In this document: positions 1 to 64,000 of the stretch, in pieces | Layout: every line of letters starts with the position of its first letter | How positions within the stretch are numbered: position 1 is the stretch's first letter | Source: Candidatus Saccharimonadota bacterium | Lineage (GTDB): Bacteria; Patescibacteriota; Saccharimonadia; Saccharimonadales; Saccharimonadaceae | DNA: 64,000 nucleotides | Reading direction: 5' to 3' | Assembly: GCA_017406775.1 (NCBI GenBank) | Contig: JAFQXV010000003.1 | Span: 62,001 to 126,000 of the forward strand | Translations under genes and position numbers: made by a program | Notes under the pieces: generated by a model | Told to the model about the DNA's origin: nothing | Database searches by the model: none | What the model saw: the letters and a program-made list of their open reading frames with translations, nothing else

Positions 1-3
1 ATA

Positions 4-1242
4 ATGTTTGAGTTTAATAGTTTTGAGTTTGACTACCTTACATCCACTGCTGATTTTAACTATCAAGGCCCTACCGGTATCCGTTTTACCGAAAAAGTCG
101 AATTTACACCCCCTCAACACCCCATTTCTCGCAGCCAGCAGGTATTATTAACACGTGCTCTATTTTTAGCCTTAATAGCAATAGGGACCTCTTATTATAA
201 AGCTAGTCCCACCAAAAATATTAAACTGTACTTCAACATTGACCAATCTCAAGCAGATTTTTTTATACGTATATATCAAGAAGGGCTCGGCCAGTTTGCT
301 TTTGAAAATCATCTTACTCGCGATGATTTAGTCGAATTTAAACCAATCCAAGGTGCCCCCAATGATATCAATCATCAACCCAAATATGATGGCGTTATTG
401 CTAAGGTTGATAATTACCTATCAGATCAAGATTTAGGCTTACCGCTAGTTCTCTTAAGCGGCGGTAAAGATTCCTTACTAACCGCCGAAAAGTTACACCG
501 CCAAAATATCGCTTTTAAATCGGTTTATATTTCTAACAACAAAGCAGATCTCCCAGATATTGTTTCCTCCTACGGTAAACCGCTAGTAATCCGTCGCTAT
601 GTCGACAAAGAGGCCCTTAAAAAAGCCGGTGGCCTAAATGGTCATATTCCTGTTACTCTAATTAATGAGTCTCTGGCGCTCATTCAGGCAATTTTAGCAG
701 ATTCTCCTAAAATTTACCTCGGACTCGGCCGCGAAGGCGAGGAACCAAACGCCTTTATCGGTGATTTCCCTGTCAATCATCAATGGTCTAAGAACCCATC
801 CACTCAGGCCGCTCTTAAAGAGTACGTCAAAACCTACGTTACTCCAGATATTAAAATCGAATCACTCCTAGAATCAAAATCCGAGTTAGAGATTGCTAAA
901 GAATTCGTAGAACTCTGTTGGGATAAATTTGGCAACAAATTCTCTTCCTGCAATGTAGCCAACTACCGTCAAGGCGCCAAAAACTCTAGCCTCAAATGGT
1001 GTGGCAAGTGCCCTAAATGCGCTAATTCATTTTTGCTATTTGCTCCGTTTTTACCACTTAAAAAACAGCCATTTGGCCATGATCTTTTCCTGGACCCAGA
1101 TCTTACCGACACTTTTAAAGGATTACTCGGCGTAGATGATTTTATTAAGCCCCTAGAATGCGTAGCTACTTATGATGAATTAAGATGGGCTTACCATCAC
1201 AAGCTTCCCGAGTACGGCAATCTCCCTTTTAAAATTGACTAG
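4..1242 (+). CDS. murL: MurL-like UDP-MurNAc-L-Ala-L-Glu epimerase
   Basis: 412 residues. An ATP-pyrophosphatase (PP-loop) motif SGGKDS lies at residues 152-157. A GTSYYKA segment near residue 61 and a C-terminal cysteine cluster CGKCPKC near residue 336 match my recollection of MurL. MurL adenylates and epimerises the terminal L-Glu of UDP-MurNAc-L-Ala-L-Glu, giving the D-Glu of peptidoglycan in the MurD2/MurL route that bypasses glutamate racemase. The start is the ATG at position 4; the upstream context is outside the window, so a murD2 partner cannot be checked. The gene is convergent with the M16 peptidase, with 8 nt between the stops. Another PP-loop enzyme is possible; the family call rests on remembered motifs. 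Confidence 0.72.
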   Translation: MFEFNSFEFDYLTSTADFNYQGPTGIRFTEKVEFTPPQHPISRSQQVLLTRALFLALIAIGTSYYKASPTKNIKLYFNIDQSQADFFIRIYQEGLGQFAFENHLTRDDLVEFKPIQGAPNDINHQPKYDGVIAKVDNYLSDQDLGLPLVLLSGGKDSLLTAEKLHRQNIAFKSVYISNNKADLPDIVSSYGKPLVIRRYVDKEALKKAGGLNGHIPVTLINESLALIQAILADSPKIYLGLGREGEEPNAFIGDFPVNHQWSKNPSTQAALKEYVKTYVTPDIKIESLLESKSELEIAKEFVELCWDKFGNKFSSCNVANYRQGAKNSSLKWCGKCPKCANSFLLFAPFLPLKKQPFGHDLFLDPDLTDTFKGLLGVDDFIKPLECVATYDELRWAYHHKLPEYGNLPFKID

Positions 1243-1250
1243 GCATATAA

Positions 1251-2522
1251 TTAAAAATTAAGTCTAGATTCTAAACTCGTAATAAATGCTTTATCTGTTG
1301 ATGATACCGCTGCAAAACCTTTTACACCAGAGCCAGCGAACTCGCGCGCTAGTTCAATCATTTTAGTTTTGTCGATTGATTTGATTAAACTTGGCATATT
1401 ATCATATTTTTGAATTGCCTCATTAGTGAAATAACCGTCCGCATAATAATCAGCAATTTGCCCCACCGTTTGTGCTCCCATCTGCAGGCGCCCCATTGCA
1501 TAAGATTTAGCCGCCACAAAATCGCTATCCGAAATCTTACCATTTAGAGTTTTTGTGAGTTCTTCTTGGATCAATTCAAATAATTCCTCTGCATTCTCCA
1601 CGTTCACCTCCCCATCAAAATCCCAATAAGAGCTTGTAGCATTACTAGCCACCGAACTCCCCATGCCATAGACCAGTCCCTTTTTGCGGGCCGTACCAAA
1701 AATTCGCGAATTAGTAGTACCGTTTAAAATATGGTTCAAACAATTCATCGCAAAAACCTCATCCGGCTCTAAATGTCTTGGTGTTACTAGAGAAAATCCA
1801 AAGGTAATATTAGAAGCGTCTTTTCTTCTGATTGAAACCGCCTCCGAGGAATGTAAATCCGCCACCGGGATCTCAAAAGCTTCGCCCTCTCTTAAATTCC
1901 AATTTTCTAGCATTCGTGTTATCTTATGCTTTCTACCCCTAATTTTGCCAGCAATAATAAATAGCATATTATTGGCTGTATGCGTACGGCGATAATGTTC
2001 CCGAATATCTTTAAGCTCAATATTTTGAATGGTCTTAATTCTTTCTGGTATATCCAAAATATCTTCTCCCACTGCCTGTTGCACCCTAGGCCAAAGCAAG
2101 CGATAATAATCATTCATGTAACCAGTTAGCTCACTCTTAACGTTGGCTTTTTCGGATTTTAGCTCTTCCTCATTAAAACGTGGCTCACAAATCGAAACCT
2201 TTTGCAGATCCATAATTCTTTCCCACTCAAAATCCGCACACTCCGTCTCATAACAAACCGATATATCGCTAGTCCAAGCATTATGATAGGCCCCATTCTT
2301 AGTGAATTCAGCTTCAAACGCTTGTTCATCACGATATTTAGCATTGGCGCCAAACGCCAAATGCTCTACTACGTGCGGGATCTCATAGACATCCTTACTC
2401 TTAGCATAAAGCATGCCAGCCCTAAACTGAATCCTGGTAGACATCACACTGGCGCCAGGAATGTTAATTAAAAGCCCCTTGGCGCCATTTTTTAGGTGTA
2501 TTTCCTCAACCGAATGTTTCAT
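1251..2522 (-). CDS. M16 family zinc metallopeptidase
   Basis: 423 residues. The inverted zinc motif HVVEH is at residues 50-54 (HXXEH), and a glutamate-rich helix near residue 124 can supply the third zinc ligand. The length fits a single-chain M16B peptidase with an N-terminal catalytic half and a C-terminal inactive half. M16 enzymes of this size degrade or process peptides, often as dimers; the substrate here is unknown. No signal peptide is visible, so it is probably cytoplasmic. A TATAAA box lies 11 nt before the ATG. It reads in the same direction as secA, 45 nt downstream of it. Confidence 0.9.
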   Translation of the reverse strand: MKHSVEEIHLKNGAKGLLINIPGASVMSTRIQFRAGMLYAKSKDVYEIPHVVEHLAFGANAKYRDEQAFEAEFTKNGAYHNAWTSDISVCYETECADFEWERIMDLQKVSICEPRFNEEELKSEKANVKSELTGYMNDYYRLLWPRVQQAVGEDILDIPERIKTIQNIELKDIREHYRRTHTANNMLFIIAGKIRGRKHKITRMLENWNLREGEAFEIPVADLHSSEAVSIRRKDASNITFGFSLVTPRHLEPDEVFAMNCLNHILNGTTNSRIFGTARKKGLVYGMGSSVASNATSSYWDFDGEVNVENAEELFELIQEELTKTLNGKISDSDFVAAKSYAMGRLQMGAQTVGQIADYYADGYFTNEAIQKYDNMPSLIKSIDKTKMIELAREFAGSGVKGFAAVSSTDKAFITSLESRLNF

Positions 2523-2567
2523 AATATTGACTTTTTATAACACTTATGCTATAATAATAAGATATAT

Positions 2568-5315
2568 CTATTTCTTTCTTGACTTTTTACCAGCTTTATT
2601 CTTTTTAGAACCAGATTTTTTAGTCTTTTTCTTAGCCTTTACGGCAGCTGGTTTGGATGCTTTTTTGACTTCTTTTTTCTTAAATTCATCGTCTAGATTC
2701 TTTTCACCCTTAGATATCTCGTTTACGCCCTTTTCAGTTTGTGATTCCGCCATTTTAGTTAGCTCAGACTCATATTCCTCACCGTCCGTAACGTTATCCG
2801 CTGCTGCTTCTGCCGACGTAATTGTGAGCAAAATCCTTAGTACTTCTTCACGCAAATTACGTTGCAATCCATCAAACAGTTTTTGCGACTCCGAACGGTA
2901 TTCCACCAAAGGATCACGCTGACCCACACTACGCCAATGGATTCCCTCACGCAAATGTTGCATATTTTCAAGATGTTGCATCCATAAAGTATCTAGCACT
3001 TTTAGATATACTTCGCGCTCGATCTTTCGCATCGTCTCCGCACCAAATTCCTCTTCTTTCTTATGATATGCCTCTTCTACTGCCTCTAATGCCAACTTAT
3101 AGCGGTCCTTTTCTTTTCGCTTTAAACCAATTCCTTTAATTAGATCATCGTCAAAGTCAAATACCGCCTTAAACTCCGTCTCAAAATTCTTATTTACGCG
3201 AGCAGAAAACTCAGTTAGCATTTTAACTTCTTCTCGCATCAAACGTTTAATTTCTGGGTAAATCTCTTCACCATCCAAAATTCTTCGACGCATCATATAT
3301 ACAACTTTACGATGCCGGTTAATTACGTTATCGTATTGCACAACATTTTTACGAGAATCAAAGTTGAACCCTTCGATACGTTTTTGCGCAGCTTCCAGAG
3401 TCCTAGAAATTGCTTTGGTTTGAATCGGCGTATCCTCGTCTACTCCGAGTCTTGTCATTAACATTTTAACCCTATCACCCTGGAAAATCCGCATCAAATC
3501 GTCCTCGCAAGACACAAAGAACTGTGTAGTACCAGGATCACCCTGACGTCCACCACGACCACGTAGCTGATTATCTATTCGTCTAGCATCATGACGCTCC
3601 GAGCCAATTACTACTAATCCACCTAGTTCTCTTACACCCTCACCCAATTTGATATCAGTACCACGTCCCGCCATATTGGTAGCTAGAGTAATTGCGCCTT
3701 TTTCACCAGCCTTAGCAATAATTGCAGCCTCACGCTCATTGTTTTTAGCATTCAAAATTTCATATTTAATTCCTAAGCCATCAAGATATCGTGCAATTTC
3801 TTCGTTGTTCTCAATTGAGCCAGACCCCACTAGTACCGGCTGACCCTTTTCGTGGTATTTTTTAATTTCATTCGCAATCGCCTTTAATTTACCAGCCTTA
3901 GTCTTGTAAATCAGGTCATCTTTATCAATACGTTGGATTGGACGATTAGGCGGAATCTGCACTACGTCCAAAGCATAAATCTGCTGAAATTCTTCCGCTT
4001 CGGTAAAGGCCGTACCAGTCATACCAGATAATTTCTTATAAAGTCTAAAGAAATTCTGGAATGAAATTGTTGCTAGCGTCATAGATTCTTGTTTAACTAC
4101 AACACCTTCTTTAGCCTCTATAGCTTGATGTAGGCCCTCGTTATATCGACGCCCCTGCATTAAGCGGCCAGTATGCTCATCTACAATAATCACCTCGCCA
4201 GAATTAGTTACTACATAATCCTTATCACGCTTAAAGATAATCTCCGCCCTGATAGCTTGTTCAAGGTGATATACTAAGCGCGTATTCTTAGTGGAATATA
4301 AATTATCTACCCCCAAAATCTTTTGCACTTTATCAATACCCGCATCAGTCAATGTTACCGAGCGACGTTTTTCATCGAAAATATAATCTTCCGGCGTTAA
4401 ACGTGCCGCAACCTTGGCGAACTGGTAGTAAGATTCCGGATTATCTCCAGCTGGCGCCGAAATAATTAGTGGCGTCCTGGCCTCATCGATCAAAATAGAA
4501 TCTACCTCATCCACGATGGCAAAATTAAGCTCTCTTTGGCGTAAATATTGCACTTCACTGGCCATATTATCACGCAAATAATCAAAGCCAAATTCATTAT
4601 TAGTACCATAAGTTACGTCAGCCTCGTAAGCTTGTCTTCGTGTACAAGGCTTTAAATGCAAGAATCGTTCATCAACATGATCTTCGTTTTCATATTCAGG
4701 ATCATAAATATAAGAAGCTTCATTAACAATTACGCCTACTGAAAGCCCCAGAAAATCGTAGATTGGGCCGTTCCAACCAGCATCACGTTGAGCCAAATAA
4801 TCATTTACTGTTACAACATGAACTCCACGTCCAGTTAAGCCATTCAAATATGCCGGGAGCATTGCTACTAAAGTCTTGCCTTCACCGGTCTTCATTTCCG
4901 CCACTGCGCCCTCATGCAATACCATACCACCAATTAATTGCACATCGTACGGTCTCAATCCAGTTACGCGCTTAGCCGCCTCTCTCGCCACCGCAAAAAC
5001 ATCTGGTAATAAATCATTTAAAATTTTAGTATCATCAATTGGCGGACGTTTCTTACCAGTTTTATTTATCCCCTGTTCAGTTCTAGCCGTCTTAAGGGCC
5101 TTGTCTATTTTTTTTCTAAAAACTTCCGTCTGAGCCTTCAGCTCCTCGTCGGTCATCTTCTCGTACTTTGGCTCTAACTTATTAATCTCTTGGGCTTTTT
5201 TCCATAATCTTTTTAGGACTTTCTTCTGGGCATCACCAAACACACCTTGTAAGAATTTAGTGAGAGCGGTCTTATCTGCCAACTTGTCGGTCGGTTTTTT
5301 CTCTTTTTTAGCCAT
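2568..5315 (-). CDS. secA: Preprotein translocase ATPase SecA
   Basis: 915 residues. SecA drives Sec-dependent export. Walker A (TGEGKT) is near residue 140, Walker B/DEAD-like VDEVD near 268, a preprotein-crosslinking region follows, then a second RecA domain containing TNMAGRGTDI and QLRGRGGRQGD. The C-terminal CxCx(8)CH zinc motif is absent and replaced by a Lys/Ala-rich tail of about 30 residues. The ATG has a Shine-Dalgarno GGAG 6 nt upstream and an upstream TAGAAT -10 box, so unlike many genes here this one has a real leader. The tail may aid lipid or ribosome binding in place of the zinc motif (inference). Confidence 0.97.
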   Translation of the reverse strand: MAKKEKKPTDKLADKTALTKFLQGVFGDAQKKVLKRLWKKAQEINKLEPKYEKMTDEELKAQTEVFRKKIDKALKTARTEQGINKTGKKRPPIDDTKILNDLLPDVFAVAREAAKRVTGLRPYDVQLIGGMVLHEGAVAEMKTGEGKTLVAMLPAYLNGLTGRGVHVVTVNDYLAQRDAGWNGPIYDFLGLSVGVIVNEASYIYDPEYENEDHVDERFLHLKPCTRRQAYEADVTYGTNNEFGFDYLRDNMASEVQYLRQRELNFAIVDEVDSILIDEARTPLIISAPAGDNPESYYQFAKVAARLTPEDYIFDEKRRSVTLTDAGIDKVQKILGVDNLYSTKNTRLVYHLEQAIRAEIIFKRDKDYVVTNSGEVIIVDEHTGRLMQGRRYNEGLHQAIEAKEGVVVKQESMTLATISFQNFFRLYKKLSGMTGTAFTEAEEFQQIYALDVVQIPPNRPIQRIDKDDLIYKTKAGKLKAIANEIKKYHEKGQPVLVGSGSIENNEEIARYLDGLGIKYEILNAKNNEREAAIIAKAGEKGAITLATNMAGRGTDIKLGEGVRELGGLVVIGSERHDARRIDNQLRGRGGRQGDPGTTQFFVSCEDDLMRIFQGDRVKMLMTRLGVDEDTPIQTKAISRTLEAAQKRIEGFNFDSRKNVVQYDNVINRHRKVVYMMRRRILDGEEIYPEIKRLMREEVKMLTEFSARVNKNFETEFKAVFDFDDDLIKGIGLKRKEKDRYKLALEAVEEAYHKKEEEFGAETMRKIEREVYLKVLDTLWMQHLENMQHLREGIHWRSVGQRDPLVEYRSESQKLFDGLQRNLREEVLRILLTITSAEAAADNVTDGEEYESELTKMAESQTEKGVNEISKGEKNLDDEFKKKEVKKASKPAAVKAKKKTKKSGSKKNKAGKKSRKK

Positions 5316-5347
5316 ATTATCTCCAATCTACCCCCTATTCTACCACA

Positions 5348-5710
5348 TTATTTCTTCCTAATAAAGAGATTCCGCCAGTTTCTTTTTTGACGATGAGGCT
5401 GCACTTCCAACTTATAACGCCTAATCTGCCCCATCAACTTAGCCTCCACTAAATCTACGCCCGCAAAAATGTTCGAGCACTCATCCTTGGCTGCAATTAC
5501 CTTTCCACCTGGAATTTCCATTGCCGCCGACAAAGCATATTTTTCACCCTTATTTTTGCCAATTTCTGACACCACCACATTACAAACTACATCCTTTTTA
5601 GCACCCCTTGGTAAATAGCGGTCTAACTTACCCAATCTTTTTTCTACGTATTTTTTTAGCGCATCGTCAACCTTGTAGCCGTTACCGCTAACATCGATTT
5701 TCTCAATCAT
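5348..5710 (-). CDS. hpf: Ribosome hibernation promoting factor, short form (HPF/RaiA/YfiA)
   Basis: 120 residues with the beta-alpha-beta-beta-beta-alpha plan of HPF/YfiA proteins and a basic C-terminal tail (RHPHRQKRNWRN-like region). There is no C-terminal dimerisation domain as in long HPF. The family binds the 30S decoding centre and stabilises idle ribosomes. The ATG follows the serS stop with no gap (TAA-ATG), and a Shine-Dalgarno AGGAGG lies inside the last serS codons, so the two are translationally coupled. Confidence 0.85.
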   Translation of the reverse strand: MIEKIDVSGNGYKVDDALKKYVEKRLGKLDRYLPRGAKKDVVCNVVVSEIGKNKGEKYALSAAMEIPGGKVIAAKDECSNIFAGVDLVEAKLMGQIRRYKLEVQPHRQKRNWRNLFIRKK

Positions 5711-6955
5711 TTATAGTTCCTCCTTATTATTTAAATACGGTTTTAATACTTCTGGGATTTTTAACTTCCCGTCTAAAGTTGCGTAATTCTCAATCACTGC
5801 CACCATAGTGCGCGCTAGTGACACCGCTGTACCATTTAGTGTATGTAACACTTCTACTGAACCATCTTCTCTTCTCACTCTTATATTTAAATTCCGCGCT
5901 TGAAAATCTGTACAGTTGCTACAGCTAGTTAGCTCGCGATAGGTTTGATCCACCGGCGACCAGTATTCTATATCATACTTTTTTGCGGCTGGCGCGCCTA
6001 AATCACCGGCAGCAATGTTAATCACGCGATATGGAATACCTAGCTCCTGCCAAATTTCTTCTTCAGTTGCAAGTATCATCTCATGCATTTCTTTAGATTT
6101 TTCTGGCAAGCAAAACACATACATTTCCAATTTATTAAATTGATGCACTCTAAACAAGCCGCGTGTATGTTTTCCGGCTGAACCAGCTTCTTTACGAAAA
6201 CACGCCGACAACCCAGCATACTTAAGCGGCAAATCCTTTTCGTCAATAATTTCATTCACATGATAGCCAGTTAAAGCTATTTCCGCCGTAGCAATCAACG
6301 CTAGATCTTCACCTTCTATAAAATATTCGTCAGACTGATCGCTAGTACGCGGATTAAAACCAGTACCTTCTAAGACTTTTGAGCTCACTAAATCCGGCAC
6401 TGTAATAAAATTAAAGCCTTTTTCTAGTACCTTCTTTAGCCCAAATTGAATTAATGCATTTTCAAGAAGCGCTAATTCATTTTTTAAATAATAAAACTTA
6501 GTGCCGGCTACTTTAGCACCACGCTCAAAGTCAACCCAATCACGTTTAACTGCATAATCTAAATGATCCACGCCATCTTTTTTCTGGCCACCCCAACTCT
6601 TAATTTCTACCGAACATTCTTCACCACCTAGCGGCACATCCTCAAAAATAATATTTGGCACCGACTTTAGCGCGCTTTTATATTCTAGTTCAACTTTATC
6701 TAAATCTTCTTCTAGCCCAGCTAGCTCAGCTTTAACTTTTTTTCCCTCTTCGATTGAAGCTGGCTCTGGTTTTCCACCCTTCATCTTAGCGGCAATCTCA
6801 TTTCTCTGACGCCTTAGTTCCTCTACCCTTGCTAGTTCCTTCTTGCGCTTATCGTCTAACGAAAGTACTTCTTTTACATTAATTTTATAACCTTTTTCTT
6901 TGGCTGATTTTTCAACCAGCTCCAAATTATCTCTAATAAACTTCACATCTAACAT
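5711..6955 (-). CDS. serS: Seryl-tRNA synthetase
   Basis: Class II synthetase of about 414 residues. It has an N-terminal two-helix coiled-coil arm (Lys/Glu-rich, residues ~30-100), then motif 2 (FRKEAGSAGKHTRG) and motif 3 near the C terminus (NGTAVSLART). It charges tRNA-Ser. An upstream in-frame start gives seven extra residues, but a perfect extended -10 (TGCTATAAT, 6965-6973) overlaps that extension. The ATG at 6955 is therefore chosen. It lies 9 nt after the -10, which implies an almost leaderless mRNA. Confidence 0.96.
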   Translation of the reverse strand: MLDVKFIRDNLELVEKSAKEKGYKINVKEVLSLDDKRKKELARVEELRRQRNEIAAKMKGGKPEPASIEEGKKVKAELAGLEEDLDKVELEYKSALKSVPNIIFEDVPLGGEECSVEIKSWGGQKKDGVDHLDYAVKRDWVDFERGAKVAGTKFYYLKNELALLENALIQFGLKKVLEKGFNFITVPDLVSSKVLEGTGFNPRTSDQSDEYFIEGEDLALIATAEIALTGYHVNEIIDEKDLPLKYAGLSACFRKEAGSAGKHTRGLFRVHQFNKLEMYVFCLPEKSKEMHEMILATEEEIWQELGIPYRVINIAAGDLGAPAAKKYDIEYWSPVDQTYRELTSCSNCTDFQARNLNIRVRREDGSVEVLHTLNGTAVSLARTMVAVIENYATLDGKLKIPEVLKPYLNNKEEL

Positions 6956-6994
6956 ATTATTTTCATTATAGCACACCCTTATTATTTTGCTAAT

Positions 6995-7777
6995 CTATTT
7001 AAGCTCTAAAAATAATTTTTGCCAATCCAGAAGATGCAAATCCTCAGGTCTAGAATTTGGATTTATATTTATTTTTACCAAAGTTTCTTTTATTTTATTC
7101 TCACTCGCCATAGCGCTTAAATTATGAATCAATTTTTTTCGTGGAGCAGAAAACCCTTTACGAATTAAATCAAACACCTTTTCATCAACAATCGGCGCAT
7201 GCGGCTCCATCACAATTACCTCTGAATCAACTTTTGGCGGTGGCGTAAATTCCTTACGTGGCACAATCGGCCCTGCAAACACTTTGGCTCGATTCTTCAC
7301 AAAAAGCGACAGGCCAGTCTCTTTATCGCTTACTATTCTTTCAGCCACTTCTTTCTGTATCAAAAGCACGATTCTTTTTGGTAAATTAGGCACGGTCAAC
7401 AATTTCTCGATAATTGGACTAGTAATATAATACGGTATATTTCCCGCAACACTATACTCACCCTCTATCGTATCAAAATCAAATTGCAAAATATCACCAT
7501 TTATTACTTCTAAATTCTTACCTGGAAAAGATTTTGGCAAATTGATAGCGAGTCTTTCGTCGTATTCTACCGCTATAACCTTACTAAAGCGCCTCAGAAG
7601 CGAAGAAGTTAGAGTTCCCAATCCAGGACCAATTTCTAGGCAGACCGAACCGCTATTCATCATAGTTTTTTCGGAAGAAGCATAGGCGCTCCCATTAGCT
7701 GCCAAATCAGCAATTTGGTCCAAGATCTGTCGATTCTTCAGCCAGTGCTGACCTAGTGCCTTATTAGTACCAACCAT
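6995..7777 (-). CDS. ksgA: 16S rRNA (adenine1518-N6/adenine1519-N6)-dimethyltransferase
   Basis: About 260 residues from ATG 7777 (in-frame ATGs also at 7783, 7816 and 7825). Visible are QHWLKN at the N terminus, the SAM site EIGPGLGTLT, the catalytic NIPYYIT motif, and the C-terminal rRNA-binding region PPPKVDSEV. KsgA dimethylates two adenines in 16S helix 45. A GGTGG 7 nt before ATG 7777 is the best ribosome site. The gene overlaps the end of the upstream G5 gene by 14 nt and is probably co-transcribed with it. Confidence 0.93.
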   Translation of the reverse strand: MVGTNKALGQHWLKNRQILDQIADLAANGSAYASSEKTMMNSGSVCLEIGPGLGTLTSSLLRRFSKVIAVEYDERLAINLPKSFPGKNLEVINGDILQFDFDTIEGEYSVAGNIPYYITSPIIEKLLTVPNLPKRIVLLIQKEVAERIVSDKETGLSLFVKNRAKVFAGPIVPRKEFTPPPKVDSEVIVMEPHAPIVDEKVFDLIRKGFSAPRKKLIHNLSAMASENKIKETLVKININPNSRPEDLHLLDWQKLFLELK

Positions 7778-8795
7778 GGGCATACCACCAATTAATTGCT
7801 TGGCTCCACCCACCATAACGACCATTCACATAGCCTATCATCCAGCGAATTTGAGTTACCGGGTTAGTTTGCCAGTCCGCACCCGCAGAGGCCATTTTAT
7901 TCCCCGGCAAGGCCTGCGGAATACCATATGCTCCCGAAGAAGCATTCTCCGCATCAAATCTACAACCACTTTCTCGGTAAATTAAATCCAGCGCCGCCGA
8001 CATATCCGCTTCGCTTACGCCGGCCTGACGCGCGTAATTAGCACAAGTTTCCCACTCTGGTGGTACAGATTTTTTAGCACCCTTAGCTACAATCCTAGCC
8101 ACAGGCTGCCTTACCACTTCCTCCTTCACCAATTCGCGTGAGGCTTCTTCATTATTTATATATAAAACATTGTAATAAACCCGCTTCATTCCCACTTCAC
8201 CCAATTGGCGCACCTCCGAAGTCCCAACTGCCAAATTGTAATCTTTGACAGTTTCTTCCGCAAACGGGATTTCTTCTTCTACCGTTAAAGTTCTACCGCC
8301 ATTCCTAGAAACCTCATAATAAGTAACCGAGCCGGCCTCCAGAAAATGCGCATTCGGAACTAATTTCATCTCGTCCCCATCATAAAGCGTAATTCCCGCC
8401 TCAGATGCAATTGTTTTAAGGTCATAACTAGCCGTCATAAAGTATTTTTCTTTAGTACCATCTTGCACTACCACAGGCCTAGCTCTATAAATATTAATAA
8501 AGTAATTATCCGCGTTAATCAAGGTATCTTGCTTAGGCTCAACAATATCTCCTTCATTAATAATTATGTTTGCACGATTTAAAGCTTCGCCCACTGTTTC
8601 AGCCTCAGTCTTAACAGTTAGTTTATTCCCCTCATCATAAAAAGTCACGAAATAAGATTCATTGTCAACGGCAGCGGAGCTATCCCCCTCAGCAAAAGTA
8701 GACCTAGCGTTGCTAAGCGCATAACAAAAAACCAGCGAAACAATAAACAAGGTTATCAAAACTAGAGCTTGATCGATTCTTCTCGAAAGTCTCAT
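7764..8795 (-). CDS. Secreted DUF348/G5 protein with C-terminal lytic transglycosylase domain
   Basis: 343 residues. An N-terminal membrane anchor (residues ~9-30) is followed by two DUF348-type repeats (each with a VxEALxxAxI-like segment), a G5 domain (VEEEIPFAEETV onward), and a C-terminal lysozyme-like domain from ~250. Catalytic Glu is likely the one in IYRESGC, with SGAYGIPQALPG following. It probably cleaves peptidoglycan at the cell surface, like Rpf-type or aggregation-promoting factors. The -10 TATAAT (8803-8808) is 7 nt before the ATG with no Shine-Dalgarno, so the mRNA should be leaderless. Confidence 0.88.
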   Translation of the reverse strand: MRLSRRIDQALVLITLFIVSLVFCYALSNARSTFAEGDSSAAVDNESYFVTFYDEGNKLTVKTEAETVGEALNRANIIINEGDIVEPKQDTLINADNYFINIYRARPVVVQDGTKEKYFMTASYDLKTIASEAGITLYDGDEMKLVPNAHFLEAGSVTYYEVSRNGGRTLTVEEEIPFAEETVKDYNLAVGTSEVRQLGEVGMKRVYYNVLYINNEEASRELVKEEVVRQPVARIVAKGAKKSVPPEWETCANYARQAGVSEADMSAALDLIYRESGCRFDAENASSGAYGIPQALPGNKMASAGADWQTNPVTQIRWMIGYVNGRYGGWSQAINWWYAHGWY

Positions 8796-8822
8796 GCTTA
8801 TAATTATATCACATAAACAAAA

Positions 8823-8849
8823 TTATAAAAACCCACTACTAAGTGGGTT
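8823..8849 (-). terminator. Intrinsic terminator of the 8.9-kb small RNA
   Basis: On the minus strand AACCCACTTAGTAGTGGGTT forms a 7-8 bp stem followed directly by a T-run (TTTTTAT). It separates the upstream small RNA from the promoter of the G5 gene at 8803-8808. Confidence 0.85.
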
Positions 8850-8957
8850 CTTATCAACTAATTTCTAGGTGGTTTTTAGCCAGAATAGCTCTACACTCTC
8901 CACCCTTTTCTCCCAATGGTTTAGGCCTCTTTCAACGTTGGATCAGGTCCAAACCTA
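8824..8957 (-). ncRNA. Unidentified structured small RNA of ~130 nt
   Basis: A near-consensus promoter on the minus strand (TTGACA at 8990-8985, 16-bp spacer, extended TGCTAAAAT with its -10 at 8968-8963) fires into a region with no ORF and ends at the terminator 8823-8849. The predicted RNA has two stem-loops. GGTTTGG pairs with CCTAAACC (8957 to ~8915), and GGTGG pairs with CCACC (~8902 to ~8870) around an inner AGAGT/ATTCT helix. I do not recognise it as SRP RNA, RNase P, tmRNA or a known riboswitch. It could be a trans-acting small RNA or a 5' attenuator for the G5 gene, but that gene has its own promoter beyond the terminator. Confidence 0.6.
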
Positions 8958-8962
8958 ATTTT

Positions 8963-8990
8963 ATTTTAGCATAGGCTTTACGGCTGTCAA
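8963..8990 (-). promoter_or_regulatory. Strong sigma-70-type promoter
   Basis: TTGACA, 16 bp, TAAAAT preceded by TGC. It is among the best -35/-10 pairs in the window and drives the small RNA at 8824-8957. Confidence 0.8.
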
Positions 8991-9149
8991 CCTTGTTTTT
9001 TTAAAATCTTTATGTTTTAATATTTTTATATACTAACAGGGGTAAAAACTCAAAAACCGAACATAAATTACTTGACAAAACAAAAATATATTTTATACAT
9101 AATAACCTTATTGTGGTTAATTTTTGCCAACTATGATATACTAATCTAC

Positions 9150-9761
9150 ATGAATTGGAGGAAATGGTGTGACGAATTTATTTTGGCTGGTAAGGGAATC
9201 GTACTAGCTACCAAGGAAAAGCGTTTTTGGTATGGCTTTATCCCAAGTTTTTTATTCTTTGGTATCCTCATGAATCTACTTTCAGGCGGCTTCTCCAAAT
9301 TTGAACTAATGAGCGCAGTTGGGTTCCCCGCTAATCTAAAAATTATTCTTGACAGTTTTTTGGCGATTTTTGGCTATAACCAACCATTTCTAGATTGGCT
9401 CCCCATCTTTTCCATATCTATTCTGCAAGGAATATTAATCGGTCTAATTGTATTGCTCTGGAAAAAGAAAAAGGAACAAAATTCAGCCAATCTAGAACGC
9501 GCCGGCATCATTACGGGTTTAATTGCATTAGGCGCTGGCTGCCCCACTTGCGGCACCACTCTATTAACACCACTAATTGGCGCTATTTTTTCCACCGGCA
9601 GCTTAGCTATCGCCGGCACCATATCTACTATTATTACTATTCTAGCTATAATTATCGCCATTCTATCTCTCAAACGACTCGGCGAAGAAACCTATGTTAC
9701 AATTATTAATGAAAAATATCTTGCCCGCAAGAAAAAGGAGAAAAATGAAAAAAGCGCTTAG
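9150..9761 (+). CDS. Multi-spanning membrane protein with intramembrane CPTC motif
   Basis: 203 residues from ATG 9150. An upstream in-frame start would add 26 residues, but a TATACT -10 (9137-9142) lies 7 nt before ATG 9150, so the shorter leaderless form is preferred. There are about four to five hydrophobic segments. The motif GCPTCGTTLLTPL opens the penultimate helix, which is reminiscent of redox-active CxxC pairs in membrane thiol oxidoreductases. The C-terminal tail is Lys-rich and cytoplasmic. It overlaps the next gene, a DsbA-like thioredoxin, by 17 nt, which suggests it re-oxidises or reduces that partner. The family is not recognised with certainty. Confidence 0.75.
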   Translation: MNWRKWCDEFILAGKGIVLATKEKRFWYGFIPSFLFFGILMNLLSGGFSKFELMSAVGFPANLKIILDSFLAIFGYNQPFLDWLPIFSISILQGILIGLIVLLWKKKKEQNSANLERAGIITGLIALGAGCPTCGTTLLTPLIGAIFSTGSLAIAGTISTIITILAIIIAILSLKRLGEETYVTIINEKYLARKKKEKNEKSA

Positions 9762-10434
9762 AGTATTCGGCATTGTTGCAATAGTGGCCCTAATAATCGC
9801 AGCAATCACTGCCAGTATGAACGTAAAACCCAGCAATACAGATAAAATATGGGACAAACAAATGACCTTAGGTAACCCAGACGCCAAAAATTACTTTGTA
9901 GTTTATTCCGACCTCGTTTGTCCTTATTGTATCGCCTTCGAAAACGCTATCGTAGAACACGAAGAAGAATTCCAAAAATATCTTGAAGAAAATGATATAT
10001 TATTCGAAGTTAGGCTATCGGATTTTCTCTACGAATACGGCGAATCTAATCCAATTAATTCCCGTTATTCCGCAGTGGCCACCTATTGCGCCAAAAACGA
10101 AAATAAATTTTGGGATTATTACAATCTAGCAGTTAAAAGCGTCTGGAATGACTTTTTTAAGGAATCTGGCAAATCGGCTGTGTCAAAAATGTCTAAGTTA
10201 GGTACAGAATATTGGATCAATCTAGGCAAAAAAGTAGGGCTCGGAGATAATTTCGAAAACTGCGTTAAAAACAATGAGCCAATCGAAGAAATCGAAAAAA
10301 ATGCCGAAAAATCCGCCAAAATCGCTCGTGGCATGCCATATTTCAAATTTAATAATTACACTAGCTCTGGCTTTGATTTGTCTTGGGGTTGGGAGTATGT
10401 TCTGATGTACTTCCAGGCCGGACTAGACAGTTAA
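9745..10434 (+). CDS. Membrane-anchored DsbA-like thiol oxidoreductase
   Basis: 229 residues. An N-terminal transmembrane anchor (residues ~7-25) is followed by a thioredoxin fold with active site CPYC in DLVCPYCIAFENA and a helical insert. It probably introduces disulphides in exported proteins. The start is ATG 9745, preceded by AAGGAG at 8 nt; a longer in-frame extension lacks a ribosome site. It is translationally coupled to the CPTC membrane protein. It meets rarA tail to tail with a 12-nt overlap. Confidence 0.86.
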   Translation: MKKALRVFGIVAIVALIIAAITASMNVKPSNTDKIWDKQMTLGNPDAKNYFVVYSDLVCPYCIAFENAIVEHEEEFQKYLEENDILFEVRLSDFLYEYGESNPINSRYSAVATYCAKNENKFWDYYNLAVKSVWNDFFKESGKSAVSKMSKLGTEYWINLGKKVGLGDNFENCVKNNEPIEEIEKNAEKSAKIARGMPYFKFNNYTSSGFDLSWGWEYVLMYFQAGLDS

Positions 10435-11616
10435 ACCGGTATTTTTATAAATTTTCTCATTCTTAATGCTGTCCGGCAAATAATTCTTATCAAGATGAAA
10501 TCCTGTTTCCCATTTTTGACCCTTACCATAACCCAGGTCTTTCATAAGTTTAGTTGGCGCATTACGTAGCCATACCGGCACCGGTTCACCTCGCGTCTTA
10601 CGTGCCAAATCAAGTGCCTTATACCAAGCATCAGCCGAATCTCTCGATTTTTTAGACTTGGATAAAGCTATGCAGGTATGTGCCAAAATTAAACCAGATT
10701 CTGGCATCCCTACCCTTTCCACCGCCTGAAAGCAGGCCGTAGCTAAGCTTAGCGCTCCATTTCCGGCCAAACCAATATCCTCCGAAGCAAATATTACCAT
10801 CCTTCTTGCAATAAATTTCGGATCCTCTCCCGCTTCTACCATTCGCGCCAAATAGTAAAGCGCCGCGTCCGTATCCGATCCGCGCATCGATTTAATAAAT
10901 GCCGAGATAGTATCGTAGTGTTTATCGCCTTTCTTATCGTATCCAGGCATTTTTTTACCAGCAGCCTCAAGCACAATTTTTTCATCAACTTTTTCCGCCA
11001 AAGATAAAGCAAGTTCCAAATCTCCCAAAGCCGACCTCGCATCGCCACCCGATAATTCTGCAATTAGTTCCAGTGCTTGTTTAGTAACGCGCTTAGTGGC
11101 CTTTTCAGCCTTAACCGCACGCTTCAATACTTTTAAAATTGCGTCTTTTGACAATGCCGAAATCACCACCACTCGCGATCTACTGAGCAACGGCGAAATT
11201 ACTTCAAACGACGGATTCTCGGTAGTAGCACCTATCAGAGTAATCAGGCCTGATTCTACGTGTGGCAAAAAGGCGTCTTGCTGAGCCTTGTTAAAACGAT
11301 GAATTTCATCCACAAAAAGAATCGTTCGAGTTTTCAAATTCCAGTTTACTCTTGCTCGCCCCACCACTTCTTCTACATCTTTTTTTCCAGCAGTTACCGC
11401 AGATATTTCCACAAAATCAGCCTTAAATTCCTTTGCTAATATACGCGCCAAAGTTGTTTTACCGGTACCTGGTGGCCCCCAAAAAATCAGGTTGACTGGC
11501 TCTCCTTTTTTTACAATTTCCGTCAAAATTTTACCTTCACCAATTATTTCTTCTTGACCCAAAACTTCCGACAATTTTTGTGGTCGCATTCTCTCTGCTA
11601 GTGGAACTCTGTTCAT
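10423..11616 (-). CDS. rarA: Replication-associated recombination protein A (MgsA/RarA AAA+ ATPase)
   Basis: 397 residues. Walker A is GPPGTGKTT near residue 47, Walker B is FVDEIHRF near 100, sensor 1 is GATTENPSF, and a C-terminal MgsA tetramerisation domain is present. RarA acts at stalled forks with single-strand-binding protein. The -10 TATAAT (11623-11628) is exactly 6 nt before the ATG and there is no Shine-Dalgarno, so the transcript is predicted to be leaderless. Confidence 0.95.
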   Translation of the reverse strand: MNRVPLAERMRPQKLSEVLGQEEIIGEGKILTEIVKKGEPVNLIFWGPPGTGKTTLARILAKEFKADFVEISAVTAGKKDVEEVVGRARVNWNLKTRTILFVDEIHRFNKAQQDAFLPHVESGLITLIGATTENPSFEVISPLLSRSRVVVISALSKDAILKVLKRAVKAEKATKRVTKQALELIAELSGGDARSALGDLELALSLAEKVDEKIVLEAAGKKMPGYDKKGDKHYDTISAFIKSMRGSDTDAALYYLARMVEAGEDPKFIARRMVIFASEDIGLAGNGALSLATACFQAVERVGMPESGLILAHTCIALSKSKKSRDSADAWYKALDLARKTRGEPVPVWLRNAPTKLMKDLGYGKGQKWETGFHLDKNYLPDSIKNEKIYKNTGLTV

Positions 11617-11728
11617 ACTATCATTATAGTATATTTAGAATAATTGGGGTAGCATAAGCAAAAAAACACTTTACATTTTATTTTTTTTGTGCCAAAATTA
11701 AGTTAATATTAACTAAAGGAGTTATAAA

Positions 11729-12175
11729 ATGTCAGATTATGAGGCATTACAACTAATTAACAGTTATGGTGGCGGCAGCAGCTACAACAGTAACGTAAGC
11801 GCCATGCAAGGAGCAGGAATTTGGGGCATTATTGCTTTAATTCTTGCAATTATTGGCGGCATCCTAGTGTACTTCTTATTCGTTAACGCAAAAACCGAAC
11901 CAAAAGGCAAGTTCTTAAAATGGCTCAAAGACTTTCTAAACTTCAAGATCATGTGGATTGAAGGCGTCCTCAAAATTCTTTACTACTTCCTAACTATCTA
12001 TATCGTACTTCTATCATTCTCATTCTTGGCTGCGGGCGGCGCCGGGTTCCTCATGTTCCTAGCCTTCCTCGTACTTGGGCCAGTTATCATTCGTGTTATA
12101 TATGAAGCCAGCATGATGTTTATCATGATTTGGCGCAACACTAAAGATATTGCCGACAACACCAAGAAGAAGTAA
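11729..12175 (+). CDS. Small integral membrane protein, Gly/Ser-rich N terminus
   Basis: 148 residues with a flexible N terminus (SYGGGSSYNSN) and three hydrophobic helices at roughly 27-50, 82-103 and 105-128. The C-terminal tail is basic and cytoplasmic. A clear Shine-Dalgarno AGGAG lies 8 nt before the ATG, and a strong intrinsic terminator follows, so it is a monocistronic unit. The family is not recognised; the layout resembles small DUF4282-like membrane proteins but I cannot confirm this. Confidence 0.72.
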   Translation: MSDYEALQLINSYGGGSSYNSNVSAMQGAGIWGIIALILAIIGGILVYFLFVNAKTEPKGKFLKWLKDFLNFKIMWIEGVLKILYYFLTIYIVLLSFSFLAAGGAGFLMFLAFLVLGPVIIRVIYEASMMFIMIWRNTKDIADNTKKK

Positions 12176-12190
12176 TCCCTCTTGCTATCA

Positions 12191-12221
12191 AACTCTCCTC
12201 CATATGAAGGAGAGTTTTTTT
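12191..12221 (+). terminator. Intrinsic terminator of the 11.7-kb gene
   Basis: AACTCTCCT (12191-12199) pairs with AGGAGAGTT (12208-12216), followed by T5. Confidence 0.92.
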
Positions 12222-12269
12222 ATAATAATTCCCCAAAAATTAAAAACTATGATATAATATGTAACACAC

Positions 12270-12345
12270 GGTTCTGTAGCTCAGTTGGTAGAGCAGAGGC
12301 CTGAAGAGCCTTGTGTCGCTGGTTCAAGTCCAGCCGGAACCACCA
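12270..12345 (+). tRNA. tRNA-Phe(GAA)
   Basis: 76 nt including an encoded CCA. Acceptor GGTTCTG/CGGAACC, anticodon stem GAGGC/GCCTT with loop CTGAAGA, T-arm GCTGG/CCAGC with TTCAAGT. A TATAAT box at 12253-12258 lies 11 nt upstream. First of three clustered tRNA genes. Confidence 0.97.
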
Positions 12346-12355
12346 TTAAGAAATT

Positions 12356-12432
12356 GGGTCGGTAGCTCAGCTGGTTAGAGCACGGGCCTTTTAAGCCCGG
12401 TGTCGAGGGTTCGAGCCCCTCCCGACTCACCA
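12356..12432 (+). tRNA. tRNA-Lys(UUU)
   Basis: 77 nt with encoded CCA. Acceptor GGGTCGG/CCGACTC, anticodon loop CTTTTAA, T-loop TTCGAGC. It is 10 nt after tRNA-Phe and presumably on the same transcript, which ends at the hairpin at 12444-12470. Confidence 0.97.
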
Positions 12433-12443
12433 AGAAGACGAAG

Positions 12444-12470
12444 AAAATTGAGACGTAGTCTCAATTTTTT
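12444..12470 (+). terminator. Intrinsic terminator after tRNA-Phe/Lys
   Basis: 11-bp stem AAAATTGAGAC/GTCTCAATTTT with GTA loop, then further T residues. Confidence 0.9.
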
Positions 12471-12495
12471 ATATTGTGAAATTTGCTCTCACCAC

Positions 12496-12533
12496 AAAAT
12501 AAAAGAAGACCCTTAGGGTCTTATTTTATTTTA
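12496..12533 (+). terminator. Second hairpin between tRNA-Lys and tRNA-Val
   Basis: AAGACCC/GGGTCTT stem extended by A/T-rich pairing (AAAATAAAA with TTATTTTATTTT). It could act as a backup terminator on either strand. Confidence 0.6.
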
Positions 12534-12562
12534 TAGCTATTCTGTGTTATAATAGAACCATC

Positions 12563-12639
12563 GGGCGGTTAGCTCAGTTGGCTAGAGCGCGTCTTTGACG
12601 TAGACGAGGTCAGAGGTTCGACTCCTCTATCGCCCACCA
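12563..12639 (+). tRNA. tRNA-Val(GAC)
   Basis: 77 nt with encoded CCA. Acceptor GGGCGGT/ATCGCCC, anticodon stem CGTCT/AGACG with loop TTGACGT, T-loop TTCGACT. TATAAT at 12549-12554 serves as promoter. A second copy of its last 20 nt lies at 12809-12828. Confidence 0.97.
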
Positions 12640-12640
12640 T

Positions 12641-12682
12641 AAGACAATAAAACAAACCCGAAAGGGTTTATTTTATTGTCTT
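12641..12682 (+). terminator. Long hairpin after tRNA-Val
   Basis: 19-bp stem from 12641-12659 to 12664-12682 with a GAAA loop and one bulged C. The stem is A/T-rich with CCC/GGG at the top. It lacks a clear T tail, so it could terminate or guide 3' processing. Confidence 0.6.
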
Positions 12683-12884
12683 ATATCGAGATGTATATAG
12701 AAGGCGAACCGTAGGTTCGATCGTGGTAGGAGATGAGCAAAATCTAAAACAAGTTTTAGATTTTTCGAATCGACGCCCCACGAATAGCTCGCGCTAAAGC
12801 GCGAGCTAACTCCTCTATTGCCCACCATTATTCCAGAACACTAAACCAACCCCAATAGGGGATTTTTTGTGTTATAATATTCTT
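12683..12884 (+). other. Non-coding spacer with hairpins and a tRNA-Val 3' remnant
   Basis: No ORF. In order it holds an 11-bp palindromic stem AAATCTAAAAC/GTTTTAGATTT (12740-12763), a perfect 9-bp stem AGCTCGCGC/GCGCGAGCT (12786-12807), then 20 nt matching the tRNA-Val 3' end with one mismatch (12809-12828), and finally the hisS promoter TATAAT at 12873-12878. The remnant suggests a former integration site or a degraded tRNA copy. Confidence 0.7.
12809..12828 (+). repeat. Duplicate of tRNA-Val 3' end
   Basis: ACTCCTCTATTGCCCACCAT repeats tRNA-Val 12621-12640 with a single C-to-T difference. The T-stem 3' strand, acceptor strand and CCA are copied, not the rest of the gene. Confidence 0.85.
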
Positions 12885-14216
12885 ATGAAAACAATCAACA
12901 CTTCGCCAATCTCTGGAACTCAGGAACTTCTTCCAGAAACTCAGGCAACTTTTGATGAACTAAAAACCAAAATCGTTAATACCTACAAGCAACATGGATA
13001 TACGAACGTAGATACCCCCATCATAGAACGCACCGAGATTCTTTTAGCCAAAGCTGGCGGAGAGACCGAAAAACAAATTTATAAAGTCATCAAAACCGCC
13101 GAATCATCCGAAAGCGCAGATCAGGCCCTTCGTTTTGATCACACCGTGCCACTCGCACGCTACATCGTAGAGCATGAAAACAACCTAACCTTTCCATTCA
13201 AAGTCTATCAAATTGGCCCAAATTTTCGTGGCGAACGCGCTCAGAAAGGTCGTTTTCGCGAATTCTTACAATGCGATATTGATGTAATCGGACGAGATAC
13301 ACTTCCACTAGCCTATGACGCAGACGTAATTTCTACGCTTCTCCATACAATAAACAGTTTCAATCTTGGTACTCCAGTTCTAGCCCGCATTAATAACCGT
13401 AAAATTCTTTCCGGACTACTTGAGGCATTAAATTTAAATGATTACTCAGCAGATATTTATAGCATTATCGATCACTCCGAAAAAGTTACTCCAGAACAAA
13501 CCAAATTCGCATTAGAAGAATTAAAAATAGCAGAAGAAAATGTTAAAAAAATTCTTGCATTCATCGAGTTGCACGGCGAGCGTTCCTTTGTAGTTAAAAA
13601 TCTCAGTAATCTAGAAATTACTAACCAAAAATTTCTTGACGGCGTCAACGAACTAGACCAAGTCTTATACCTGTTAGAATCAGCCGGTCATCACGACCAA
13701 ATAGAAGCAGACATGAAAATCGTCCGTGGACTAGATTATTACACAGGTACAGTTTTTGAGTTTATTTTACCAGAACACAGAAATATCGGCTCAATTTGCG
13801 GGGGTGGACGTTATGATAACCTCACAAAACATTTCTCAGAAAAATCTTTCCCTGGTGTAGGTGGTTCCATCGGATTAACCAGATTATTCTCAGTTTTGAC
13901 AGAAAAAAATATTCTTCAGACTACTAACAACCTCCTAGATTACGCCATCATTCCAGTTTCCGAACACGAATTCGACGAAGCCATCGACGTCGCCCAAAAA
14001 CTCCGCAGCAAAAACTATAACGTTTCGGTCGTCTATACCAACAAAAAATTAGGCGACAAAATTACCTACGCCGCCAAAATCGCCCAAAATGGCATAGTAA
14101 TAGGCGAAACCGAAATAGAAACCAAAAATTTCCAGGCTAAAAATTTTTCCACCGGAGAAGTCACCGAAATTAATCTGGAAGTCAAATCTAATCCAGAAGA
14201 TTTTTGGGCTGATTAG
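12885..14216 (+). CDS. hisS: Histidyl-tRNA synthetase
   Basis: 443 residues, class II synthetase. Motif 2 (GPNFRGERAQKGRFREF), the HisA motif RGLDYYTGTVFE and SICGGGRYD are all present, and an anticodon-binding domain begins near residue 345. It charges tRNA-His. The longest ORF begins at a TTG at 12867, upstream of its own -10 box, so the ATG at 12885 is chosen. TATAAT (12873-12878) is 6 nt before it and no Shine-Dalgarno is seen: leaderless. The Erm-like methyltransferase follows after 1 nt. Confidence 0.96.
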   Translation: MKTINTSPISGTQELLPETQATFDELKTKIVNTYKQHGYTNVDTPIIERTEILLAKAGGETEKQIYKVIKTAESSESADQALRFDHTVPLARYIVEHENNLTFPFKVYQIGPNFRGERAQKGRFREFLQCDIDVIGRDTLPLAYDADVISTLLHTINSFNLGTPVLARINNRKILSGLLEALNLNDYSADIYSIIDHSEKVTPEQTKFALEELKIAEENVKKILAFIELHGERSFVVKNLSNLEITNQKFLDGVNELDQVLYLLESAGHHDQIEADMKIVRGLDYYTGTVFEFILPEHRNIGSICGGGRYDNLTKHFSEKSFPGVGGSIGLTRLFSVLTEKNILQTTNNLLDYAIIPVSEHEFDEAIDVAQKLRSKNYNVSVVYTNKKLGDKITYAAKIAQNGIVIGETEIETKNFQAKNFSTGEVTEINLEVKSNPEDFWAD

Positions 14217-14217
14217 A

Positions 14218-14814
14218 ATGAGAAATCCCGCCCTGTCTCAACACTTCTTAAAATCTCCCCGCATCGCTTTATTCCTAATCGGCCATTCTAATATTAAAAA
14301 ACGTAACACCGTTGTAGAAATTGGCGCCGGCTCTGGCGTGATTACGAGCGCACTTTCTTACCGCGCTAAAAAAGTCATAGCGATAGAAAAAGATATAATT
14401 GCAGCAGAAAAGTTAAAAAACAACTTGGCAAAAAGAAACATTACTAATGTCGAAGTTATGATCCAGGATTTTTTAGATTACGAATTGCCTAAAGAGCCCT
14501 ACAAAGTCTTCAGTAATCCACCTTTTCATTTAAGCTCTAAAATTATTCACAAATTAATTGAAGCCCCCAATCCGCCAGAATCATTTTATTTAATTTTACA
14601 AAAACAATTCGCACTTAAGCTATTAAACACCGAAAGACACTACACCTCTAAATTAGGCCAACAACTAATTAAGGAGTATCAAACCAAAATTAAATACCCA
14701 CTTAAGCCAACCGATTTTACTCCACCGCCAGCTGTTCCTACAGTCCTCTTTGAAGCCAAAAAGATTTATTTTTCTTCTAAAAACGCGCCAGATTGCCTAG
14801 ACCAAAGTTTATAA
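14218..14814 (+). CDS. KsgA/Erm-family rRNA adenine N6-methyltransferase paralogue
   Basis: 198 residues. QHFLKS at the N terminus, SAM site EIGAGSGVITSAL, acidic EKD, and a catalytic motif SNPPFHLSS in place of KsgA's NIPY. It is shorter than KsgA (C-terminal helical domain reduced) and distinct from the ksgA at 7.0 kb. Erm enzymes methylate 23S A2058 and confer macrolide resistance; the substrate here is not determined. It is coupled to hisS and overlaps the ABC transporter 3' end by 49 nt tail to tail. Confidence 0.82.
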   Translation: MRNPALSQHFLKSPRIALFLIGHSNIKKRNTVVEIGAGSGVITSALSYRAKKVIAIEKDIIAAEKLKNNLAKRNITNVEVMIQDFLDYELPKEPYKVFSNPPFHLSSKIIHKLIEAPNPPESFYLILQKQFALKLLNTERHYTSKLGQQLIKEYQTKIKYPLKPTDFTPPPAVPTVLFEAKKIYFSSKNAPDCLDQSL

Positions 14815-16541
14815 TACTCACCCTTAGATCTTAAAAGTTTCCGATGCGTACCTTGTTCGACTATTTTACCTTCATCCAAAACCACAATCTCGTCTAATCC
14901 AGCGACAGTAGATAATCTATGCGCCACCACTATAGCAGTCCTATTCTTCATCAAATTATTTAGCGCCCCCTGAATTAACACTTCCGACTCCGAGTCAAGG
15001 GCCGAAGTGGCTTCATCCAATACTAATATTGGTGCATTTTTAAGAATTGCACGCGCAATCGCAATTCTTTGTCGTTGACCGCCAGACAATTTTACTCCCC
15101 TCTCCCCTACCAAAGTGTCATACCCTTCTGGCAATTTGGTGATAAAATCGTCTGCATTAGCCAATTTAGCAGCTTTTATTACTTCTTTTTTATCCGCATC
15201 TGGCTTACCGTAAGCAATATTTTCATAGATTGATCTATGGAATAAAGAAGATTCTTGCGGCACATAAGCGATGTTCTTTCTTAAAGACTCCTGAGTCACA
15301 TCGCGAATATCCTTTCCATCAATGTAAATAGCGCCAGAAGAGACGTCGTCAAACCTTAATAATAATTTAGTTAGCGTAGTCTTACCGGAACCAGAAATAC
15401 CAACCAGTCCAACGCTTTTACCGGCATCTATTTTTAGAGTAAAATCTTCAAATAATTTTTCTTTTTGATCATGATGACTAAAACTAATATGTTCAAAATC
15501 GACCTCCGCATTCTTTATCGTTAATTTTTCATCCGTTTCGTCATCAATAATACACGGAGCATCGAGTATTTCTACCATCTCCTTTGAGTCACCAAAAGCT
15601 CTATTGATACTATGTAAAATGTGATTAATTGTCCAAATATTAGATAAGAGCGAATTGGAAAGCGAATATAAAAAGACAATGTCCGCAATCGAAAGCCCAA
15701 ACCAATCATGACTTAAAATAATCAATATGATTAATACTACAAAGGTAATCGAATTAATCACATTCATCGATAAATTACGCCAAAAAGAAACTTTCGCCAC
15801 GGCTAAAGTTGCATCATGGGTCCGCCTGGTAGCAATACTAAACCTTGCTGCTTCAAATTTTTCTCGCGCATACGATTTTACAGATAATTCGTTAGTGATC
15901 GAATCTGCCAATTGCCCAGTTTGTTTATTCTCTGCATTAGCCAATTTTGCATCATAATGAGTAGTTTTATAATAAGTAACAATCGCTACTGCTAGATAAA
16001 CCACAACATATACAAGCAATATTAAAGCAAACGGAAAACACACAAAAGCCGTTGTCTCAATAGAAAAAATAATAGCCAAAAACAAAGGATAAATGTTCCA
16101 TACAAATCCAGATTTAAATCTAATAAATGCATTTGGTAATTTATTTGCCGCCGACGTCAGCGAACCAGAAAATTTGCTATTGTGAAAAGTCATAGACTGA
16201 TTAATTACTGCATCAAATGCCATTTTACTTAAAAATTCACCGCATTTTGCATCTAAAGACCAATCTAACCAATCCAATAATCTCACAATGCATAAATTAT
16301 TGACTACCGCTGGAAGTATCGTTAAAAGTAAGATTCCAGTATAGTTAGCTAAATCAAAATCGCCGTTAGACAGTTTGCCAACAATATTGGATGTACCCCA
16401 TGGTACTGCTACATTAGAAATAAAAACCCATACTGGAATTAATACAAATAGCAAAAAAGTTCTAAGCTTATACTGCATTAAAGCCTTCCAAAAATAGTAT
16501 AGCGTTCTCTTGACGTAAATAACTTTTTTCTCTTTCTTCAT
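14766..16541 (-). CDS. ABC exporter, fused permease and ATPase
   Basis: 591 residues. About six transmembrane helices span residues 20-310, followed by a nucleotide-binding domain with Walker A GISGSGKTT, signature LSGGQRQR, Walker B ILVLDEAT and switch His in VVAHRLST. It is a half-transporter that must dimerise. The substrate is unknown; lipid or peptide export is typical. The ATG is 14 nt from the glyS ATG on the other strand. Its -10 TATAAT (16548-16553) is 6 nt upstream of the start: leaderless. Confidence 0.93.
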   Translation of the reverse strand: MKKEKKVIYVKRTLYYFWKALMQYKLRTFLLFVLIPVWVFISNVAVPWGTSNIVGKLSNGDFDLANYTGILLLTILPAVVNNLCIVRLLDWLDWSLDAKCGEFLSKMAFDAVINQSMTFHNSKFSGSLTSAANKLPNAFIRFKSGFVWNIYPLFLAIIFSIETTAFVCFPFALILLVYVVVYLAVAIVTYYKTTHYDAKLANAENKQTGQLADSITNELSVKSYAREKFEAARFSIATRRTHDATLAVAKVSFWRNLSMNVINSITFVVLIILIILSHDWFGLSIADIVFLYSLSNSLLSNIWTINHILHSINRAFGDSKEMVEILDAPCIIDDETDEKLTIKNAEVDFEHISFSHHDQKEKLFEDFTLKIDAGKSVGLVGISGSGKTTLTKLLLRFDDVSSGAIYIDGKDIRDVTQESLRKNIAYVPQESSLFHRSIYENIAYGKPDADKKEVIKAAKLANADDFITKLPEGYDTLVGERGVKLSGGQRQRIAIARAILKNAPILVLDEATSALDSESEVLIQGALNNLMKNRTAIVVAHRLSTVAGLDEIVVLDEGKIVEQGTHRKLLRSKGEYYKLWSRQSGAFLEEK

Positions 16542-16558
16542 GCTATAATTATATCATG
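16541..16558. promoter_or_regulatory. Overlapping divergent leaderless promoters (ABC exporter / glyS)
   Basis: Only 14 bp separate the two start codons. They contain TATAAT on the plus strand (16544-16549) and TATAAT on the minus strand (16553-16548), overlapping by 2 bp, each exactly 6 nt from its ATG. The -35 regions must lie inside the opposite coding sequences. RNA polymerase cannot occupy both at once. Confidence 0.85.
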
Positions 16559-17899
16559 AGTAAATTAGAAGACATCGTTAGCCTCTGTAAACGACGCGGG
16601 TTCATTTTCCCTGGTAGCGACATTTATGGTGGCATGGCTGGCACCTGGGATTTCGGACCGCTTGGAGTCATCCTAAAAAGAAATATTATGGATCAGTGGT
16701 GGAAATTTTTCGTCGAGAATCATGACAATGTTTACGGTATCGACGCGGCCATTTTAATGAATCCTCGTACTTGGATTGCATCTGGACACACCGCCACTTT
16801 TTCTGACCCACTAATAGAATGTAAAGAGTGCAAATCACGTTTTAGGGCCGACAAAATCGCTGATGGAATCAATGAATCAGTTACTACCGAAGAATTTTTA
16901 GCCACACACACTAAGTGCCCTGTCTGTGGCAAAGAAAATTGGGGGCCGATTCGTAAATTCAACATGATGTTTTCCACCCACGTTGGTGCAGTTTTGCCAG
17001 ACGACGATAAAGATCTTACTGAAAAATCCACAGCCTACCTCCGTCCAGAAACCGCCCAAGGCATTTTTACCAACTATAAAAACGTAGTTGACACATTCTA
17101 TCCCAATCTCCCCTTTGGGTTAGCTCAGCAAGGCAAAGCCTTTCGTAACGAAATCAGTCCTCGTGATTTTATCTTAAGAGACCGTGAATGCTCGCAGATG
17201 GAAATAGAATTTTTTGTTCACCCAGACACATGGGAAGAGAATTTTGAACAAATCCGTAAAGCTAACCATGATTTTCTTGAAAACGTCATGAATTTACCTA
17301 AAGACAAAGTTCACGAGCTAGAAGTTCCCGCTAAGGATCGTGCCCACTATTCAAAACGTACTATCGATTACATGTTCGATTATCCAAACGGCCAAGAAGA
17401 ACTTATGGGGCTAGCTTATCGTACAGATTTCGACTTAAAAAACATCGAACGTGAATCTGGCAAATCCATGGAATATCGCGACAAAAACACTGGCGAAAGT
17501 TTTGTACCGCACGTAATAGAGCCTTCGATTGGCGTAGAACGCCTATTCCTCGCCGTCCTCTCTGCCGCCTATACGGAAGACGAAATAGACGGCAACAAGC
17601 GCATCGTTTTAAAATTACCAGAAAATTTAGCACCATATAAATATTGCGTCTCACCATTACTTAAAAACAAGCCCGAACTCGTCGAAAAAGCCCAAAAAGT
17701 CTATCAAATTTTACGTAAGAAATATAACAATGTCACTTGGGATGATTCTGGCAACATTGGCAAACGCTATCGTAAGCAAGACGAAATCGGCACGCCTAAA
17801 TGCATTGTAATAGATTTTGACACTTTAGAAAACGATACTGTTACGGTGCGCGATCGTGACACAACTGATCAAGTCCGCATAAATATTTCGGACCTATAA
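16556..17899 (+). CDS. glyS: Glycyl-tRNA synthetase (dimeric type)
   Basis: 447 residues, single-chain alpha2 GlyRS. N-terminal GSDIYGGMAGTWDFGPLG, zinc-type cysteine pairs CKECKS and CPVCGK, motif 2 FRNEISPRDFILRDREC, motif 3 PSIGVERLFLA, and a C-terminal anticodon-binding domain. It charges tRNA-Gly, relevant to the odd tRNA-Gly at 38.3 kb. Leaderless start 6 nt after TATAAT. Confidence 0.96.
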   Translation: MSKLEDIVSLCKRRGFIFPGSDIYGGMAGTWDFGPLGVILKRNIMDQWWKFFVENHDNVYGIDAAILMNPRTWIASGHTATFSDPLIECKECKSRFRADKIADGINESVTTEEFLATHTKCPVCGKENWGPIRKFNMMFSTHVGAVLPDDDKDLTEKSTAYLRPETAQGIFTNYKNVVDTFYPNLPFGLAQQGKAFRNEISPRDFILRDRECSQMEIEFFVHPDTWEENFEQIRKANHDFLENVMNLPKDKVHELEVPAKDRAHYSKRTIDYMFDYPNGQEELMGLAYRTDFDLKNIERESGKSMEYRDKNTGESFVPHVIEPSIGVERLFLAVLSAAYTEDEIDGNKRIVLKLPENLAPYKYCVSPLLKNKPELVEKAQKVYQILRKKYNNVTWDDSGNIGKRYRKQDEIGTPKCIVIDFDTLENDTVTVRDRDTTDQVRINISDL

Positions 17900-17931
17900 A
17901 AATAGCGCTACAGCAAACGTAGCGCTATTTT
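17898..17931. terminator. Bidirectional terminator between glyS and ppa
   Basis: AAAATAGCGCTAC/GTAGCGCTATTTT, a 13-bp stem with A and T flanks on both strands, placed between two convergent genes. Confidence 0.9.
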
Positions 17932-17938
17932 AGTTAAT

Positions 17939-18580
17939 TTATTTGGTCGCGTCCTTTAGAGCCTTCTTAGCTTCATCAATCGTTTCTGCAATGGCATTCT
18001 TAGCCTCACTAGCCGCCGTCTCTAAACCTTTTTTGACTTTAAGTTCTGGATGCGTTTCTAGATATCGCTCTATAGATGCCGCGATTACTTTCTTAGCTGA
18101 GTCCAAGCCTTCAAAGGCTTTAACTTCCGTACTGCCGGCTTTTTTGAGATCTTTATAGTGATTAAAGTGATATTCAATCTGTTTTAAAGTTTGTTCAGGT
18201 AAATCTTCTAGCTTATTGTAGGCATCACCATTGTTACGATCGTCAGCTGGGACACAAATAATTTTGTCGTCCACCTCACCACTGTCCACAAATTTCATTA
18301 CACCCAAAATTTTAGCTTTCATCCAAATCCCAGTAGTCAAAGGTTGATCGGTAATCATCAGTACATCAAGCTCGTCACCGTCCTCATCTAATGTTTGTGG
18401 AATAAAACCATAATTGCATGGCTTTACAAATGCCATTGGCTCTACACGATCCAACATAAAGCAAGCATGCTCGCGGTCCCATTCAATTTTATGATTTGAT
18501 CCAGTAGGGATCTCAATAACTACGTTTAATTCTCCATTTTTATAGTCGCCAGGAGTTAGGACTTTATTAAAGTCTGCCAT
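17939..18580 (-). CDS. ppa: Inorganic pyrophosphatase, family I, with helical C-terminal extension
   Basis: 213 residues. The metal site DEDGDELDVL is near residue 66 and PADDRNNGDAYN follows, together with the N-terminal EIPTGSNHKIEWD. It hydrolyses PPi to drive biosynthesis. About 35 residues beyond the usual end form an Ala/Lys/Glu-rich amphipathic helix. Shine-Dalgarno AAGGA and a TATAAT at about -24 show a normal leader. Confidence 0.95.
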   Translation of the reverse strand: MADFNKVLTPGDYKNGELNVVIEIPTGSNHKIEWDREHACFMLDRVEPMAFVKPCNYGFIPQTLDEDGDELDVLMITDQPLTTGIWMKAKILGVMKFVDSGEVDDKIICVPADDRNNGDAYNKLEDLPEQTLKQIEYHFNHYKDLKKAGSTEVKAFEGLDSAKKVIAASIERYLETHPELKVKKGLETAASEAKNAIAETIDEAKKALKDATK

Positions 18581-18607
18581 TTTTATCCTTTCTTTTCTAA
18601 AATTATA

Positions 18608-19297
18608 TCATATTCTAACGGCATTTTTAACCACTCTTAGAAGTTTGTCTCTTACGCTAACGTCAATTTTAACCCTACTAGCTATCTTTAAGGCGGAAGT
18701 AGACATTAACCTTAACATTTTAATTTCATCTGCTCCGTATTCACCATCAATAGTTTTAGAAAAAGCTGATTCCATTATATCCCATTCGTAATTTAGCTCC
18801 GGCTTCAACCTCTCTCCATCCGTATCCCGATACAGATTAATCTCTTCCCCTAACGCCTTAGCCACCCTTAATAAAACCCATGCCTCCACAATCACCTCAT
18901 CATAACCATCATTTAGTCCCGCCAAAGATTGGTCTACAATCTGGAAATAGTCTGGATTATCCGATCCTTCCGCATTTTTATTAATTAATTTAAGAATATT
19001 CCCCGCCAGCTCAAGTTTGGCAAGATCCTTTATAATTTTATCGTAATGCTTAATCATTTTAGCACTAGTAATAATACCAAATTCACTCCGACCGCTATGA
19101 ATATAATAATCCGTTAAAGAAAAAACTTCTATGCCACCTGCCAACTTTGATTTCTCTTTTCTTGCCGCTTTTGCGATCGCAGTTAATTTGCCCTGAGGGG
19201 TAATTATATTTAAAATCCGGTCCGCCTCACCATAGTTGGTTCTCCTAAGTACATATCCCAAAGTTCGAAAATCTTTAGATTGCGTATTTATCAACAT
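18608..19297 (-). CDS. recO: DNA repair protein RecO
   Basis: 229 residues. N-terminal OB fold with GYVLRRTNYGEADRILNIIT and LTAIAKAARK, then a helical domain. RecO loads RecA on SSB-coated DNA. The C-terminal cysteine zinc finger of many RecO proteins is absent. The start overlaps the response regulator end by 23 nt, so the kinase, regulator and recO form one operon. Confidence 0.88.
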   Translation of the reverse strand: MLINTQSKDFRTLGYVLRRTNYGEADRILNIITPQGKLTAIAKAARKEKSKLAGGIEVFSLTDYYIHSGRSEFGIITSAKMIKHYDKIIKDLAKLELAGNILKLINKNAEGSDNPDYFQIVDQSLAGLNDGYDEVIVEAWVLLRVAKALGEEINLYRDTDGERLKPELNYEWDIMESAFSKTIDGEYGADEIKMLRLMSTSALKIASRVKIDVSVRDKLLRVVKNAVRI

Positions 19298-19625
19298 ATT
19301 TTTTTATCTCCATTGGAGTCATCATGTCTTTATTTAATATACCCACTACCCCATAAGACGACAAATCCGCCTTCGAGTAATCGAGCGACGATACAATCAC
19401 AATAGGCATGTTTGCCGTATCAGAATAAGACATTAGTTCGTTAATAAAAGTAAAACCATCTGGTCCATCTAACAAAATATCCAAAAAAATTAAATCGGGA
19501 ATTTTTCCATCAGAAATTTCTTCCATTGCTAAAATCGCATTACTAAAAATCTTCACATCGTCTTTTTGGCAGGCTTTTTTTATACATTCAGCCATCATTT
19601 TGTCGTCATCAATAATAAAAATCAT
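19275..19625 (-). CDS. Stand-alone CheY-like response regulator
   Basis: 116 residues, receiver domain only. Acidic pocket IDDD at residues 5-8, phospho-acceptor Asp in LIFLDILL near residue 48, Ser in IVSS, and Lys in LNKDMM. There is no output domain, so it must act by protein contact. It overlaps the kinase by 4 nt (ATGA). Confidence 0.9.
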   Translation of the reverse strand: MIFIIDDDKMMAECIKKACQKDDVKIFSNAILAMEEISDGKIPDLIFLDILLDGPDGFTFINELMSYSDTANMPIVIVSSLDYSKADLSSYGVVGILNKDMMTPMEIKKYVDKYAI

Positions 19626-20305
19626 ACGAACAAACTCGCCTGCTTAGAAATGGGTAGTTCTACAATAAAGCTTGTACCATCACGATGTCTAACTGCACCC
19701 ACTTTTGCATTCATATATTTAGAAAACTTAGATGCAATATATAATCCCAATCCCGAAGAGCCTGGCCTCATAGCAATCGAAACCGGTTTTTCCACCCATC
19801 CTCTTTTTAGCTCACGCCAAATATCTACTGGCAGAGTCGGACCATAATCTCTTACTACTACTTTAACATACCCCTTATTATCTTTTATTAATAGTTTAGC
19901 CTGAGTTTCTTTATCGGAATAATGTAATGCATTTAGCAAAAAATTATAAATTACACTATATAGCAAATCATGATTAGCCGTCACTAATTTAGAGTGATTT
20001 GAATACTTTTTATAAAGAGTTTTTTCATTGTACGAAAAAAGCTGACCCAGTTCATGCGACACCTCATCACATACTGCTCTGATAGACACCGGCTCCATTT
20101 CAAAGAGCCCATCTTCTAATCTTCTAACCTTGCTGAGATCATTAACTTGTTTTATTGCACGCTCAGACACCGCAATCATCTCGGTGCGTATATTTTCATT
20201 TTCTTGATTTAAACCATCAAAAGAAAAAGCCAACTGCCGAATCAATGCAAGCGGGGCTTTAAGCTCATGCGCCGCTACCAAAATACCATCTACCTCACTC
20301 TCCAT
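19622..20305 (-). CDS. Soluble minimal histidine kinase
   Basis: 227 residues. The H-box AHELKAPLAL lies at residues ~12-21, with N-box NFLLNALHYS, G1-like DYGPTLP and G2 SSGLGLYIASKF. No transmembrane or sensor domain is present, so it is cytoplasmic and any input must come from a partner. It is the first gene of a kinase-regulator-recO operon. -10 TATAAT (20312-20317) sits 6 nt before the ATG: leaderless. Confidence 0.9.
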   Translation of the reverse strand: MESEVDGILVAAHELKAPLALIRQLAFSFDGLNQENENIRTEMIAVSERAIKQVNDLSKVRRLEDGLFEMEPVSIRAVCDEVSHELGQLFSYNEKTLYKKYSNHSKLVTANHDLLYSVIYNFLLNALHYSDKETQAKLLIKDNKGYVKVVVRDYGPTLPVDIWRELKRGWVEKPVSIAMRPGSSGLGLYIASKFSKYMNAKVGAVRHRDGTSFIVELPISKQASLFV

Positions 20306-20328
20306 GCCCCCATTATACCACTAAAAAA

Positions 20329-21072
20329 CTACGCGTTAAATGTAATTGTTTGAAGTAGCGTATCAAAATCGCCCTGGAACAATGTAGAATCAGTCCTAAA
20401 TACTGCGGTCTTATCGCGAATCTTAAATATTACAATAATTCCATTTAAATCCGTACCCGGAATCGTACCAGTGTAACGATTAGCTGTAAAATCATTAATC
20501 GTTACGGCCTGCATGGTTAAGTTAGAGTCCTTGCGATCCATCACTTTTTGGTATTCCTGAGCTACCGCATCAAAATCTTTATCTCTGATAGTTAGTCTAA
20601 GAGCATTAACTGTGTTTTTTGCTACTGGCTCAACCTCGTTTGGGTTAAAATAAGCCTCAAAGTCGCCACCATTAGAAGCATCCGCCGCAATATAGACACT
20701 CCAAGTTTTTGGATAATTAAAGCCAAGTGCTCCATAGTCAGCCGGACCAGCAAAAGGTTTATAAGGATTTTTTTCACGTGCCTGGAATTCTGCCTCAAGT
20801 TTTTTGGCTTGCTCGTCCTTGGCTGCTGCTACTGCCACTGCAATCTGACCATCAACATCCGAACTTGCATCGTTATATTGTACTAGCATCCAAATAAACA
20901 AACCCAAAAATGTTACTGTCATTAATGACAAAATTACAATTACAATTGTTTTAATTAAGTCGATATTGTTTTTACTTTTTGGGACCACTTGAACTTGTTG
21001 CACCATCGGTCTTGGACCGATTGCTGGCTGATTAACTTGTGGTTGAGCAGATGGTATCTGATAATTATCCAT
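20329..21072 (-). CDS. Single-pass membrane protein with extracytoplasmic PsbP-like domain
   Basis: 247 residues from ATG 21072. A Pro/Gln-rich cytoplasmic N terminus, one transmembrane helix (residues ~38-60) and an Ala-rich stalk lead to an external domain beginning YGALGFNYPKTW, reminiscent of PsbP/lipoprotein folds. A GTG two codons earlier is possible, but TATAAT at 21079-21084 lies 6 nt before the ATG. Function unknown. Confidence 0.72.
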   Translation of the reverse strand: MDNYQIPSAQPQVNQPAIGPRPMVQQVQVVPKSKNNIDLIKTIVIVILSLMTVTFLGLFIWMLVQYNDASSDVDGQIAVAVAAAKDEQAKKLEAEFQAREKNPYKPFAGPADYGALGFNYPKTWSVYIAADASNGGDFEAYFNPNEVEPVAKNTVNALRLTIRDKDFDAVAQEYQKVMDRKDSNLTMQAVTINDFTANRYTGTIPGTDLNGIIVIFKIRDKTAVFRTDSTLFQGDFDTLLQTITFNA

Positions 21073-21090
21073 AATCACATTATATCATAT

Positions 21091-21288
21091 TTATTTACTA
21101 AAGTCTTCCGACAATATTTCTATTTCATTTTTCAGCTCATTCAAATCATTTTCTACATTTTTTGCCAATTTAATAGCTTCTTTATATCTAGAAACTGCAT
21201 CTTCCAATTTAAACTCATCTGAATAAAACCATTCTACTTTTTTGTCTAATTCCGCAATTTTTTGATTAAGATTTAACTTTTCACTCAT
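21091..21288 (-). CDS. xseB: Exodeoxyribonuclease VII small subunit
   Basis: 65 residues, two-helix protein with the typical LDKKVEWFYSDEF...LEDAVSRYKEAIKLAKN-type sequence. It pairs with XseA to degrade single-stranded DNA. Start overlaps the xseA stop by 4 nt. Confidence 0.88.
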   Translation of the reverse strand: MSEKLNLNQKIAELDKKVEWFYSDEFKLEDAVSRYKEAIKLAKNVENDLNELKNEIEILSEDFSK

Positions 21289-22469
21289 TTTTTAGACCTT
21301 TCTGTCATATTTTGTATTAAAGCCTCAAGCTCGTGGTTAAATGTTGTAATTTTTACAACATTACCAGGTGACACCTTACCGCTTAAAATTGCATAGCCCT
21401 GTTTCAGGACTTTTTCTGGGTTCATTGCCTCCAATATCTTAACTATATGCTCATTATTCTTTTGGCATTCCAAGAACTTTTCCCAAATAAGTTCTCTACA
21501 TTTTTTAATCTTATCTCGCCCATTTTGCAACATAGGATTGATATATTTAAGTACCAATCCTTGCGAAATTTTATCCACCTTCTCCCTGTTCGCATTTTTT
21601 GTTCTTTCCAGTTCTTGCAGAGTAGCCTGTTTAATTCTGTTAATTGCTCTTTTTAATTTTTGCTTTTCCTCTGCCCTGTCCTTAGTCAACATTTCTGCCG
21701 CATTTGACGGAGTAGAAGCTCGCACGTCCGCAGCTAGATCGGCCAAAGACTCATCAACTTCATGTCCAATTCCAGTAATTACCGGAATTTTACTCGCAGC
21801 AATTGCTCGCACTAATTTTTCATCATTAAATGCTGCCAAATCATCCGCACTGCCACCACCCCTCAAAATAGCGATTACCTCCACTTCGCTCTTTTCATTG
21901 AAGTAATTAAGCGCTCGAATTATTTGATCCGGAGCATCCATACCCTGCACCTGAGTATGCGCAACTTGTATTTTAAGTCCACCCCATCTAGCATTCATAA
22001 TCTTGATAAAATCCGCATACCCAGCCGCCTGAGTGCTAGATATTACGCCAATTTTAGACAAATCCGTCGAAATTTGTCGTTTTTTGTCTATAGCAAATAA
22101 CCCTTCAGCAGCTAATTTTTTCTTCAATAATTCATAAGCTTTTTTTAGACTGCCTTCGCCTACTGGCTGCACCGCCTGAACTGTAAACGAAAATTTACCC
22201 CATTTGGTAATTTTTGGTATACCTCTTACCGCAATCTTCATTCCATCTTCTAGCGGCACTCTCAAACTCCAAAGCGACATAAAACACCCTACGCTAGACT
22301 CATCATCTTTCAGGTCAAAAAACACCCATTTCCCTTGATTAACTTTAAAACTTGCCACCTCACCTACAATCACCGCCGAAGAATAAGCATATTCTAAAGT
22401 TTGATTAACTACACTAATAAATTCCGTAGGAGTAAAACTTATTGATGACTGCGCCTTATCTTCCATCAT
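21285..22469 (-). CDS. xseA: Exodeoxyribonuclease VII large subunit
   Basis: 394 residues. N-terminal OB fold (FISVVNQTLEYAYSSAVIVGEVASFK), catalytic core with IGVISSTQAAGYADF, VEVIAILRGGGSADDLAAFNDE and GIGHEVDESLADLAADVRASTPSNAAE, then coiled coil. It overlaps the upstream flippase-like gene by 14 nt, forming an operon with it and xseB. Confidence 0.95.
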   Translation of the reverse strand: MMEDKAQSSISFTPTEFISVVNQTLEYAYSSAVIVGEVASFKVNQGKWVFFDLKDDESSVGCFMSLWSLRVPLEDGMKIAVRGIPKITKWGKFSFTVQAVQPVGEGSLKKAYELLKKKLAAEGLFAIDKKRQISTDLSKIGVISSTQAAGYADFIKIMNARWGGLKIQVAHTQVQGMDAPDQIIRALNYFNEKSEVEVIAILRGGGSADDLAAFNDEKLVRAIAASKIPVITGIGHEVDESLADLAADVRASTPSNAAEMLTKDRAEEKQKLKRAINRIKQATLQELERTKNANREKVDKISQGLVLKYINPMLQNGRDKIKKCRELIWEKFLECQKNNEHIVKILEAMNPEKVLKQGYAILSGKVSPGNVVKITTFNHELEALIQNMTERSKK

Positions 22470-23502
22470 TTTTCCTTATTGCTTTATAATACGGATAAGA
22501 ACCTGAAACGATCGTAAATACCAAAGTGATTACCCTCGTCATAACGGTTATAATTGTTGCCGTCGGAAAATCCACCCCCAACGCAATCATTACGCCAGCC
22601 ATGCCCAACTCATATAAACCATAAGGAACAATGCCGTCAAATACTGACCCAATTGCTTCCCCTATCATAATGTACGGTAGCAACTCCGGCCTTCCCAACG
22701 AGATAGCCACTATCCAATATGTACCAATTTCACAAAAACTATAGATCAATCCCCATAAGGCTGGTTTTTTTAAATAATTTTTATCATCTTTTGCAATTTT
22801 TACGCTTACATGGATATCACCAAAATAGTTGCTAATTTTATCATATCGCATCATTTGTTTTTTATGGCCAAAAGTAATACTTCTTACTATAAAATTTAAA
22901 GCTTTTGAAATGGTCCTCGCAAAAAAATCTATCCTCTTTTTACTACTCGCAATAAATATTGCAAGACCTAACACCACAAAAACACCAAAATTCATCAAAA
23001 GAGAAACCGGAATAATCCAATTAGCTTCCGGAGGAATTAAATTTAACACCAAAAGTACTATTATTGCAATTAAAGCCTGCAAATAATTAATAACCGTGGT
23101 AACTGCATATCTAAACAAATACAAAAAACTCGCCTGTCCAGCCGAGACATTGAAAGGAGCTAGCCTATATGTTAAAAATGCCAATCCTCCGATTCCCCCC
23201 GCCGGTACCGCATGATTTACAAAGTTTAGCTCTGTAGAAATTAGAAGCACATCATTATTAGTAAAATGTTTTACGCCGTGACGATTCCTAATATAAGAAA
23301 AAAATATCTGTCCACATGCAAAATACATAAAAAGTTGTTCCGGAATTAGTAGTAGCAAGACAAAAACATTGGCCTCATCCAAACGGTTGAACGTATCCAA
23401 AATATCAGGCCAATTTTGATAGACTACATAGCCCACCAAAATAGCAGTTAAAATTATTAAAATCGTTCGAAAAGAAAAACTTAATCGTTTTTTCTTGGCC
23501 AT
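22456..23502 (-). CDS. Flippase-like/lysylphosphatidylglycerol synthase TM family protein (UPF0104)
   Basis: 348 residues, about eight hydrophobic helices, with the family pattern NFVNHAVPAGGIGGLAFLTYRL and PYGLYELGMAGVMIALGVD. Only the transmembrane half is present; no MprF-type aminoacyl-transfer domain. Proposed role in lipid flipping. The extended -10 TGCTATAAT is 6 nt before the ATG: leaderless. Confidence 0.85.
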   Translation of the reverse strand: MAKKKRLSFSFRTILIILTAILVGYVVYQNWPDILDTFNRLDEANVFVLLLLIPEQLFMYFACGQIFFSYIRNRHGVKHFTNNDVLLISTELNFVNHAVPAGGIGGLAFLTYRLAPFNVSAGQASFLYLFRYAVTTVINYLQALIAIIVLLVLNLIPPEANWIIPVSLLMNFGVFVVLGLAIFIASSKKRIDFFARTISKALNFIVRSITFGHKKQMMRYDKISNYFGDIHVSVKIAKDDKNYLKKPALWGLIYSFCEIGTYWIVAISLGRPELLPYIMIGEAIGSVFDGIVPYGLYELGMAGVMIALGVDFPTATIITVMTRVITLVFTIVSGSYPYYKAIRKNDGR

Positions 23503-23516
23503 GCAGATATTATAGC

Positions 23517-23546
23517 ATAAAAAATAACCCCTAAAGGGGTTATTTT
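23517..23546 (-). terminator. Terminator of the tyrS-Trm11-rpmA operon
   Basis: AAAATAACCCC/GGGGTTATTTT stem with a TTTA loop and T tail on the minus strand, placed directly after rpmA. Confidence 0.92.
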
Positions 23547-23818
23547 TAGCGTACCTCTACCCTTACTCTTGGTAATGACTTACCAGAAAAATGAGTTTTC
23601 TTGGTTTTAACAAAAGTTACCACGCCGTCTTTGGCTGCATGAATCGTAAAATTACGAGACATATATGTACCTGGACCCGCAATTTTAGTGGCGCCAGTTT
23701 GACGAACCAAAACTTCGCCATTTTTTACTTTTTGACCACCAAAACGCTTCACGCCGAGGCGCTGGCCAGCATTGTTATGGACATTCTTGGCGGTACCGCC
23801 AGCTTTTACATGTGACAT
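23546..23818 (-). CDS. rpmA: 50S ribosomal protein L27
   Basis: 90 residues, beginning MSHVKAGGTAKNVHNNAGQRLGVK, with KNGEVLVRQTG and PGTYMSRNFTIHA. L27's N terminus reaches the peptidyl-transferase centre. No L21 gene is adjacent, which departs from the usual rplU-rpmA pairing. It starts 1 nt after the upstream gene and has an AAGGA ribosome site. Confidence 0.97.
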   Translation of the reverse strand: MSHVKAGGTAKNVHNNAGQRLGVKRFGGQKVKNGEVLVRQTGATKIAGPGTYMSRNFTIHAAKDGVVTFVKTKKTHFSGKSLPRVRVEVR

Positions 23819-24991
23819 TTACTTTTTCCTTAAAATTAATATATCTCTCGCCACGACCTGATCTTCTCGATGGTAAAGAAGCCCCTCGCGCGATTTATTA
23901 TTAACATTATACCCCAAATCGGAAATTTGGTCAAGTAAATCTAATCTTTCGTATTCACCATCTTCGCGCAGCCAAGCCGGAATGGCAATTGTTACGGGCA
24001 TATTCTTCTTAATCTGCGTGCTTAAATTCTTCAAAAATCCCAAAATTATATTGCCGCACTCTTGCTTTTGCTCTTTTAGCTCCACTTCTGATGGAATTTT
24101 GGAAAACGGCTTGCCAAGATAACCCTCACACGCCACCGCATCAATCGATTGGCTCCATTTAAAAGAAGTGGCATCACCAATAGAAATCTGAAAATTATCC
24201 ACCTTCGGGCCGCGTCCGGCCGGCCCGTCGACCGAAGGTCGTCCGCGTCCCAAGGGGCGGTCGCCACGGGCGGCCGGCGCTCGTCCTCGCCTTGCCAGGC
24301 TCCGGATTCCCTCAGTTTGAATAATTTCAGATTTCATGAGCCATTCCAAATTCCTCTTTGAATATTCGATCATCCGCTCATTAATATCGGTACCGTATGC
24401 GCAGTATCCCATCAACAAAGCTTCCTGCAGAACTACGCCAGTCCCACAAAAAGGATCCAAAATCCTAGAGCCCTCAGGCAATATACCGCATAGATTAATC
24501 AAAATCTGCGCTAACTTTGGCGGTAACATTCCAACTTTAGCATCGCGTGCCGGACGGGCCTGATCTCGCCGCGCATAGGCATCAATATTCTGTACACCAA
24601 TTACGCGAAACCATGCGTCGTCAACCTTAATAAGTTCAACTTTTCGTCCATTTTTTCCAGATAATCCATTATGTAAAGAAGTAGCTGTGGATAGAACCGC
24701 TTCTTTGTTTTCTACTACGCGTACACTTCGGCCGTGTCGCACCAAAATCTTTTTTAGTTTTAGTGCTTCCATCGTAGCAGTCTTTCGCGAAGCTCGCCCA
24801 GAATAATCCGAAACCCCAAGCGTAATTTTTCCCTCCGGCAAACTCTGCAAGTATTCTAAAGGTTTTTGCTTCAGCTCCACCGCTAATTTTTGTGTGCCGC
24901 CCAATCTATCAATATCAGTACAAAACCCCGACAATTCCAACTCTGCTATCGAAATCTCTGGCTGTCTGCCTAAAACTGCTAAATATCTCAT
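23819..24991 (-). CDS. Trm11-like RNA guanine-N2 methyltransferase with palindromic-element insertion
   Basis: 390 residues. N-terminal THUMP-like region, then a Rossmann methyltransferase with ILDPFCGTGVVLQEALLMG and YGTDINERMIEYSKRNLEW. The expected DPPY-type motif is replaced by CEGYLGKP. About 40 residues of Arg/Gly/Pro-rich sequence (RSLARRGRAPAARGDRPLGR onward) interrupt the fold before the IGDATSF strand; these are encoded by palindromic element A (24183-24335). ATGA overlap with tyrS. Likely modifies tRNA. Confidence 0.82.
   Translation of the reverse strand: MRYLAVLGRQPEISIAELELSGFCTDIDRLGGTQKLAVELKQKPLEYLQSLPEGKITLGVSDYSGRASRKTATMEALKLKKILVRHGRSVRVVENKEAVLSTATSLHNGLSGKNGRKVELIKVDDAWFRVIGVQNIDAYARRDQARPARDAKVGMLPPKLAQILINLCGILPEGSRILDPFCGTGVVLQEALLMGYCAYGTDINERMIEYSKRNLEWLMKSEIIQTEGIRSLARRGRAPAARGDRPLGRGRPSVDGPAGRGPKVDNFQISIGDATSFKWSQSIDAVACEGYLGKPFSKIPSEVELKEQKQECGNIILGFLKNLSTQIKKNMPVTIAIPAWLREDGEYERLDLLDQISDLGYNVNNKSREGLLYHREDQVVARDILILRKK
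24183..24335. repeat. In-frame GC-rich palindromic element, copy A
   Basis: About 153 bp of very GC-rich DNA inside the Trm11-like gene. The outer inverted repeat is locus-specific: GAAATCTGAAAATTAT (24183-24198) against the complement of 24320-24335, with one bulge. The core is shared with copies B and C: a middle stem, a CGACCGAAGGTCG hairpin and a CCGC...GCGG hairpin. It is read as sense codons with no stop. Confidence 0.9.
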
Positions 24992-26223
24992 TTAATAATC
25001 AAAAATTTATTTTTTCCTTTTTTAACCATCACGGTCTGAGTTAATCCTAAATCACCCGTAACTTTTTCGCCATTAACCGTAATTGCGCCCTGTGCCAAAT
25101 ATTCTCGTGCTTTTTTCTTTGATTCCGCCAAACCATTATTTACCAACGCATCTATCAACATCACACCTTTTTTCTCTACTGGTAAATATTTAGCGAACTC
25201 AAGAATCTCATCTTCACTGAAGTCCGCAAAATTAGTTTCACGATTAAATAACATTGCCGTTAAATTCTCAATCGCCTCTGCATTATCACGTCCGTGCACA
25301 ACTTCCGTAGCTCCACGCGCCAACGCCCGTTGCGCGATGCGCTTCTCTGGAGCCTCTGAATGCCTCTTTAAAATATCTTCGATCGCTTCTTTATCGTAAA
25401 GCGTATAAATCTTAATTAAATATTCTACGGATTCGTCAGGTTGATTCAGCCAAAATTGATAGAAGTCAAAGATGGAAGTATAGTTTCCACCACCATTATC
25501 AGAGCCGGCCAACCAAATTGCATTTCCTTCACTTTTACCAAACTTGCGCCCCGTAATTGGATCAATAATCAGTGGTGTAGACCAAACATCGGCTTTTCCA
25601 TCCTCCAACCGTTTAATCAAATGGATCCCAGAAGTACAGTTACCATATTGATCCGCACCACAAAGTTGCAAATCCACGCCATGTTCACGATAAAGATGCA
25701 AAAAATCATATCCTTGAATTAAAGTATAGGAAAATTCTGCATAGGAAATTCCGCCACCACCTTCGCCGATCCGGTTTTGCACAAACTGCCGATCCAAAAG
25801 CTGCGTCATAGAAAAAACTTTGCCAACTTCACGCAAAAACTCTAGATAATTTATATTTTTAAACCAATCGTAATTATCCACCATCGTCACGTCTTTAGAG
25901 TTTATCACCCGTTCAATTTGTGACTTAATACAATTCTTATTGTGTTCTACTTCCTCTAAAGTTTTAAGATCGCGCTCGCTATTTTCTTTAGGATCACCAA
26001 TCTGCCCAGTTGCGCCACCAACTAATAAATATGGTTGATACCCATGGCGCACAAAACAAGCGCACATCATCATCGCCGCCAAGTTCCCGATCGTCAAAGA
26101 ATCCGCCGACGGATCCGCACCCCAATAAAATTTTTTATTCTTACGGTTGTCCAAATCGGCCGGGTTTTCTATGGTGGTTTCGGCCATAAAACCACGATAA
26201 ATCAATTCTTCTGATAACTTCAT
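24988..26223 (-). CDS. tyrS: Tyrosyl-tRNA synthetase
   Basis: 411 residues, class I. HIGH-like LTIGN in GADPSADSLTIGN, KMSKS-like KFGKS, and a C-terminal S4 RNA-binding domain (ALVNNGLAESKKKAREYLAQ). First gene of the tyrS-Trm11-rpmA operon. TATAAT (26230-26235) lies 6 nt before the ATG: leaderless. Confidence 0.96.
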   Translation of the reverse strand: MKLSEELIYRGFMAETTIENPADLDNRKNKKFYWGADPSADSLTIGNLAAMMMCACFVRHGYQPYLLVGGATGQIGDPKENSERDLKTLEEVEHNKNCIKSQIERVINSKDVTMVDNYDWFKNINYLEFLREVGKVFSMTQLLDRQFVQNRIGEGGGGISYAEFSYTLIQGYDFLHLYREHGVDLQLCGADQYGNCTSGIHLIKRLEDGKADVWSTPLIIDPITGRKFGKSEGNAIWLAGSDNGGGNYTSIFDFYQFWLNQPDESVEYLIKIYTLYDKEAIEDILKRHSEAPEKRIAQRALARGATEVVHGRDNAEAIENLTAMLFNRETNFADFSEDEILEFAKYLPVEKKGVMLIDALVNNGLAESKKKAREYLAQGAITVNGEKVTGDLGLTQTVMVKKGKNKFLIIK

Positions 26224-26253
26224 AAAATGATTATATCATACGCTATATCTGGT

Positions 26254-26324
26254 GTGCCATATTTAGTACACTACATCTAGTGTTAACCATCCATGTACTA
26301 TATTTAGCATACCACATCTAGCGT
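26254..26324. repeat. Imperfect duplication of the rnhA 3' end
   Basis: About 27 bp around the rnhA stop (26294-26324) are repeated imperfectly at 26254-26283, sharing the ATATTTAG and ACATCTAG blocks. It fills most of the rnhA-tyrS gap. Confidence 0.6.
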
Positions 26325-26744
26325 TGCGCCCTCACGTGCCTTATTAGCCCACTTATCCGCCAACTCGTTAAATTCGGTCCCAACATGTCCTCGTACCCAC
26401 TTTAACGTTACCGGATACCGATGGTACAACTCGTACAACTCCTTCACAATCTCAAGATTCATAATTTCACCCTTTGACTTACGCCAACCCCGCGCCTTCC
26501 AACCATCCGCCCATTTAGTGAGCACATTAATCCAAAACTCTGAGTCGCTATAAATTTCACAGCCTTCTTCCCCAGCGTATTTAATAGCCGCGATCATTGC
26601 CTGGCCTTCCATTCTAATGTTAGTAGAATCCTTTTCCCGTCCCAAAACTACTGGCTTAGCTACACCATCAATCACTTCAATTACTGCAAACCCACCCGGA
26701 CCAGGATTTGGGCTTGCACTACCATCAGTCCATAAAATTTTCAT
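26304..26744 (-). CDS. rnhA: Ribonuclease HI
   Basis: 146 residues. Catalytic acids visible in WTDGSASPNPGPGG, RMEGQAM, IYSDSEFW and HVGTEFNELAD. It removes RNA from RNA-DNA hybrids. -10 TAAAAT lies 6 nt before the ATG: leaderless. Confidence 0.95.
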   Translation of the reverse strand: MKILWTDGSASPNPGPGGFAVIEVIDGVAKPVVLGREKDSTNIRMEGQAMIAAIKYAGEEGCEIYSDSEFWINVLTKWADGWKARGWRKSKGEIMNLEIVKELYELYHRYPVTLKWVRGHVGTEFNELADKWANKAREGATLDVVC

Positions 26745-26806
26745 AAATTAATTTTATCAACTCATATCTATTTCTGCAAATCTAAAAGGCTAGATTTTTT
26801 TAAATT

Positions 26807-28951
26807 TTACTCGTAAACCGGTAAATCATCTGGAAACGGATCGAAATCCGAATCATCAAAATCATCAGCATCAAATTCCGCATTAAAATCGGTAAATCCA
26901 TCCCCATCCTCATCATGATAACCATTAGAGCCATATGGATTATACCCCAGCTCCAACAAAAACCTTGACGGCATATTATAACTTCTACTACCAAACGCGT
27001 ATCTAGAGGCCGCATAGGTCAAAAATAGTTTTTTCATCGCTCGCGTCATACCAACATAAGCCAACCGCCTTTCTTCCTCTAGAGAAGATTCGTCCTCTGC
27101 CCTGCCGCTCGGAAACAACCCATCTTCCATCCCCACCAAAAATACAACCGGAAATTCCAGCCCCTTTGCTGCATGCATCGTCATTAACGTCACCGAATTT
27201 TTACTAGTAGTCTCATCCGCCGAAGACATTAACGCTGCATCCGCCAAAAAATCTTCAAGATTTTCATAATTTTCCGCATTACCCACCAATACCTCTAAGT
27301 TACGCATTCTCTCTTCTGCACTTGGTGTACCGTCATTTGTTAAAGTTTTAAAATCAAAATATTCAATCGTCATCCTTACAGTCTCGGATGGATTAGCGGC
27401 TACATCTACTTTTTTTAAATAATTAATCAGTCTCAAAAATCCATTTCTAGCTTTTCCAGCTGACAATACATCTTCAATATCCGCATCAAGTAAAGGAGTC
27501 CTTGAATCAAGCACATTAATGGCTGCAATAACCTTCCTCAACGAAGCTTCACCTACGCCGCTCAAGATATTTTGCACCACCCTTGTCAAGCTTACCTGAT
27601 CACGCTGATTTATTGCCAATTTTAAAATCGCTAGCACGTCTTTTACTTCTTTACGATCATAAAATCTAACCCCGCCCACAATTTTGTATGGAATTTGATA
27701 ACTCATAAATGCTTTTTCAAAACTGTAAGACTGCGCATTAGTACGATAAAGAACCGCAAAATCTGAATAATCCTCATAGTTGCGTTTTAAAAGCATAATC
27801 TGACGTGCTACAAAATTGGCCTCATCGTCCTCATCTCGCAATGATTCAATATCGATTGGTTCACCCTTGCCTGCCTCCGTAAATAATTTTTTATCAGTTC
27901 TAATTTTGTTATGATCGATAATTTTTTGCGAAGCTTCCAAAATATTGCCAGTGGAACGATAGTTCTGCTCTAGTTTAATTACCTTTGCCCCAGGAAAATC
28001 TTTTTCAAAATTTAAAATATTTGTAAAATCTGCACCTCGCCAAGAATAAATCGACTGCCAATCATCACCCACTACACATATATTCTTTTTATCGTTCACT
28101 AAAAGTTTAACGATGTTGTATTGCACACTATTGGTATCTTGATATTCATCAATTAAAATATGTTCAAATCTTTTTTGCCATTTTTTTCGTACTTCTACAT
28201 TGTTCCTTAAAAGTTCCAATTCTTTTAATAACAAATCGTCAAAGTCTAGAGCTTGCGCCTTTGCTTTTTCTAGTTCATATTTTTCAAAAATTTTGGCAAT
28301 TTGCTTCTGGTTTGGATAAAATGCACTTGCGGCGTATTCTTCTGGGCCATTACCCTGATTTTTTTCGCTAGAAATAATGGAATGCACCGATTTAGGCTTT
28401 AAATTCTTATTGTCCGTTAGGCGCAAATCTTTCATCACGCGTCGAATTAAAGAGATTTGGTCATCCGCGTCGTAAATTGTAAAATTTCTATCTAATCCCG
28501 CCGCATCCGCTTCTTCCTTCAGCACCCTAACCGCAATTCCGTGAAAAGTCCCCATAAACGGCATAAAAGAACGTGGGGGAGTAGAATCCTGGGGGCTTAT
28601 ATCCCACTCGGGGGCGCGTCCGGCCGGCCCGTCGACCGAAGGTCGTCCGCGTCCCAAGGGGCGGTCGCCACGGGCGGCCGGCGCTAATTCTCGCCTTACC
28701 AGGTTCCGAACCCCCCTTCGTTGGGATATAAGCCCCCACAATCTCTCCCTCATCTCGTTTGCGGCCTTATTGGTAAACGTTACCGCAAGGATATGTGACG
28801 GCTGTACGCCATGTGCAATTAAATTAGCTATCCGATGGGTTAAAGTTTTTGTCTTACCACTGCCTGCTCCCGCCAAAATCAGAAGTGGCCCCTCTAAAGT
28901 ACTCACCGCTTCTTTTTGTCTGTCATTTAGCCCATCAAACAACGATTCCAT
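26807..28951 (-). CDS. pcrA: UvrD/PcrA-type superfamily 1 helicase with palindromic-element insertion
   Basis: 714 residues. Walker A LAGAGSGKTKTLTHR near residue 30, GTFHG, DEYQDTNSVQYNI, VGDDWQSIYSWRGAD, MTMHAAKGLEFPVVFL and YVGMTRA. It unwinds DNA in repair and replication restart. Residues ~75-120 (QRRGVRNLVRRELAPAARGD onward) are an insertion from palindromic element B between motif Ia and GTFHG. The C-terminal tail is very Asp-rich. TATACT lies 6 nt before the ATG: leaderless. Confidence 0.94.
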   Translation of the reverse strand: MESLFDGLNDRQKEAVSTLEGPLLILAGAGSGKTKTLTHRIANLIAHGVQPSHILAVTFTNKAANEMRERLWGLISQRRGVRNLVRRELAPAARGDRPLGRGRPSVDGPAGRAPEWDISPQDSTPPRSFMPFMGTFHGIAVRVLKEEADAAGLDRNFTIYDADDQISLIRRVMKDLRLTDNKNLKPKSVHSIISSEKNQGNGPEEYAASAFYPNQKQIAKIFEKYELEKAKAQALDFDDLLLKELELLRNNVEVRKKWQKRFEHILIDEYQDTNSVQYNIVKLLVNDKKNICVVGDDWQSIYSWRGADFTNILNFEKDFPGAKVIKLEQNYRSTGNILEASQKIIDHNKIRTDKKLFTEAGKGEPIDIESLRDEDDEANFVARQIMLLKRNYEDYSDFAVLYRTNAQSYSFEKAFMSYQIPYKIVGGVRFYDRKEVKDVLAILKLAINQRDQVSLTRVVQNILSGVGEASLRKVIAAINVLDSRTPLLDADIEDVLSAGKARNGFLRLINYLKKVDVAANPSETVRMTIEYFDFKTLTNDGTPSAEERMRNLEVLVGNAENYENLEDFLADAALMSSADETTSKNSVTLMTMHAAKGLEFPVVFLVGMEDGLFPSGRAEDESSLEEERRLAYVGMTRAMKKLFLTYAASRYAFGSRSYNMPSRFLLELGYNPYGSNGYHDEDGDGFTDFNAEFDADDFDDSDFDPFPDDLPVYE
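28590..28738. repeat. In-frame GC-rich palindromic element, copy B
   Basis: 149 bp bounded by a perfect 17-bp inverted repeat TGGGGGCTTATATCCCA (28590-28606) and its complement (28722-28738). Inside, GCG-CCGGCC-GCCCGT pairs with its mirror (two bulged bases), enclosing CGACC-GAA-GGTCG and CCGC...GCGG hairpins. Same orientation as copy A. Confidence 0.92.
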
Positions 28952-28963
28952 CTAATTAGTATA

Positions 28964-30514
28964 TCAAATACCAGTCAATGGTACAATGTCGGCACCTAAA
29001 TGTCTAAGCCTAGCTGCAAAATCTTGATAACCACGATTAATCGGATAGATATTACGTAAAATTGATTTTCCAGGCGCAGCCAACATCGCAATTAATATTA
29101 CTACGGCTGGCCTTAAAGCCTGTGGCGCTACCAATTCTGCTGGACGCCAATTAGTTGGTCCTTCAATATATACTCTATGAGCATCCAATAGCTCAACCTT
29201 AGCGTTTAGATTAGAAAGTTCCGTAGTATAAACCGCACGATTCTCAAATACCCAGTCATGAATCAAGGTTCTGCCTTCTGCCACCGCCGCAATTACCGAG
29301 AAGAATGGTAAGTTATCAATATTAAGTCCTGGAAACGGCATCGGATGAATTTTATCAACTGGCGCTATCAGTTTTGATTTTTTAATCTTTAAGTCAATTA
29401 ATCTTGTTTTGCCATTCATCGAAAAATACTCTTCGGATTTTTCAAATTTTGCATTCATATTTTTGAGCACCTCTAATTCTAATTCCAAAAACTCTATTGG
29501 CGCCCTAAGCAAAGTTATCTCAGAATGCGTAACTAGTGCAGCAGCAATAAAGCTCATCGCCTCAATTGGATCTTCCGATAAGTAATAATCCACATCTTCA
29601 TTAAATGATGCCCGTCCGTAAATTGTTAATCTAGTAGACCCAATTCCAGTAATTTTTACACCTAATTTCTCCAAAAAGAAACAAACATCCTGTACCATAT
29701 AATTTGGCGATGCCCCCACGATTGTTGTTTTGCCAGGAGTCATCGCAGCCGCCATTAAGACATTTTCAGTTACCGTATCTCCACGTTCCGTAAGAATAAT
29801 ATATCTTTCCTTTTTGTCGTGTAATATCTTTTGGTCAACTTCAACCTCATAAAATCCACTATTAGAAGCCGCGTCAACTTTAAGCCCAAAACTCTCCAAT
29901 GCTTTAAGATGCGGTTCTACCGTTCTTGTACCAAGCGAACAGCCCCCTGCATATGGGATTCTAAATTTGTTATATCTATGCAGAAGCGGCCCCAAGAACA
30001 TAATGATAGAGCGAGTTCTGCGCGCTGCCTCTATGTCCATTTCATCTAATTTTAATTCACGTGGTGATATAATTTCTAGATCTCTATGGCGATTTTGCCA
30101 ATGACATTTTACACCGATAGATTCCAAAACTTCGATGATTCTAAAGACCTCTTCTATTCTAGCCACGCGGTGCAATACAGTTTTACCCGTGTTAAGGAGT
30201 GCCGCACAAAGCAAACCAACGGCAGCATTCTTAGAAGTATTGACGGTTATTTCACCAGACAGTTCCTTACCCCCAACAATACGAAAACTCTGCGAAGCAG
30301 AGTCATTTATAGAGAGAATTTGGTTGCCGAGTGCCTCCGAAAGTTTTTTGACCATCTCCAGAGAAATATTCTGGCTACCTTTTTCTATGCGGTGAATCGC
30401 AGATTGTGAAGTTCCTACAGCCTTAGCAAGATCTTCCTGCGTCCAACTTTTTTCGAGCCTCATGTGCTCTACTGTTTCACCAATAAGTTGTTGGTAAGTA
30501 CTCATTTTTTTCAT
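28964..30514 (-). CDS. murA: UDP-GlcNAc 1-carboxyvinyltransferase (MurA) fused to N-terminal XRE helix-turn-helix
   Basis: 516 residues. Residues ~8-60 form an XRE/Cro-type HTH (WTQEDLAKAVGTSQSAIHRIEKG). MurA follows from ~70, with Lys in SKNAA, the catalytic Cys in YAGGCSLGTR (the fosfomycin target), and Asp in NIDNLPFF. MurA makes UDP-GlcNAc-enolpyruvate, the first step to UDP-MurNAc. The frame is continuous, so this is a true fusion. TATAAT is 6 nt before the ATG and diverges from the pgk promoter 52 bp away. Confidence 0.93.
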   Translation of the reverse strand: MKKMSTYQQLIGETVEHMRLEKSWTQEDLAKAVGTSQSAIHRIEKGSQNISLEMVKKLSEALGNQILSINDSASQSFRIVGGKELSGEITVNTSKNAAVGLLCAALLNTGKTVLHRVARIEEVFRIIEVLESIGVKCHWQNRHRDLEIISPRELKLDEMDIEAARRTRSIIMFLGPLLHRYNKFRIPYAGGCSLGTRTVEPHLKALESFGLKVDAASNSGFYEVEVDQKILHDKKERYIILTERGDTVTENVLMAAAMTPGKTTIVGASPNYMVQDVCFFLEKLGVKITGIGSTRLTIYGRASFNEDVDYYLSEDPIEAMSFIAAALVTHSEITLLRAPIEFLELELEVLKNMNAKFEKSEEYFSMNGKTRLIDLKIKKSKLIAPVDKIHPMPFPGLNIDNLPFFSVIAAVAEGRTLIHDWVFENRAVYTTELSNLNAKVELLDAHRVYIEGPTNWRPAELVAPQALRPAVVILIAMLAAPGKSILRNIYPINRGYQDFAARLRHLGADIVPLTGI

Positions 30515-30566
30515 GAATAAATTATATCACGGTATGAATATTTTGTAAATATGCTATAATACCAAT

Positions 30567-31631
30567 ATGAGAACAATTAGAGACCTAGATATTAAAGACA
30601 AAAAAGTGTTAGTCAGAGTAGACTATAATGTCCCAATCAAGAGCAATAAAGTTGAAAACGATTTAAGAATTCAGGCAAGCCTACCTACAATCAAATATCT
30701 ATTAGACCAAGGCGCCAAACAGATATTTTTAATTTCCCATCTTGGTCGCCCGGAAGGAAAACCAAACCCAAAACTCTCCCTTAAACCAGTCCTAGATTCT
30801 CTAAAAAAACTTTTACCAGAGTTAAAAAACCACATAGAATTCGCCCCGTTGCCGAATTCTAATCAAGGCAACATTAAATCGAACGCCAAAATCATTCTAC
30901 TCGAAAACCTACGTTTTGACCCAAGCGAAGAAAACAATTCTACAGATTTCGCCCGGAGTATCGCCAACTACACCGAAGCTAATTTATTTATTCAAGATGG
31001 CTTTGCAGTTTTACACCGTGCCCATGCTTCAACCGAAGCTATCACTAAACTCATGCCATCTGGTATTGGCTTCCTAGTTGAAAAAGAAGTCGAAAACCTC
31101 ACTAAGGTTTCTAAAAATCCAGCGCATCCAGCACTATTAATAATTGGTGGCGCTAAAGTCGAAGACAAAGCCCCACTTATCGAAAAATTTACCAAAAAAT
31201 TCGATCAAATCGCCGTAGGCGGAAAAATAGCCGCAGACGGCTATCAAAATAAAAATCCAAAAATCTATACCGCTAGCGACTTCGACGAAGACAATACTGG
31301 TGCAAAATTAGACATCGGGCCAGTTTCTACTGGCGAAATAACAAACAAAATTGTTGATGCTAAAACCATTATCTGGAACGGTTTGCTCGGCTACGCCGAA
31401 GATCCAGCCTACGCCACATCCTCTACGATTGTAGCTGAATTAATTGGCGAAAAAGAAGACGCCACCACAGTAATTTGCGGTGGCGACACTACAGCGTTTG
31501 TCGAAGCCATTTCAACAAAACACCCAAATCTTCATTATTCACTCATCTCCACTGGCGGCGGAGCTAGTCTAGAATTTTTACTTAGTGGTAAACTACCCGG
31601 CCTTGAAGCGATTAAACGTGCCTCACTTTAA
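30567..31631 (+). CDS. pgk: Phosphoglycerate kinase (short form)
   Basis: 354 residues against the usual ~390-400. DYNVP, SHLGRPEG, LLENLRFDP, HRAHAST, NGLLGYAEDP, CGGDTTAFVE and STGGGASLEFL are visible. The familiar NDAFG before HRAHAST reads QDGFAVL, and the segment after IIGGAKVEDK is shortened. It makes ATP in glycolysis. TGCTATAAT is 6 nt before the ATG: leaderless. The 3' end overlaps pyk by 20 nt tail to tail. Confidence 0.95.
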   Translation: MRTIRDLDIKDKKVLVRVDYNVPIKSNKVENDLRIQASLPTIKYLLDQGAKQIFLISHLGRPEGKPNPKLSLKPVLDSLKKLLPELKNHIEFAPLPNSNQGNIKSNAKIILLENLRFDPSEENNSTDFARSIANYTEANLFIQDGFAVLHRAHASTEAITKLMPSGIGFLVEKEVENLTKVSKNPAHPALLIIGGAKVEDKAPLIEKFTKKFDQIAVGGKIAADGYQNKNPKIYTASDFDEDNTGAKLDIGPVSTGEITNKIVDAKTIIWNGLLGYAEDPAYATSSTIVAELIGEKEDATTVICGGDTTAFVEAISTKHPNLHYSLISTGGGASLEFLLSGKLPGLEAIKRASL

Positions 31632-33045
31632 TCGTGTCGGTCCCCGCCTTATCTTTATCCCCAGACACAATCACCACAAACAAGTCCTTTTCGCCGCGGG
31701 AACTTTTTAGTCGCCTAGCCTTCTTAAGTTCTTTCGCTAATTCATACCCATAATTTTCCGAATAAGGTCTACAAAATGCCGAATTACCATATATTAAAGC
31801 CAGCTGATTGGCCACCCTTTGATTAGAGGCGGCCGTAATGATTGGAAGGTTTGGACGCTGCGCGGCCATCATCGTAGCTGTCACGCCAGACGCAGTCTGA
31901 CAAACGATCATATCCGCTTCAATTTGCTCTGCCAATCTAGCTGTAGCATAAGAAATTGCATCATAAACTTCAGATCTATCACCAGTTGGCTGCTTGGAGA
32001 TTGCCGCAATCTTAGAATGATTCTGAGCATACACGATCACTTTGCGCATTTCTTCTACTGTCTCTACCGGATATTTACCCATTGCAGTTTCGTCCGACAA
32101 CATCACAGTATCTGCACCCTGGATTACCGCAGTTGCCACATCCGACACTTCCGCCCTGGTTGGCTCAGGATTCTCTACCATAGAGCTAAGCATTTGCGTA
32201 GCCACAATGCATAACTTAGCATGTGCTCTACACATTGCAATTAATTTACGCTGCACAATCGGCACCACTTCCGCTCCTGCCTCCACTGCCATATCACCAC
32301 GAGCCACCATAATACCATCAGCAGCCTTTACAATATCCTCTAACTTATCTTCATCTTCAATCGCTTTCTTAGTTTCAATTTTTGCAATTACCTTTGCCGT
32401 AGAACCATAAGATAGTAAAATTTGTTTCAACTTTTCAATATCACTTGCCGACTGCACAAAAGATAAAGAAACATAATCATAATCGCAATTTGCACCATAT
32501 TCTATGTCGGACAAATCCTTTGGCGTTAAAATATCACCACCGAAATCTGTTTCTGGCAGATTTAAACCTTTTTTAGACATCACCACACCATCATTTAATA
32601 CCTTAACTTTAATAGCTGTATCAGAAACTTTTTCTACTACTTCAGTCTTAATTTTTCCATCAAACATAAAAATTGGTTCACCAATTTTTACCTTTTCTGC
32701 CAAATTAAACTGTACTGGCAAAATTTTACCACCATCATGTTCTATCTCCTTAGATTCCAAAACTACCTCATCGCCAGTTTTAAGTTCTAAATAATTATCC
32801 CGAATCATGCCCAAACGAATTTTAGGCCCCTGCAAATCTTGCAGAATTGCCACGCTTTTTCCTTTTTTCTCAGCCGCTTCGCGAATCCATTTAATTTGCT
32901 GGTCACGCTCTACATTAGAACCATGCGAACAATTTAAACGACACCCGTTAGCTCCCGCCATAATTACTTTTTCAATCATTTCCTTTGAATTTGTAGCTGG
33001 CCCAATCGTTGCCAAAATTTTTGTTCTCTTAAAAAATCTATTCAT
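31612..33045 (-). CDS. pyk: Pyruvate kinase
   Basis: 477 residues. TKILATIGPATNS, NCSHG, LQDLQGPKIRLG, MVARGDMAVE, TQMLSSM and DETAMGKYPVE are present, with a C-terminal regulatory domain. It converts PEP plus ADP to pyruvate plus ATP. TAAGAT lies 7 nt before the ATG. It converges on pgk, so the two neighbouring ATP-making glycolytic genes are read from opposite sides. Confidence 0.96.
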   Translation of the reverse strand: MNRFFKRTKILATIGPATNSKEMIEKVIMAGANGCRLNCSHGSNVERDQQIKWIREAAEKKGKSVAILQDLQGPKIRLGMIRDNYLELKTGDEVVLESKEIEHDGGKILPVQFNLAEKVKIGEPIFMFDGKIKTEVVEKVSDTAIKVKVLNDGVVMSKKGLNLPETDFGGDILTPKDLSDIEYGANCDYDYVSLSFVQSASDIEKLKQILLSYGSTAKVIAKIETKKAIEDEDKLEDIVKAADGIMVARGDMAVEAGAEVVPIVQRKLIAMCRAHAKLCIVATQMLSSMVENPEPTRAEVSDVATAVIQGADTVMLSDETAMGKYPVETVEEMRKVIVYAQNHSKIAAISKQPTGDRSEVYDAISYATARLAEQIEADMIVCQTASGVTATMMAAQRPNLPIITAASNQRVANQLALIYGNSAFCRPYSENYGYELAKELKKARRLKSSRGEKDLFVVIVSGDKDKAGTDTIKVRHV

Positions 33046-33092
33046 ATTAATTATCTTAACACAAGTTCTAATATTTGTGGTAAGATATAATC

Positions 33093-33560
33093 ATGGTTAA
33101 GCATAAAAAAACAAAAAATCGGTTCAAATCGCTACCAAATAACAAAAAAAATAAACTTACCGTGTCACAAATAGTCATCATTGCCGTAATTTCGCTTACT
33201 TTAATCGTATCCATTGCGGGAATCGTGATTGCATTTTTTTCCCAACCAGAGCAAATTACTAAGGCCAAAATTTCCGAGTATGCTTCGGACTACTACGAAA
33301 ATTATCTTTACGAAAAATTCATTACGTCCGATAATTTTTCCGGCGACCTAAATACCGCCATGGAAAAATACAAGACTAGAGGTTTTTCCAGCATCACTTT
33401 GCGCCAACTCATACTGCACGATCTAACAAAAACTTCCGACTACGCAAACCTTCTAAGAAAAAATTGCGACGAAGAAAAAACCACCATTAAATTCTACCCA
33501 GAAGAACCCTACGAGCGCAATAATTACCGCACAGAATATCATTACGTTTGCAATTTTTAA
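33093..33560 (+). CDS. Small single-pass membrane protein of unknown function
   Basis: 155 residues. Basic cytoplasmic N terminus, a transmembrane helix at ~28-50 (SQIVIIAVISLTLIVSIAGI) and a charged extracytoplasmic domain with two cysteines. TAAGAT (33081-33086) is 6 nt before the ATG; an overlapping TATAAT is only 1 nt from it. Family not recognised. Confidence 0.7.
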   Translation: MVKHKKTKNRFKSLPNNKKNKLTVSQIVIIAVISLTLIVSIAGIVIAFFSQPEQITKAKISEYASDYYENYLYEKFITSDNFSGDLNTAMEKYKTRGFSSITLRQLILHDLTKTSDYANLLRKNCDEEKTTIKFYPEEPYERNNYRTEYHYVCNF

Positions 33561-33585
33561 AAAATTTTGTTATAATACCAGTACT

Positions 33586-33660
33586 GGTCTCGTAGTATAA
33601 CGGTTAGTACAACGGGTTTTCATCCCGTCAACGCGGGTTCGACTCCCGCCGAGATCACCA
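33586..33660 (+). tRNA. tRNA-Glu(UUC)
   Basis: 75 nt with CCA. Acceptor GGTCTCG/CGAGATC, anticodon loop TTTTCAT, T-arm GCGGG/CCCGC. TATAAT at 33571-33576 is the promoter. Followed by a terminator and a duplicate of its last 20 nt at 33718-33737. Confidence 0.97.
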
Positions 33661-33668
33661 ATAGAAAG

Positions 33669-33691
33669 AAGACGCTTGCGTCTTGTTTTTT
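33669..33691 (+). terminator. Terminator after tRNA-Glu
   Basis: AAGACGC/GCGTCTT stem with tight loop, then GTTTTTT. Confidence 0.85.
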
Positions 33692-33717
33692 GGTGACGAG
33701 AAGGGAGGAACGAAGTT

Positions 33718-33737
33718 ACTCCCGCCGAGATCACCAA
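33718..33737 (+). repeat. Duplicate of tRNA-Glu 3' end
   Basis: ACTCCCGCCGAGATCACCAA is identical to 33642-33661, the T-stem 3' strand, acceptor strand and CCA of tRNA-Glu. It lies 57 nt after the gene end, between the tRNA terminator and the ligA terminator. Confidence 0.9.
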
Positions 33738-33760
33738 ATATTAAAAAAGTCCTTTGGGGC

Positions 33761-35902
<2,142 letters not shown>

Positions 35903-35918
35903 TTATCACAATTTTCGA

Positions 35919-36752
35919 TTAGTTTTCGTCGTCTATTAACCAACGATAAAATAAATATAAATAAATAGCTGCATAAATAGAATCAAAACAAAGAACCGCC
36001 GCAATAACTATGGATAAAACAATCGAATTAATGTTAAGCGCTGTTAGCGGCAAAATTATTACAGCCCAGATCAGAGCAATTATCATAATCAATGCCACCA
36101 AGCGAATTAAAAATTTTATCCTTCTACCCGCTACCACTTTTGAAGCTGTTCGAATTGCCAAAAGCGGATATAAACCTGGCGCCGTAACTGCCACAAACGC
36201 AACGACCGAAGACGTTAAAAGATATATTGAAATCACTAGCATAATAGCAACAAAAACGAAAAATACCAACGCATAAAACGGAGTACTTAGAAAATCCGTC
36301 TTAATCGCCGCCGAATACGCAATAATTACCAAGAAAATTGGAATACATTCTAAAATCACGATTGCAAGTACAACCAGAGTAGAAATTAGCGGAGTCATTG
36401 CGTTATAAAGCGCCTGCCTTAAAGTAATTTCTCGTCCCGCAAGAATATGTCTTATTACAAAAATCGTTACTAACCAAATTACCAAAAAAAACAACATAGC
36501 TAGCACATCTGCCGCAACGCCATCAAGCAAATCTGTCATTCCTATTGTTAAATAGCTAGTTAAAATCATCGCTAAACAAAAAGGAATAAAAATTTTCCAA
36601 TTTCTAAAAAATAAGCCAAAACTTTTTGCAATATGTTCTGCCACCCCAGGAGCATTTAAGTCACGTCGATAATCTTCTCTGTAAGACCTTTTAAAGGATT
36701 TATGTTTGAAGACCTCTGACGCCTCATTACTTTTAGAATGTTTTTTTGCCAT
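35919..36752 (-). CDS. Polytopic membrane protein
   Basis: 277 residues. A basic cytoplasmic N terminus (~35 residues) is followed by about six hydrophobic helices, with no recognised catalytic motif. The layout resembles glycerophosphoryl-diester-phosphodiesterase membrane-domain or DUF975-like proteins but is not diagnostic. It overlaps htpX by 20 nt and is the last gene of the lemA-htpX operon. Confidence 0.72.
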   Translation of the reverse strand: MAKKHSKSNEASEVFKHKSFKRSYREDYRRDLNAPGVAEHIAKSFGLFFRNWKIFIPFCLAMILTSYLTIGMTDLLDGVAADVLAMLFFLVIWLVTIFVIRHILAGREITLRQALYNAMTPLISTLVVLAIVILECIPIFLVIIAYSAAIKTDFLSTPFYALVFFVFVAIMLVISIYLLTSSVVAFVAVTAPGLYPLLAIRTASKVVAGRRIKFLIRLVALIMIIALIWAVIILPLTALNINSIVLSIVIAAVLCFDSIYAAIYLYLFYRWLIDDEN

Positions 36753-37611
36753 GTTCTAGTCTTTCAATCCTTTTTTCAATTGGCGGATGAGAGCTTAATA
36801 AATTGCTAAAAAAACCTTTTTTTAATGGATTATTAATATACATTGCTTCTGTTGCGATATTCTGACTTTTCATCGGCTGGGAATGCGATTGCAATTTTTT
36901 AAGCGCAGAAATCATACCTTCCGGATAACGCGTAATATTAACCGCCGAAGCATCGGCCAAATATTCTCTTTGCCTGGAAACCGCCATCTGCGCTAAACTT
37001 GCCAAAATCGGCGAAAGAATCGCCGCAATCATTACTAGTGCATATCCAACCGGACTTCCTTCATCATCACGACGTCGATTCCCGTAGAACATCATTCTAA
37101 AAGCTAAATCAGAAATTAAACCAATCACACATGTCAATCCAAAAACAATCATTGATACTCTAATATCATAATTCTTAACGTGCGACATTTCGTGTGCCAT
37201 CACCGCAGTTAATTCTTTATCATCCATAATATCGATTAATCCAGTCGTGGCTGCTACAATCGCATGTTTTGGATCTCTACCCGACGCAAAAGCATTAGGC
37301 GCTTGGTCATCAATAATATAAACTTTAGGCATTGGAAGGCCAGTGGTAATTGATAGATTTTCTACCGCATTATACAACCTCGGATTATCTTTTTTGGTAA
37401 TTTCTTTAGCACCCGTCATTGCTACCGCAATCGAGTTTGCGTAAAAATACTGAATAACAGCGTAAACGGTTGCGGCAATCAATGTCCATACGGCAATCTT
37501 CCAGTCGTTATACACCCAAGCAAAAAGCCCCGCAATAACCCCCACCATCGCCACAAAAACGATGATGAGGTATACGGTTTTACGCTTATTCTCAGCGATT
37601 TGTTTATACAT
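36733..37611 (-). CDS. htpX: Membrane M48 metalloprotease HtpX
   Basis: 292 residues. Two N-terminal transmembrane helices, zinc motif HEMSH in VMAHEMSHVKNYD near residue 143, further helices, and the third ligand Glu in SRQREYLADASA. It degrades misfolded membrane proteins. It starts 2 nt after lemA, the common LemA-HtpX pairing. Confidence 0.94.
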   Translation of the reverse strand: MYKQIAENKRKTVYLIIVFVAMVGVIAGLFAWVYNDWKIAVWTLIAATVYAVIQYFYANSIAVAMTGAKEITKKDNPRLYNAVENLSITTGLPMPKVYIIDDQAPNAFASGRDPKHAIVAATTGLIDIMDDKELTAVMAHEMSHVKNYDIRVSMIVFGLTCVIGLISDLAFRMMFYGNRRRDDEGSPVGYALVMIAAILSPILASLAQMAVSRQREYLADASAVNITRYPEGMISALKKLQSHSQPMKSQNIATEAMYINNPLKKGFFSNLLSSHPPIEKRIERLEHGKKTF

Positions 37612-37613
37612 TT

Positions 37614-38192
37614 CTAAAACTTAACTTCTGGCGCTTTTTCAATCTTAGCCTTTTCGATTTCAGATACTTCAAAATAGTCACGCTTCTTAAAGTGGCCAAT
37701 AAAATTATTTATAATATTAGTTGGAAAAGTCTTGATCTTAGTGTTAAGGTCCTTAGCCCCAGCATTGTAAAACCTACGTGAAGCTTGAATTTTATCTTCT
37801 ACGTCTTGAAGTTGAGATTGCAATTTCAAGAAATTCTCATTAGCTTTCAGTTCTGGGTAGGCCTCGGCAATTGCAAAAATTCTACCCAAAGCACTTTGCA
37901 TTGCCTCTTCAGCCTCGGCTGCCTGTTTTACAGTTTTTGCGCCCATCGCCGCAGTACGCGCCTCGGTCACCATTTGAAAAGTTTCTTTTTCGTGCTTTGC
38001 GTAACCTTTTACAGTTTCAATTACGTTTGGAATTAAATCCGCACGGTACTTTAGCTGGACTGTAATATCAGACCAAGCCTCGTTTACGCGCTCGTCTAAT
38101 TGCACTAGACTATTATAAATTCCAGCAATAAATCCAACTACCGCAAATATAATCGCAATAATTACAATTATTATTATTCCCCAAGTAGGCAT
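37614..38192 (-). CDS. lemA: LemA family protein
   Basis: 192 residues. N-terminal transmembrane helix (residues ~4-25), then a coiled helical domain with NSLVQLDERVNEAWSDI, QLKYRADLIPNVIETVKGYA and YPELKANENFLKLQSQL. Shine-Dalgarno AAAGGAG precedes the ATG by 8 nt, so it has a proper leader. Confidence 0.95.
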   Translation of the reverse strand: MPTWGIIIIVIIAIIFAVVGFIAGIYNSLVQLDERVNEAWSDITVQLKYRADLIPNVIETVKGYAKHEKETFQMVTEARTAAMGAKTVKQAAEAEEAMQSALGRIFAIAEAYPELKANENFLKLQSQLQDVEDKIQASRRFYNAGAKDLNTKIKTFPTNIINNFIGHFKKRDYFEVSEIEKAKIEKAPEVKF

Positions 38193-38293
38193 TTTATTCT
38201 CCTTTTAATTTTATATATAATCATTATACCATAATTATTTTTTTCATAAAATATTCCTACTAAGTAAAAACTGTGGTATAATATACATATCGT

Positions 38294-38370
38294 GCGAATG
38301 TAGCTCAGTTGTTTAGAGCGCTTCCTTGCCAAGGAAGAGGTCGAGAGTTAGAGTCTCTTCATTCGCACCA
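38294..38370 (+). tRNA. tRNA-Gly(GCC) with altered D/T-loop contact
   Basis: 77 nt with CCA. Acceptor GCGAATG/CATTCGC, anticodon stem CTTCC/GGAAG with loop TTGCCAA, T-stem GAGAG/CTCTT. The D-loop has G18-U19 in place of G18-G19, and the T-loop is TTAGAGT with A at position 56 in place of C. The two changes are complementary (U19-A56 replaces G19-C56). TATAAT at 38277-38282. Confidence 0.93.
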
Positions 38371-38630
38371 TTTTTTATGCTCCAATACAGACCCTCCATC
38401 ATTAACTCTCGGACTTACGTATCGAGAGTTAGAGTCTCTTACGTTCTGCACCATTTTTTATGCTCCAATACAGACCACTCCATCACTAACTCTCGGACTT
38501 ACGTATCGAGAGTTAGAGTCTCTTCATTCGCACCATTTTTTATGCTCCAATACAGACCCTCCATCACTAACTCTCGGACTTACGTATCGAGAGTTAGAGT
38601 CTCTTACGTTCTGCACCATTTTTTATGTCT
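38342..38630 (+). repeat. Tandem array of tRNA-Gly 3' halves
   Basis: The 18-nt T-arm CGAGAGTTAGAGTCTCTT occurs at 38342 (in the tRNA), 38423, 38507 and 38588, with spacings 81, 84 and 81. Each copy ends in an acceptor strand plus CACCA, then a T-run and a conserved linker. Acceptor ends alternate: CATTCGC (copies 0 and 2) and ACGTTCTG (copies 1 and 3), so a 165-bp two-unit block was duplicated. Each linker carries AACTCTCG, which can pair with CGAGAGTT of the next copy. Confidence 0.92.
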
Positions 38631-38650
38631 ATGCTATAATAACCATAAGC

Positions 38651-39622
38651 ATGGATATTTTTTCGCAAATAGTATTATTAGTGGTTGGCTTTGTACTGCT
38701 AATCAAGGGCGCCGATTGGCTTATAGAGGGATCCTCCTCTGTAGCATCGCATTTTAAAGTTTCCAAACAACTCATCGGGCTCACCATCGTAGCCATTGGT
38801 ACTGGCGCCCCAGAGCTAGCCGTCTCAATCTCTTCTCTCGCCAGCGGCAATACCGATCTACTTATCGGCAACGTTATGGGGAGCAATATCATCAATATCC
38901 TTTTACTAATTGGCGTAGCTGCCACAATTAAACCATTTCACATCCGTAAAACCACCATTGCCAAAGAACTCCCTCTTCTACTACTTATCTCTACGGCATT
39001 AGTTATTTTGTTTTTAGACACAAGCATTACCGGCGCCAGCACAAACGAAATCTCCCGCAGTGATGCACTTATTTGTATTCTCCTTTTTGCAATTTTCATT
39101 TATTATATCGTCCGTACCACTCGCAAAAACCGCAAAGCTAACAAAGAAGTCGCTAAACCAAAATTTAAACTCAGCAGTTCTTTTATCCTAGTAATCATCG
39201 GATTAATCGGTGTGGTAGCCGGCAGTCAATTAGTAGTTGACTCCGCCTCATTTATCGCTTCCGCAATCGGCATCTCGGATCGCGTTATCGCTCTTAGCGT
39301 AGTGGCTTTAGGTACATCACTGCCAGAATTGGTTACCACCATCACTGCCGCCAAACGCGGCGAGCATGATCTAATTATTGGAAATGTCGTGGGCAGTAAC
39401 ATCTTTAATATTTGCATAGTGCTCGGTCTACCAGTAATATTGTTTGGCACAATTTCACCAGAAAGCTTTGAGATCGTCGATATTGCCATGCTCATTGGCT
39501 CCGCCATCATTCTTTGGCTTGTTACCGCAACCCAAAACAAAATCACCCGCAAAGAAGGCATCCTTATGTTGGTTATTTTTGCGATATATTACGGCTATTT
39601 AATTTATGGAGCAATTGTATGA
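38651..39622 (+). CDS. Calcium/sodium antiporter, CaCA family (YrbG-like)
   Basis: 323 residues, about ten transmembrane helices in two inverted halves. The alpha repeats read GTGAPELAVSISS...GNVMGSNIIN and GTSLPELVTTITA...GNVVGSNIFN. It exchanges cations across the membrane. The frame stays open back through the tRNA-Gly repeats (unit lengths are multiples of 3), but ATG 38651, 10 nt after TGCTATAAT, is the credible start. ATGA overlap with the next gene. Confidence 0.93.
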   Translation: MDIFSQIVLLVVGFVLLIKGADWLIEGSSSVASHFKVSKQLIGLTIVAIGTGAPELAVSISSLASGNTDLLIGNVMGSNIINILLLIGVAATIKPFHIRKTTIAKELPLLLLISTALVILFLDTSITGASTNEISRSDALICILLFAIFIYYIVRTTRKNRKANKEVAKPKFKLSSSFILVIIGLIGVVAGSQLVVDSASFIASAIGISDRVIALSVVALGTSLPELVTTITAAKRGEHDLIIGNVVGSNIFNICIVLGLPVILFGTISPESFEIVDIAMLIGSAIILWLVTATQNKITRKEGILMLVIFAIYYGYLIYGAIV

Positions 39623-40542
39623 ATTGGATTGCGCTTGTATCGCTCGCGGTCTTTTTTGATTCGTTACAACTTTTTATCAGTAATTATATTGCTGATACGT
39701 ATTTCAAAAAACGAGGCGCTGTTTCACAAAAAATCTATTCCAGCGTACTAGCACTCACAATTGCAATAATTATATTAATAATCACAAATTTTAGTTTTAA
39801 AACTGCCAATTTGACATCGATTGGATTAATCATATTATCAGGAATTTTTACAGTAATAGACGGAATCCCTTATATGAGAGCCCTAGAAATAGACGATTCT
39901 ACCAATATGGGAATCTTCGTCCAACTTACACCGCTTTTATATTTAATCATCGGTTGGCTTTTCCTAAACGAACCCTTTTCGCCTAAACAATTAATTCCCT
40001 TTATTTTTATCCTAGCGGCTCCTATTTTAATTGTATTAACCACCCGCAAAAAATCCAGACACACAAAGTTAAGAGCAATTTTATGCGCTTTTCTTTATGT
40101 TCTCTTGTCAGCAATAGGAAATCTCATATTCGTAGAATCTAGTAATAATATTATGTTTGTCCAAAGCATGTCATTCTTATTTATTGGTAAATTTATTGGC
40201 ACAGCAATAATTATTTTTCCGCAAAAAAAATGGCGAAAACGTCTTTCCTCTACCATTAAAGAAAGCAAATATAAAGTCTTACGCCCGATTACGGTTAATT
40301 TTTTCGTAAGCATCGTAAAAGATTTTTGCTACCGCGGCGCCTTAATAATAGCTCCAACCGTAGCTATCGCCTCCGCTTCCTCCGACGCCGTTGAGCCAGT
40401 CGTTATATTCTTTATGGGTATCATCTTGACCTTAATTTGGCCAAAATTTGGTCGCGAAAAGCTTAATCGCAAAACAGTAATCGTACATTTTATCTCAATT
40501 ATTTTAGTTGTAATCGGGATTATCTTATTAAATATGTTATAA
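39619..40542 (+). CDS. EamA/DMT-type transporter, copy 1
   Basis: 307 residues, about ten short hydrophobic helices in two halves. NEPFSPKQLIPFIFILAAP at the end of the first half is typical of EamA proteins. It is strongly similar to the 40.6-kb protein throughout (SLQLFI.NY.ADTYFKKRGAVSQ). Coupled to the antiporter by an ATGA overlap. Its TAA stop lies within the TATAAT box of tRNA-Cys. Substrate unknown. Confidence 0.85.
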   Translation: MNWIALVSLAVFFDSLQLFISNYIADTYFKKRGAVSQKIYSSVLALTIAIIILIITNFSFKTANLTSIGLIILSGIFTVIDGIPYMRALEIDDSTNMGIFVQLTPLLYLIIGWLFLNEPFSPKQLIPFIFILAAPILIVLTTRKKSRHTKLRAILCAFLYVLLSAIGNLIFVESSNNIMFVQSMSFLFIGKFIGTAIIIFPQKKWRKRLSSTIKESKYKVLRPITVNFFVSIVKDFCYRGALIIAPTVAIASASSDAVEPVVIFFMGIILTLIWPKFGREKLNRKTVIVHFISIILVVIGIILLNML

Positions 40543-40553
40543 TAATTTTAGGC

Positions 40554-40627
40554 GGCGCTTTGGCGGAGTGGTTACGCAGCGGTCTGCAAAACCGCGTACA
40601 CCGGTTCAATTCCGGTAGGCGCCTCCA
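40554..40627 (+). tRNA. tRNA-Cys(GCA)
   Basis: 74 nt with CCA. Acceptor GGCGCTT/AGGCGCC, anticodon stem GCGGT/ACCGC with loop CTGCAAA, T-arm ACCGG/CCGGT. Promoter TATAAT (40538-40543) overlaps the preceding stop codon. It sits between two paralogous transporter genes. Confidence 0.96.
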
Positions 40628-40645
40628 TAATCATAAGGCACATAC

Positions 40646-41572
40646 ATGAACTGGATTATACTCGTTGTACTCACAATCATTTTTGAATCCCTACAGCTTT
40701 TTATTAATAATTACACCGCCGATACATATTTTAAAAAACGAGGTGCCGTCTCACAAAGCATCTACCTGAATACTTTTACTTTTATTCTTGCAATTATCAT
40801 GTTAATAGCTACAGGTTTTAGCATCTCTGCAGCCGATTTACCAACGATCTGCATGATAATTCTATCTGGAATTTTAATCGTAGCGGATGGCATTCCGTAT
40901 ATGCGTGCCCTAGAGATTGATGATTCCACTAATGTAGGAATCTTTATCCAACTTTCCCCACTTTTATATCTAATTATCGGCTGGCTATTTCTAAACGAGC
41001 CCTTCTCACCATATCAACTAATACCATTTCTATTAATTCTCGCTGCCCCGTTGTTAGTCATTCTCACTACAAGAAAAAAATCAAAAGGCATCCGGATAAA
41101 AGCAGCCTTTTACGCATTCCTATGCGTTGTCATTTCCACTCTCGGAAATTTAATTTTTGCTAGAGCTAGTAATGGCGATAATTTTATCCAAAATATGGCT
41201 TTTATTTTCATCGGCAAGTTCATAGGTACAATGATGATTGTATTTCCACGAAAAAAATGGCGTATTCGCTTAAAAAACGTAACCAAAAACAGCAAAGGAA
41301 AAATTTTTCGTCCTATTTCTGTCAATTTCTTAGTTAGCACACTAAAAGATTTTACTTATCGCGGAGCATTAATTACTGCGCCAACTTTAGCCATAGCTTC
41401 TGCATCCACAGACACACTCGAGCCGCTCGCAATATTTTTCATGGGCATTGTCCTAACCCTAATTTGGCCAAAATTCGGACGTGAAGAATTAGATAAAAAA
41501 ACCGTCAGTATCCACTTCATATCGATCGCCTTAATCGTAATCGGGATCATTATGCTCAATACTTTACAATAA
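40646..41572 (+). CDS. EamA/DMT-type transporter, copy 2
   Basis: 308 residues, paralogue of the gene at 39.6 kb with the same helix pattern and MRALEIDDSTN.GIF.QL.PLLYLIIGWLFLNEPFSP core. It starts 18 nt after tRNA-Cys with a weak AAGG site, so it may share the tRNA transcript. Diverged enough to imply an old duplication. Confidence 0.85.
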   Translation: MNWIILVVLTIIFESLQLFINNYTADTYFKKRGAVSQSIYLNTFTFILAIIMLIATGFSISAADLPTICMIILSGILIVADGIPYMRALEIDDSTNVGIFIQLSPLLYLIIGWLFLNEPFSPYQLIPFLLILAAPLLVILTTRKKSKGIRIKAAFYAFLCVVISTLGNLIFARASNGDNFIQNMAFIFIGKFIGTMMIVFPRKKWRIRLKNVTKNSKGKIFRPISVNFLVSTLKDFTYRGALITAPTLAIASASTDTLEPLAIFFMGIVLTLIWPKFGREELDKKTVSIHFISIALIVIGIIMLNTLQ

Positions 41573-41612
41573 AACAACCGCGCTTTATCAAAAAACTACT
41601 ATTAATAGTTTA

Positions 41613-42581
41613 TTACGTAACTTTTATCAAAGGCTCTTTAACCTTTGATAGCTTATCGGCCTTTTCGATTAAAGCTCTAATCTGGTAAGCGCTGGCTTCC
41701 GCATCTTTTTGTGTGTATTTTTCCATCCCGCGCATTAAATCACCGTAAAAACCAGTCCCTCTCGCGGCTTCCCAAAACTTCTCTCCGCAATTAATGTCGC
41801 TATGAAACCAAGGCTTCTTTGACAAGTTAAAATGGAGCAATTTTGCACCTTTGGCATCTTCTCCTTCTGGCTGCAAATTCCAACATTTATTTAAATGCTT
41901 AATTTTACCCTTTAAAATCACATTTAAGTAATCCTGATCTGGCGCCACTAACTCTGCATCCTCTTTAATTAAATCTGTCATTTTAGTTATATAATGTATT
42001 TTTCTTAATGCCTTTAAATCCATCAAAAGCACGCCAGAATTAACGTAATCCTTTGCCGGAACATCCAGAGCATTTTTAACATATTCTACAAATTCAGGCA
42101 CCATCGCCACTTTTGGATCCACTCTTGCTGCAATTACTTTATCGCCCAATTCTAAATCATACATTTTTCCGATATCGTCTAGCAAAATCGTATCACTATC
42201 AATATAAATACCCTTGTCATACTGCGGGAACAATCTTGCAATAAAAGCCCTATAATAATATACCGCCGAGGCGAAAAAATCACCCGACCCAGACCTTTTA
42301 GCACAATAACGTACGATTATCTGCATATAAAGATTGTATTTCATCTTATGAAATTCGATTGCGCAATTTTTTGTCACTAAATTTCTGAGCCGCCAACGAT
42401 TAGCAATGCTTAACTTGTCATACATTATAATTACACGGTAATGCCTTTTAGGGTTAGAGTGTTGCATCAAGGAATGAATTGCTACCGCAGCATATTTTGA
42501 GTAATCATCCGTAATCGTCAAAAAAATCGGCACAACCTTAGTTTTTTTGAATGGGTTAATACCCGTATTAAAAATGCTCAT
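41613..42581 (-). CDS. Glycosyltransferase family 8
   Basis: 322 residues. GT-A fold with the metal motif DSD in GIYIDSDTILL near residue 122, the family VNSGVLLMDLKALR, and APDQDYLNVIL plus LLHFNLSKKPW toward the C terminus. It transfers a sugar, with retention, to a cell-surface glycan. Last gene of a GT8-PlsC-GT8 operon (ATGA overlap). Confidence 0.9.
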   Translation of the reverse strand: MSIFNTGINPFKKTKVVPIFLTITDDYSKYAAVAIHSLMQHSNPKRHYRVIIMYDKLSIANRWRLRNLVTKNCAIEFHKMKYNLYMQIIVRYCAKRSGSGDFFASAVYYYRAFIARLFPQYDKGIYIDSDTILLDDIGKMYDLELGDKVIAARVDPKVAMVPEFVEYVKNALDVPAKDYVNSGVLLMDLKALRKIHYITKMTDLIKEDAELVAPDQDYLNVILKGKIKHLNKCWNLQPEGEDAKGAKLLHFNLSKKPWFHSDINCGEKFWEAARGTGFYGDLMRGMEKYTQKDAEASAYQIRALIEKADKLSKVKEPLIKVT

Positions 42582-43411
42582 TTTTGATCGGATTTCTTTA
42601 TATACTTAAAATACTCGTAAGTACTTTTCTTACTATATTTTACCATACTTTCGTAAGCTTTTTGCGAAAGCTCCGCTCTTTTCTCGTCCTCACTTTTTTT
42701 GGAATCAGGATAAAAAGGGCCGTCAAGATATACATCCATACGCGGTAAATCACCATGTTTTTTATCTTTTCTCTTATGATACGTAGTAGTCATGGTAAAA
42801 ATCGGCAGATTATTACGCACGGCATACTTAAACGAGCGGTCACCAGCTGGAAACTTTCGTATCTTAGTAGCATATGGCCATACATGCGCCTCAGGATAAA
42901 TTACTAATACTTTCTTTTGCTTCAATCTAATGTCTACCGCATCATTAAATGCCCGTTTTTCTTCTGGAGTTTTTCCTAGCGGCAACCCACCAATATACGG
43001 CAACAATTTACCAATTCCTGGAATTTTAAGATTAACTGGACTAATAATCGTAAAGATTCTTCGGTCTGCAGCCATTGCTGGCCCAAACACATCATGAAAC
43101 GGATTGGTATGGTTTGCATAAATTAAGTAGCCTTTTCCTTTTACCTGCTTTAGTTTTTCACGTCCATAAAATTTTGCTTGCCAATAACATTTTTCGTACC
43201 ATTGTCCAAAAATCCAAAAAATTCGAAAAAGTATAGCGGAATACATTCTAACTAACGGATTTTTAGGTATAAACTCATACCCATCTGGCAAACCAACTTC
43301 TTGTTTTTTTTCTTGCTCAGCAGTCTTAATAGGATCATCCTCTTCACTAGTATAATAAAAAACCCGCTCATTTTTAGGAATATCCTTTTGGAATAATTCT
43401 GCTTTTGCCAT
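42578..43411 (-). CDS. PlsC-type (lyso)phospholipid acyltransferase
   Basis: 277 residues. One membrane helix near 55-75, then an acyltransferase domain with ANHTNPFHD (His and Asp separated by five residues rather than the usual four) and IYPEAHVWPY/KFPAGDRSFK in the place of FPEGTRS. It probably acylates a glycolipid or lysophosphatidate. It sits between two GT8 genes with 1-4 nt overlaps, suggesting a lipoglycan pathway. Confidence 0.82.
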   Translation of the reverse strand: MAKAELFQKDIPKNERVFYYTSEEDDPIKTAEQEKKQEVGLPDGYEFIPKNPLVRMYSAILFRIFWIFGQWYEKCYWQAKFYGREKLKQVKGKGYLIYANHTNPFHDVFGPAMAADRRIFTIISPVNLKIPGIGKLLPYIGGLPLGKTPEEKRAFNDAVDIRLKQKKVLVIYPEAHVWPYATKIRKFPAGDRSFKYAVRNNLPIFTMTTTYHKRKDKKHGDLPRMDVYLDGPFYPDSKKSEDEKRAELSQKAYESMVKYSKKSTYEYFKYIKKSDQK

Positions 43412-44238
43412 TATAGATTCTCTTTTAGTTTTTCGTACTCTTTAAATATATCATCATATTCAGTGATTTTCAAAACAGAATGAATTTTATCAATTTCAAA
43501 AGGTTTAATTTTTTGAACCCTAAAATATGGCCAAAATTTAAAATTATTGGAAAAATGATGCAAAACGGTATCGTTTTTTGGCTTATCTGCTTGCTCGTTA
43601 TATTTTCTAGGCATCAGTTTACGTTTAGAAATCACTTTATTTAAAGCAGCTTGATCCGCCAACATCATTTTACGTTTTTTACAAAGTTGAGTCGCTCGCC
43701 CAAAAACATTATTTTTTAAACACTCGTTCATATTAAATAACATGACTCCAGAATTTATATAATCAAAATTAAAAAGCCCACGATAATGGTAAAAATATTT
43801 ACCATAAATATCGACTACACCAGCAGCTTCCACATCGTCCATATCAGTATTATAAAAATCACCAAAATCGCCCCTTGCTATCACGTCATAATCTAAATAA
43901 AGCACCCGTTTTAGGCTTGCGATTTCTGGCATTCTGTTTATATATAATCTTAGCATCGAACACGGCGTAAAATAAGAGCCCATATTTTTATCCGGCAAGT
44001 CATTAACGAAAACTTCCGTAGCGTCAATTAATTCTACCAAATTATTACAGTTATAACTCTTAGCCAACGTATCCAAAAACTTCACCGTGGACTTTTGAAA
44101 CGGCTTCGTATTTTTATAATCAATTGTAGCAATATAAAAATGATATTCATTTTCCTTTCCACTTCGCATCAAAATAGACAATATCGACACCAATACTCCA
44201 TTTTTAATGCCCTGATCACCGCAGTATAAAATATTCAT
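43411..44238 (-). CDS. Glycosyltransferase family 8 (first gene of operon)
   Basis: 275 residues from ATG 44238. DYD metal motif in RVLYLDYDVIA, FDYINSGVMLFNMNE, MLADQAALNKV and VLHHFSNNFKFW. A TTG eight codons upstream is possible, but TATTAT lies 6 nt before ATG 44238. Its stop overlaps the acyltransferase ATG (TAATG). Confidence 0.88.
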   Translation of the reverse strand: MNILYCGDQGIKNGVLVSILSILMRSGKENEYHFYIATIDYKNTKPFQKSTVKFLDTLAKSYNCNNLVELIDATEVFVNDLPDKNMGSYFTPCSMLRLYINRMPEIASLKRVLYLDYDVIARGDFGDFYNTDMDDVEAAGVVDIYGKYFYHYRGLFNFDYINSGVMLFNMNECLKNNVFGRATQLCKKRKMMLADQAALNKVISKRKLMPRKYNEQADKPKNDTVLHHFSNNFKFWPYFRVQKIKPFEIDKIHSVLKITEYDDIFKEYEKLKENL

Positions 44239-44255
44239 AAATATATAATATAATA

Positions 44256-44283
44256 TTGACAAAATTCGTCAAGGGAGTACAAT
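44256..44283 (+). promoter_or_regulatory. Promoter of the GC-rich cassette
   Basis: TTGACA (44256-44261), 16 bp, TACAAT (44278-44283). Near-consensus and directed at the structured leader. It lies just upstream of, and divergent from, the GT8 gene. Confidence 0.82.
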
Positions 44284-44285
44284 AA

Positions 44286-44416
44286 ATGGATACCCCTGTA
44301 GGGACACCGTACTTTAAATCATCTGTCTAACACATTCCGTAACTCGGCTTGGCTACCAAATTGGCAGCTAAACCGAGTCACGGAATGGGCCGTGACCAAC
44401 GATCAAGGGGTTAAAA
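44286..44416 (+). promoter_or_regulatory. Structured 5' leader with alternative hairpins
   Basis: A possible 14-codon ORF (44286-44330, MDTPVGTPYFKSSV) precedes a long hairpin in which CATTCCGT (44333-44340) pairs with ACGGAATG (44380-44387), ACTCGG with CCGAGT, and TTGGCT with AGCTAA. A second 7-bp hairpin GTCACGG/CCGTGAC (44377-44396) shares bases with the first, so the two are exclusive. A Shine-Dalgarno AAGGGG follows at 44405-44410. The layout suggests attenuation or a sensing RNA; no known riboswitch class recognised. Confidence 0.7.
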
Positions 44417-44771
44417 ATGCAGTTAGAGGAACTCAAACGCATCAGTGTACAAGCAACACCCGGAACCAAGGTCTATTGGCCAAAGGAGGATAGAATCGGG
44501 GCGCTCGACATGTCCCGTATTGCCGCCAAATTCGGCGGTCACCCTGTCTACAACTACGGTGGCAAGAGGAATCACAAAACCCTCGCGTTCATCGATGAAA
44601 ACTCGAACTTCTACGTCGTTCCGTGCACCAGTGAGCGAATCAATACTCTTATAGAAAATGGTTTTACCCGTGAAGACTTCTATGTACCATTCTCTCACGG
44701 CGACATCCCATTCGATGGCCAAGAGCTTTGGCTCGCATCCACCAAGCTGTAGTCGGTTATTAGACAGATGA
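44319..44771. repeat. 12-bp inverted repeat flanking the cassette
   Basis: TCATCTGTCTAA at 44319-44330 is exactly complementary to TTAGACAGATGA at 44760-44771. It encloses the leader hairpins and the 111-residue gene. It could be ends of a small mobile cassette or a long-range RNA stem. Confidence 0.75.
44417..44752 (+). CDS. Orphan small protein in GC-rich cassette
   Basis: 111 residues, soluble, mixed alpha/beta with no signal or membrane segment. Aromatic and Gly-rich stretches include KVYWPKEDRIGALDM, FGGHPVYNYGGKRN and DFYVPFSHGDIPFDGQELW. It is not recognised. Base and codon choice (GCC, CTC, AGG, CCG) differ clearly from the AT-rich neighbours. It has its own promoter, structured leader, AAGGGG ribosome site and terminator, so it is an autonomous unit, probably acquired. 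Confidence 0.75.
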   Translation: MQLEELKRISVQATPGTKVYWPKEDRIGALDMSRIAAKFGGHPVYNYGGKRNHKTLAFIDENSNFYVVPCTSERINTLIENGFTREDFYVPFSHGDIPFDGQELWLASTKL

Positions 44772-44777
44772 ACTTTA

Positions 44778-44813
44778 GCCCTCAGCTCACAATGGAGCCG
44801 AGGGCCTTCTTTA
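44778..44813 (+). terminator. Terminator of the GC-rich cassette
   Basis: GCCCTC-A-GCTC pairs with GAGC-C-GAGGGC, then CTTCTTT. Partly overlaps the 3' end of the convergent L,D-transpeptidase. Confidence 0.9.
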
Positions 44814-45887
44814 ATTAGGTTTGTCCATATCGGTAGGATCCCAGCCGCGTGTTACGCTGTTTTCGTCAATCTTGATTGCAGTAGGTTTTACTACGCCGCT
44901 TGGCAAAGTCTCCGAATCGTAAATCTCAACCTTTGTGCCGGCTCTAATATTATAATAAATCCACTTTATATCATTTAAAGATAATCTTACACAACCAGCC
45001 GAAGCCCCTTCACCAAGTTTATTGTATTCCAGATATTCTAAATTATCCCACGTAGGATTGCCCTTGGTAAAATATGGCACGGAATGGAAAAAATATGGTC
45101 CGCTAATTCTAACAGCATACCTACCCCATACATTACCAACTAAATACAACGCCTCGTAGCGATCTGATACCGTATAAATGCCTAGCGGGGTTTCTGAGCC
45201 CACTTTGCCAGTAGAGGCTACAAATGTTTTGGCTAAGTTTGTATATTCACCTTTGCTGTCTTTGGCGTAAACCATCACTACATTTTGCAAACGATTAACT
45301 TTGATATAATATTCGTTTTGAGAAATTTGAGTTCGTGGTGCTACAACTGGTTTTGCCTGAACATTTAATACAATATCTTTTACCGTTTCGTTATTTGATT
45401 GATCTTTTGCAATAATTTTTAAATTATATTTGCCGGGCACCGCTACATCATAGTCCCCTTCAACTTTTGTTTCTATATCTTGGTTGGAATTATCGCTGAA
45501 CTTAAATTTGCTAATAAGGTCAATGGATTCGTCTACGTAAATTGAAAATTCGGCATCGCCCTCAATTGCTGGCTTGGTCGTATCTACTACTTCATACTCT
45601 ATTTCGATAGGTTCCTCATTGCCAAGACGAGTTTTAATAATAGCAGTTTTAGTGCTTCTACCTAAATTTGAAGTCTCTATCAAGTCTTCACCATTAATCA
45701 ACTCGCCAGACGAAATACTCTCAAATAATTCACTAGTTTTTGGCTCGGTATTAATCTCAAAAACACGCGAATCTTTTAGACGATAGTCTATTCTGTTTAA
45801 TAAGATTAACGTGACCACCACAGCTACCGCAATTAAGATTGTAGCAACCACTGAAATAATAACGATTAATTTCTTATGTTTTTTCAT
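44811..45887 (-). CDS. Membrane-anchored L,D-transpeptidase (YkuD) with Ig-like domain
   Basis: 358 residues. N-terminal anchor (residues ~7-30), a bacterial Ig/DUF5011-like domain (DTTKPAIEGDAEFSIYVDES through VKDIVLNV), then a YkuD domain with catalytic FFHSVPYF and SAGCVRLS. It makes 3-3 peptidoglycan crosslinks or attaches proteins to the wall. It follows the 46-kb gene by 3 nt. Confidence 0.93.
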   Translation of the reverse strand: MKKHKKLIVIISVVATILIAVAVVVTLILLNRIDYRLKDSRVFEINTEPKTSELFESISSGELINGEDLIETSNLGRSTKTAIIKTRLGNEEPIEIEYEVVDTTKPAIEGDAEFSIYVDESIDLISKFKFSDNSNQDIETKVEGDYDVAVPGKYNLKIIAKDQSNNETVKDIVLNVQAKPVVAPRTQISQNEYYIKVNRLQNVVMVYAKDSKGEYTNLAKTFVASTGKVGSETPLGIYTVSDRYEALYLVGNVWGRYAVRISGPYFFHSVPYFTKGNPTWDNLEYLEYNKLGEGASAGCVRLSLNDIKWIYYNIRAGTKVEIYDSETLPSGVVKPTAIKIDENSVTRGWDPTDMDKPN

Positions 45888-45890
45888 TCC

Positions 45891-46799
45891 TTATCCTAGC
45901 GTTTTGATTTTGGAAAAATCTACCGCTTCTACGGCCTGGCGAAGTTTCTGCTCGTTGCCATAATGAGTTCTCTGCCCGGGGCTGTCACTTAACATATGCT
46001 GTGCATAAGGAAAACTAGCAGCGCGTTCCAATACTCCGCCGACTTTACCGACACTGCAAAATACATCGGCTCTTCTAACATCTTTTAGTGGTACTTCTAG
46101 GGCTTGTTTCATTTCTTCTGGGAAGAAAGTGAGCGAGAACAAATCGCCATCTGCCTGACCCGAAGTGCGCCCGTAAGCAATAGAAGTATTACCTTCTATC
46201 CAAAGGCGCTGGTTTAGAGGTTTCATTTTGGCGTTTAATAAACTCATTCCGCATTTAGCGTATTTGGTTTTTTCGGCGTTTTCTGTGTCGCAGACAAAAT
46301 CGCCTTCGCAAGTGGTGGTCATTACGGTGCCTTTGGCGTCCGGCGATTTCAGGCCGTGCTTTTCGTCATAAGAAATGGTATCGCTAATGTAGTCGCACAT
46401 AATCCAAGAAAGTAGGCCGGTGTTTTTGTTTTCTGCGACTAAATAGAACTCAGTTCTGGCACCCCAAAACACGCTAGTATGAATGCGAAACATCGTAACA
46501 ATACCGTAGTATTTCTCGGGGCCATTTTCAAATACGGCAGTTTTGGCTGGCTCAAAACCTTCGGGTAGGTATTTTTGGATTTTGGCCGGTTCTTTGATTT
46601 CGTAAAATAAAAATGTGCAATACGGCTCTACCACGAACGGCATTTTGCTGGCTTTTTCGGAAGCTTTAGTAACAATTTTGCGCTGCGCCCAAATTGGCAA
46701 ATGCTTCATTTTGGTTTGCAGATAATGTACTTTACCTACCGCCATCGGATCAACGAGCTTTTCTACATTTTTGGCGTAATCTAAGATTTTGCTAGTCAT
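45891..46799 (-). CDS. Conserved hypothetical, possibly acetoacetate-decarboxylase-like fold
   Basis: 302 residues, soluble. The segment IQKYLPEGFEPAKTAVF...YYGIVTMFRIHTSVFWGARTEFYLVAE is reminiscent of acetoacetate decarboxylase-like or DUF2071 beta-barrels, but no catalytic Lys is clear to me. Lys- and Cys-rich middle. TATAAT is 7 nt before the ATG (leaderless); co-transcribed with the L,D-transpeptidase. Function unknown. Confidence 0.65.
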   Translation of the reverse strand: MTSKILDYAKNVEKLVDPMAVGKVHYLQTKMKHLPIWAQRKIVTKASEKASKMPFVVEPYCTFLFYEIKEPAKIQKYLPEGFEPAKTAVFENGPEKYYGIVTMFRIHTSVFWGARTEFYLVAENKNTGLLSWIMCDYISDTISYDEKHGLKSPDAKGTVMTTTCEGDFVCDTENAEKTKYAKCGMSLLNAKMKPLNQRLWIEGNTSIAYGRTSGQADGDLFSLTFFPEEMKQALEVPLKDVRRADVFCSVGKVGGVLERAASFPYAQHMLSDSPGQRTHYGNEQKLRQAVEAVDFSKIKTLG

Positions 46800-46816
46800 A
46801 TATATTATTATAGTCC

Positions 46817-47533
46817 TTATTTTCGCATTTTGCGTAAAGTAGCTTTATCTTCTTCTAATACGCGGTAAGAATCGCAGATTTTGGAAATGGTTTTATTAAA
46901 AGTCCATTTGGGAAGCTTGGTGGCTTTTAGATAAGCAAAAGTTTCTTCTAGATATTTAGTAAAACATTCCGCGATCAGTCAAGCGGAGGCCATTTTGATA
47001 TAGTATTCTTCTCTACCGCGCAGACTTTCAACGCGGTCAAAAATTAGATTTAGGTAGTCAAAATCCATATAGGCACATTTTAACAAAACTAGGCCAGTGC
47101 GGACAGCAAATTCACGCGAGTCAGTAAGTAGGTTTTCGATTTTTTGATCTAAAAATTCGGCGCGGTGATTTTTGATCTGTTTAGCTACGCCAGAACAAAA
47201 TGTATCACAAGTACACCAGTTATCGATAATATCGATTTGGGAATCGAAATATGATTTGTTATTAAAAGCCTTTTGCGGTGCTAATAGTTTTTCATACGGC
47301 AGTCGACAAATCACCATCCCGCGCGCTAGAACTTCTTCGATTGCGACTGGTTCAGTCTTTAAAAAACTGTCATAGAATTTAGGCGAAATATTATTTACGA
47401 TTTCACGAATCTGCGGAATCCTCACGCCAATAAACGGCCGCTCGGTCGGAATGCCTTTTTGAGAAAATTCGCGATAACTATCGTCCGCATAGTAGGCTAG
47501 TTTCTCCCGAAAATCACTGTAATTTTCTATCAT
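46817..47533 (-). pseudogene. AlkD-like DNA alkylation-repair HEAT protein with in-frame TGA
   Basis: The first 184 residues read as an AlkD-like HEAT-repeat protein (FIGVRIPQIREI; DIIDNWCTCDTF). The frame stops at TGA (46981-46979) inside YYIKMASA-stop-LIAECF, then continues open for 53 codons to TAA at 46817 with plausible AlkD C-terminal sequence (TKYLEETFAYLKATKLPKW). From memory the family has Trp at the stop position, so a single TGG-to-TGA change explains it. Could be a decaying gene, read-through or a base error. TATAAT 6 nt before the ATG. Confidence 0.8.
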
Positions 47534-47633
47534 ATATATATTATATATGATTTACGGACAGATCTTCTGGCTTTTAATCTTAGTTTAAGGATGAATGTAT
47601 ATAATACCAGTATAAAATTAAATGGAGAAATAT

Positions 47634-48047
47634 ATGAACGATAAAATCATAGATACCAAAAACGAGAAAGAAGTGAAGAAGAAGTTTTTCACCAAAGATC
47701 GACTCTGTTGGCTAGCGGTGGGCTTAATTGTAGGGGCAGCCATTGCATCGGCGGGTTTTCTGATATATATTAATATGTCTGGAAATCAATCCGGTATGGG
47801 GCCGGGTAACCCGCCAGAAATGTCGGAAGATGGTTCACGACCAGCAATGCCAAATGGCGGAACCCCACCAGAGATGGGCGATGGCGAGACTCCACCAGAG
47901 CTACCCGATGGCGAGACTCCGCCAGAAATGCCAGCAGGTGAAACTCCCGAAAGTGATACCTCGTCAGGCACAAATGAAAGTAGCTCCGATTCTAGCACAG
48001 AGAGCAACGCTAGCTCCAAAAAATCTAAAACCAAATCCGCAGAGTAA
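47634..48047 (+). CDS. Membrane-anchored Pro/Glu/Gly repeat protein
   Basis: 137 residues from ATG 47634, preceded by GGAGA at 7 nt; an in-frame ATG at 47622 is possible. One transmembrane helix (~26-46) is followed by an external low-complexity tail with three to four GETPPEMPD-like repeats and a Ser-rich end. Surface stalk or adhesin-like; no known family. Repeats make it prone to length change. Confidence 0.75.
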   Translation: MNDKIIDTKNEKEVKKKFFTKDRLCWLAVGLIVGAAIASAGFLIYINMSGNQSGMGPGNPPEMSEDGSRPAMPNGGTPPEMGDGETPPELPDGETPPEMPAGETPESDTSSGTNESSSDSSTESNASSKKSKTKSAE

Positions 48048-48051
48048 ATAG

Positions 48052-48297
48052 CTATCTTTTACTTTTGATTTCCTGCAGCTCAAAGCGATATTTTTGCTCG
48101 ACATCTGGATACTTTTCTTTGTCTACTGGACTTAAAAACATTTCGAGTGGGCGAACATATAGTTGATTATTGCCGTAAAGTGCGCGGTAAATTACCATAA
48201 TTTCATTAGTTTCCGAATGCCTGGCTAAATCTTCGACAATATATAGGTCGCCCTTGAAATGTTTATATACGCCGTGGACTACAATTTCGTGATTCAT
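48052..48297 (-). CDS. DUF1653 domain protein
   Basis: 81 residues with [25 protein letters not shown] and [18 protein letters not shown], the DUF1653 signature. Function unknown. TATAAT 7 nt before the ATG: leaderless. Confidence 0.88.
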
Positions 48298-48316
48298 ATC
48301 CCATATTATAACCTAT

Positions 48317-48981
48317 TTAGGTTAAATATTCCCATCCTAGCGAACGGTAGAATTCCATTGCGTCTGGCCAGTTGAAGAATTTTGATGCTAGCAGGTTGTA
48401 TATTTCGTCTGTCATTACGATCGTAAATGCCGTTATTGCTAGAATTAAAAATGCGCGTTTAGACATTCTTTGCGACAGCCAGATGATTGCTGGAACTATT
48501 GCATACATTAGAAATAGCGCTGATATTCCAAAGAATAATACCGACCTTAGACACACGAACCCTTCAATATTGCCGAAATTTAGAATTTCTGTATTATAGT
48601 CCCAATAACGCGTTCCGTTTCCTATGGTATATACCAGCCACCCGCCGACGAATTCTACTATTCCGGAAATCGCTATCGCGAGCAAAAACACTACCCACGG
48701 GTATTGCCTTATTTTCCAGCAGCCAAGCACGATTAACACTGCACCAATTGCGTAGATATTGATCCAGGGCAGGAAATTCCCGCCTTGCATATAGAATTCA
48801 CCGGTTCCGCCGTCAAAATAGTAAAAGATAAATTCATAAACCCAACCAAAAAATCCGGCAAATACCGTTATGAGCATTATTAGTCCCGCCCATTGCCAAC
48901 GCTCTAGTTTTATTTTTTCTTTCAGGTATTCGTGAAATAGTTCTTTGAATGGTTTTTGCTGGTGGGTTTTGTTTTGTTCAT
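48317..48981 (-). pseudogene. CmpB-like membrane protein (ABC_trans_CmpB type) with N-terminal frameshift
   Basis: The main frame (48317-48877 and open upstream without any start codon) encodes a polytopic protein with GWVYEF, WINIYAIGAVL and YWDYNTEILNF...GFVCLRS, as in PF06541-type permease proteins. The only promoter-linked ATG is at 48981 (TGCTATAAT 6 nt upstream), one frame off. Adding one A to the A5 run (48953-48957, T5 on plus) joins them as MNKTKPTSKKPFKELFHEYL. A frameshift, slippage site or sequencing error. Confidence 0.75.
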
Positions 48982-49105
48982 ATGCTTATTATAGCACTTG
49001 TGCTAAAGTCTTCCCTTCGTGTGACGACGAACGCGAAGCCTATGAAATGGGCTATGGTATCGGCGCCGAAGACCATAATCTTAGCGATGATAATTAACAG
49101 AACTC

Positions 49106-49143
49106 TTGACTGGACCCTGCTACCATTGCTATAATGGTAGCAG
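49106..49143 (+). promoter_or_regulatory. Promoter with palindromic operator
   Basis: TTGACT (49106-49111), 18 bp, extended TGCTATAAT (-10 at 49130-49135). An 11-bp perfect inverted repeat, CTGCTACCATT (49117-49127) and AATGGTAGCAG (49133-49143), encloses the -10 box and looks like a repressor site. Confidence 0.75.
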
Positions 49144-49216
49144 GAGGCATGAGAGTCTAGAATCATGCCTGGGTTATTGAATGTTACTGTTCGTCTACGA
49201 CGACAGTAACTTTTTG
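49142..49216 (+). ncRNA. Putative ~75-nt small RNA
   Basis: Downstream of the promoter lie two hairpins: AGGCATGA/TCATGCCT (49145-49170) and GTTACTGT/ACAGTAAC (49183-49210), the latter followed by TTTTTG as a terminator. No ORF. Not a recognised family. Confidence 0.55.
49183..49216 (+). terminator. Terminator of the 49.1-kb small RNA
   Basis: GTTACTGT/ACAGTAAC stem with inner TCGT/ACGA pairing, then T5. Confidence 0.75.
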
Positions 49217-49530
49217 TTTCGCATAAATCCCCCCTTTATGGAACGGACGCACCGCACCGCGTCGTAGCCTCACATCTCTAGCTCACATCCGCCATTTGTC
49301 GCCCGTTCCCTTGTAGGGGAATCCATATTACTCGCAAAAAAAAACTTCTCCAACCCACCCTCCTTATAGCACACCGATTCGCACATTACAACCCCCAATC
49401 ACCGCAATATCGAGCATAACTGTTTTCACCCCAATTATTCCATCCATCTCGCTTCTGCTAAAATCCCATTCCGCTCTGCTTAACCTCCAGATTTTTCAAT
49501 ATTACATTACCCCCACCAATCATCCTGGCA
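49217..49530. other. Pyrimidine-rich non-coding gap
   Basis: About 310 bp without a credible ORF. The plus strand is rich in C and T (many CCC and TCC tracts) and includes an A9 tract near 49338 and a GTTCCCTTGTAGGGGAA hairpin at ~49306-49322. It lies at the left edge of the defence island and may be decayed DNA. Just left of the small RNA (49003-49099, plus strand) an open frame ends EAYEMGYGIGAEDHNLSDDN, like a gene relic, but has no start codon. Confidence 0.5.
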
Positions 49531-50682
49531 CTACTTAAGATATTTCCTATAGTTCAACTGCGCACTATTCTCGCCTATTTCTAGTAAATCCTCAAATGTT
49601 ACTTGCAATTCATCTTCAAGAATCTTCACTTGCGATACTGTCAACTCTTTTAAGCCCTTTTCAATATTGATGTAGGTTTGTCGCGCCACACCAAGTTTCT
49701 CTGCCATGTAAACCTGCGTAAGTCCTCGCATGCGACGAAGCATAGCAATATTGTTTTTGTATTTCGTGGCATCTTCCTCATTTTCTCTTTTAGCAAAATC
49801 CTTACTTTGAGTTTTGTCCTCTAAAGATTCCAACATCTGAGTATTACCTTCTGGAATTTTTTGACGTCGAATCTCGCCAGCATTCAGTTCGGATACGATC
49901 TTTTCGCCCGTCCTTACCTCAAGCTGTTCCCTTGCAACCTTCGCAATATTTCCGCCCTCCTTAGCACAATCCACATTTTCGCTATACGATTGCGGATTTT
50001 TTGCATTAGTAATGCTGGTCGTAGAATACTCGGCTAGCATGTTCATAAGAAGCTCGCCATTAGTCATATTATCACGAAGATTCTCTTTTTTAAGGCCTTT
50101 GTGTTGCTTATACTCTTTAGCCGTTTTACCAGCCCAAATCTTATAAATAATATCAGTCAGTGAAGCAAATTGCCCACCAGTAACGCCGTGTTCTACCCAA
50201 GCATCCGTCAAATCTTTTCGGATTTCGATACTCTTCAGTCTCTGATCTATCCAACTATCCGAATAACCGAGTCGTTTATAATCGCACAACGCTTGATGAA
50301 TCGACCTCTCTGGATCAGCCATTTGGTCTAATCTTTCTGAACCAACTTCAGCCAGCCAACGCTTAAACGGCTCCGCTTTTTTCGATGGAATGGACTGAAT
50401 AATACGCAAGAGTTGGGTCTGGTCAGCGACATCAGTGAGGCGCATTTTACCATCTGAAGCTCTCATTTTCAAACCGTGACAATTTGTCACGGGTTCAGCA
50501 CCCTCCTCTTTCAATCTCTGTTTTAGTTTACGCCAATATGCCGATGAATCGGCACTATCAGTCAAAGCCCCAATCACATCCACCACTGAGAACCACCATT
50601 TTTCTTCCTCCGCATCCCACTCCCGCCGAATACTCTGTTCACCGAAAAGTGCCATCGATTTATTATTACTATCTGCCGCCAT
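49531..50682 (-). CDS. BRO-N/antirepressor-like protein fused to C-terminal XRE HTH
   Basis: 383 residues from ATG 50682 (GGGAGG at 5-6 nt; a longer ORF starts at 50742). The N-terminal BRO-N-like domain reads IRREWDAEEEKWWFSVVDVIGALTDS. The middle matches the damage-inducible/antirepressor type seen beside restriction systems (ADPERSIHQALCDYKRLGYS; GGQFASLTDIIYKIWAGKTA). The C-terminal HTH is LRRMRGLTQVYMAEKLGVARQTYINIEKG. Likely a regulator of the defence island (inference). Confidence 0.82.
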   Translation of the reverse strand: MAADSNNKSMALFGEQSIRREWDAEEEKWWFSVVDVIGALTDSADSSAYWRKLKQRLKEEGAEPVTNCHGLKMRASDGKMRLTDVADQTQLLRIIQSIPSKKAEPFKRWLAEVGSERLDQMADPERSIHQALCDYKRLGYSDSWIDQRLKSIEIRKDLTDAWVEHGVTGGQFASLTDIIYKIWAGKTAKEYKQHKGLKKENLRDNMTNGELLMNMLAEYSTTSITNAKNPQSYSENVDCAKEGGNIAKVAREQLEVRTGEKIVSELNAGEIRRQKIPEGNTQMLESLEDKTQSKDFAKRENEEDATKYKNNIAMLRRMRGLTQVYMAEKLGVARQTYINIEKGLKELTVSQVKILEDELQVTFEDLLEIGENSAQLNYRKYLK

Positions 50683-50768
50683 AAATACCTCCCATTTGTT
50701 TAGTATTACTCCTATAGTAGCATACAAAAATCCGCATTTCAAGACATTTTGTCTAAAATAATTACATA

Positions 50769-51191
50769 TTACTTCGGAAAACTCTTCAAAAACTCCAACG
50801 CTTTCTTCGCCATCTCTGGCTCTCGCGGGTCCATTTTGAAGAACCCGTCTAGCACATAGTTTTGCTCCAGCACGACCTTTTCCACCTCGAACAAATTATC
50901 ATCAAACCACACAAAATCCGAGTCCATATCAATCGCATCGGTTTTCAGCGCTCCCCAATCCGTCGGCAAAACCTTAGCGTATAACTCATCCACCAATTCA
51001 TCCGGAAACTCACCCCGTAGCGCATAATCCGTATGATTTTCTCCACCCCGACAATGCGTCGTCAGCCAATAAACCGCCCCCGGATAATTATCCAAGCAAT
51101 ACCGAAGCAGAGCCATAACGTCCTCCTTCGGCGACGCCACACCCCGAATCACCCCATCGATACCGAAATATATCTTGTCAATCTTCTGCAT
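50769..51191 (-). CDS. HAD-like protein lacking the nucleophile
   Basis: 140 residues. HAD plan is visible: motif I region YFGIDGVIRG, motif II-like VYWLTTHC and motif IV-like DFVWFDDN. The first Asp of DxDG is Gly, so phosphatase activity is doubtful. It may bind a ligand or protein instead. Confidence 0.7.
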   Translation of the reverse strand: MQKIDKIYFGIDGVIRGVASPKEDVMALLRYCLDNYPGAVYWLTTHCRGGENHTDYALRGEFPDELVDELYAKVLPTDWGALKTDAIDMDSDFVWFDDNLFEVEKVVLEQNYVLDGFFKMDPREPEMAKKALEFLKSFPK

Positions 51192-51222
51192 GATTACCTT
51201 TATACTCTAACATAAACAAAAT

Positions 51223-52758
51223 TCAAAATCTCAGCCACCTTTCAAATTTCCCCAACTCATCCAGTAGCGCTCTCCGATTTTTATACTCACCTCTCCATTT
51301 TTCGACTAATTCTATCGCGACTTTTTCACCGCCTTCGACCTCGCATAGCGATTTCAAATATTTTACTATTCTCTGATAATCCATCCTTCCCATACTTCTA
51401 AGCATCTCGTATTCCAACAGCTCCTTATATAATTCCGTTATTCTTTCCGAATACTTTTCATCAAGTTTTTTGGCATATTTCTTCAACAAATCTAAACTTT
51501 TCGCCTCTCTAAACAATCCAAACAACTCCTCATCCATTTTTTCTAACGCATAATAATATGCCTTGTCAAAATGCCACGACATTCCACGAATCACTTCACC
51601 CCTCACATTATACCATTCATTTTTCTCGTATAGCCCTTTTAGTTCTTTATATAAATCCCTATCATCATCCAGGCTTTCATTTATCATTTTAAGCAAAATC
51701 TTCTTTCTTGCCTCCGTATCTCCAGTCATCTCATAAATTACGTCTAATTTCCGTCCACAAGTATCAATATAGTAACACAAATCGCTTTTCTTTATTATTT
51801 CTTCCAAAATATCTCTCGCCTCCCCATACTCTCCGTTTTTCACCAACCAATCCGCTAACGATATCCGCACCCCAGCTTCGCCAGACCATTCATCATAAAA
51901 CTTCCTAATCTCCGCATCCGAAAGCCCTAGTTGTTTCATAATCTTCACCTTGTATAACACCCATCGTATCCCACCAGTTTCTATTTCATCAGTATTGTAC
52001 TTTTCTATCATTTTTTCACAGTATGCCATCTTTTTAAGCAGTTCAGACTTCCCATCAAACTCCGCCATTACAAACTCTTCCACTACCTGCACCACAAACT
52101 CATTCTTACCTGCGTCCATTTTTTTCATCATCCAATCAAACATCTTCTTTCTCATCTCGCCATCTGCTTTCTCATAAATCTCATGCCACACCAGACTGAC
52201 AGAATCCATCGTATCCATTATTTCACCATCATCATCCATCGGTGTTTTACACATAGTTTCCAAAATAAAACTCGAAAGCTCAAATGCGTCCTCCAGCTCC
52301 CCTTGCCCAATCAAAATATGAACCTCCCTGTCCAAATATCCCAACACTTCAGCCGCAAATTTCATCGCCTTCCAATATTCGATATACCCATATCTACCTA
52401 GGTATCTTCTCCTTAAATACCGTATCTCGTCCTTCACATTTTTTATATCTATCCTAGCATCAAGATTAACTTTCTCTCTATCATGCCTCTTATCGTATTC
52501 AAATAATACCGCCGCCATATGTTTGCAATTCCACCCAGAGTCGGCATAAGGACAATCACAAGCCGTCTTTCTTATCTCGCCATGCTCACCAATTTTTATC
52601 AAAACCTCATACTCATGAGTCCCAGAAACAACAGCAGAGACATACCCACCATCTTCATGATAGTCTTTCACCAAACCCGCACGAAAATACTTCCGCCCCC
52701 GCTCAACGACTTCAGCTTCAAACAGTCTCCGCCATTCCATACCTACATTATACTTCAC
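51223..52758 (-). CDS. SWIM zinc-finger protein
   Basis: 511 residues. The N-terminal SWIM motif CDCPYADSGWNCKH (CxCxnCxH) lies near residue 69. The rest is helical, TPR-like, with Lys/Glu/Tyr-rich repeats. SWIM proteins often accompany SNF2 helicases; one is encoded divergently just upstream. Probably DNA- or protein-binding; role unknown. Confidence 0.85.
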   Translation of the reverse strand: MKYNVGMEWRRLFEAEVVERGRKYFRAGLVKDYHEDGGYVSAVVSGTHEYEVLIKIGEHGEIRKTACDCPYADSGWNCKHMAAVLFEYDKRHDREKVNLDARIDIKNVKDEIRYLRRRYLGRYGYIEYWKAMKFAAEVLGYLDREVHILIGQGELEDAFELSSFILETMCKTPMDDDGEIMDTMDSVSLVWHEIYEKADGEMRKKMFDWMMKKMDAGKNEFVVQVVEEFVMAEFDGKSELLKKMAYCEKMIEKYNTDEIETGGIRWVLYKVKIMKQLGLSDAEIRKFYDEWSGEAGVRISLADWLVKNGEYGEARDILEEIIKKSDLCYYIDTCGRKLDVIYEMTGDTEARKKILLKMINESLDDDRDLYKELKGLYEKNEWYNVRGEVIRGMSWHFDKAYYYALEKMDEELFGLFREAKSLDLLKKYAKKLDEKYSERITELYKELLEYEMLRSMGRMDYQRIVKYLKSLCEVEGGEKVAIELVEKWRGEYKNRRALLDELGKFERWLRF

Positions 52759-52901
52759 CTCTATATAATTACAAAATACTCATGTTTAAAAGGATAATAC
52801 TAACATATCCACCGTAAATCCTGCCCCTAACACCAATATCGTATCATTTACTTCCTAAATTCAAACCAAAAAAATGCTATAATATACTCAGGAATAAACC
52901 C

Positions 52902-55900
52902 ATGGGACTATTTTCAAAAAGTACACCAAAAGAACCACAATTGCCATCCACGCCTCAAACTCCCGAGATTCTCGATAATGTCAACAAAAAAGTCGTGGAC
53001 GATTTAAAACGAACTATCAAAAAAGGTAGCAGAATTTCCATTGCTGCAGCCTCTTTTTCCATCTATGCCTTTGAAGCACTTAAAAAAGAGCTAAATCAAA
53101 TCGACGAATTCCGTTTTCTCTTCACTGGCGAAACTTTCACCAAAGAAAAAGCCAAAAAAGAAGCCCGCGAATTCTACATTCCCCGTTTAAACCGCGAGCG
53201 TTCACTATACGGTACCGACTTTGAAGTACGCCTCAGAAACGAACTTAATCAGCAAGCCATCGCCAAAGAATGTGCCGACTGGATTCGCAAAAAAGCCCAC
53301 TTCCGCTCCAACATTTCAGGCGAAGCCATGTCTCCGTTTATGAATGTCGAAAACCCAGAAACACCCTCAAATAATAACAACCAAAAATCCGAAAGCATCA
53401 CCTACAACCCCTTCCCTAACTTCACAACCGCCGAACTCGGCGAAGACCGCGGCAATAACGCCTATTCCATCATCACTAAACTTTACGCCCCATTTACCGA
53501 GCAATACCTTAATACTTTCAACCAAATCTGGAACGATGACGACCGCCTTGATGATGTAACCGACACGGTCTTAGAAAACATCACCGCCGCCTACAAGGAA
53601 AACTCCCCCGAATTCATCTACTACGTCGCACTATATAATATATTCAACGAATTCCTCGAAGACATCAACGAAGACACTCTCCCCAACGTCCAAACCGGCT
53701 TCAAAAATTCCAAAATCTGGGAAATGCTCTACAATTTCCAAAAAGATGCTGTCGTCGGCTGTATCTCCAAACTCGAAAAACACGGCGGTTGCATCCTTGC
53801 TGACTCCGTCGGCCTCGGTAAAACCTTCTCCGCACTCGGCGTCATTAAGTATTACGAATGTAGAAACAAATCCGTCTTAGTTCTCTGCCCTAAGCGTCTC
53901 CAAGCCAACTGGAACACTTTCAAACATAATTACAAAAACAACCCCATCGCATCCGACCGCCTAAACTACGACGTTCTCTTCCACACCGATCTCGACCGCA
54001 AGCGTGGCATGTCCGGCGAAACTGATCTCAGCATGATTAACTGGGGCAACTACGACCTAGTTGTCATCGACGAATCTCATAACTTCAGAAATGGCGAACG
54101 CTCCACTCACAAAGCCGAAGAAGACTATCTCAATCGCTATCAAAAACTCATGAAAAAAGTCATCAAAGCTGGCGTCAAAACCAAAGTTCTCATGCTCTCG
54201 GCCACCCCAGTTAATATCAACTTCACTGACCTTAAAAACCAGCTTATGATTGCTTGCGAAGGCGATTCCGAAAATCTAGACAGAACTCTCAAGACCAAAA
54301 ATCCATTAGACAAAGTTTTCCAAGACGCCAATTCCGCCTTTAATACTTGGTCTGCTCTAGAACCAGAAGACCGCACTACCGACAAGCTTCTCGAAATGCT
54401 CAGTTTCGATTTCTTCGATTTGCTCGACAGCGTCACCATCGCTCGCTCACGCAAACACATCGAAAAATACTACAACGAAACCAACCTCGGTACTTTCCCA
54501 GAGCGTCGCAAGCCAATCGGCCACCGTCCTGATCTTACTGACATTGAAGGCATCAACTTCGACATGATTTTTGAGCATATCGACGCACTCAATCTCGACA
54601 TTTACACCCCTCTCAAGTTCGTCCATGCCTCCAAACTAAATAAATATGTAGACACCGAAAGCGCCAGTGGTAAAACCTGGGCCAACCGCGAAGAAGGTCG
54701 CAATGTCCTCATGATTACAAATCTCCTCAAACGCGCGGAGAGTTCCATTTATGCCTTCCGCATGACCACTGAAAGACTTTACGATTCAATCTGTCGAACA
54801 ATAGAGAGTATCAACCGTTTTGAGACGCACCGCACCGAGCATCTCGATTTCACAGACATAGCCGAGCAAATTAAAGATGTCGACGAAGACGATATTGACG
54901 ACGATTTTTCTATCGGTAAAGATCTCAAAATCAAATTTGAAGATATGGACTATGTCTCTTGGCGTAGTCAGCTAGAAAAAGACAAAGCTACTCTCGAAGA
55001 TTTACTAACACAAATCAATCTCGTCACTCCAGAACACGACCTCAAACTCCAAGAGCTCGAAACTACTATAGCAGACAAAATCACCCACCCTATCAACGGC
55101 GACAATAAAAAGATTCTCATTTTCACCGCCTTCGCCGACACCGCCGATTATTTATATGAAGAACTAAAAGATAAAATTCTCGACAACCACAATCTCCACA
55201 CTGCCATAGTCACCGGTAATCACACGCCGGACACCACTTTAAAAGGCGTTGCTAAAGATTTCAACGAAATCCTTACTTATTTCAGCCCCAAATCCAAAAA
55301 TCGCGACGCCCTAGGTCGCACCAACACTACCGACATCGACATTCTAATCGCCACCGACTGTATCTCCGAAGGTCAAAACCTCCAGGATTGCGATTATCTC
55401 ATCAACTACGACATCCACTGGAACCCAGTCCGCATTATTCAGCGCTTCGGTCGTATCGACCGCATCGGCTCCGAAAACAAAACCATCCAACTCGTCAATT
55501 TCTGGCCGAACATTTCCCTTGACGCCTACATCAATCTCAAGGCTCGTGTCGAAAACCGCACCAAACTCGTCAGTATCACCAGTGCCGGCGAAGACGTACT
55601 AGAAAACATGGACCCAGATCTCGAATATCGCAAAAACCAGCTCAAGCGCCTTCAAGAAGAAGTTGTCGACCTCGAAGAAATCAATGGTGGCATCAATATA
55701 ATGGATCTCGGCCTCAACGAATTTCACCTAGATGTCAAAGAGCTCCGTGACAAATACGGCGATGCCGACTATATACCATTTGGCATCAATGCCACTGCCG
55801 CCGCTACCGAAGACGCCCCCGCCGGTGTCATCTATATTCTCAAGAACATCAATTCCAATGTCAACATTGATAAACAAAACCGCCTTCATCCATTCTATTT

Positions 55901-56219
55901 AGTTTATATCAAGGATAATGGTGAAGTGTTTGTAAATCACCTAAATCCCAAAAACCTTCTCGATAAAATGCGCCTCCTAGCTAAAGGCAAAGACAAACCC
56001 GAACGCGAGCTCGTCCGCATCTTTAACGAAGAGACAAATAATGGTAAAAACATGGCACAATATTCAGAGTTACTATCAAATTCCATCCGCAGTATCATCA
56101 CCGTCAAATCCGAACGCGATGTCGACAGTCTATTCCACGCCGGTGGCACCACCGCCCTCACCAACCAAATTTCCGGCCTCGATGATTTCGAACTAATAAC
56201 CTTCCTGGTGGTTAAATAA
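52902..56219 (+). CDS. SNF2/RapA-like helicase with N-terminal PLD-like domain
   Basis: 1105 residues. The N-terminal ~120 residues resemble phospholipase-D-like helicase partners (KKGSRISIAAASFSIYAF) but no HKD motif is seen. Walker A LADSVGLGKT is near residue 300, DESH (VIDESHNFRN) near 389, and helicase-C motifs ATDCISEGQNLQDCDYLINY and RFGRIDRIG near 845. First gene of the restriction operon. TATAAT at 52878-52883 and AGGA before the ATG. The operon is richer in G and C than the housekeeping part. Confidence 0.9.
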   Translation: MGLFSKSTPKEPQLPSTPQTPEILDNVNKKVVDDLKRTIKKGSRISIAAASFSIYAFEALKKELNQIDEFRFLFTGETFTKEKAKKEAREFYIPRLNRERSLYGTDFEVRLRNELNQQAIAKECADWIRKKAHFRSNISGEAMSPFMNVENPETPSNNNNQKSESITYNPFPNFTTAELGEDRGNNAYSIITKLYAPFTEQYLNTFNQIWNDDDRLDDVTDTVLENITAAYKENSPEFIYYVALYNIFNEFLEDINEDTLPNVQTGFKNSKIWEMLYNFQKDAVVGCISKLEKHGGCILADSVGLGKTFSALGVIKYYECRNKSVLVLCPKRLQANWNTFKHNYKNNPIASDRLNYDVLFHTDLDRKRGMSGETDLSMINWGNYDLVVIDESHNFRNGERSTHKAEEDYLNRYQKLMKKVIKAGVKTKVLMLSATPVNINFTDLKNQLMIACEGDSENLDRTLKTKNPLDKVFQDANSAFNTWSALEPEDRTTDKLLEMLSFDFFDLLDSVTIARSRKHIEKYYNETNLGTFPERRKPIGHRPDLTDIEGINFDMIFEHIDALNLDIYTPLKFVHASKLNKYVDTESASGKTWANREEGRNVLMITNLLKRAESSIYAFRMTTERLYDSICRTIESINRFETHRTEHLDFTDIAEQIKDVDEDDIDDDFSIGKDLKIKFEDMDYVSWRSQLEKDKATLEDLLTQINLVTPEHDLKLQELETTIADKITHPINGDNKKILIFTAFADTADYLYEELKDKILDNHNLHTAIVTGNHTPDTTLKGVAKDFNEILTYFSPKSKNRDALGRTNTTDIDILIATDCISEGQNLQDCDYLINYDIHWNPVRIIQRFGRIDRIGSENKTIQLVNFWPNISLDAYINLKARVENRTKLVSITSAGEDVLENMDPDLEYRKNQLKRLQEEVVDLEEINGGINIMDLGLNEFHLDVKELRDKYGDADYIPFGINATAAATEDAPAGVIYILKNINSNVNIDKQNRLHPFYLVYIKDNGEVFVNHLNPKNLLDKMRLLAKGKDKPERELVRIFNEETNNGKNMAQYSELLSNSIRSIITVKSERDVDSLFHAGGTTALTNQISGLDDFELITFLVVK

Positions 56220-56875
56220 TGATAAACTTACCAGAAAGTGCCAAAGTCGGTCGCATCATCGCCAAAGAAAAGTTCTACGGCAAAACCGACACCGCCACCA
56301 AAAACCTCTTCCAAAACGAAATCGCCCGTATCACCTGGGAATACAAACTTGCCCCCGAAACTATCAATCTCCCCGCCAAACACTGGCCTGAAGTCGAAGT
56401 CTTCCGTATCACCCTCAAAAACTACGAACTCCCCACCAAAATCCTAAAAGTCATTGATTCGGCCATTCCCTACCCCATCCTCTTCTTCGTCGAAAAAGGC
56501 ACCGCAAAGAAAGCCGTCATCTGTTATAAAGAGCAGAATCAAAAAAACGAAAACATCGCGAAAGTTGACACTTATTTTGAAACCGAATGGAACGATGAAA
56601 AACTCTCAAACATTAAAATCGACGGTCTAGATATTGATACGGTATTTGGCAATTTTGTCCGTCAAATCGCCGGCGAACGTTACGCTAGCATCAATACCAC
56701 TACCAACGGCAACGTCTCAACCATCATTAAGGATGACATCGAAAAAATTAAGGACCGCGAAAAAATCCAGAAGCAAATCGAAGCCCTCACTCGCAAAATC
56801 AAATCCGAACCTTCCATGGGCAAAAAGCAAGCCCTCGCCGAAGAGCGCTTCCACCTCAAACAACTCCTAAAATAA
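56219..56875 (+). CDS. DUF4391 protein
   Basis: 218 residues with LPESAKVGRIIAKEKFY at the start, ITWEYKLAPETINLPA in the middle and a C-terminal coiled coil. DUF4391 proteins occur between SNF2-like helicases and type III methylases in defence loci. Function unknown. TAATG overlap with the helicase. Confidence 0.82.
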   Translation: MINLPESAKVGRIIAKEKFYGKTDTATKNLFQNEIARITWEYKLAPETINLPAKHWPEVEVFRITLKNYELPTKILKVIDSAIPYPILFFVEKGTAKKAVICYKEQNQKNENIAKVDTYFETEWNDEKLSNIKIDGLDIDTVFGNFVRQIAGERYASINTTTNGNVSTIIKDDIEKIKDREKIQKQIEALTRKIKSEPSMGKKQALAEERFHLKQLLK

Positions 56876-56897
56876 GCATAAGCAGAACACATTATAC

Positions 56898-56926
56898 TTG
56901 ACTTGTCAAATTTTTTATGCTAAACT
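56898..56926 (+). promoter_or_regulatory. Internal promoter of the DUF6602-NTase module, with palindrome
   Basis: TTGACT (56898-56903), 17 bp, TGCTAAACT (-10 at 56921-56926). The palindrome TTGACTTGTCAA (56898-56909) covers the -35 and could be an operator. A Shine-Dalgarno AAAGGAGG follows at 56933-56940. Confidence 0.75.
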
Positions 56927-56944
56927 TATTCAAAAGGAGGTTAA

Positions 56945-57667
56945 TTGAATAAAATATCAGTCCAAGCAATAATGGAAGCGAAAAAAGCTAAGCTACAAAG
57001 TATTCTTTCTGTTTCATTAAATCATCCAGTATCCCAAGGAAGCCACTGCGAATCTTCCTGGATTGAACTTTTAAGAAATTTTCTCCCTAACAGATATGGC
57101 ATAACCAAAGGTTTTGTCTTTGACTCTCGCGGAAACATAAGTGAACAAATAGATATTATTATCTATGACACAACCTATTCCCCATTAGTTTACGCCACGA
57201 AAAATGACGAAAAATACGTAACTATCGAAAGCGTTTATGCAGTTTTTGAATGTAAACCCAAAATATCAAAGAAAAACATTGATTATGCAGAGAAAAAAAT
57301 ACAGTCCGTAAAGGGTCTATACTGTACGACTAGAGAAATATATATAGCTGGAAAACCCGTCGAGCCAAGAACGCCACCTCCAATTTTTGGTGGTCTCCTA
57401 ACCAATACTTCTATCAACGCAAGAAACTTAAAGAAGATATTAAAAAACTCTGGACCAAACGTCATCTTGGGATTTTCTGCAAGTGGACTCCTGTTTTTTA
57501 GAAATGATGATACTTTAAAGACTATTACCAAGAACACATTGTTAGCATTTTTTTATAAATTGCTAGATATGCTCTATAAATTAGGCACAGTAGCAGCAAT
57601 CGATATCCGTGAATACTCAAAACAATCCGAAGAATTAAAATGGTTATTTGAGGACGATAATGGTTAG
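56945..57667 (+). CDS. DUF6602-like PD-(D/E)XK nuclease, candidate effector
   Basis: 240 residues from TTG 56945 behind AAGGAGG; an ATG at 56972 is an alternative. Nuclease-like residues appear in order: Glu36 in SHCESSWIELL, Asp70 in EQIDIIIYD, and Glu102-x-Lys104 in VFECKPK. This matches DUF6602, a family found beside AGS-C nucleotidyltransferases. Codons (AGA, ATA, TTA) differ from the flanking restriction genes. Overlaps the NTase by 8 nt. Proposed effector or partner of the NTase (inference). Confidence 0.78.
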   Translation: MNKISVQAIMEAKKAKLQSILSVSLNHPVSQGSHCESSWIELLRNFLPNRYGITKGFVFDSRGNISEQIDIIIYDTTYSPLVYATKNDEKYVTIESVYAVFECKPKISKKNIDYAEKKIQSVKGLYCTTREIYIAGKPVEPRTPPPIFGGLLTNTSINARNLKKILKNSGPNVILGFSASGLLFFRNDDTLKTITKNTLLAFFYKLLDMLYKLGTVAAIDIREYSKQSEELKWLFEDDNG

Positions 57668-58934
57668 TGAAAAATTATTCCAAACATTTTTAACAAACAT
57701 AGAGCCAAGTAAAACGACAAAGGAAATGATAAGCTCAATTCAACAAAACCTTCGAAACTATTTAGCTAATCATAATGAGTATAAATACGTATATGCCGAC
57801 TCGTTTTTATCGGGATCATATGCAAAACATACCAGTATTCGACCTAAAAAAGGCGACGGAAAAAGGGATGTTGACATTATCATAATTACAAATTACAGCC
57901 CATCATCACAGCCTCAAAAAGTGCTCGACGAATTATACAACATTCTCTCAGAGTCCAGCCACTACAAAAACATTGAAAAGCATTCCCACTCCATAGGCAT
58001 AGAAATGAGTAATCTAGAGATAGATGTTGTCCCGGTCATAAAGGACAACAATGGAAGAATGTTTATAGGAAACAACAAAACGAATGCATGGTCCGCCACT
58101 AATCCAGCGGGTCATCTTAAATGGTGTTCCAATGCCAATAAAATGACTAACGGAAAATTTATTCCTTGCGTTAAACTTTTTAAATGGTGGCGTCGAAATA
58201 ATTTTGGCGGAGGGCATGATTACCCAAAAGGAATAACGCTAGAAAAAATCGTAGCAGATAATATACCGACCTTTGCGTCAAATATAGAAGAATATTTTAT
58301 TGAAACCATGCGTTCAATCATCAACAATTATCTACCATCACTCATTACGGGGACCATCCCACATGTGTACGATCCGTGCATTTTAGACAATGATTTACTA
58401 AATCAGTACAGTCTTGCCAATCTACTGGAGTTTTTCTTAAAAATGATGGAGCATCTAAAGCTCGTCGATACAGACAATTCTTGTGAAAATTGGATAACTA
58501 TCTTTGGAGACGATTTTCCTTCCAGTGACAAAAACAGCCTAGGCATCCGCGGTGAAGAAGAAGAATTTATAGAGGAAATTGTCTCGGTAAAAAAGAAGTA
58601 TGATCTGAAAATAGATTGCAAAGTTTCACAAAACGGATTCAGACAGTTTTTGCTAAGTAAAAACGTTTTTCCATTAAAACATAATTTAAACCTCGATTTT
58701 TTTATAGAATCGACTGACGCACCAACACCATATAGTATCTATTGGAAAGTCAGAAATGTTGGTGAAGAGGCAATAAAACGAAATGATATAAGAGGCCAGA
58801 TAATAAGATCAAACAAGCCCATTCATCATGAAAACACTCGTTTTCGAGGACCACATTTTGTTGAATGCTACATTATTAAAGATGGTATATGCGTGGCAAT
58901 CGACAGAATTAATGTTCCGATCGGAAGTAAATAG
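57660..58934 (+). CDS. CD-NTase (SMODS-type) with C-terminal AGS-C sensor domain
   Basis: 424 residues from ATG 57660. Catalytic GS at 52-53 (SGSYAKHTS), DxD at 70-72 (RDVDIIII) and a third Asp at 122 (LEIDVVPV) are all intact. An OAS-like helical region follows. The last ~85 residues (TPYSIYWKVRNVGEEA, ENTRFRGPHFVECYIIKDG) match the AGS-C sensor domain. CD-NTases make cyclic oligonucleotides that activate anti-phage effectors. No SAVED, NucC or membrane effector is adjacent; DUF6602 is the only partner. Confidence 0.88.
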   Translation: MVSEKLFQTFLTNIEPSKTTKEMISSIQQNLRNYLANHNEYKYVYADSFLSGSYAKHTSIRPKKGDGKRDVDIIIITNYSPSSQPQKVLDELYNILSESSHYKNIEKHSHSIGIEMSNLEIDVVPVIKDNNGRMFIGNNKTNAWSATNPAGHLKWCSNANKMTNGKFIPCVKLFKWWRRNNFGGGHDYPKGITLEKIVADNIPTFASNIEEYFIETMRSIINNYLPSLITGTIPHVYDPCILDNDLLNQYSLANLLEFFLKMMEHLKLVDTDNSCENWITIFGDDFPSSDKNSLGIRGEEEEFIEEIVSVKKKYDLKIDCKVSQNGFRQFLLSKNVFPLKHNLNLDFFIESTDAPTPYSIYWKVRNVGEEAIKRNDIRGQIIRSNKPIHHENTRFRGPHFVECYIIKDGICVAIDRINVPIGSK

Positions 58935-58988
58935 TCCGTATGGCATGATATAATAATAAGTGTTACATGAGTTAATCTTGGAGGCAAA

Positions 58989-60911
58989 ATGGAAAATACA
59001 GATAATATTGAAAGGGTGGACCTAGAGAAAGTAGACTGGCGGAGCAGTCGCGAATTCTTTGAATCACTTGGTGAAGAGCTAGACAAGCTAGATGACAAAG
59101 ACGAATCCTACAATTTCACTTGGGTAGGTAAGCGCAAAAGCATCATCGAAGCTGGCACCCCTATCAATAAAACCCTCCGCCCCGATATTGATGCCTCCAA
59201 AGATTTTGATAATACCAAAAATATGCTTATAGTCGGTGACAATCTAGATGCACTTAAACTCCTCCAAGAATCCTATCTGGGTAAAATCAAAATGATTTAT
59301 ATCGATCCTCCATACAATACTGGTCATGATTTTGTCTATCATGATAACTTTACCATCAAAAAGAATGACTATGAAGATAGCACCACAGACTCCGAAGGCA
59401 ACAAGATTATCTCCGAAGACGAATTTACCGAAAACTCCAAATCTAATGGTCGCTTCCACTCCGATTGGCTCTCCATGATGTATCCTCGCCTCAAACTCGC
59501 CAGAAACCTTTTATGCGAAAGTGGGCTAATATTTATATCCATAGACGACAACGAACAATACAACCTTAAGAAGCTCTGCGACGAAGTATTTGGAGAAGAA
59601 AATTTTGTTGCATGCTTCATAATCGATAAGACAGCCCAAGGAGCAAATCAAAGCGACACATTTAAAACTCAACACGAATATCTTTTCGCCTACACGCGTT
59701 CAGATTCATCATTTGTCAACTCAAACAAAAAAGCACCAATAGATAAGTCTAAGTACAAATATGAAGACAAAAAAGGTGCCTATGCAATAACAAACAGTTT
59801 TGATTCAATTAATTCTCCTCTATCCGCCAACAAAAATCGCGGATACACGATTTATTACAACGAAAAGACTGGAGACGCAATTACGAAAGATGAATACGAT
59901 AAAGAAAGAAATGTTTTCCTAGATTACGATAAAAGCTTATTATCTCAAGGGTACGAACCAATTAGGCCAGGAATTAGAAATGGCATTCAGTATCCATGGA
60001 ACTGGATGAAAAGTAGATTTGAGGAACAATACAAAGAAGAATTAGTTTTTCAAAGAAACAAATTAGGAAAAATGGCCATATATCACAAAAACCGTTTTAA
60101 CGGTATAGTCAAAGATACAACTATACAGAAATTCGATACAAGAAAAAGCGGAAATCTTCTTCTAAGTGAAATGTTGGGTGGAAAATTTTTTGATTACCCA
60201 AAATCCGTTGAAATGCTAAAATGGATCCTAGAAAGAACAACAGAAACAGACGGTGATGTTCTAGATTTCTTCGCCGGCTCCGGCACTACTGGCCATGCCG
60301 TGATGGACCTAAACGCCGAAGATGGCGGTAATCGTAAGTACATCCTAGTCCAACTAGATGAAACAACTGATGAAAAATCTGAGGCCAAAAAAGCCGGCTA
60401 CGACACTATAGACCAAATCACTGCCGAACGTCTCCGCCGTGCAGGTGACAAAATCATCAAAGAGCACCCGGACTTAGAAGGTAAACTAGATACCGGTTTC
60501 CGTGTCTTCCGCATTGACAGCGAAAACGAGAACACCGACATACGTAAGCCACTCAAAGACGTTAGCCAAATTGACTTATTCAATTCCATTGATAATATCA
60601 AGAAAGACCGCACCCCGCTCGACTTTCTCTTCGGCGTAGTCTACGCCTCCGCTCTTCCATTTGACCTCAAACTAGAAACTAAAAAAATCGGCGACAACAC
60701 CGTTTACCTCTACGGCTACCTAGACGAAGATTCCGGCCTAGTTGCTTGTTTTGACAACAACATCTCCGAAAATACCATCAAAGAAATCGCCAAGCTAAAA
60801 CCATTGACCGCCGCCTTCAAGGACTCCTCTTTCCAGGATTCCGCCGCCAAAATCAATCTCTCCGAGCAATTCCGCGTCATCGCACCTGATACGAAAGTCA
60901 AGGTAATCTAA
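58989..60911 (+). CDS. Type III restriction-modification DNA methyltransferase (Mod, N6-adenine)
   Basis: 640 residues. Motif IV DPPYNTG near residue 103, motif I DFFAGSGTTGHAV near 423: the beta-class order. The target-recognition region between them (~59600-60230) uses AT-rich codons (AGA, ATA, TTA), unlike the CGC/CTC-rich ends, which suggests recombinational exchange. Own TATAAT at 58949-58954 and Shine-Dalgarno TTGGAGG. Modifies host DNA against the Res enzyme. Confidence 0.93.
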   Translation: MENTDNIERVDLEKVDWRSSREFFESLGEELDKLDDKDESYNFTWVGKRKSIIEAGTPINKTLRPDIDASKDFDNTKNMLIVGDNLDALKLLQESYLGKIKMIYIDPPYNTGHDFVYHDNFTIKKNDYEDSTTDSEGNKIISEDEFTENSKSNGRFHSDWLSMMYPRLKLARNLLCESGLIFISIDDNEQYNLKKLCDEVFGEENFVACFIIDKTAQGANQSDTFKTQHEYLFAYTRSDSSFVNSNKKAPIDKSKYKYEDKKGAYAITNSFDSINSPLSANKNRGYTIYYNEKTGDAITKDEYDKERNVFLDYDKSLLSQGYEPIRPGIRNGIQYPWNWMKSRFEEQYKEELVFQRNKLGKMAIYHKNRFNGIVKDTTIQKFDTRKSGNLLLSEMLGGKFFDYPKSVEMLKWILERTTETDGDVLDFFAGSGTTGHAVMDLNAEDGGNRKYILVQLDETTDEKSEAKKAGYDTIDQITAERLRRAGDKIIKEHPDLEGKLDTGFRVFRIDSENENTDIRKPLKDVSQIDLFNSIDNIKKDRTPLDFLFGVVYASALPFDLKLETKKIGDNTVYLYGYLDEDSGLVACFDNNISENTIKEIAKLKPLTAAFKDSSFQDSAAKINLSEQFRVIAPDTKVKVI

Positions 60912-60912
60912 T

Positions 60913-61779
60913 ATGGATAATCATGATTTAATAATCTTCGAACAAATTAAACACAGCGATGATAAAATTGACGAATTTTGGAGTGCACGAAAACTCTACA
61001 AAGCGCTAGGCTACTCTAGGTGGGAAGGCTTTTTAGTTGTAATTGAAAAAGCAAAAACATCATTCAGTAATAGCAGATTCACCAAAAATTACGACATAAA
61101 CGACCATTTTCGTCAAGTGGTGAAAATGGTCCCTACAGGGAGTGGAGCCGAACGCCCAATAGACGATTATCAACTTTCCAAATACGCCTGCTATTTAATC
61201 GCCCAAAACGGCGATTCCCGCAAAGAACCAATTGCCCTCGCCCAATCATATTTCAATATTCAAACCCTACGCCAAGAGCAATTCGACAAATTATCTGCTG
61301 ACGAAAAACGTCTATACATTCGTCAACAAGTGACGGATTGGGATAAAAAACTATTCAAATCCGCCAAAGACAGTGGCGTAGAAAACTATGGCAAGTTCTA
61401 CGATGCTGGCTATCTTGGACTCTACGGCATGCGTAGTAAGGAAATCCGTGAGAAAAAGGGCCTCGGCAAAGACAAAGTTCTAGATAGGGCCGGCGCTACA
61501 GAACTCGCAGCAAATCTCTTTCGAATTACCCAAACCGACGATAAATTACAGAGCAAAATCCAAAACGGCGAACAAATCGGAGACGAAGCAGCAGCGGATA
61601 CACATTACAATGTAGGCAAAATTGTCCGAAAGACCATCAAAGAAATCGGTGGCACCATGCCAGAAGATTTACCACCAGAGCCAGAACACATCAAACAGCT
61701 AGAAAAAAGAAAGCAGAAGTCCGCCTTAACTAACCACGACCAAACTAAACAAATCACCGGAGGTCAAAATGAAGCTTAG
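60913..61779 (+). CDS. dinD: DinD-like damage-inducible protein
   Basis: 288 residues. BRO-N-like start (FWSARKLYKALGYSRWEGFLVVIEKA), QVVKMVPTGSGAERPIDDYQLSKYACYLIAQNGD, and LGLYGMRSKEIREKKGL are characteristic of DinD. E. coli DinD binds RecA and inhibits it. It sits between mod and res, 1 nt after mod and overlapping res by 11 nt, so it belongs to the system. Confidence 0.88.
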   Translation: MDNHDLIIFEQIKHSDDKIDEFWSARKLYKALGYSRWEGFLVVIEKAKTSFSNSRFTKNYDINDHFRQVVKMVPTGSGAERPIDDYQLSKYACYLIAQNGDSRKEPIALAQSYFNIQTLRQEQFDKLSADEKRLYIRQQVTDWDKKLFKSAKDSGVENYGKFYDAGYLGLYGMRSKEIREKKGLGKDKVLDRAGATELAANLFRITQTDDKLQSKIQNGEQIGDEAAADTHYNVGKIVRKTIKEIGGTMPEDLPPEPEHIKQLEKRKQKSALTNHDQTKQITGGQNEA

Positions 61780-64000
61780 ATTCAAACATCAAAAATTTCA
61801 AGAAGACGCCGTCAAAGCTACTTGCGATGTCTTTACTGGCCAACCCAACATTAAGCATCAATTTCTAACCGACCAAGGCAACATTTCAAATACACTTCTA
61901 GCTCAAACCGAGCAAATCGGCTACGGCAATACCGAACTTTGCCTTCAAGATGCTCAACTTATCAAAAATCTTCATGAAATCCAAAGCGTTCAAAATATCC
62001 CCCAAAACAGCCAAATTGAGCGTCTCAATAATCGCCCAGTGTTTACTATTGAGATGGAAACTGGTACCGGCAAAACCTATACCTACATCAAAACCATGCA
62101 TGAGCTAAATAAGCAATACGGCTGGTGTAAATTTATTATTGTAGTCCCCAGCATTGCTATCCGTGAAGGAGTTTATAAAAGCTTTCAAACTACCGCCGAG
62201 CATTTTGCTGAAGACTACGGTGAAAAAATCAGATTCTTTATTTATAATTCTTCAAAACTAAATGAACTAGAGCAATTTGCCGACAGTCCCAACATCAACG
62301 CCATGATTATTAATACTCAAGCCTTTAATTCTCGTGGCGCCGAAAGCAAACGTATTCGCATGAAACTTGATTCCTTCCGTTCGCGCAAACCAATTGATGT
62401 TGTCGCCGCTACTAGACCAATTATTATCGTAGATGAACCACAAAGTGTGCTAGGTACCGATAAGAATTCCAACATCACTCGCGAAACCATCGCAGATTTC
62501 AATCCCCTTTTCTACCTCAACTATTCCGCTACACACCGTGAAGATTTCAATAAAGTTTATCGTCTAGATGCAGTCGACGCCTACCAAAGACAACTCGTTA
62601 AAAAAATCACCGTTAAAGGCATCACAATTAAAGGCGGCACAACCACTAACGGTTATCTATACCTTCAGAAGATCAACACTTATCCAAACCGTAAGCCGAC
62701 TGCCACTGTAGTGTTTGAATTCGATGCCAAAGATAAAGGCGGTATCCGCCGTAAAACCAAGACTCTCGTACTCGGTGATGATATTTATGTACATTCTGGA
62801 GAGTTGGAAGAGTATCGTAATGGTTATAAAATTTCAGAAATCAATGCTCGTGAAGAAGAGGGCTTTGTAGATTTTGTGAATGGCATTCGTATTCATGAAG
62901 GCGAAGTAATCGGCCAAACCAATGAAGACGATATTCGCCGAATCCAAATCCGCGAAACCATTATGTCGCACCTAGAAACAGAACGTCGTTTATTTAATAA
63001 AGGTATTAAAGTCCTCAGTCTATTCTTTATAGATGAAGTCGCAAAGTATAAATACTATGACGAAAACGGCGAAGAAAAAGGGCCGTACGCTAAAATTTTT
63101 GAAGAAGAATTCGCCAAAGCTGTGGATATTTATCTGAATCAACAACTACAATTTGAGGAAGAATCTACGTTTCGTAAGTATCTAGAAAAATTTACTCCAT
63201 CCGAAATCCACTCCGGATATTTCTCAATCGACAAGAAAACCAAACGCGCCGTTAATACCAAGGAGGGTGATTCTAAAGATAGTGTCCCTTATGAATTAAT
63301 TATGAAAGATAAGGAACGGTTACTGAGTTTTGAAGAACCAGTTCGTTTTATCTTCTCGCATTCCGCCTTGCGTGAAGGTTGGGACAATCCAAATGTATTC
63401 CAGATTTGTACACTACGCGAATCCGATGCCACCATTAAGAAGCGCCAAGAAATTGGTCGTGGACTTCGCTTATGTGTTGACCAAAACGGCATCAGACAAG
63501 ACGCTGAAACTCTTGGAGAAAACCTAGTCCACGACACCAACATTCTGACGGTCATCGCCAACGAAAGTTATGAAACTTTTGCCAGCAACCTACAAAGCGA
63601 ATTTGACGAGATTATCGCCAAACGTCCAAAAGACGCTTCTGCTTCCCTCTTCAATGGCAAAACCATCCGTGACGACAGCGGAATGAGGAGCCTAACCCTA
63701 GACGATATTAACGCCGCAGACATCTATACTGGTCTAGTCCTTGCTGGTCTCGTAGATAGAAATACTAAACAACTCACTGAAGCGTACCATTCATTAACCG
63801 ATGACCAAAAAGTCGAAGCTGTTCGTGAAGCCGTTGGCGACCTTTACGCACCATTCGCCATCAACATCCAAAACATCCTGGCAACTATTTATGATAAAAA
63901 TGCAGAAAAGATAATAACCAATGCTCGCCGTTCAGAAAAACTCAATCTGAACCAAGAAAAATATGCTTCTGCCAAGTTCCGCGAGCTTTGGGATCATATC
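61769..64000 (+). CDS. Type III restriction enzyme Res subunit (partial)
   Basis: 744 codons to the window edge; the C-terminal endonuclease domain is likely beyond it. Walker A METGTGKTYTY near residue 96, DEPQ box (IIIVDEPQSVLG) near 221, SATHRED, and helicase-C motif QEIGRGLRLCVD near 558. It translocates and cleaves DNA with Mod. Start ATG 61769 has GGAGG 5 nt upstream. Confidence 0.92.
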   Translation, partial: MKLRFKHQKFQEDAVKATCDVFTGQPNIKHQFLTDQGNISNTLLAQTEQIGYGNTELCLQDAQLIKNLHEIQSVQNIPQNSQIERLNNRPVFTIEMETGTGKTYTYIKTMHELNKQYGWCKFIIVVPSIAIREGVYKSFQTTAEHFAEDYGEKIRFFIYNSSKLNELEQFADSPNINAMIINTQAFNSRGAESKRIRMKLDSFRSRKPIDVVAATRPIIIVDEPQSVLGTDKNSNITRETIADFNPLFYLNYSATHREDFNKVYRLDAVDAYQRQLVKKITVKGITIKGGTTTNGYLYLQKINTYPNRKPTATVVFEFDAKDKGGIRRKTKTLVLGDDIYVHSGELEEYRNGYKISEINAREEEGFVDFVNGIRIHEGEVIGQTNEDDIRRIQIRETIMSHLETERRLFNKGIKVLSLFFIDEVAKYKYYDENGEEKGPYAKIFEEEFAKAVDIYLNQQLQFEEESTFRKYLEKFTPSEIHSGYFSIDKKTKRAVNTKEGDSKDSVPYELIMKDKERLLSFEEPVRFIFSHSALREGWDNPNVFQICTLRESDATIKKRQEIGRGLRLCVDQNGIRQDAETLGENLVHDTNILTVIANESYETFASNLQSEFDEIIAKRPKDASASLFNGKTIRDDSGMRSLTLDDINAADIYTGLVLAGLVDRNTKQLTEAYHSLTDDQKVEAVREAVGDLYAPFAINIQNILATIYDKNAEKIITNARRSEKLNLNQEKYASAKFRELWDHI

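What the first reader, a model, noticed from the sequence alone, without database searches (positions are those of the whole stretch)
38342..38630. Tandem array of tRNA-Gly 3' halves with alternating acceptor ends
After the gene, the T-arm plus acceptor plus CACCA unit is repeated three times (spacing 81, 84, 81). Ends alternate between CATTCGC and ACGTTCTG, revealing a duplicated 165-bp double unit; the second type looks like the 3' half of another tRNA. Each unit has a T-run after CCA and a linker able to pair with the next T-arm. It may produce decoy 3' tRNA halves, be a pile-up of integration scars, or be collapsed tRNA genes.
Basis: seen in the sequence. Interest (0 to 1): 0.75.

Follow-up and report, generated by a model that had tools for sequence, protein, structure and literature searches.

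The report
tRNA tails echoed genome-wide in Saccharibacteria
In one clade of tiny gut Saccharibacteria, up to about half of the tRNA genes (not only the glycine one first noticed) are followed by one to three hairpins that each end in an exact copy of that tRNA's own 3' end, an undescribed genome-wide repeat system whose job is not yet known.

Summary
The array is real: after tRNA-Gly(GCC) three extra copies of the tRNA 3' end (spacing 81, 84, 81) form a 165-bp doublet, each preceded by a hairpin that pairs with it. It is not peculiar to glycine. In this 720-kb Saccharibacteria genome, 16 of 47 tRNA genes carry exact 18-nt copies of their own 3' end (21 copies), all 43-148 nt downstream on the same strand and nowhere else. 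Two related species show the same at 10/31 and 15/35 tRNAs. A same-genus species (2/35) and another genus (2/32) do not. Across species I collected 89 units at 32 anticodon types. Hairpin loop modules (e.g. TTCTTCGAAT) are shared between unrelated tRNAs and species, while the stem and tail are tailored to the local tRNA. All tested genomes with the module lie in one clade of the genus; it was absent from 155 other sampled genera. Some units sit inside tRNA operons, so they must be transcribed. Best reading: a propagating family of tRNA-tailored hairpins/minihelices, copied between tRNA genes at CCA and TCG microhomologies and probably kept as tRNA-mimicking 3' extensions. RNA function is inferred, not shown; a strand-asymmetry test did not favour it. 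Integration scars, reverse transcriptase and "another tRNA's half" were not supported.

The parts
38294..38370 (+). tRNA-Gly(GCC) with encoded CCA; T19-A56 instead of G19-C56
   Evidence: ARAGORN and Rfam RF00005; sequence
38342..38370 (+). source copy: C48 to A76, the part that is echoed
   Evidence: repeat families
38371..38401 (+). linker 1 (T6 run, then ATGCTCCAATACAGACCCTCCATCA)
38402..38453 (+). unit 1: left arm 38402-38411, loop 38412-38422, right arm and echo 38423-38453 (variant end ACGTTCTGC-ACCA)
38454..38485 (+). linker 2 with T6 run
38486..38535 (+). unit 2: left arm 38486-38495, loop 38496-38506, echo 38507-38535 identical to the tRNA (CATTCGC-ACCA)
38536..38566 (+). linker 3 with T6 run
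38567..38618 (+). unit 3: left arm 38567-38576, loop 38577-38587, echo 38588-38618 (variant end ACGTTCTGC-ACCA), T6 run after it
33586..33737 (+). second case in the window: tRNA-Glu(TTC) 33586-33660, then a hairpin, then a unit ending in an exact copy of its own 3' end (ACTCCCGCCGAGATCACCA)
12563..12828 (+). third case in the window: tRNA-Val(GAC) 12563-12639, then structured RNA ending in a near-copy (1 mismatch in 18) of its 3' end

Best explanation
Shown: in a clade of one Saccharibacteria genus, many tRNA genes are followed by 1-3 short units. A typical unit is a first hairpin, often flush with the tRNA's CCA, then a second hairpin whose right arm is the tRNA's own sequence from C48, C56 or about A58, then the rest of the tRNA 3' strand to CCA. 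The left arm is adapted to that tRNA, while loop and linker modules are shared between unrelated tRNAs and species. Some units are acceptor-plus-T-arm minihelices or near full-length tRNA mimics. Inferred origin: modules spread in trans between tRNA genes by template switching or gene conversion. A copying strand leaves the recipient tRNA at CCA, copies a module from another tRNA locus, and returns at the TCG shared by T-arms, so the recipient's own 3' end is written a second time; repeats then expand, contract and homogenise locally. Inferred function: as part of the pre-tRNA transcript the unit is a tRNA-mimicking hairpin/minihelix with a CCA end, acting on tRNA 3'-end processing or binding the enzymes that handle tRNA 3' ends.
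For: Exact echoes only next to their own tRNA and hairpin cores only next to tRNAs. Echo excess over control in three genomes, none in two others. Same loop at 13 or more isoacceptors, 30 of 33 hits next to a tRNA, most with its exact tail; linker modules shared across tRNAs. Discrete start points. Left arms co-adapted to right arms: 5.6 of 8 pairs vs 3.81+-0.25 permuted. Structure beyond shuffles, mean z -2.8. Minihelix pairing in the 18-20-nt class, p=0.008. Compensatory changes between species at Arg-CCG and Leu-TAA units. Units inside tRNA operons: Tyr-unit-unit-Thr in G000, Lys-unit-Val and His-unit-Gly in G007. One clade only.
Against: No RNA data. G-U is not in excess over A-C at single mismatches in stems (14 vs 14), so DNA palindrome dynamics are not excluded. 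Units come and go quickly and decay in some species, so they are not essential. The C56-start units do not form an acceptor stem. In 27 of 39 cases the linker holds a T5 run, so some units may be read only by read-through. Template switching was not observed, only inferred from boundaries and sharing.
Confidence: 0.45

Rival explanations
1. No function: a DNA-level mutational or selfish process. Palindromes next to tRNA genes stall replication, template switching copies hairpins between tRNA loci, and quasi-palindrome correction keeps the arms matched; slippage keeps the 3' ends identical to the tRNA.
For: No G-U excess on the transcribed strand; fast turnover, decay and 0-3 copies; tandem periods of 60-84 bp; every T-arm hairpin is also a DNA palindrome.
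Against: Persistence through a clade with LigA about 77-83% identical to G000; loops diverge while stems stay paired at Arg-CCG; minihelix architecture with separate acceptor pairing.
Confidence: 0.33
2. Back-up intrinsic terminators: the tRNA acceptor region plus T-run acts as a terminator and has been duplicated, with the arms restored.
For: A T-run follows the last unit in 16 of 39 cases against 16 of 74 tRNAs without units; many linkers hold terminator-like hairpins.
Against: 10-25 nt separate the hairpin from the T-run in T-arm units; units inside tRNA operons do not terminate; no need for an exact copy of each tRNA's 3' end.
Confidence: 0.1
3. Scars of site-specific integration into tRNA 3' ends (attR-like repeats), by a tyrosine integrase or a casposase-like enzyme that duplicates the target.
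For: Echoes span the tRNA 3' end as attachment sites do and end at CCA; large elements do sit at this tRNA in G312 and G409.
Against: Segments between repeats are 34-180 nt without genes; echo length is not constant (18-19, 21-22, 29-32 nt); stems are tailored to each tRNA; G312/G409 repeats start in the anticodon arm instead; no viral contig carries the element.
Confidence: 0.07
4. Retro-copying of tRNA 3' ends by a reverse transcriptase with snap-back of the cDNA.
For: Start points near modified T-loop and variable-loop positions; CCA end; self-complementary left arm.
Against: RVT_1 genes do not separate species with and without Gly units and are absent from G347, G391, G226 and G205, which carry hairpin cores.
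Confidence: 0.05

Closest known systems
tyrT (tRNA-Tyr1) downstream repeats / RtT RNA of Escherichia coli (from memory: about three 178-bp repeats, each including the tRNA 3' end; Rfam RtT)
   Same: Tandem repeats directly after a tRNA gene, each containing that tRNA's 3' end.
   Different: One locus and longer repeats; here many tRNA genes, 60-85-bp units, tailored hairpins with modules shared in trans. No Rfam family matched.
Attachment-site duplications of tRNA-integrating elements
   Same: Repeat of the tRNA 3' end reaching to CCA.
   Different: No element between repeats, several repeat lengths, hairpins tailored to each tRNA.
Viral and other tRNA-like structures, tRNA minihelices (minimal RNase P substrates)
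   Same: Acceptor stem plus T-arm-like hairpin and CCA end in the 18-20-nt echo class.
   Different: Chromosomal, one or more per tRNA gene, cognate to the neighbouring tRNA; most C56-start units lack the acceptor 5' strand.
REP/RAYT, MITE and other bacterial palindromic repeats
   Same: Short hairpin modules present in many copies per genome.
   Different: Found only after tRNA genes and with target-specific ends.

Membership tests
tRNA-targeted integrative element (attL/attR scar) | Direct repeat of the tRNA 3' end | tested here: met
tRNA-targeted integrative element (attL/attR scar) | Element with an integrase or cargo between the repeats | tested here: not met
   34-180 nt between the repeats in 89 units
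tRNA-targeted integrative element (attL/attR scar) | One fixed identity block or target duplication length | tested here: not met
   modes of 18-19, 21-22 and 29-32 nt
tyrT/RtT repeats | Repeats after the tRNA gene that contain its 3' end | tested here: met
tyrT/RtT repeats | Match to a curated RNA family such as RtT | tested here: not met
   no family besides tRNA at gathering score; only sub-threshold matches otherwise
tRNA-like structure / minihelix | Acceptor stem plus stacked hairpin with single-stranded NCCA | tested here: inconclusive
   supported for 18-20-nt echoes (p=0.008), not for 21-24-nt echoes
tRNA-like structure / minihelix | Recognised by RNase P, CCA enzyme or synthetase | not testable with these tools
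   needs biochemistry
Retroelement | Reverse transcriptase in all positive genomes | tested here: not met
   absent from G205, G226, G347, G391
Casposon / CRISPR-like array | Cas1 integrase in the genome | tested here: inconclusive
   the one Cas1-named hit is a reverse transcriptase, but only the 25 commonest families per batch are shown
REP or MITE | Dispersed copies at unrelated loci | tested here: not met
   all 13 cores in G000 lie after tRNA genes

The most novel reading that the evidence does not exclude
A genome-wide, still active system writes behind tRNA genes a hairpin or minihelix tailored to each tRNA (own T-arm and acceptor 3' end with CCA, shared loop modules), giving a set of cognate tRNA mimics transcribed with their tRNAs: a new kind of tRNA-linked element or non-coding RNA.
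Probability: 0.4. Interest if true: 0.9.

Novelty: categorically new. Interest (0 to 1): 0.75.

Why it matters
tRNA genes are among the most conserved parts of a genome, yet here a whole clade repeatedly rewrites what follows them with copies of their own ends. If the RNAs are made and used, it is an unknown layer of tRNA biology in ultra-small bacteria with about 47 tRNAs. If they are not, it is a clean natural record of template switching between tRNA loci and a new sort of repeat spread. Both are directly testable by small-RNA sequencing and by comparing strains. It also warns annotators: the units can be mistaken for tRNA pseudogenes, CRISPR-like arrays or integration scars.

Tried and rejected
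(1) Another tRNA as source of ACGTTCTGC: none among 47 tRNAs. (2) Integration by a mobile element: no viral contig with the Gly hairpin; the 55 viral hits to the loop core have no tRNA-type context. Real integrations were seen only in G312 and G409 and look different. (3) Reverse transcriptase: no correlation. (4) Rfam families: none. (5) RNA versus DNA by G-U/A-C asymmetry: no asymmetry, so undecided. (6) Acceptor pairing over all units: no effect; only after separating the classes does the 18-20-nt class show it. (7) Preference for TTCGA T-loops: strong in G000 (15/27 vs 1/16, p=0.001) but not in G007, so not general. (8) Fold of the Gly alignment: arms do not vary, so RNAalifold reports no covariation there; the variable apical stem is shifted by loop length and was read by eye. 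(9) Enzyme search in G000 by bulk family scans: nothing stands out, not exhaustive. (10) Literature: no paper on such repeats found in the held library. (11) Assembly artefact: the same pattern occurs in many independent MAGs, inside contigs, at different tRNAs.

Full report
Observation. tRNA-Gly(GCC) lies at 38294-38370. From its C48 to CCA the sequence recurs at 38423, 38507 and 38588 (spacing 81, 84, 81), inside one TRF array 38341-38627. Ends alternate CATTCGC and ACGTTCTGC, and a 122-nt block repeats at 165 bp with 99% identity. Each unit is preceded by YTAACTCTCG and an 11-nt loop, so that a hairpin with the next CGAGAGTTAR is predicted. The suggested second tRNA is not: none of 47 tRNAs has that acceptor.

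Same locus in relatives. The host is a Candidatus Saccharibacteria species (all 18 public matches are so titled, several from ruminant gut). Of 174 genomes of the genus searched, 22 have two or more exact T-arm copies close together on one contig (my count). Units follow this tRNA in at least 30 of 121 loci read, a sample enriched for positives. Copies number 0 to 3; spacing is 63 to 129. Loops differ but keep a small apical stem (GGC-TTC-GCC, ACC-TTC-GGT, TTC-TAC-GAA, CTC-TGC-GAG, TAC-TTC-GTA, TTT-TTC-AAA, read by eye). The unit's acceptor strand usually follows the host tRNA (CATTCGC or CGCTCGC). Two species carry near full-length tRNA-like units with a rebuilt D region and a GTCCCC-GAA-GGGGAC-type hairpin in place of the anticodon arm (L074, L079). 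Some loci hold decayed remnants.

It is genome-wide. Scanning every tRNA in G000 showed the same architecture after Trp, Ile, Tyr, Gln, Ser, Met, Arg, Asp, Glu, Ala, Gly(TCC) and Val genes. With the last 24 nt of each tRNA compared with its own 300 nt downstream, 24 of 47 tRNAs score 20 or more (four of them, three Pro and His, reflect neighbouring tRNAs), against 2.8% for the downstream regions of other tRNAs and 3 of 47 upstream. I reassembled the fetched genome except for 2 kb: 21 exact 18-nt copies of a tRNA 3' end lie outside tRNA genes, at 16 tRNAs, all 43-148 nt downstream of their own tRNA on the same strand, none elsewhere. All 13 hairpin cores found by pattern lie 28-118 nt downstream of tRNAs.

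Other genomes. G007: 10 of 31 tRNAs; G347: 15 of 35, upstream 0. G034 of the same genus: 2 of 35; G101 of another genus: 2 of 32. The loop core CGTTCTNCGAATCGA occurs in 23 sampled genomes, all of this genus, and in none of the genomes from 155 other genera of the order. Of 33 fetched occurrences 30 lie 27-214 nt after a recognised tRNA, most with a 21-nt or 29-nt exact echo of it, at more than a dozen isoacceptors. In a LigA tree of 30 genomes, all 15 carriers fall in one clade; 6 label changes against 10.3 expected, P=0.0065. The same tRNA may carry different modules in different species and the same module is found at different tRNAs.

Anatomy. 89 distinct units cover 32 anticodon types; the echo starts at three preferred places, giving lengths of 18-19 (21 units), 21-22 (32) and 29-32 nt (27), and begins a median 53 nt after the preceding CCA. 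In the C56 and C48 classes the left arm, ending in CG, is complementary to the echo's start; arms match their own partner better than permuted partners (5.6 of 8 against 3.81, sd 0.25). Folding energies are below those with shuffled upstream sequence (33 units, mean z -2.8). The 18-20-nt class forms acceptor-plus-T-arm minihelices (4.67 of 7 acceptor nucleotides paired against 3.74, p=0.0075), the 21-24-nt class does not. Linker modules such as TTTTTGTTTCACAAAAACATCAAAAAG or GCTCCA...TTTTTTTGTTGGC recur at different tRNAs and species.

Selection or mutation. At Arg-CCG, G000 and G347 differ at four complementary pairs of the first hairpin changed on both sides, one repaired mismatch and a fully changed 5-nt loop of the minihelix, while the minihelix stems are identical (pairing worked out by hand). 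The Leu-TAA element shows three two-sided changes and a matched insertion. This fits RNA structure, but also palindrome correction in DNA. A test that could separate them, G-U against A-C at single mismatches, gave 14 against 14: no support for RNA over DNA. Transcription is required where units lie inside tRNA operons: Tyr-unit-unit-Thr in G000, with Thr starting 7 nt after the last unit, and Lys-unit-Val and His-unit-Gly in G007.

Mechanism. The boundaries (CCA on one side, TCG on the other), the shared modules and the local tailoring are best explained by template switching or gene conversion between tRNA loci: leave the recipient at CCA, copy a donor module, return at TCG, and so write the recipient's 3' end again. 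This is inference. What the units do, if anything, is open; the favoured view is that they are tRNA-mimicking 3' extensions of pre-tRNAs that touch 3'-end processing or the enzymes that bind tRNA ends. A neutral or selfish DNA process is the main rival. Reverse transcriptases do not correlate with the trait, no Rfam family matches, and viral contigs do not carry it.

Known relatives. The E. coli tyrT repeats and RtT RNA (from memory) share the repeated tRNA 3' end at one locus. Integration scars, REP elements and viral tRNA-like structures share single traits. No description of a genome-wide, tRNA-tailored set was found in the papers held, which is a limited library, so novelty is stated with that caveat.

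Noticed in passing
window 38294-38370: The only tRNA-Gly(GCC) has T19 and A56 in place of the near-universal G19-C56 tertiary pair, a compensated change; its T-arm (CGAGAGTTAGAGTCTCTT) is exact in 151 of 174 genomes of the genus searched.
   Followed up: partly
window 35270-35416 (minus), also 28615-28710 and 24204-24317: A GC-rich, strongly folding segment of about 100 bp is inserted in frame in ligA ([34 protein letters not shown]) and recurs whole or in part at about ten places in the genome, like a palindromic element carried inside genes.
   Followed up: partly
L043, L022, L210 (after tRNA-Ala CGC, TGC, GGC); also tRNA-Val at window 12640-12828: A conserved structured element (TAGGAGCNGA - hairpin - GANGCGACGCC...TGTGGAAGA - hairpin, two of the three Ala copies ending in ACCA) follows all three tRNA-Ala genes, with a similar motif after tRNA-Val(GAC); no Rfam match.
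   Followed up: partly
L048 and L488 (after tRNA-Leu TAA): An 84-88-nt element ending in CGCACCA is conserved between G000 and G347 with several two-sided stem changes.
   Followed up: partly
L094, L101, L106, L107 (G312) and L068, L069 (G409): Large insertions at tRNA-Gly(GCC), with a duplicated block starting in the anticodon arm and contig breaks at the repeat: ordinary tRNA-targeted integration, distinct from the units.
   Followed up: partly
window 38309-39622: Because 165 is a multiple of 3, an open frame runs from the tRNA through the whole array into the downstream cation exchanger gene; probably a coincidence, the gene has its own ATG at 38651 and a TATAAT-like box.
   Followed up: no
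L310:10234-11367, L317:5276-6544, L333:9770-10966: Three reverse transcriptase genes in G000, best matched by PADLOC's general RT model; which class they belong to was not examined.
   Followed up: partly
whole genome G000: ARAGORN reported no tmRNA in the fetched genome (2 kb missing); not checked further.
   Followed up: no
alignments A5 and A7 (G000 proteins): Four FemAB-family proteins, which use aminoacyl-tRNA for peptidoglycan bridges, in a 720-kb genome.
   Followed up: no

Follow-up and report, generated by a model that had tools for sequence, protein, structure and literature searches.

What is a short, GC-rich transcription unit that carries two competing leader hairpins and is enclosed by a perfect inverted repeat: a mobile element, or a message whose folding controls its own expression? 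The unit lies at 44.26 to 44.81 kb of the window, by which we mean the whole stretch of 64,000 nucleotides that was analyzed (G000:C13:62001-126000), and its source is a 720-kb genome that is 99.6% complete. It holds a single gene, with its elements in the order near-consensus promoter, long leader hairpin (P1), alternative hairpin (P2), Shine-Dalgarno (SD) site, open reading frame (ORF) for a 111-residue orphan protein, and GC-rich terminator-like hairpin (Table 1). A divergent pair of GT8 glycosyltransferase and acyltransferase genes flanks it on one side, and a convergent gene for a YkuD L,D-transpeptidase flanks it on the other. A preliminary description had proposed both that the leader is regulated and that the flanking repeat hints at mobility; the first proposal is strongly supported by what follows, and the second is not.

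Table 1. Features of the cassette and their positions in the window
Feature	Position	Strand	Basis
Sigma-70-type promoter, TTGACA (44256-44261), 16 nt, TACAAT (44278-44283)	44256..44283	+	11 of 12 consensus positions
ACCCCU at the 5' end of the mRNA, predicted to pair as anti-SD with AGGGGU (44406-44411) while the leader is nascent	44292..44297	+	MFE fold and SD occlusion (putative)
X, leader arm of the 5'-3' long-distance interaction, UCAUCUGUCUAA	44319..44330	+	comparative complementarity, fold
P1, long and imperfect hairpin of the leader; 22 of its 25 pair positions (44333-44357 with 44363-44387) are paired	44333..44387	+	fold, covariation
P2, alternative 7-bp hairpin GTCACGG-AATGGG-CCGTGAC (44377-44383 with 44390-44396), mutually exclusive with P1	44377..44396	+	covariation
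Shine-Dalgarno site AAGGGG, 6 nt before the ATG	44405..44410	+	sequence
111-aa orphan protein of a family almost restricted to one bacterial genus, with a confident alpha/beta model	44417..44752	+	ORF, profile searches, AlphaFold2
X', 3'UTR arm of the long-distance interaction, UUAGACAGAUGA	44760..44771	+	comparative complementarity, fold
GC-rich terminator-like hairpin	44778..44805	+	in cassette fold

The near-consensus promoter and the AAGGGG site that had been proposed are both present, and a near-perfect consensus promoter occupies the equivalent place in 34 of 39 independent cassettes. Transcription is predicted to start near 44289-44291; start sites across cassettes are likewise predicted, and the genomes are possibly metagenome assembled. 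The 14-codon ORF claimed for the leader fared worse. Its ATG (44286) is only 3 nt past the -10 hexamer, placing it at or upstream of the expected transcription start, so that the frame is probably untranslated, and no equivalent was seen in homologues. The first 32 nt of the mRNA are predicted to form a 5' stem-loop (-5.6 versus -2.9 kcal/mol), with energies below those of shuffled sequences in 61 of 72 cassettes. At the other end, the hairpin of the supposedly strong terminator is present, but its tail is T-poor and a consensus scanner gave no call. No T-run follows either P1 or P2, so the leader lacks the form of an attenuator with an intrinsic terminator.

The claimed stem of about 20 bp and its 7-bp competitor correspond to P1 and P2, the latter reusing the 3' strand of the former. 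The leader folds at -49.6 kcal/mol (z = -3.25), an energy equaled by 0 of 200 shuffles. Fourteen homologous leaders can be aligned as a single structure in which P1 is 89% paired and contains 64 two-sided changes, versus 23 in shuffles. When the leaders of unrelated genes are added, 89 to 90% of the cells are paired and two-sided changes rise to 141, versus 51 in shuffles; this covariation is lost on sliding by 1 to 3 columns. Within P1, G-U combinations outnumber A-C combinations (72 versus 24), indicating that the pairing occurs at the RNA level. P2 is 93% paired in homologues, with a covariation score exceeding those of all 500 shuffles and of every slid version, and across 26 leaders that include those of unrelated genes its mean z is -1.9, beating shuffled sequences in nearly all. 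These mutually exclusive, predicted hairpins are a conserved property and no accident of one sequence. Comparative folding was not uniformly favorable: P1 and P2 are kept across homologous leaders, but some homologous genes have short leaders that are devoid of P1. P1 is far more stable than P2, so that P2 needs a trigger, for which the candidates are proposed below.

A separate, tiny hairpin, YATAGCC-NNNN-GGGCTTTAAACG, directly precedes the SD in nine leaders (L012, L013, L015, L016, L019, L021, L026, L030, and L035). It displays compensatory changes (AGYC/GRCU), is present also in leaders that lack P1, and could constitute a pseudoknot over the SD.

The 12-bp inverted repeat is perfect, as claimed, and any such pair arose in only 4 of 1,000 dinucleotide shuffles of the cassette. 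The closest homologue (L032) is complementary over 12 nt between its leader and 3'UTR, at corresponding places and with a different sequence. Averaged over all P1 cassettes, leaders pair with the stop regions of their own mRNAs at a duplex energy of -18.3, versus -14.7 ± 0.6 with permuted stop regions, and the longest complementary run in 25 representatives averages 8.8, versus 6.6 ± 0.25 for permuted 3'UTRs (z of about 9). The 51 control genes of the window display no such signal (z = -0.8 and -0.3). Thirty-nine cassettes from four genera, which were fetched later and unused in discovery, returned a z of 8.5, as against 2.2 for a control in which the 3' regions were reversed but not complemented. 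Because this control reaches z values of 2.2 to 4.0, part of the permutation signal is compositional, although that part is minor in the 39-cassette test. Homologues with short leaders yield a weaker signal (z = 3.0).

A position scan of 72 cassettes confined the 3' side of the signal to the stop codon and about 20 nt beyond, with runs of at least 9 nt at the stop codon or just after it in 26 and 22 of the 72 cassettes, versus 2 to 7 elsewhere. The 5' side is confined to the 20 to 40 nt before P1 (33 and 19 of 72, versus 0 to 5). In many cassettes, X' and the stop codon overlap. P1 and all 12 X:X' pairs are present in the fold predicted for the complete window mRNA, and a helix of at least 9 Watson-Crick pairs occurs in 31 of the 72 cassettes (about 40%), the interaction being weaker or absent in the others. 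Within X:X' helices, G-U is no commoner than A-C (4 versus 4), so the helix alone is no proof of pairing at the RNA level. On these comparisons of sequences, the inverted repeat is a 5'-3' interaction within the mRNA, with the sequence of X differing from cassette to cassette.

The protein encoded between these arms is an orphan, in agreement with the preliminary description. Searches of Pfam, NCBIfam, PHROGs, the PADLOC defense-system library, and PDB sequences produced no match, and the phage, plasmid, and viral collections held nothing credible. Its AlphaFold2 model is a soluble alpha/beta fold (pLDDT 92.6, pTM 0.85; maximum hydropathy, 0.37), for which fold searches of the PDB and BFVD gave no match at an E value of ≤0.001. 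Profile searches recovered relatives in 30 of the 174 genomes that represent the genus and in one sister genus; a further genome of the order gave a weak match. The family shares the core motif VPFS[NH]GD-xP-...-W, and some members are two-domain versions of about 240 aa. An apparent relative from Clostridia (L002) proved to be a 21-residue chance match within an unrelated gene.

The sharp compositional difference from the host that had been noted is supported: the ORF has a G+C content of 0.50 and a GC3 of 0.595, versus 0.396 and 0.369 (± 0.058 for GC3) for the genes of the window. The same deviation occurs in 22 of 25 related loci and thus belongs to the class of cassettes. High-expression codon bias was considered and rejected, as the fit of the cassette to EF-Tu usage is average (0.45, versus a median of 0.42); EF-Tu prefers C-ending codons (0.55). 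Elsewhere in the window (52901-56872), two adjacent genes with C-ending codon use of 0.62 and 0.69 and GC3 of 0.53 to 0.56 form a compositional island resembling the cassette.

The leader is more widely distributed than the protein. Two covariance models were built from relatives, R1 representing P1 and R2 adding the leaders of unrelated genes to the R1 set; both were short-calibrated, making their E values rough. R1 located the leader in 48 of the 174 genomes of the genus (E ≤ 0.01). Among 393 genomes sampled across the class, 42 were positive (E ≤ 1e-4), all belonging to one family and to 4 of the 153 genera, and the leader was not found in the other families of that sample. The 21 near-complete genomes of the genus mostly contain 0 or 1 cassette, and a few genomes elsewhere contain 3 to 5.

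Many leader matches precede proteins unrelated to the 111-aa protein. Clustering of 52 cassette proteins produced 33 groups, and almost none of ten that were scanned against Pfam had a match, the exceptions being a nucleoside deoxyribosyltransferase-like protein and a fragment with HEAT/LRV-like repeats. Two other cassette proteins that were searched in viral contigs returned nothing. P1 cassettes L098 and L174 (G018 and G426) encode a protein matching Nuc_deoxyri_tr2 (PF15891) above the cutoff (the L098 protein was scanned), which is one of the few functional hints among cassette proteins.

The reading to which we assign roughly an even chance is that the cassettes form a family-wide class of single-gene mRNAs built on a common RNA chassis, locked by folding and released by processing. 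The proposed chassis would run from the consensus promoter and 5' stem-loop through X, P1/P2, and the SD to an interchangeable orphan ORF, X', and the terminator hairpin. Its promoter, 5' stem-loop, P1, P2, and X:X', as predicted from aligned sequences, are conserved as structure and attached to unrelated proteins. While the message is being transcribed, the anti-SD segment 5' of P1 would pair with the SD and delay translation. Mean SD accessibility is 0.22 with the 5' arm intact, 0.37 with the arm shuffled, and 0.51 after a cut within P1, with occlusion by the 5' arm individually significant in only about half of the 14 leaders. Once the 3' end has been made, pairing of X with X' would bring both ends of the finished mRNA together, locking it in a folded, end-protected, and poorly translated state. 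Since the anti-SD pairing at the 5' end and X:X' would make up a pseudoknot, the two locks in the window may act in turn and not together. A cut in the P1 duplex, most plausibly by RNase III (which the genome encodes), or 3' trimming would then remove the anti-SD segment and X, and the freed 3' strand of P1 could refold with its 3' neighbor into P2, a hairpin that would then protect the new 5' end of a translatable mRNA. We infer these steps of silencing and release, under which the cassette proteins would be accessory factors. In leaders matured by RNase III, such as those of E. coli adhE and the early mRNAs of phage T7, a long leader duplex is cleaved. Cleavage of P1, which is our proposal, would similarly uncover the ribosome site, whereas the re-forming of P2 from the cut strand would be a new element.

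The same elements might instead serve stability alone, with the 5' stem-loop, P1, X:X', and terminator shielding the mRNA from exonucleases and thereby prolonging the life of scarce transcripts in small, slow cells, and with P2 acting as a fallback 5' hairpin once decay begins, without any switch. This is unlikely: end-protecting elements do occupy both ends of the mRNA, and after a cut in P1 the new 5' end would lie precisely where P2 forms, but neither the arm that occludes the SD in many leaders nor the placement of X' on the stop codon is explained by protection.

Another possibility is that P1, or the switch between P1 and P2, is recognized by a factor acting in trans, be it a small RNA, a small molecule, or a common RNA-binding protein, which would unite the cassettes in one regulon. 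The occurrence of the same P1 before unrelated genes, with a conserved U-A pair and then a G-U pair below the apex (the former nearly invariant and the latter frequent), is consistent with such a factor. We nonetheless find it distinctly improbable, because most genomes have 0 or 1 cassette (a few have 3 to 5), which leaves little for a regulon to govern, because the sequence of P1 varies greatly between cassettes, and because Rfam 15 contains no riboswitch or leader family that matches at the gathering score, yielding only sub-threshold chance matches besides tRNAs.

The preferred reading, a chassis locked by folding and released by processing, has counterparts in characterized mRNAs. In hok/sok, both ends of the full-length mRNA are paired with each other until processing releases them, as is proposed for the cassette, and the 5' region likewise has alternative hairpins (PMC8167048, PMC6733600); unlike hok/sok, the cassette is without an antisense RNA, an overlapping leader ORF, or a small membrane toxin, and its chassis carries dozens of unrelated proteins. 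The aapA/IsoA system of Helicobacter also combines long-distance 5'-3' pairing with short structures by which the SD is occluded while transcription proceeds (PMC6733600), but the far 3' end of aapA supplies the anti-SD, whereas in the cassette the pairing of X takes place upstream of P1 and a separate 5' arm serves as the anti-SD. In icaR of Staphylococcus aureus, base pairing between the 5'UTR and 3'UTR controls translation and is coupled to RNase III (PMC3868564). There the 3'UTR covers the SD directly, in one gene; the 3' arm of the cassette pairs 20 to 40 nt 5' of P1 and not with the SD, a P1/P2 switch is added, and the layout is common to many genes.

The long-distance interaction (established by comparison) and the competing hairpins of the leader have precedents in hok and aapA mRNAs (PMC6733600, PMC8167048) and would favor a type I toxin-antitoxin locus, in which folding and an antisense RNA silence the mRNA for a toxin. 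That identity is highly improbable: antisense promoters are not in excess in 72 cassettes (4 found versus 3.4 expected), none was found reading into the window leader, no overlapping antisense RNA gene or small hydrophobic toxin is present, and the protein is 111 aa long, soluble, and well folded in its model, not a small membrane peptide. The cassette would work like the hok, aapA3, and icaR mRNAs, but by two tested features, the lack of an antisense RNA and of a small hydrophobic toxin, it is no type I toxin-antitoxin system.

That X and X' are terminal inverted repeats, bounding either a mobile unit or an invertible segment subject to phase variation, is very doubtful, despite their perfection and the patchy distribution, unrelated cargo, and deviating composition of the cassettes, because X and X' differ between cassettes and so offer no shared enzyme site, the promoter lies outside them with P1 and the ORF in its orientation, many cassettes have X' overlapping the stop codon, the window cassette adjoins the same GT8 gene in four other species, and phage, plasmid, and viral collections hold nothing. 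The flanking repeat from which mobility had been suspected is RNA pairing of cassette-specific sequence and not a transposon end, and the cassettes showed no terminal or recombination sequence in common. A reading of P1 as an integron attC-like site was also ruled out, as P1 lies between promoter and gene and has no shared core sites.

A search for the cassette at other sites found it beside the same GT8-acyltransferase pair in G079, G109, G147, and G117; in G166 it is near that pair, beyond a dinB-like gene. What lies divergent to the conserved GT8 gene (region upstream of GT8, L115-L144) varies within the genus, this slot being occupied by a tRNA-like gene, a dinB-like gene, surface proteins, thioredoxin-reductase-like genes, or the orphan cassette. 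Synteny with the downstream YkuD gene is too poorly conserved to be informative. The window cassette is a patchy accessory gene and no insertion with terminal repeats.

We know of no regulatory RNA class, in the open-licence literature, that houses dozens of unrelated proteins in one chassis whose 5'-3' locks are specific to each cassette, although an earlier description elsewhere is possible. It is conceivable, if somewhat short of an even bet, that a bacterial family uses one self-closing mRNA chassis as a general-purpose holder for interchangeable accessory genes, all under the same lock-and-release control and possibly tied to the host-attachment life cycle. Gene regulation in ultrasmall, host-dependent bacteria is almost unknown, and the cassette, if its organism belongs to the Saccharibacteria (Patescibacteria), as genome size and gene content suggest, would be a concrete and testable translational control element for dozens of unrelated accessory genes. 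Locking of an mRNA by 5'-3' pairing, which has been described for toxin mRNAs and icaR, would thereby reach ordinary-looking proteins on the scale of a family, and covariance models of the leader provide a means of finding orphan genes. A 2024 review of the Patescibacteria describes the mechanisms of cell-state differentiation as completely unknown and translational regulation as likely key (PMC11665869).

Three observations concern the surroundings of cassettes and the rest of the window. A tRNA gene occurs within the roughly 3-kb locus of 9 of the 14 homologous P1 cassettes (L010, L014, L015, L017, L018, L021, L026, L032, and L037), which suggests that P1 cassettes prefer tRNA-flanked variable regions. 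Directly after the homologous cassette of L011 (G015), two tandem small-protein genes (1870-2700), of which the first has a TTGAC../TATAAT promoter and an SD of its own, encode proteins that resemble each other and represent another orphan family. At 38309-38757 of the window, a nearly identical stretch repeated in translations (GLTYRELESL...) is an intergenic tandem repeat upstream of a gene for an exchanger-like membrane protein.
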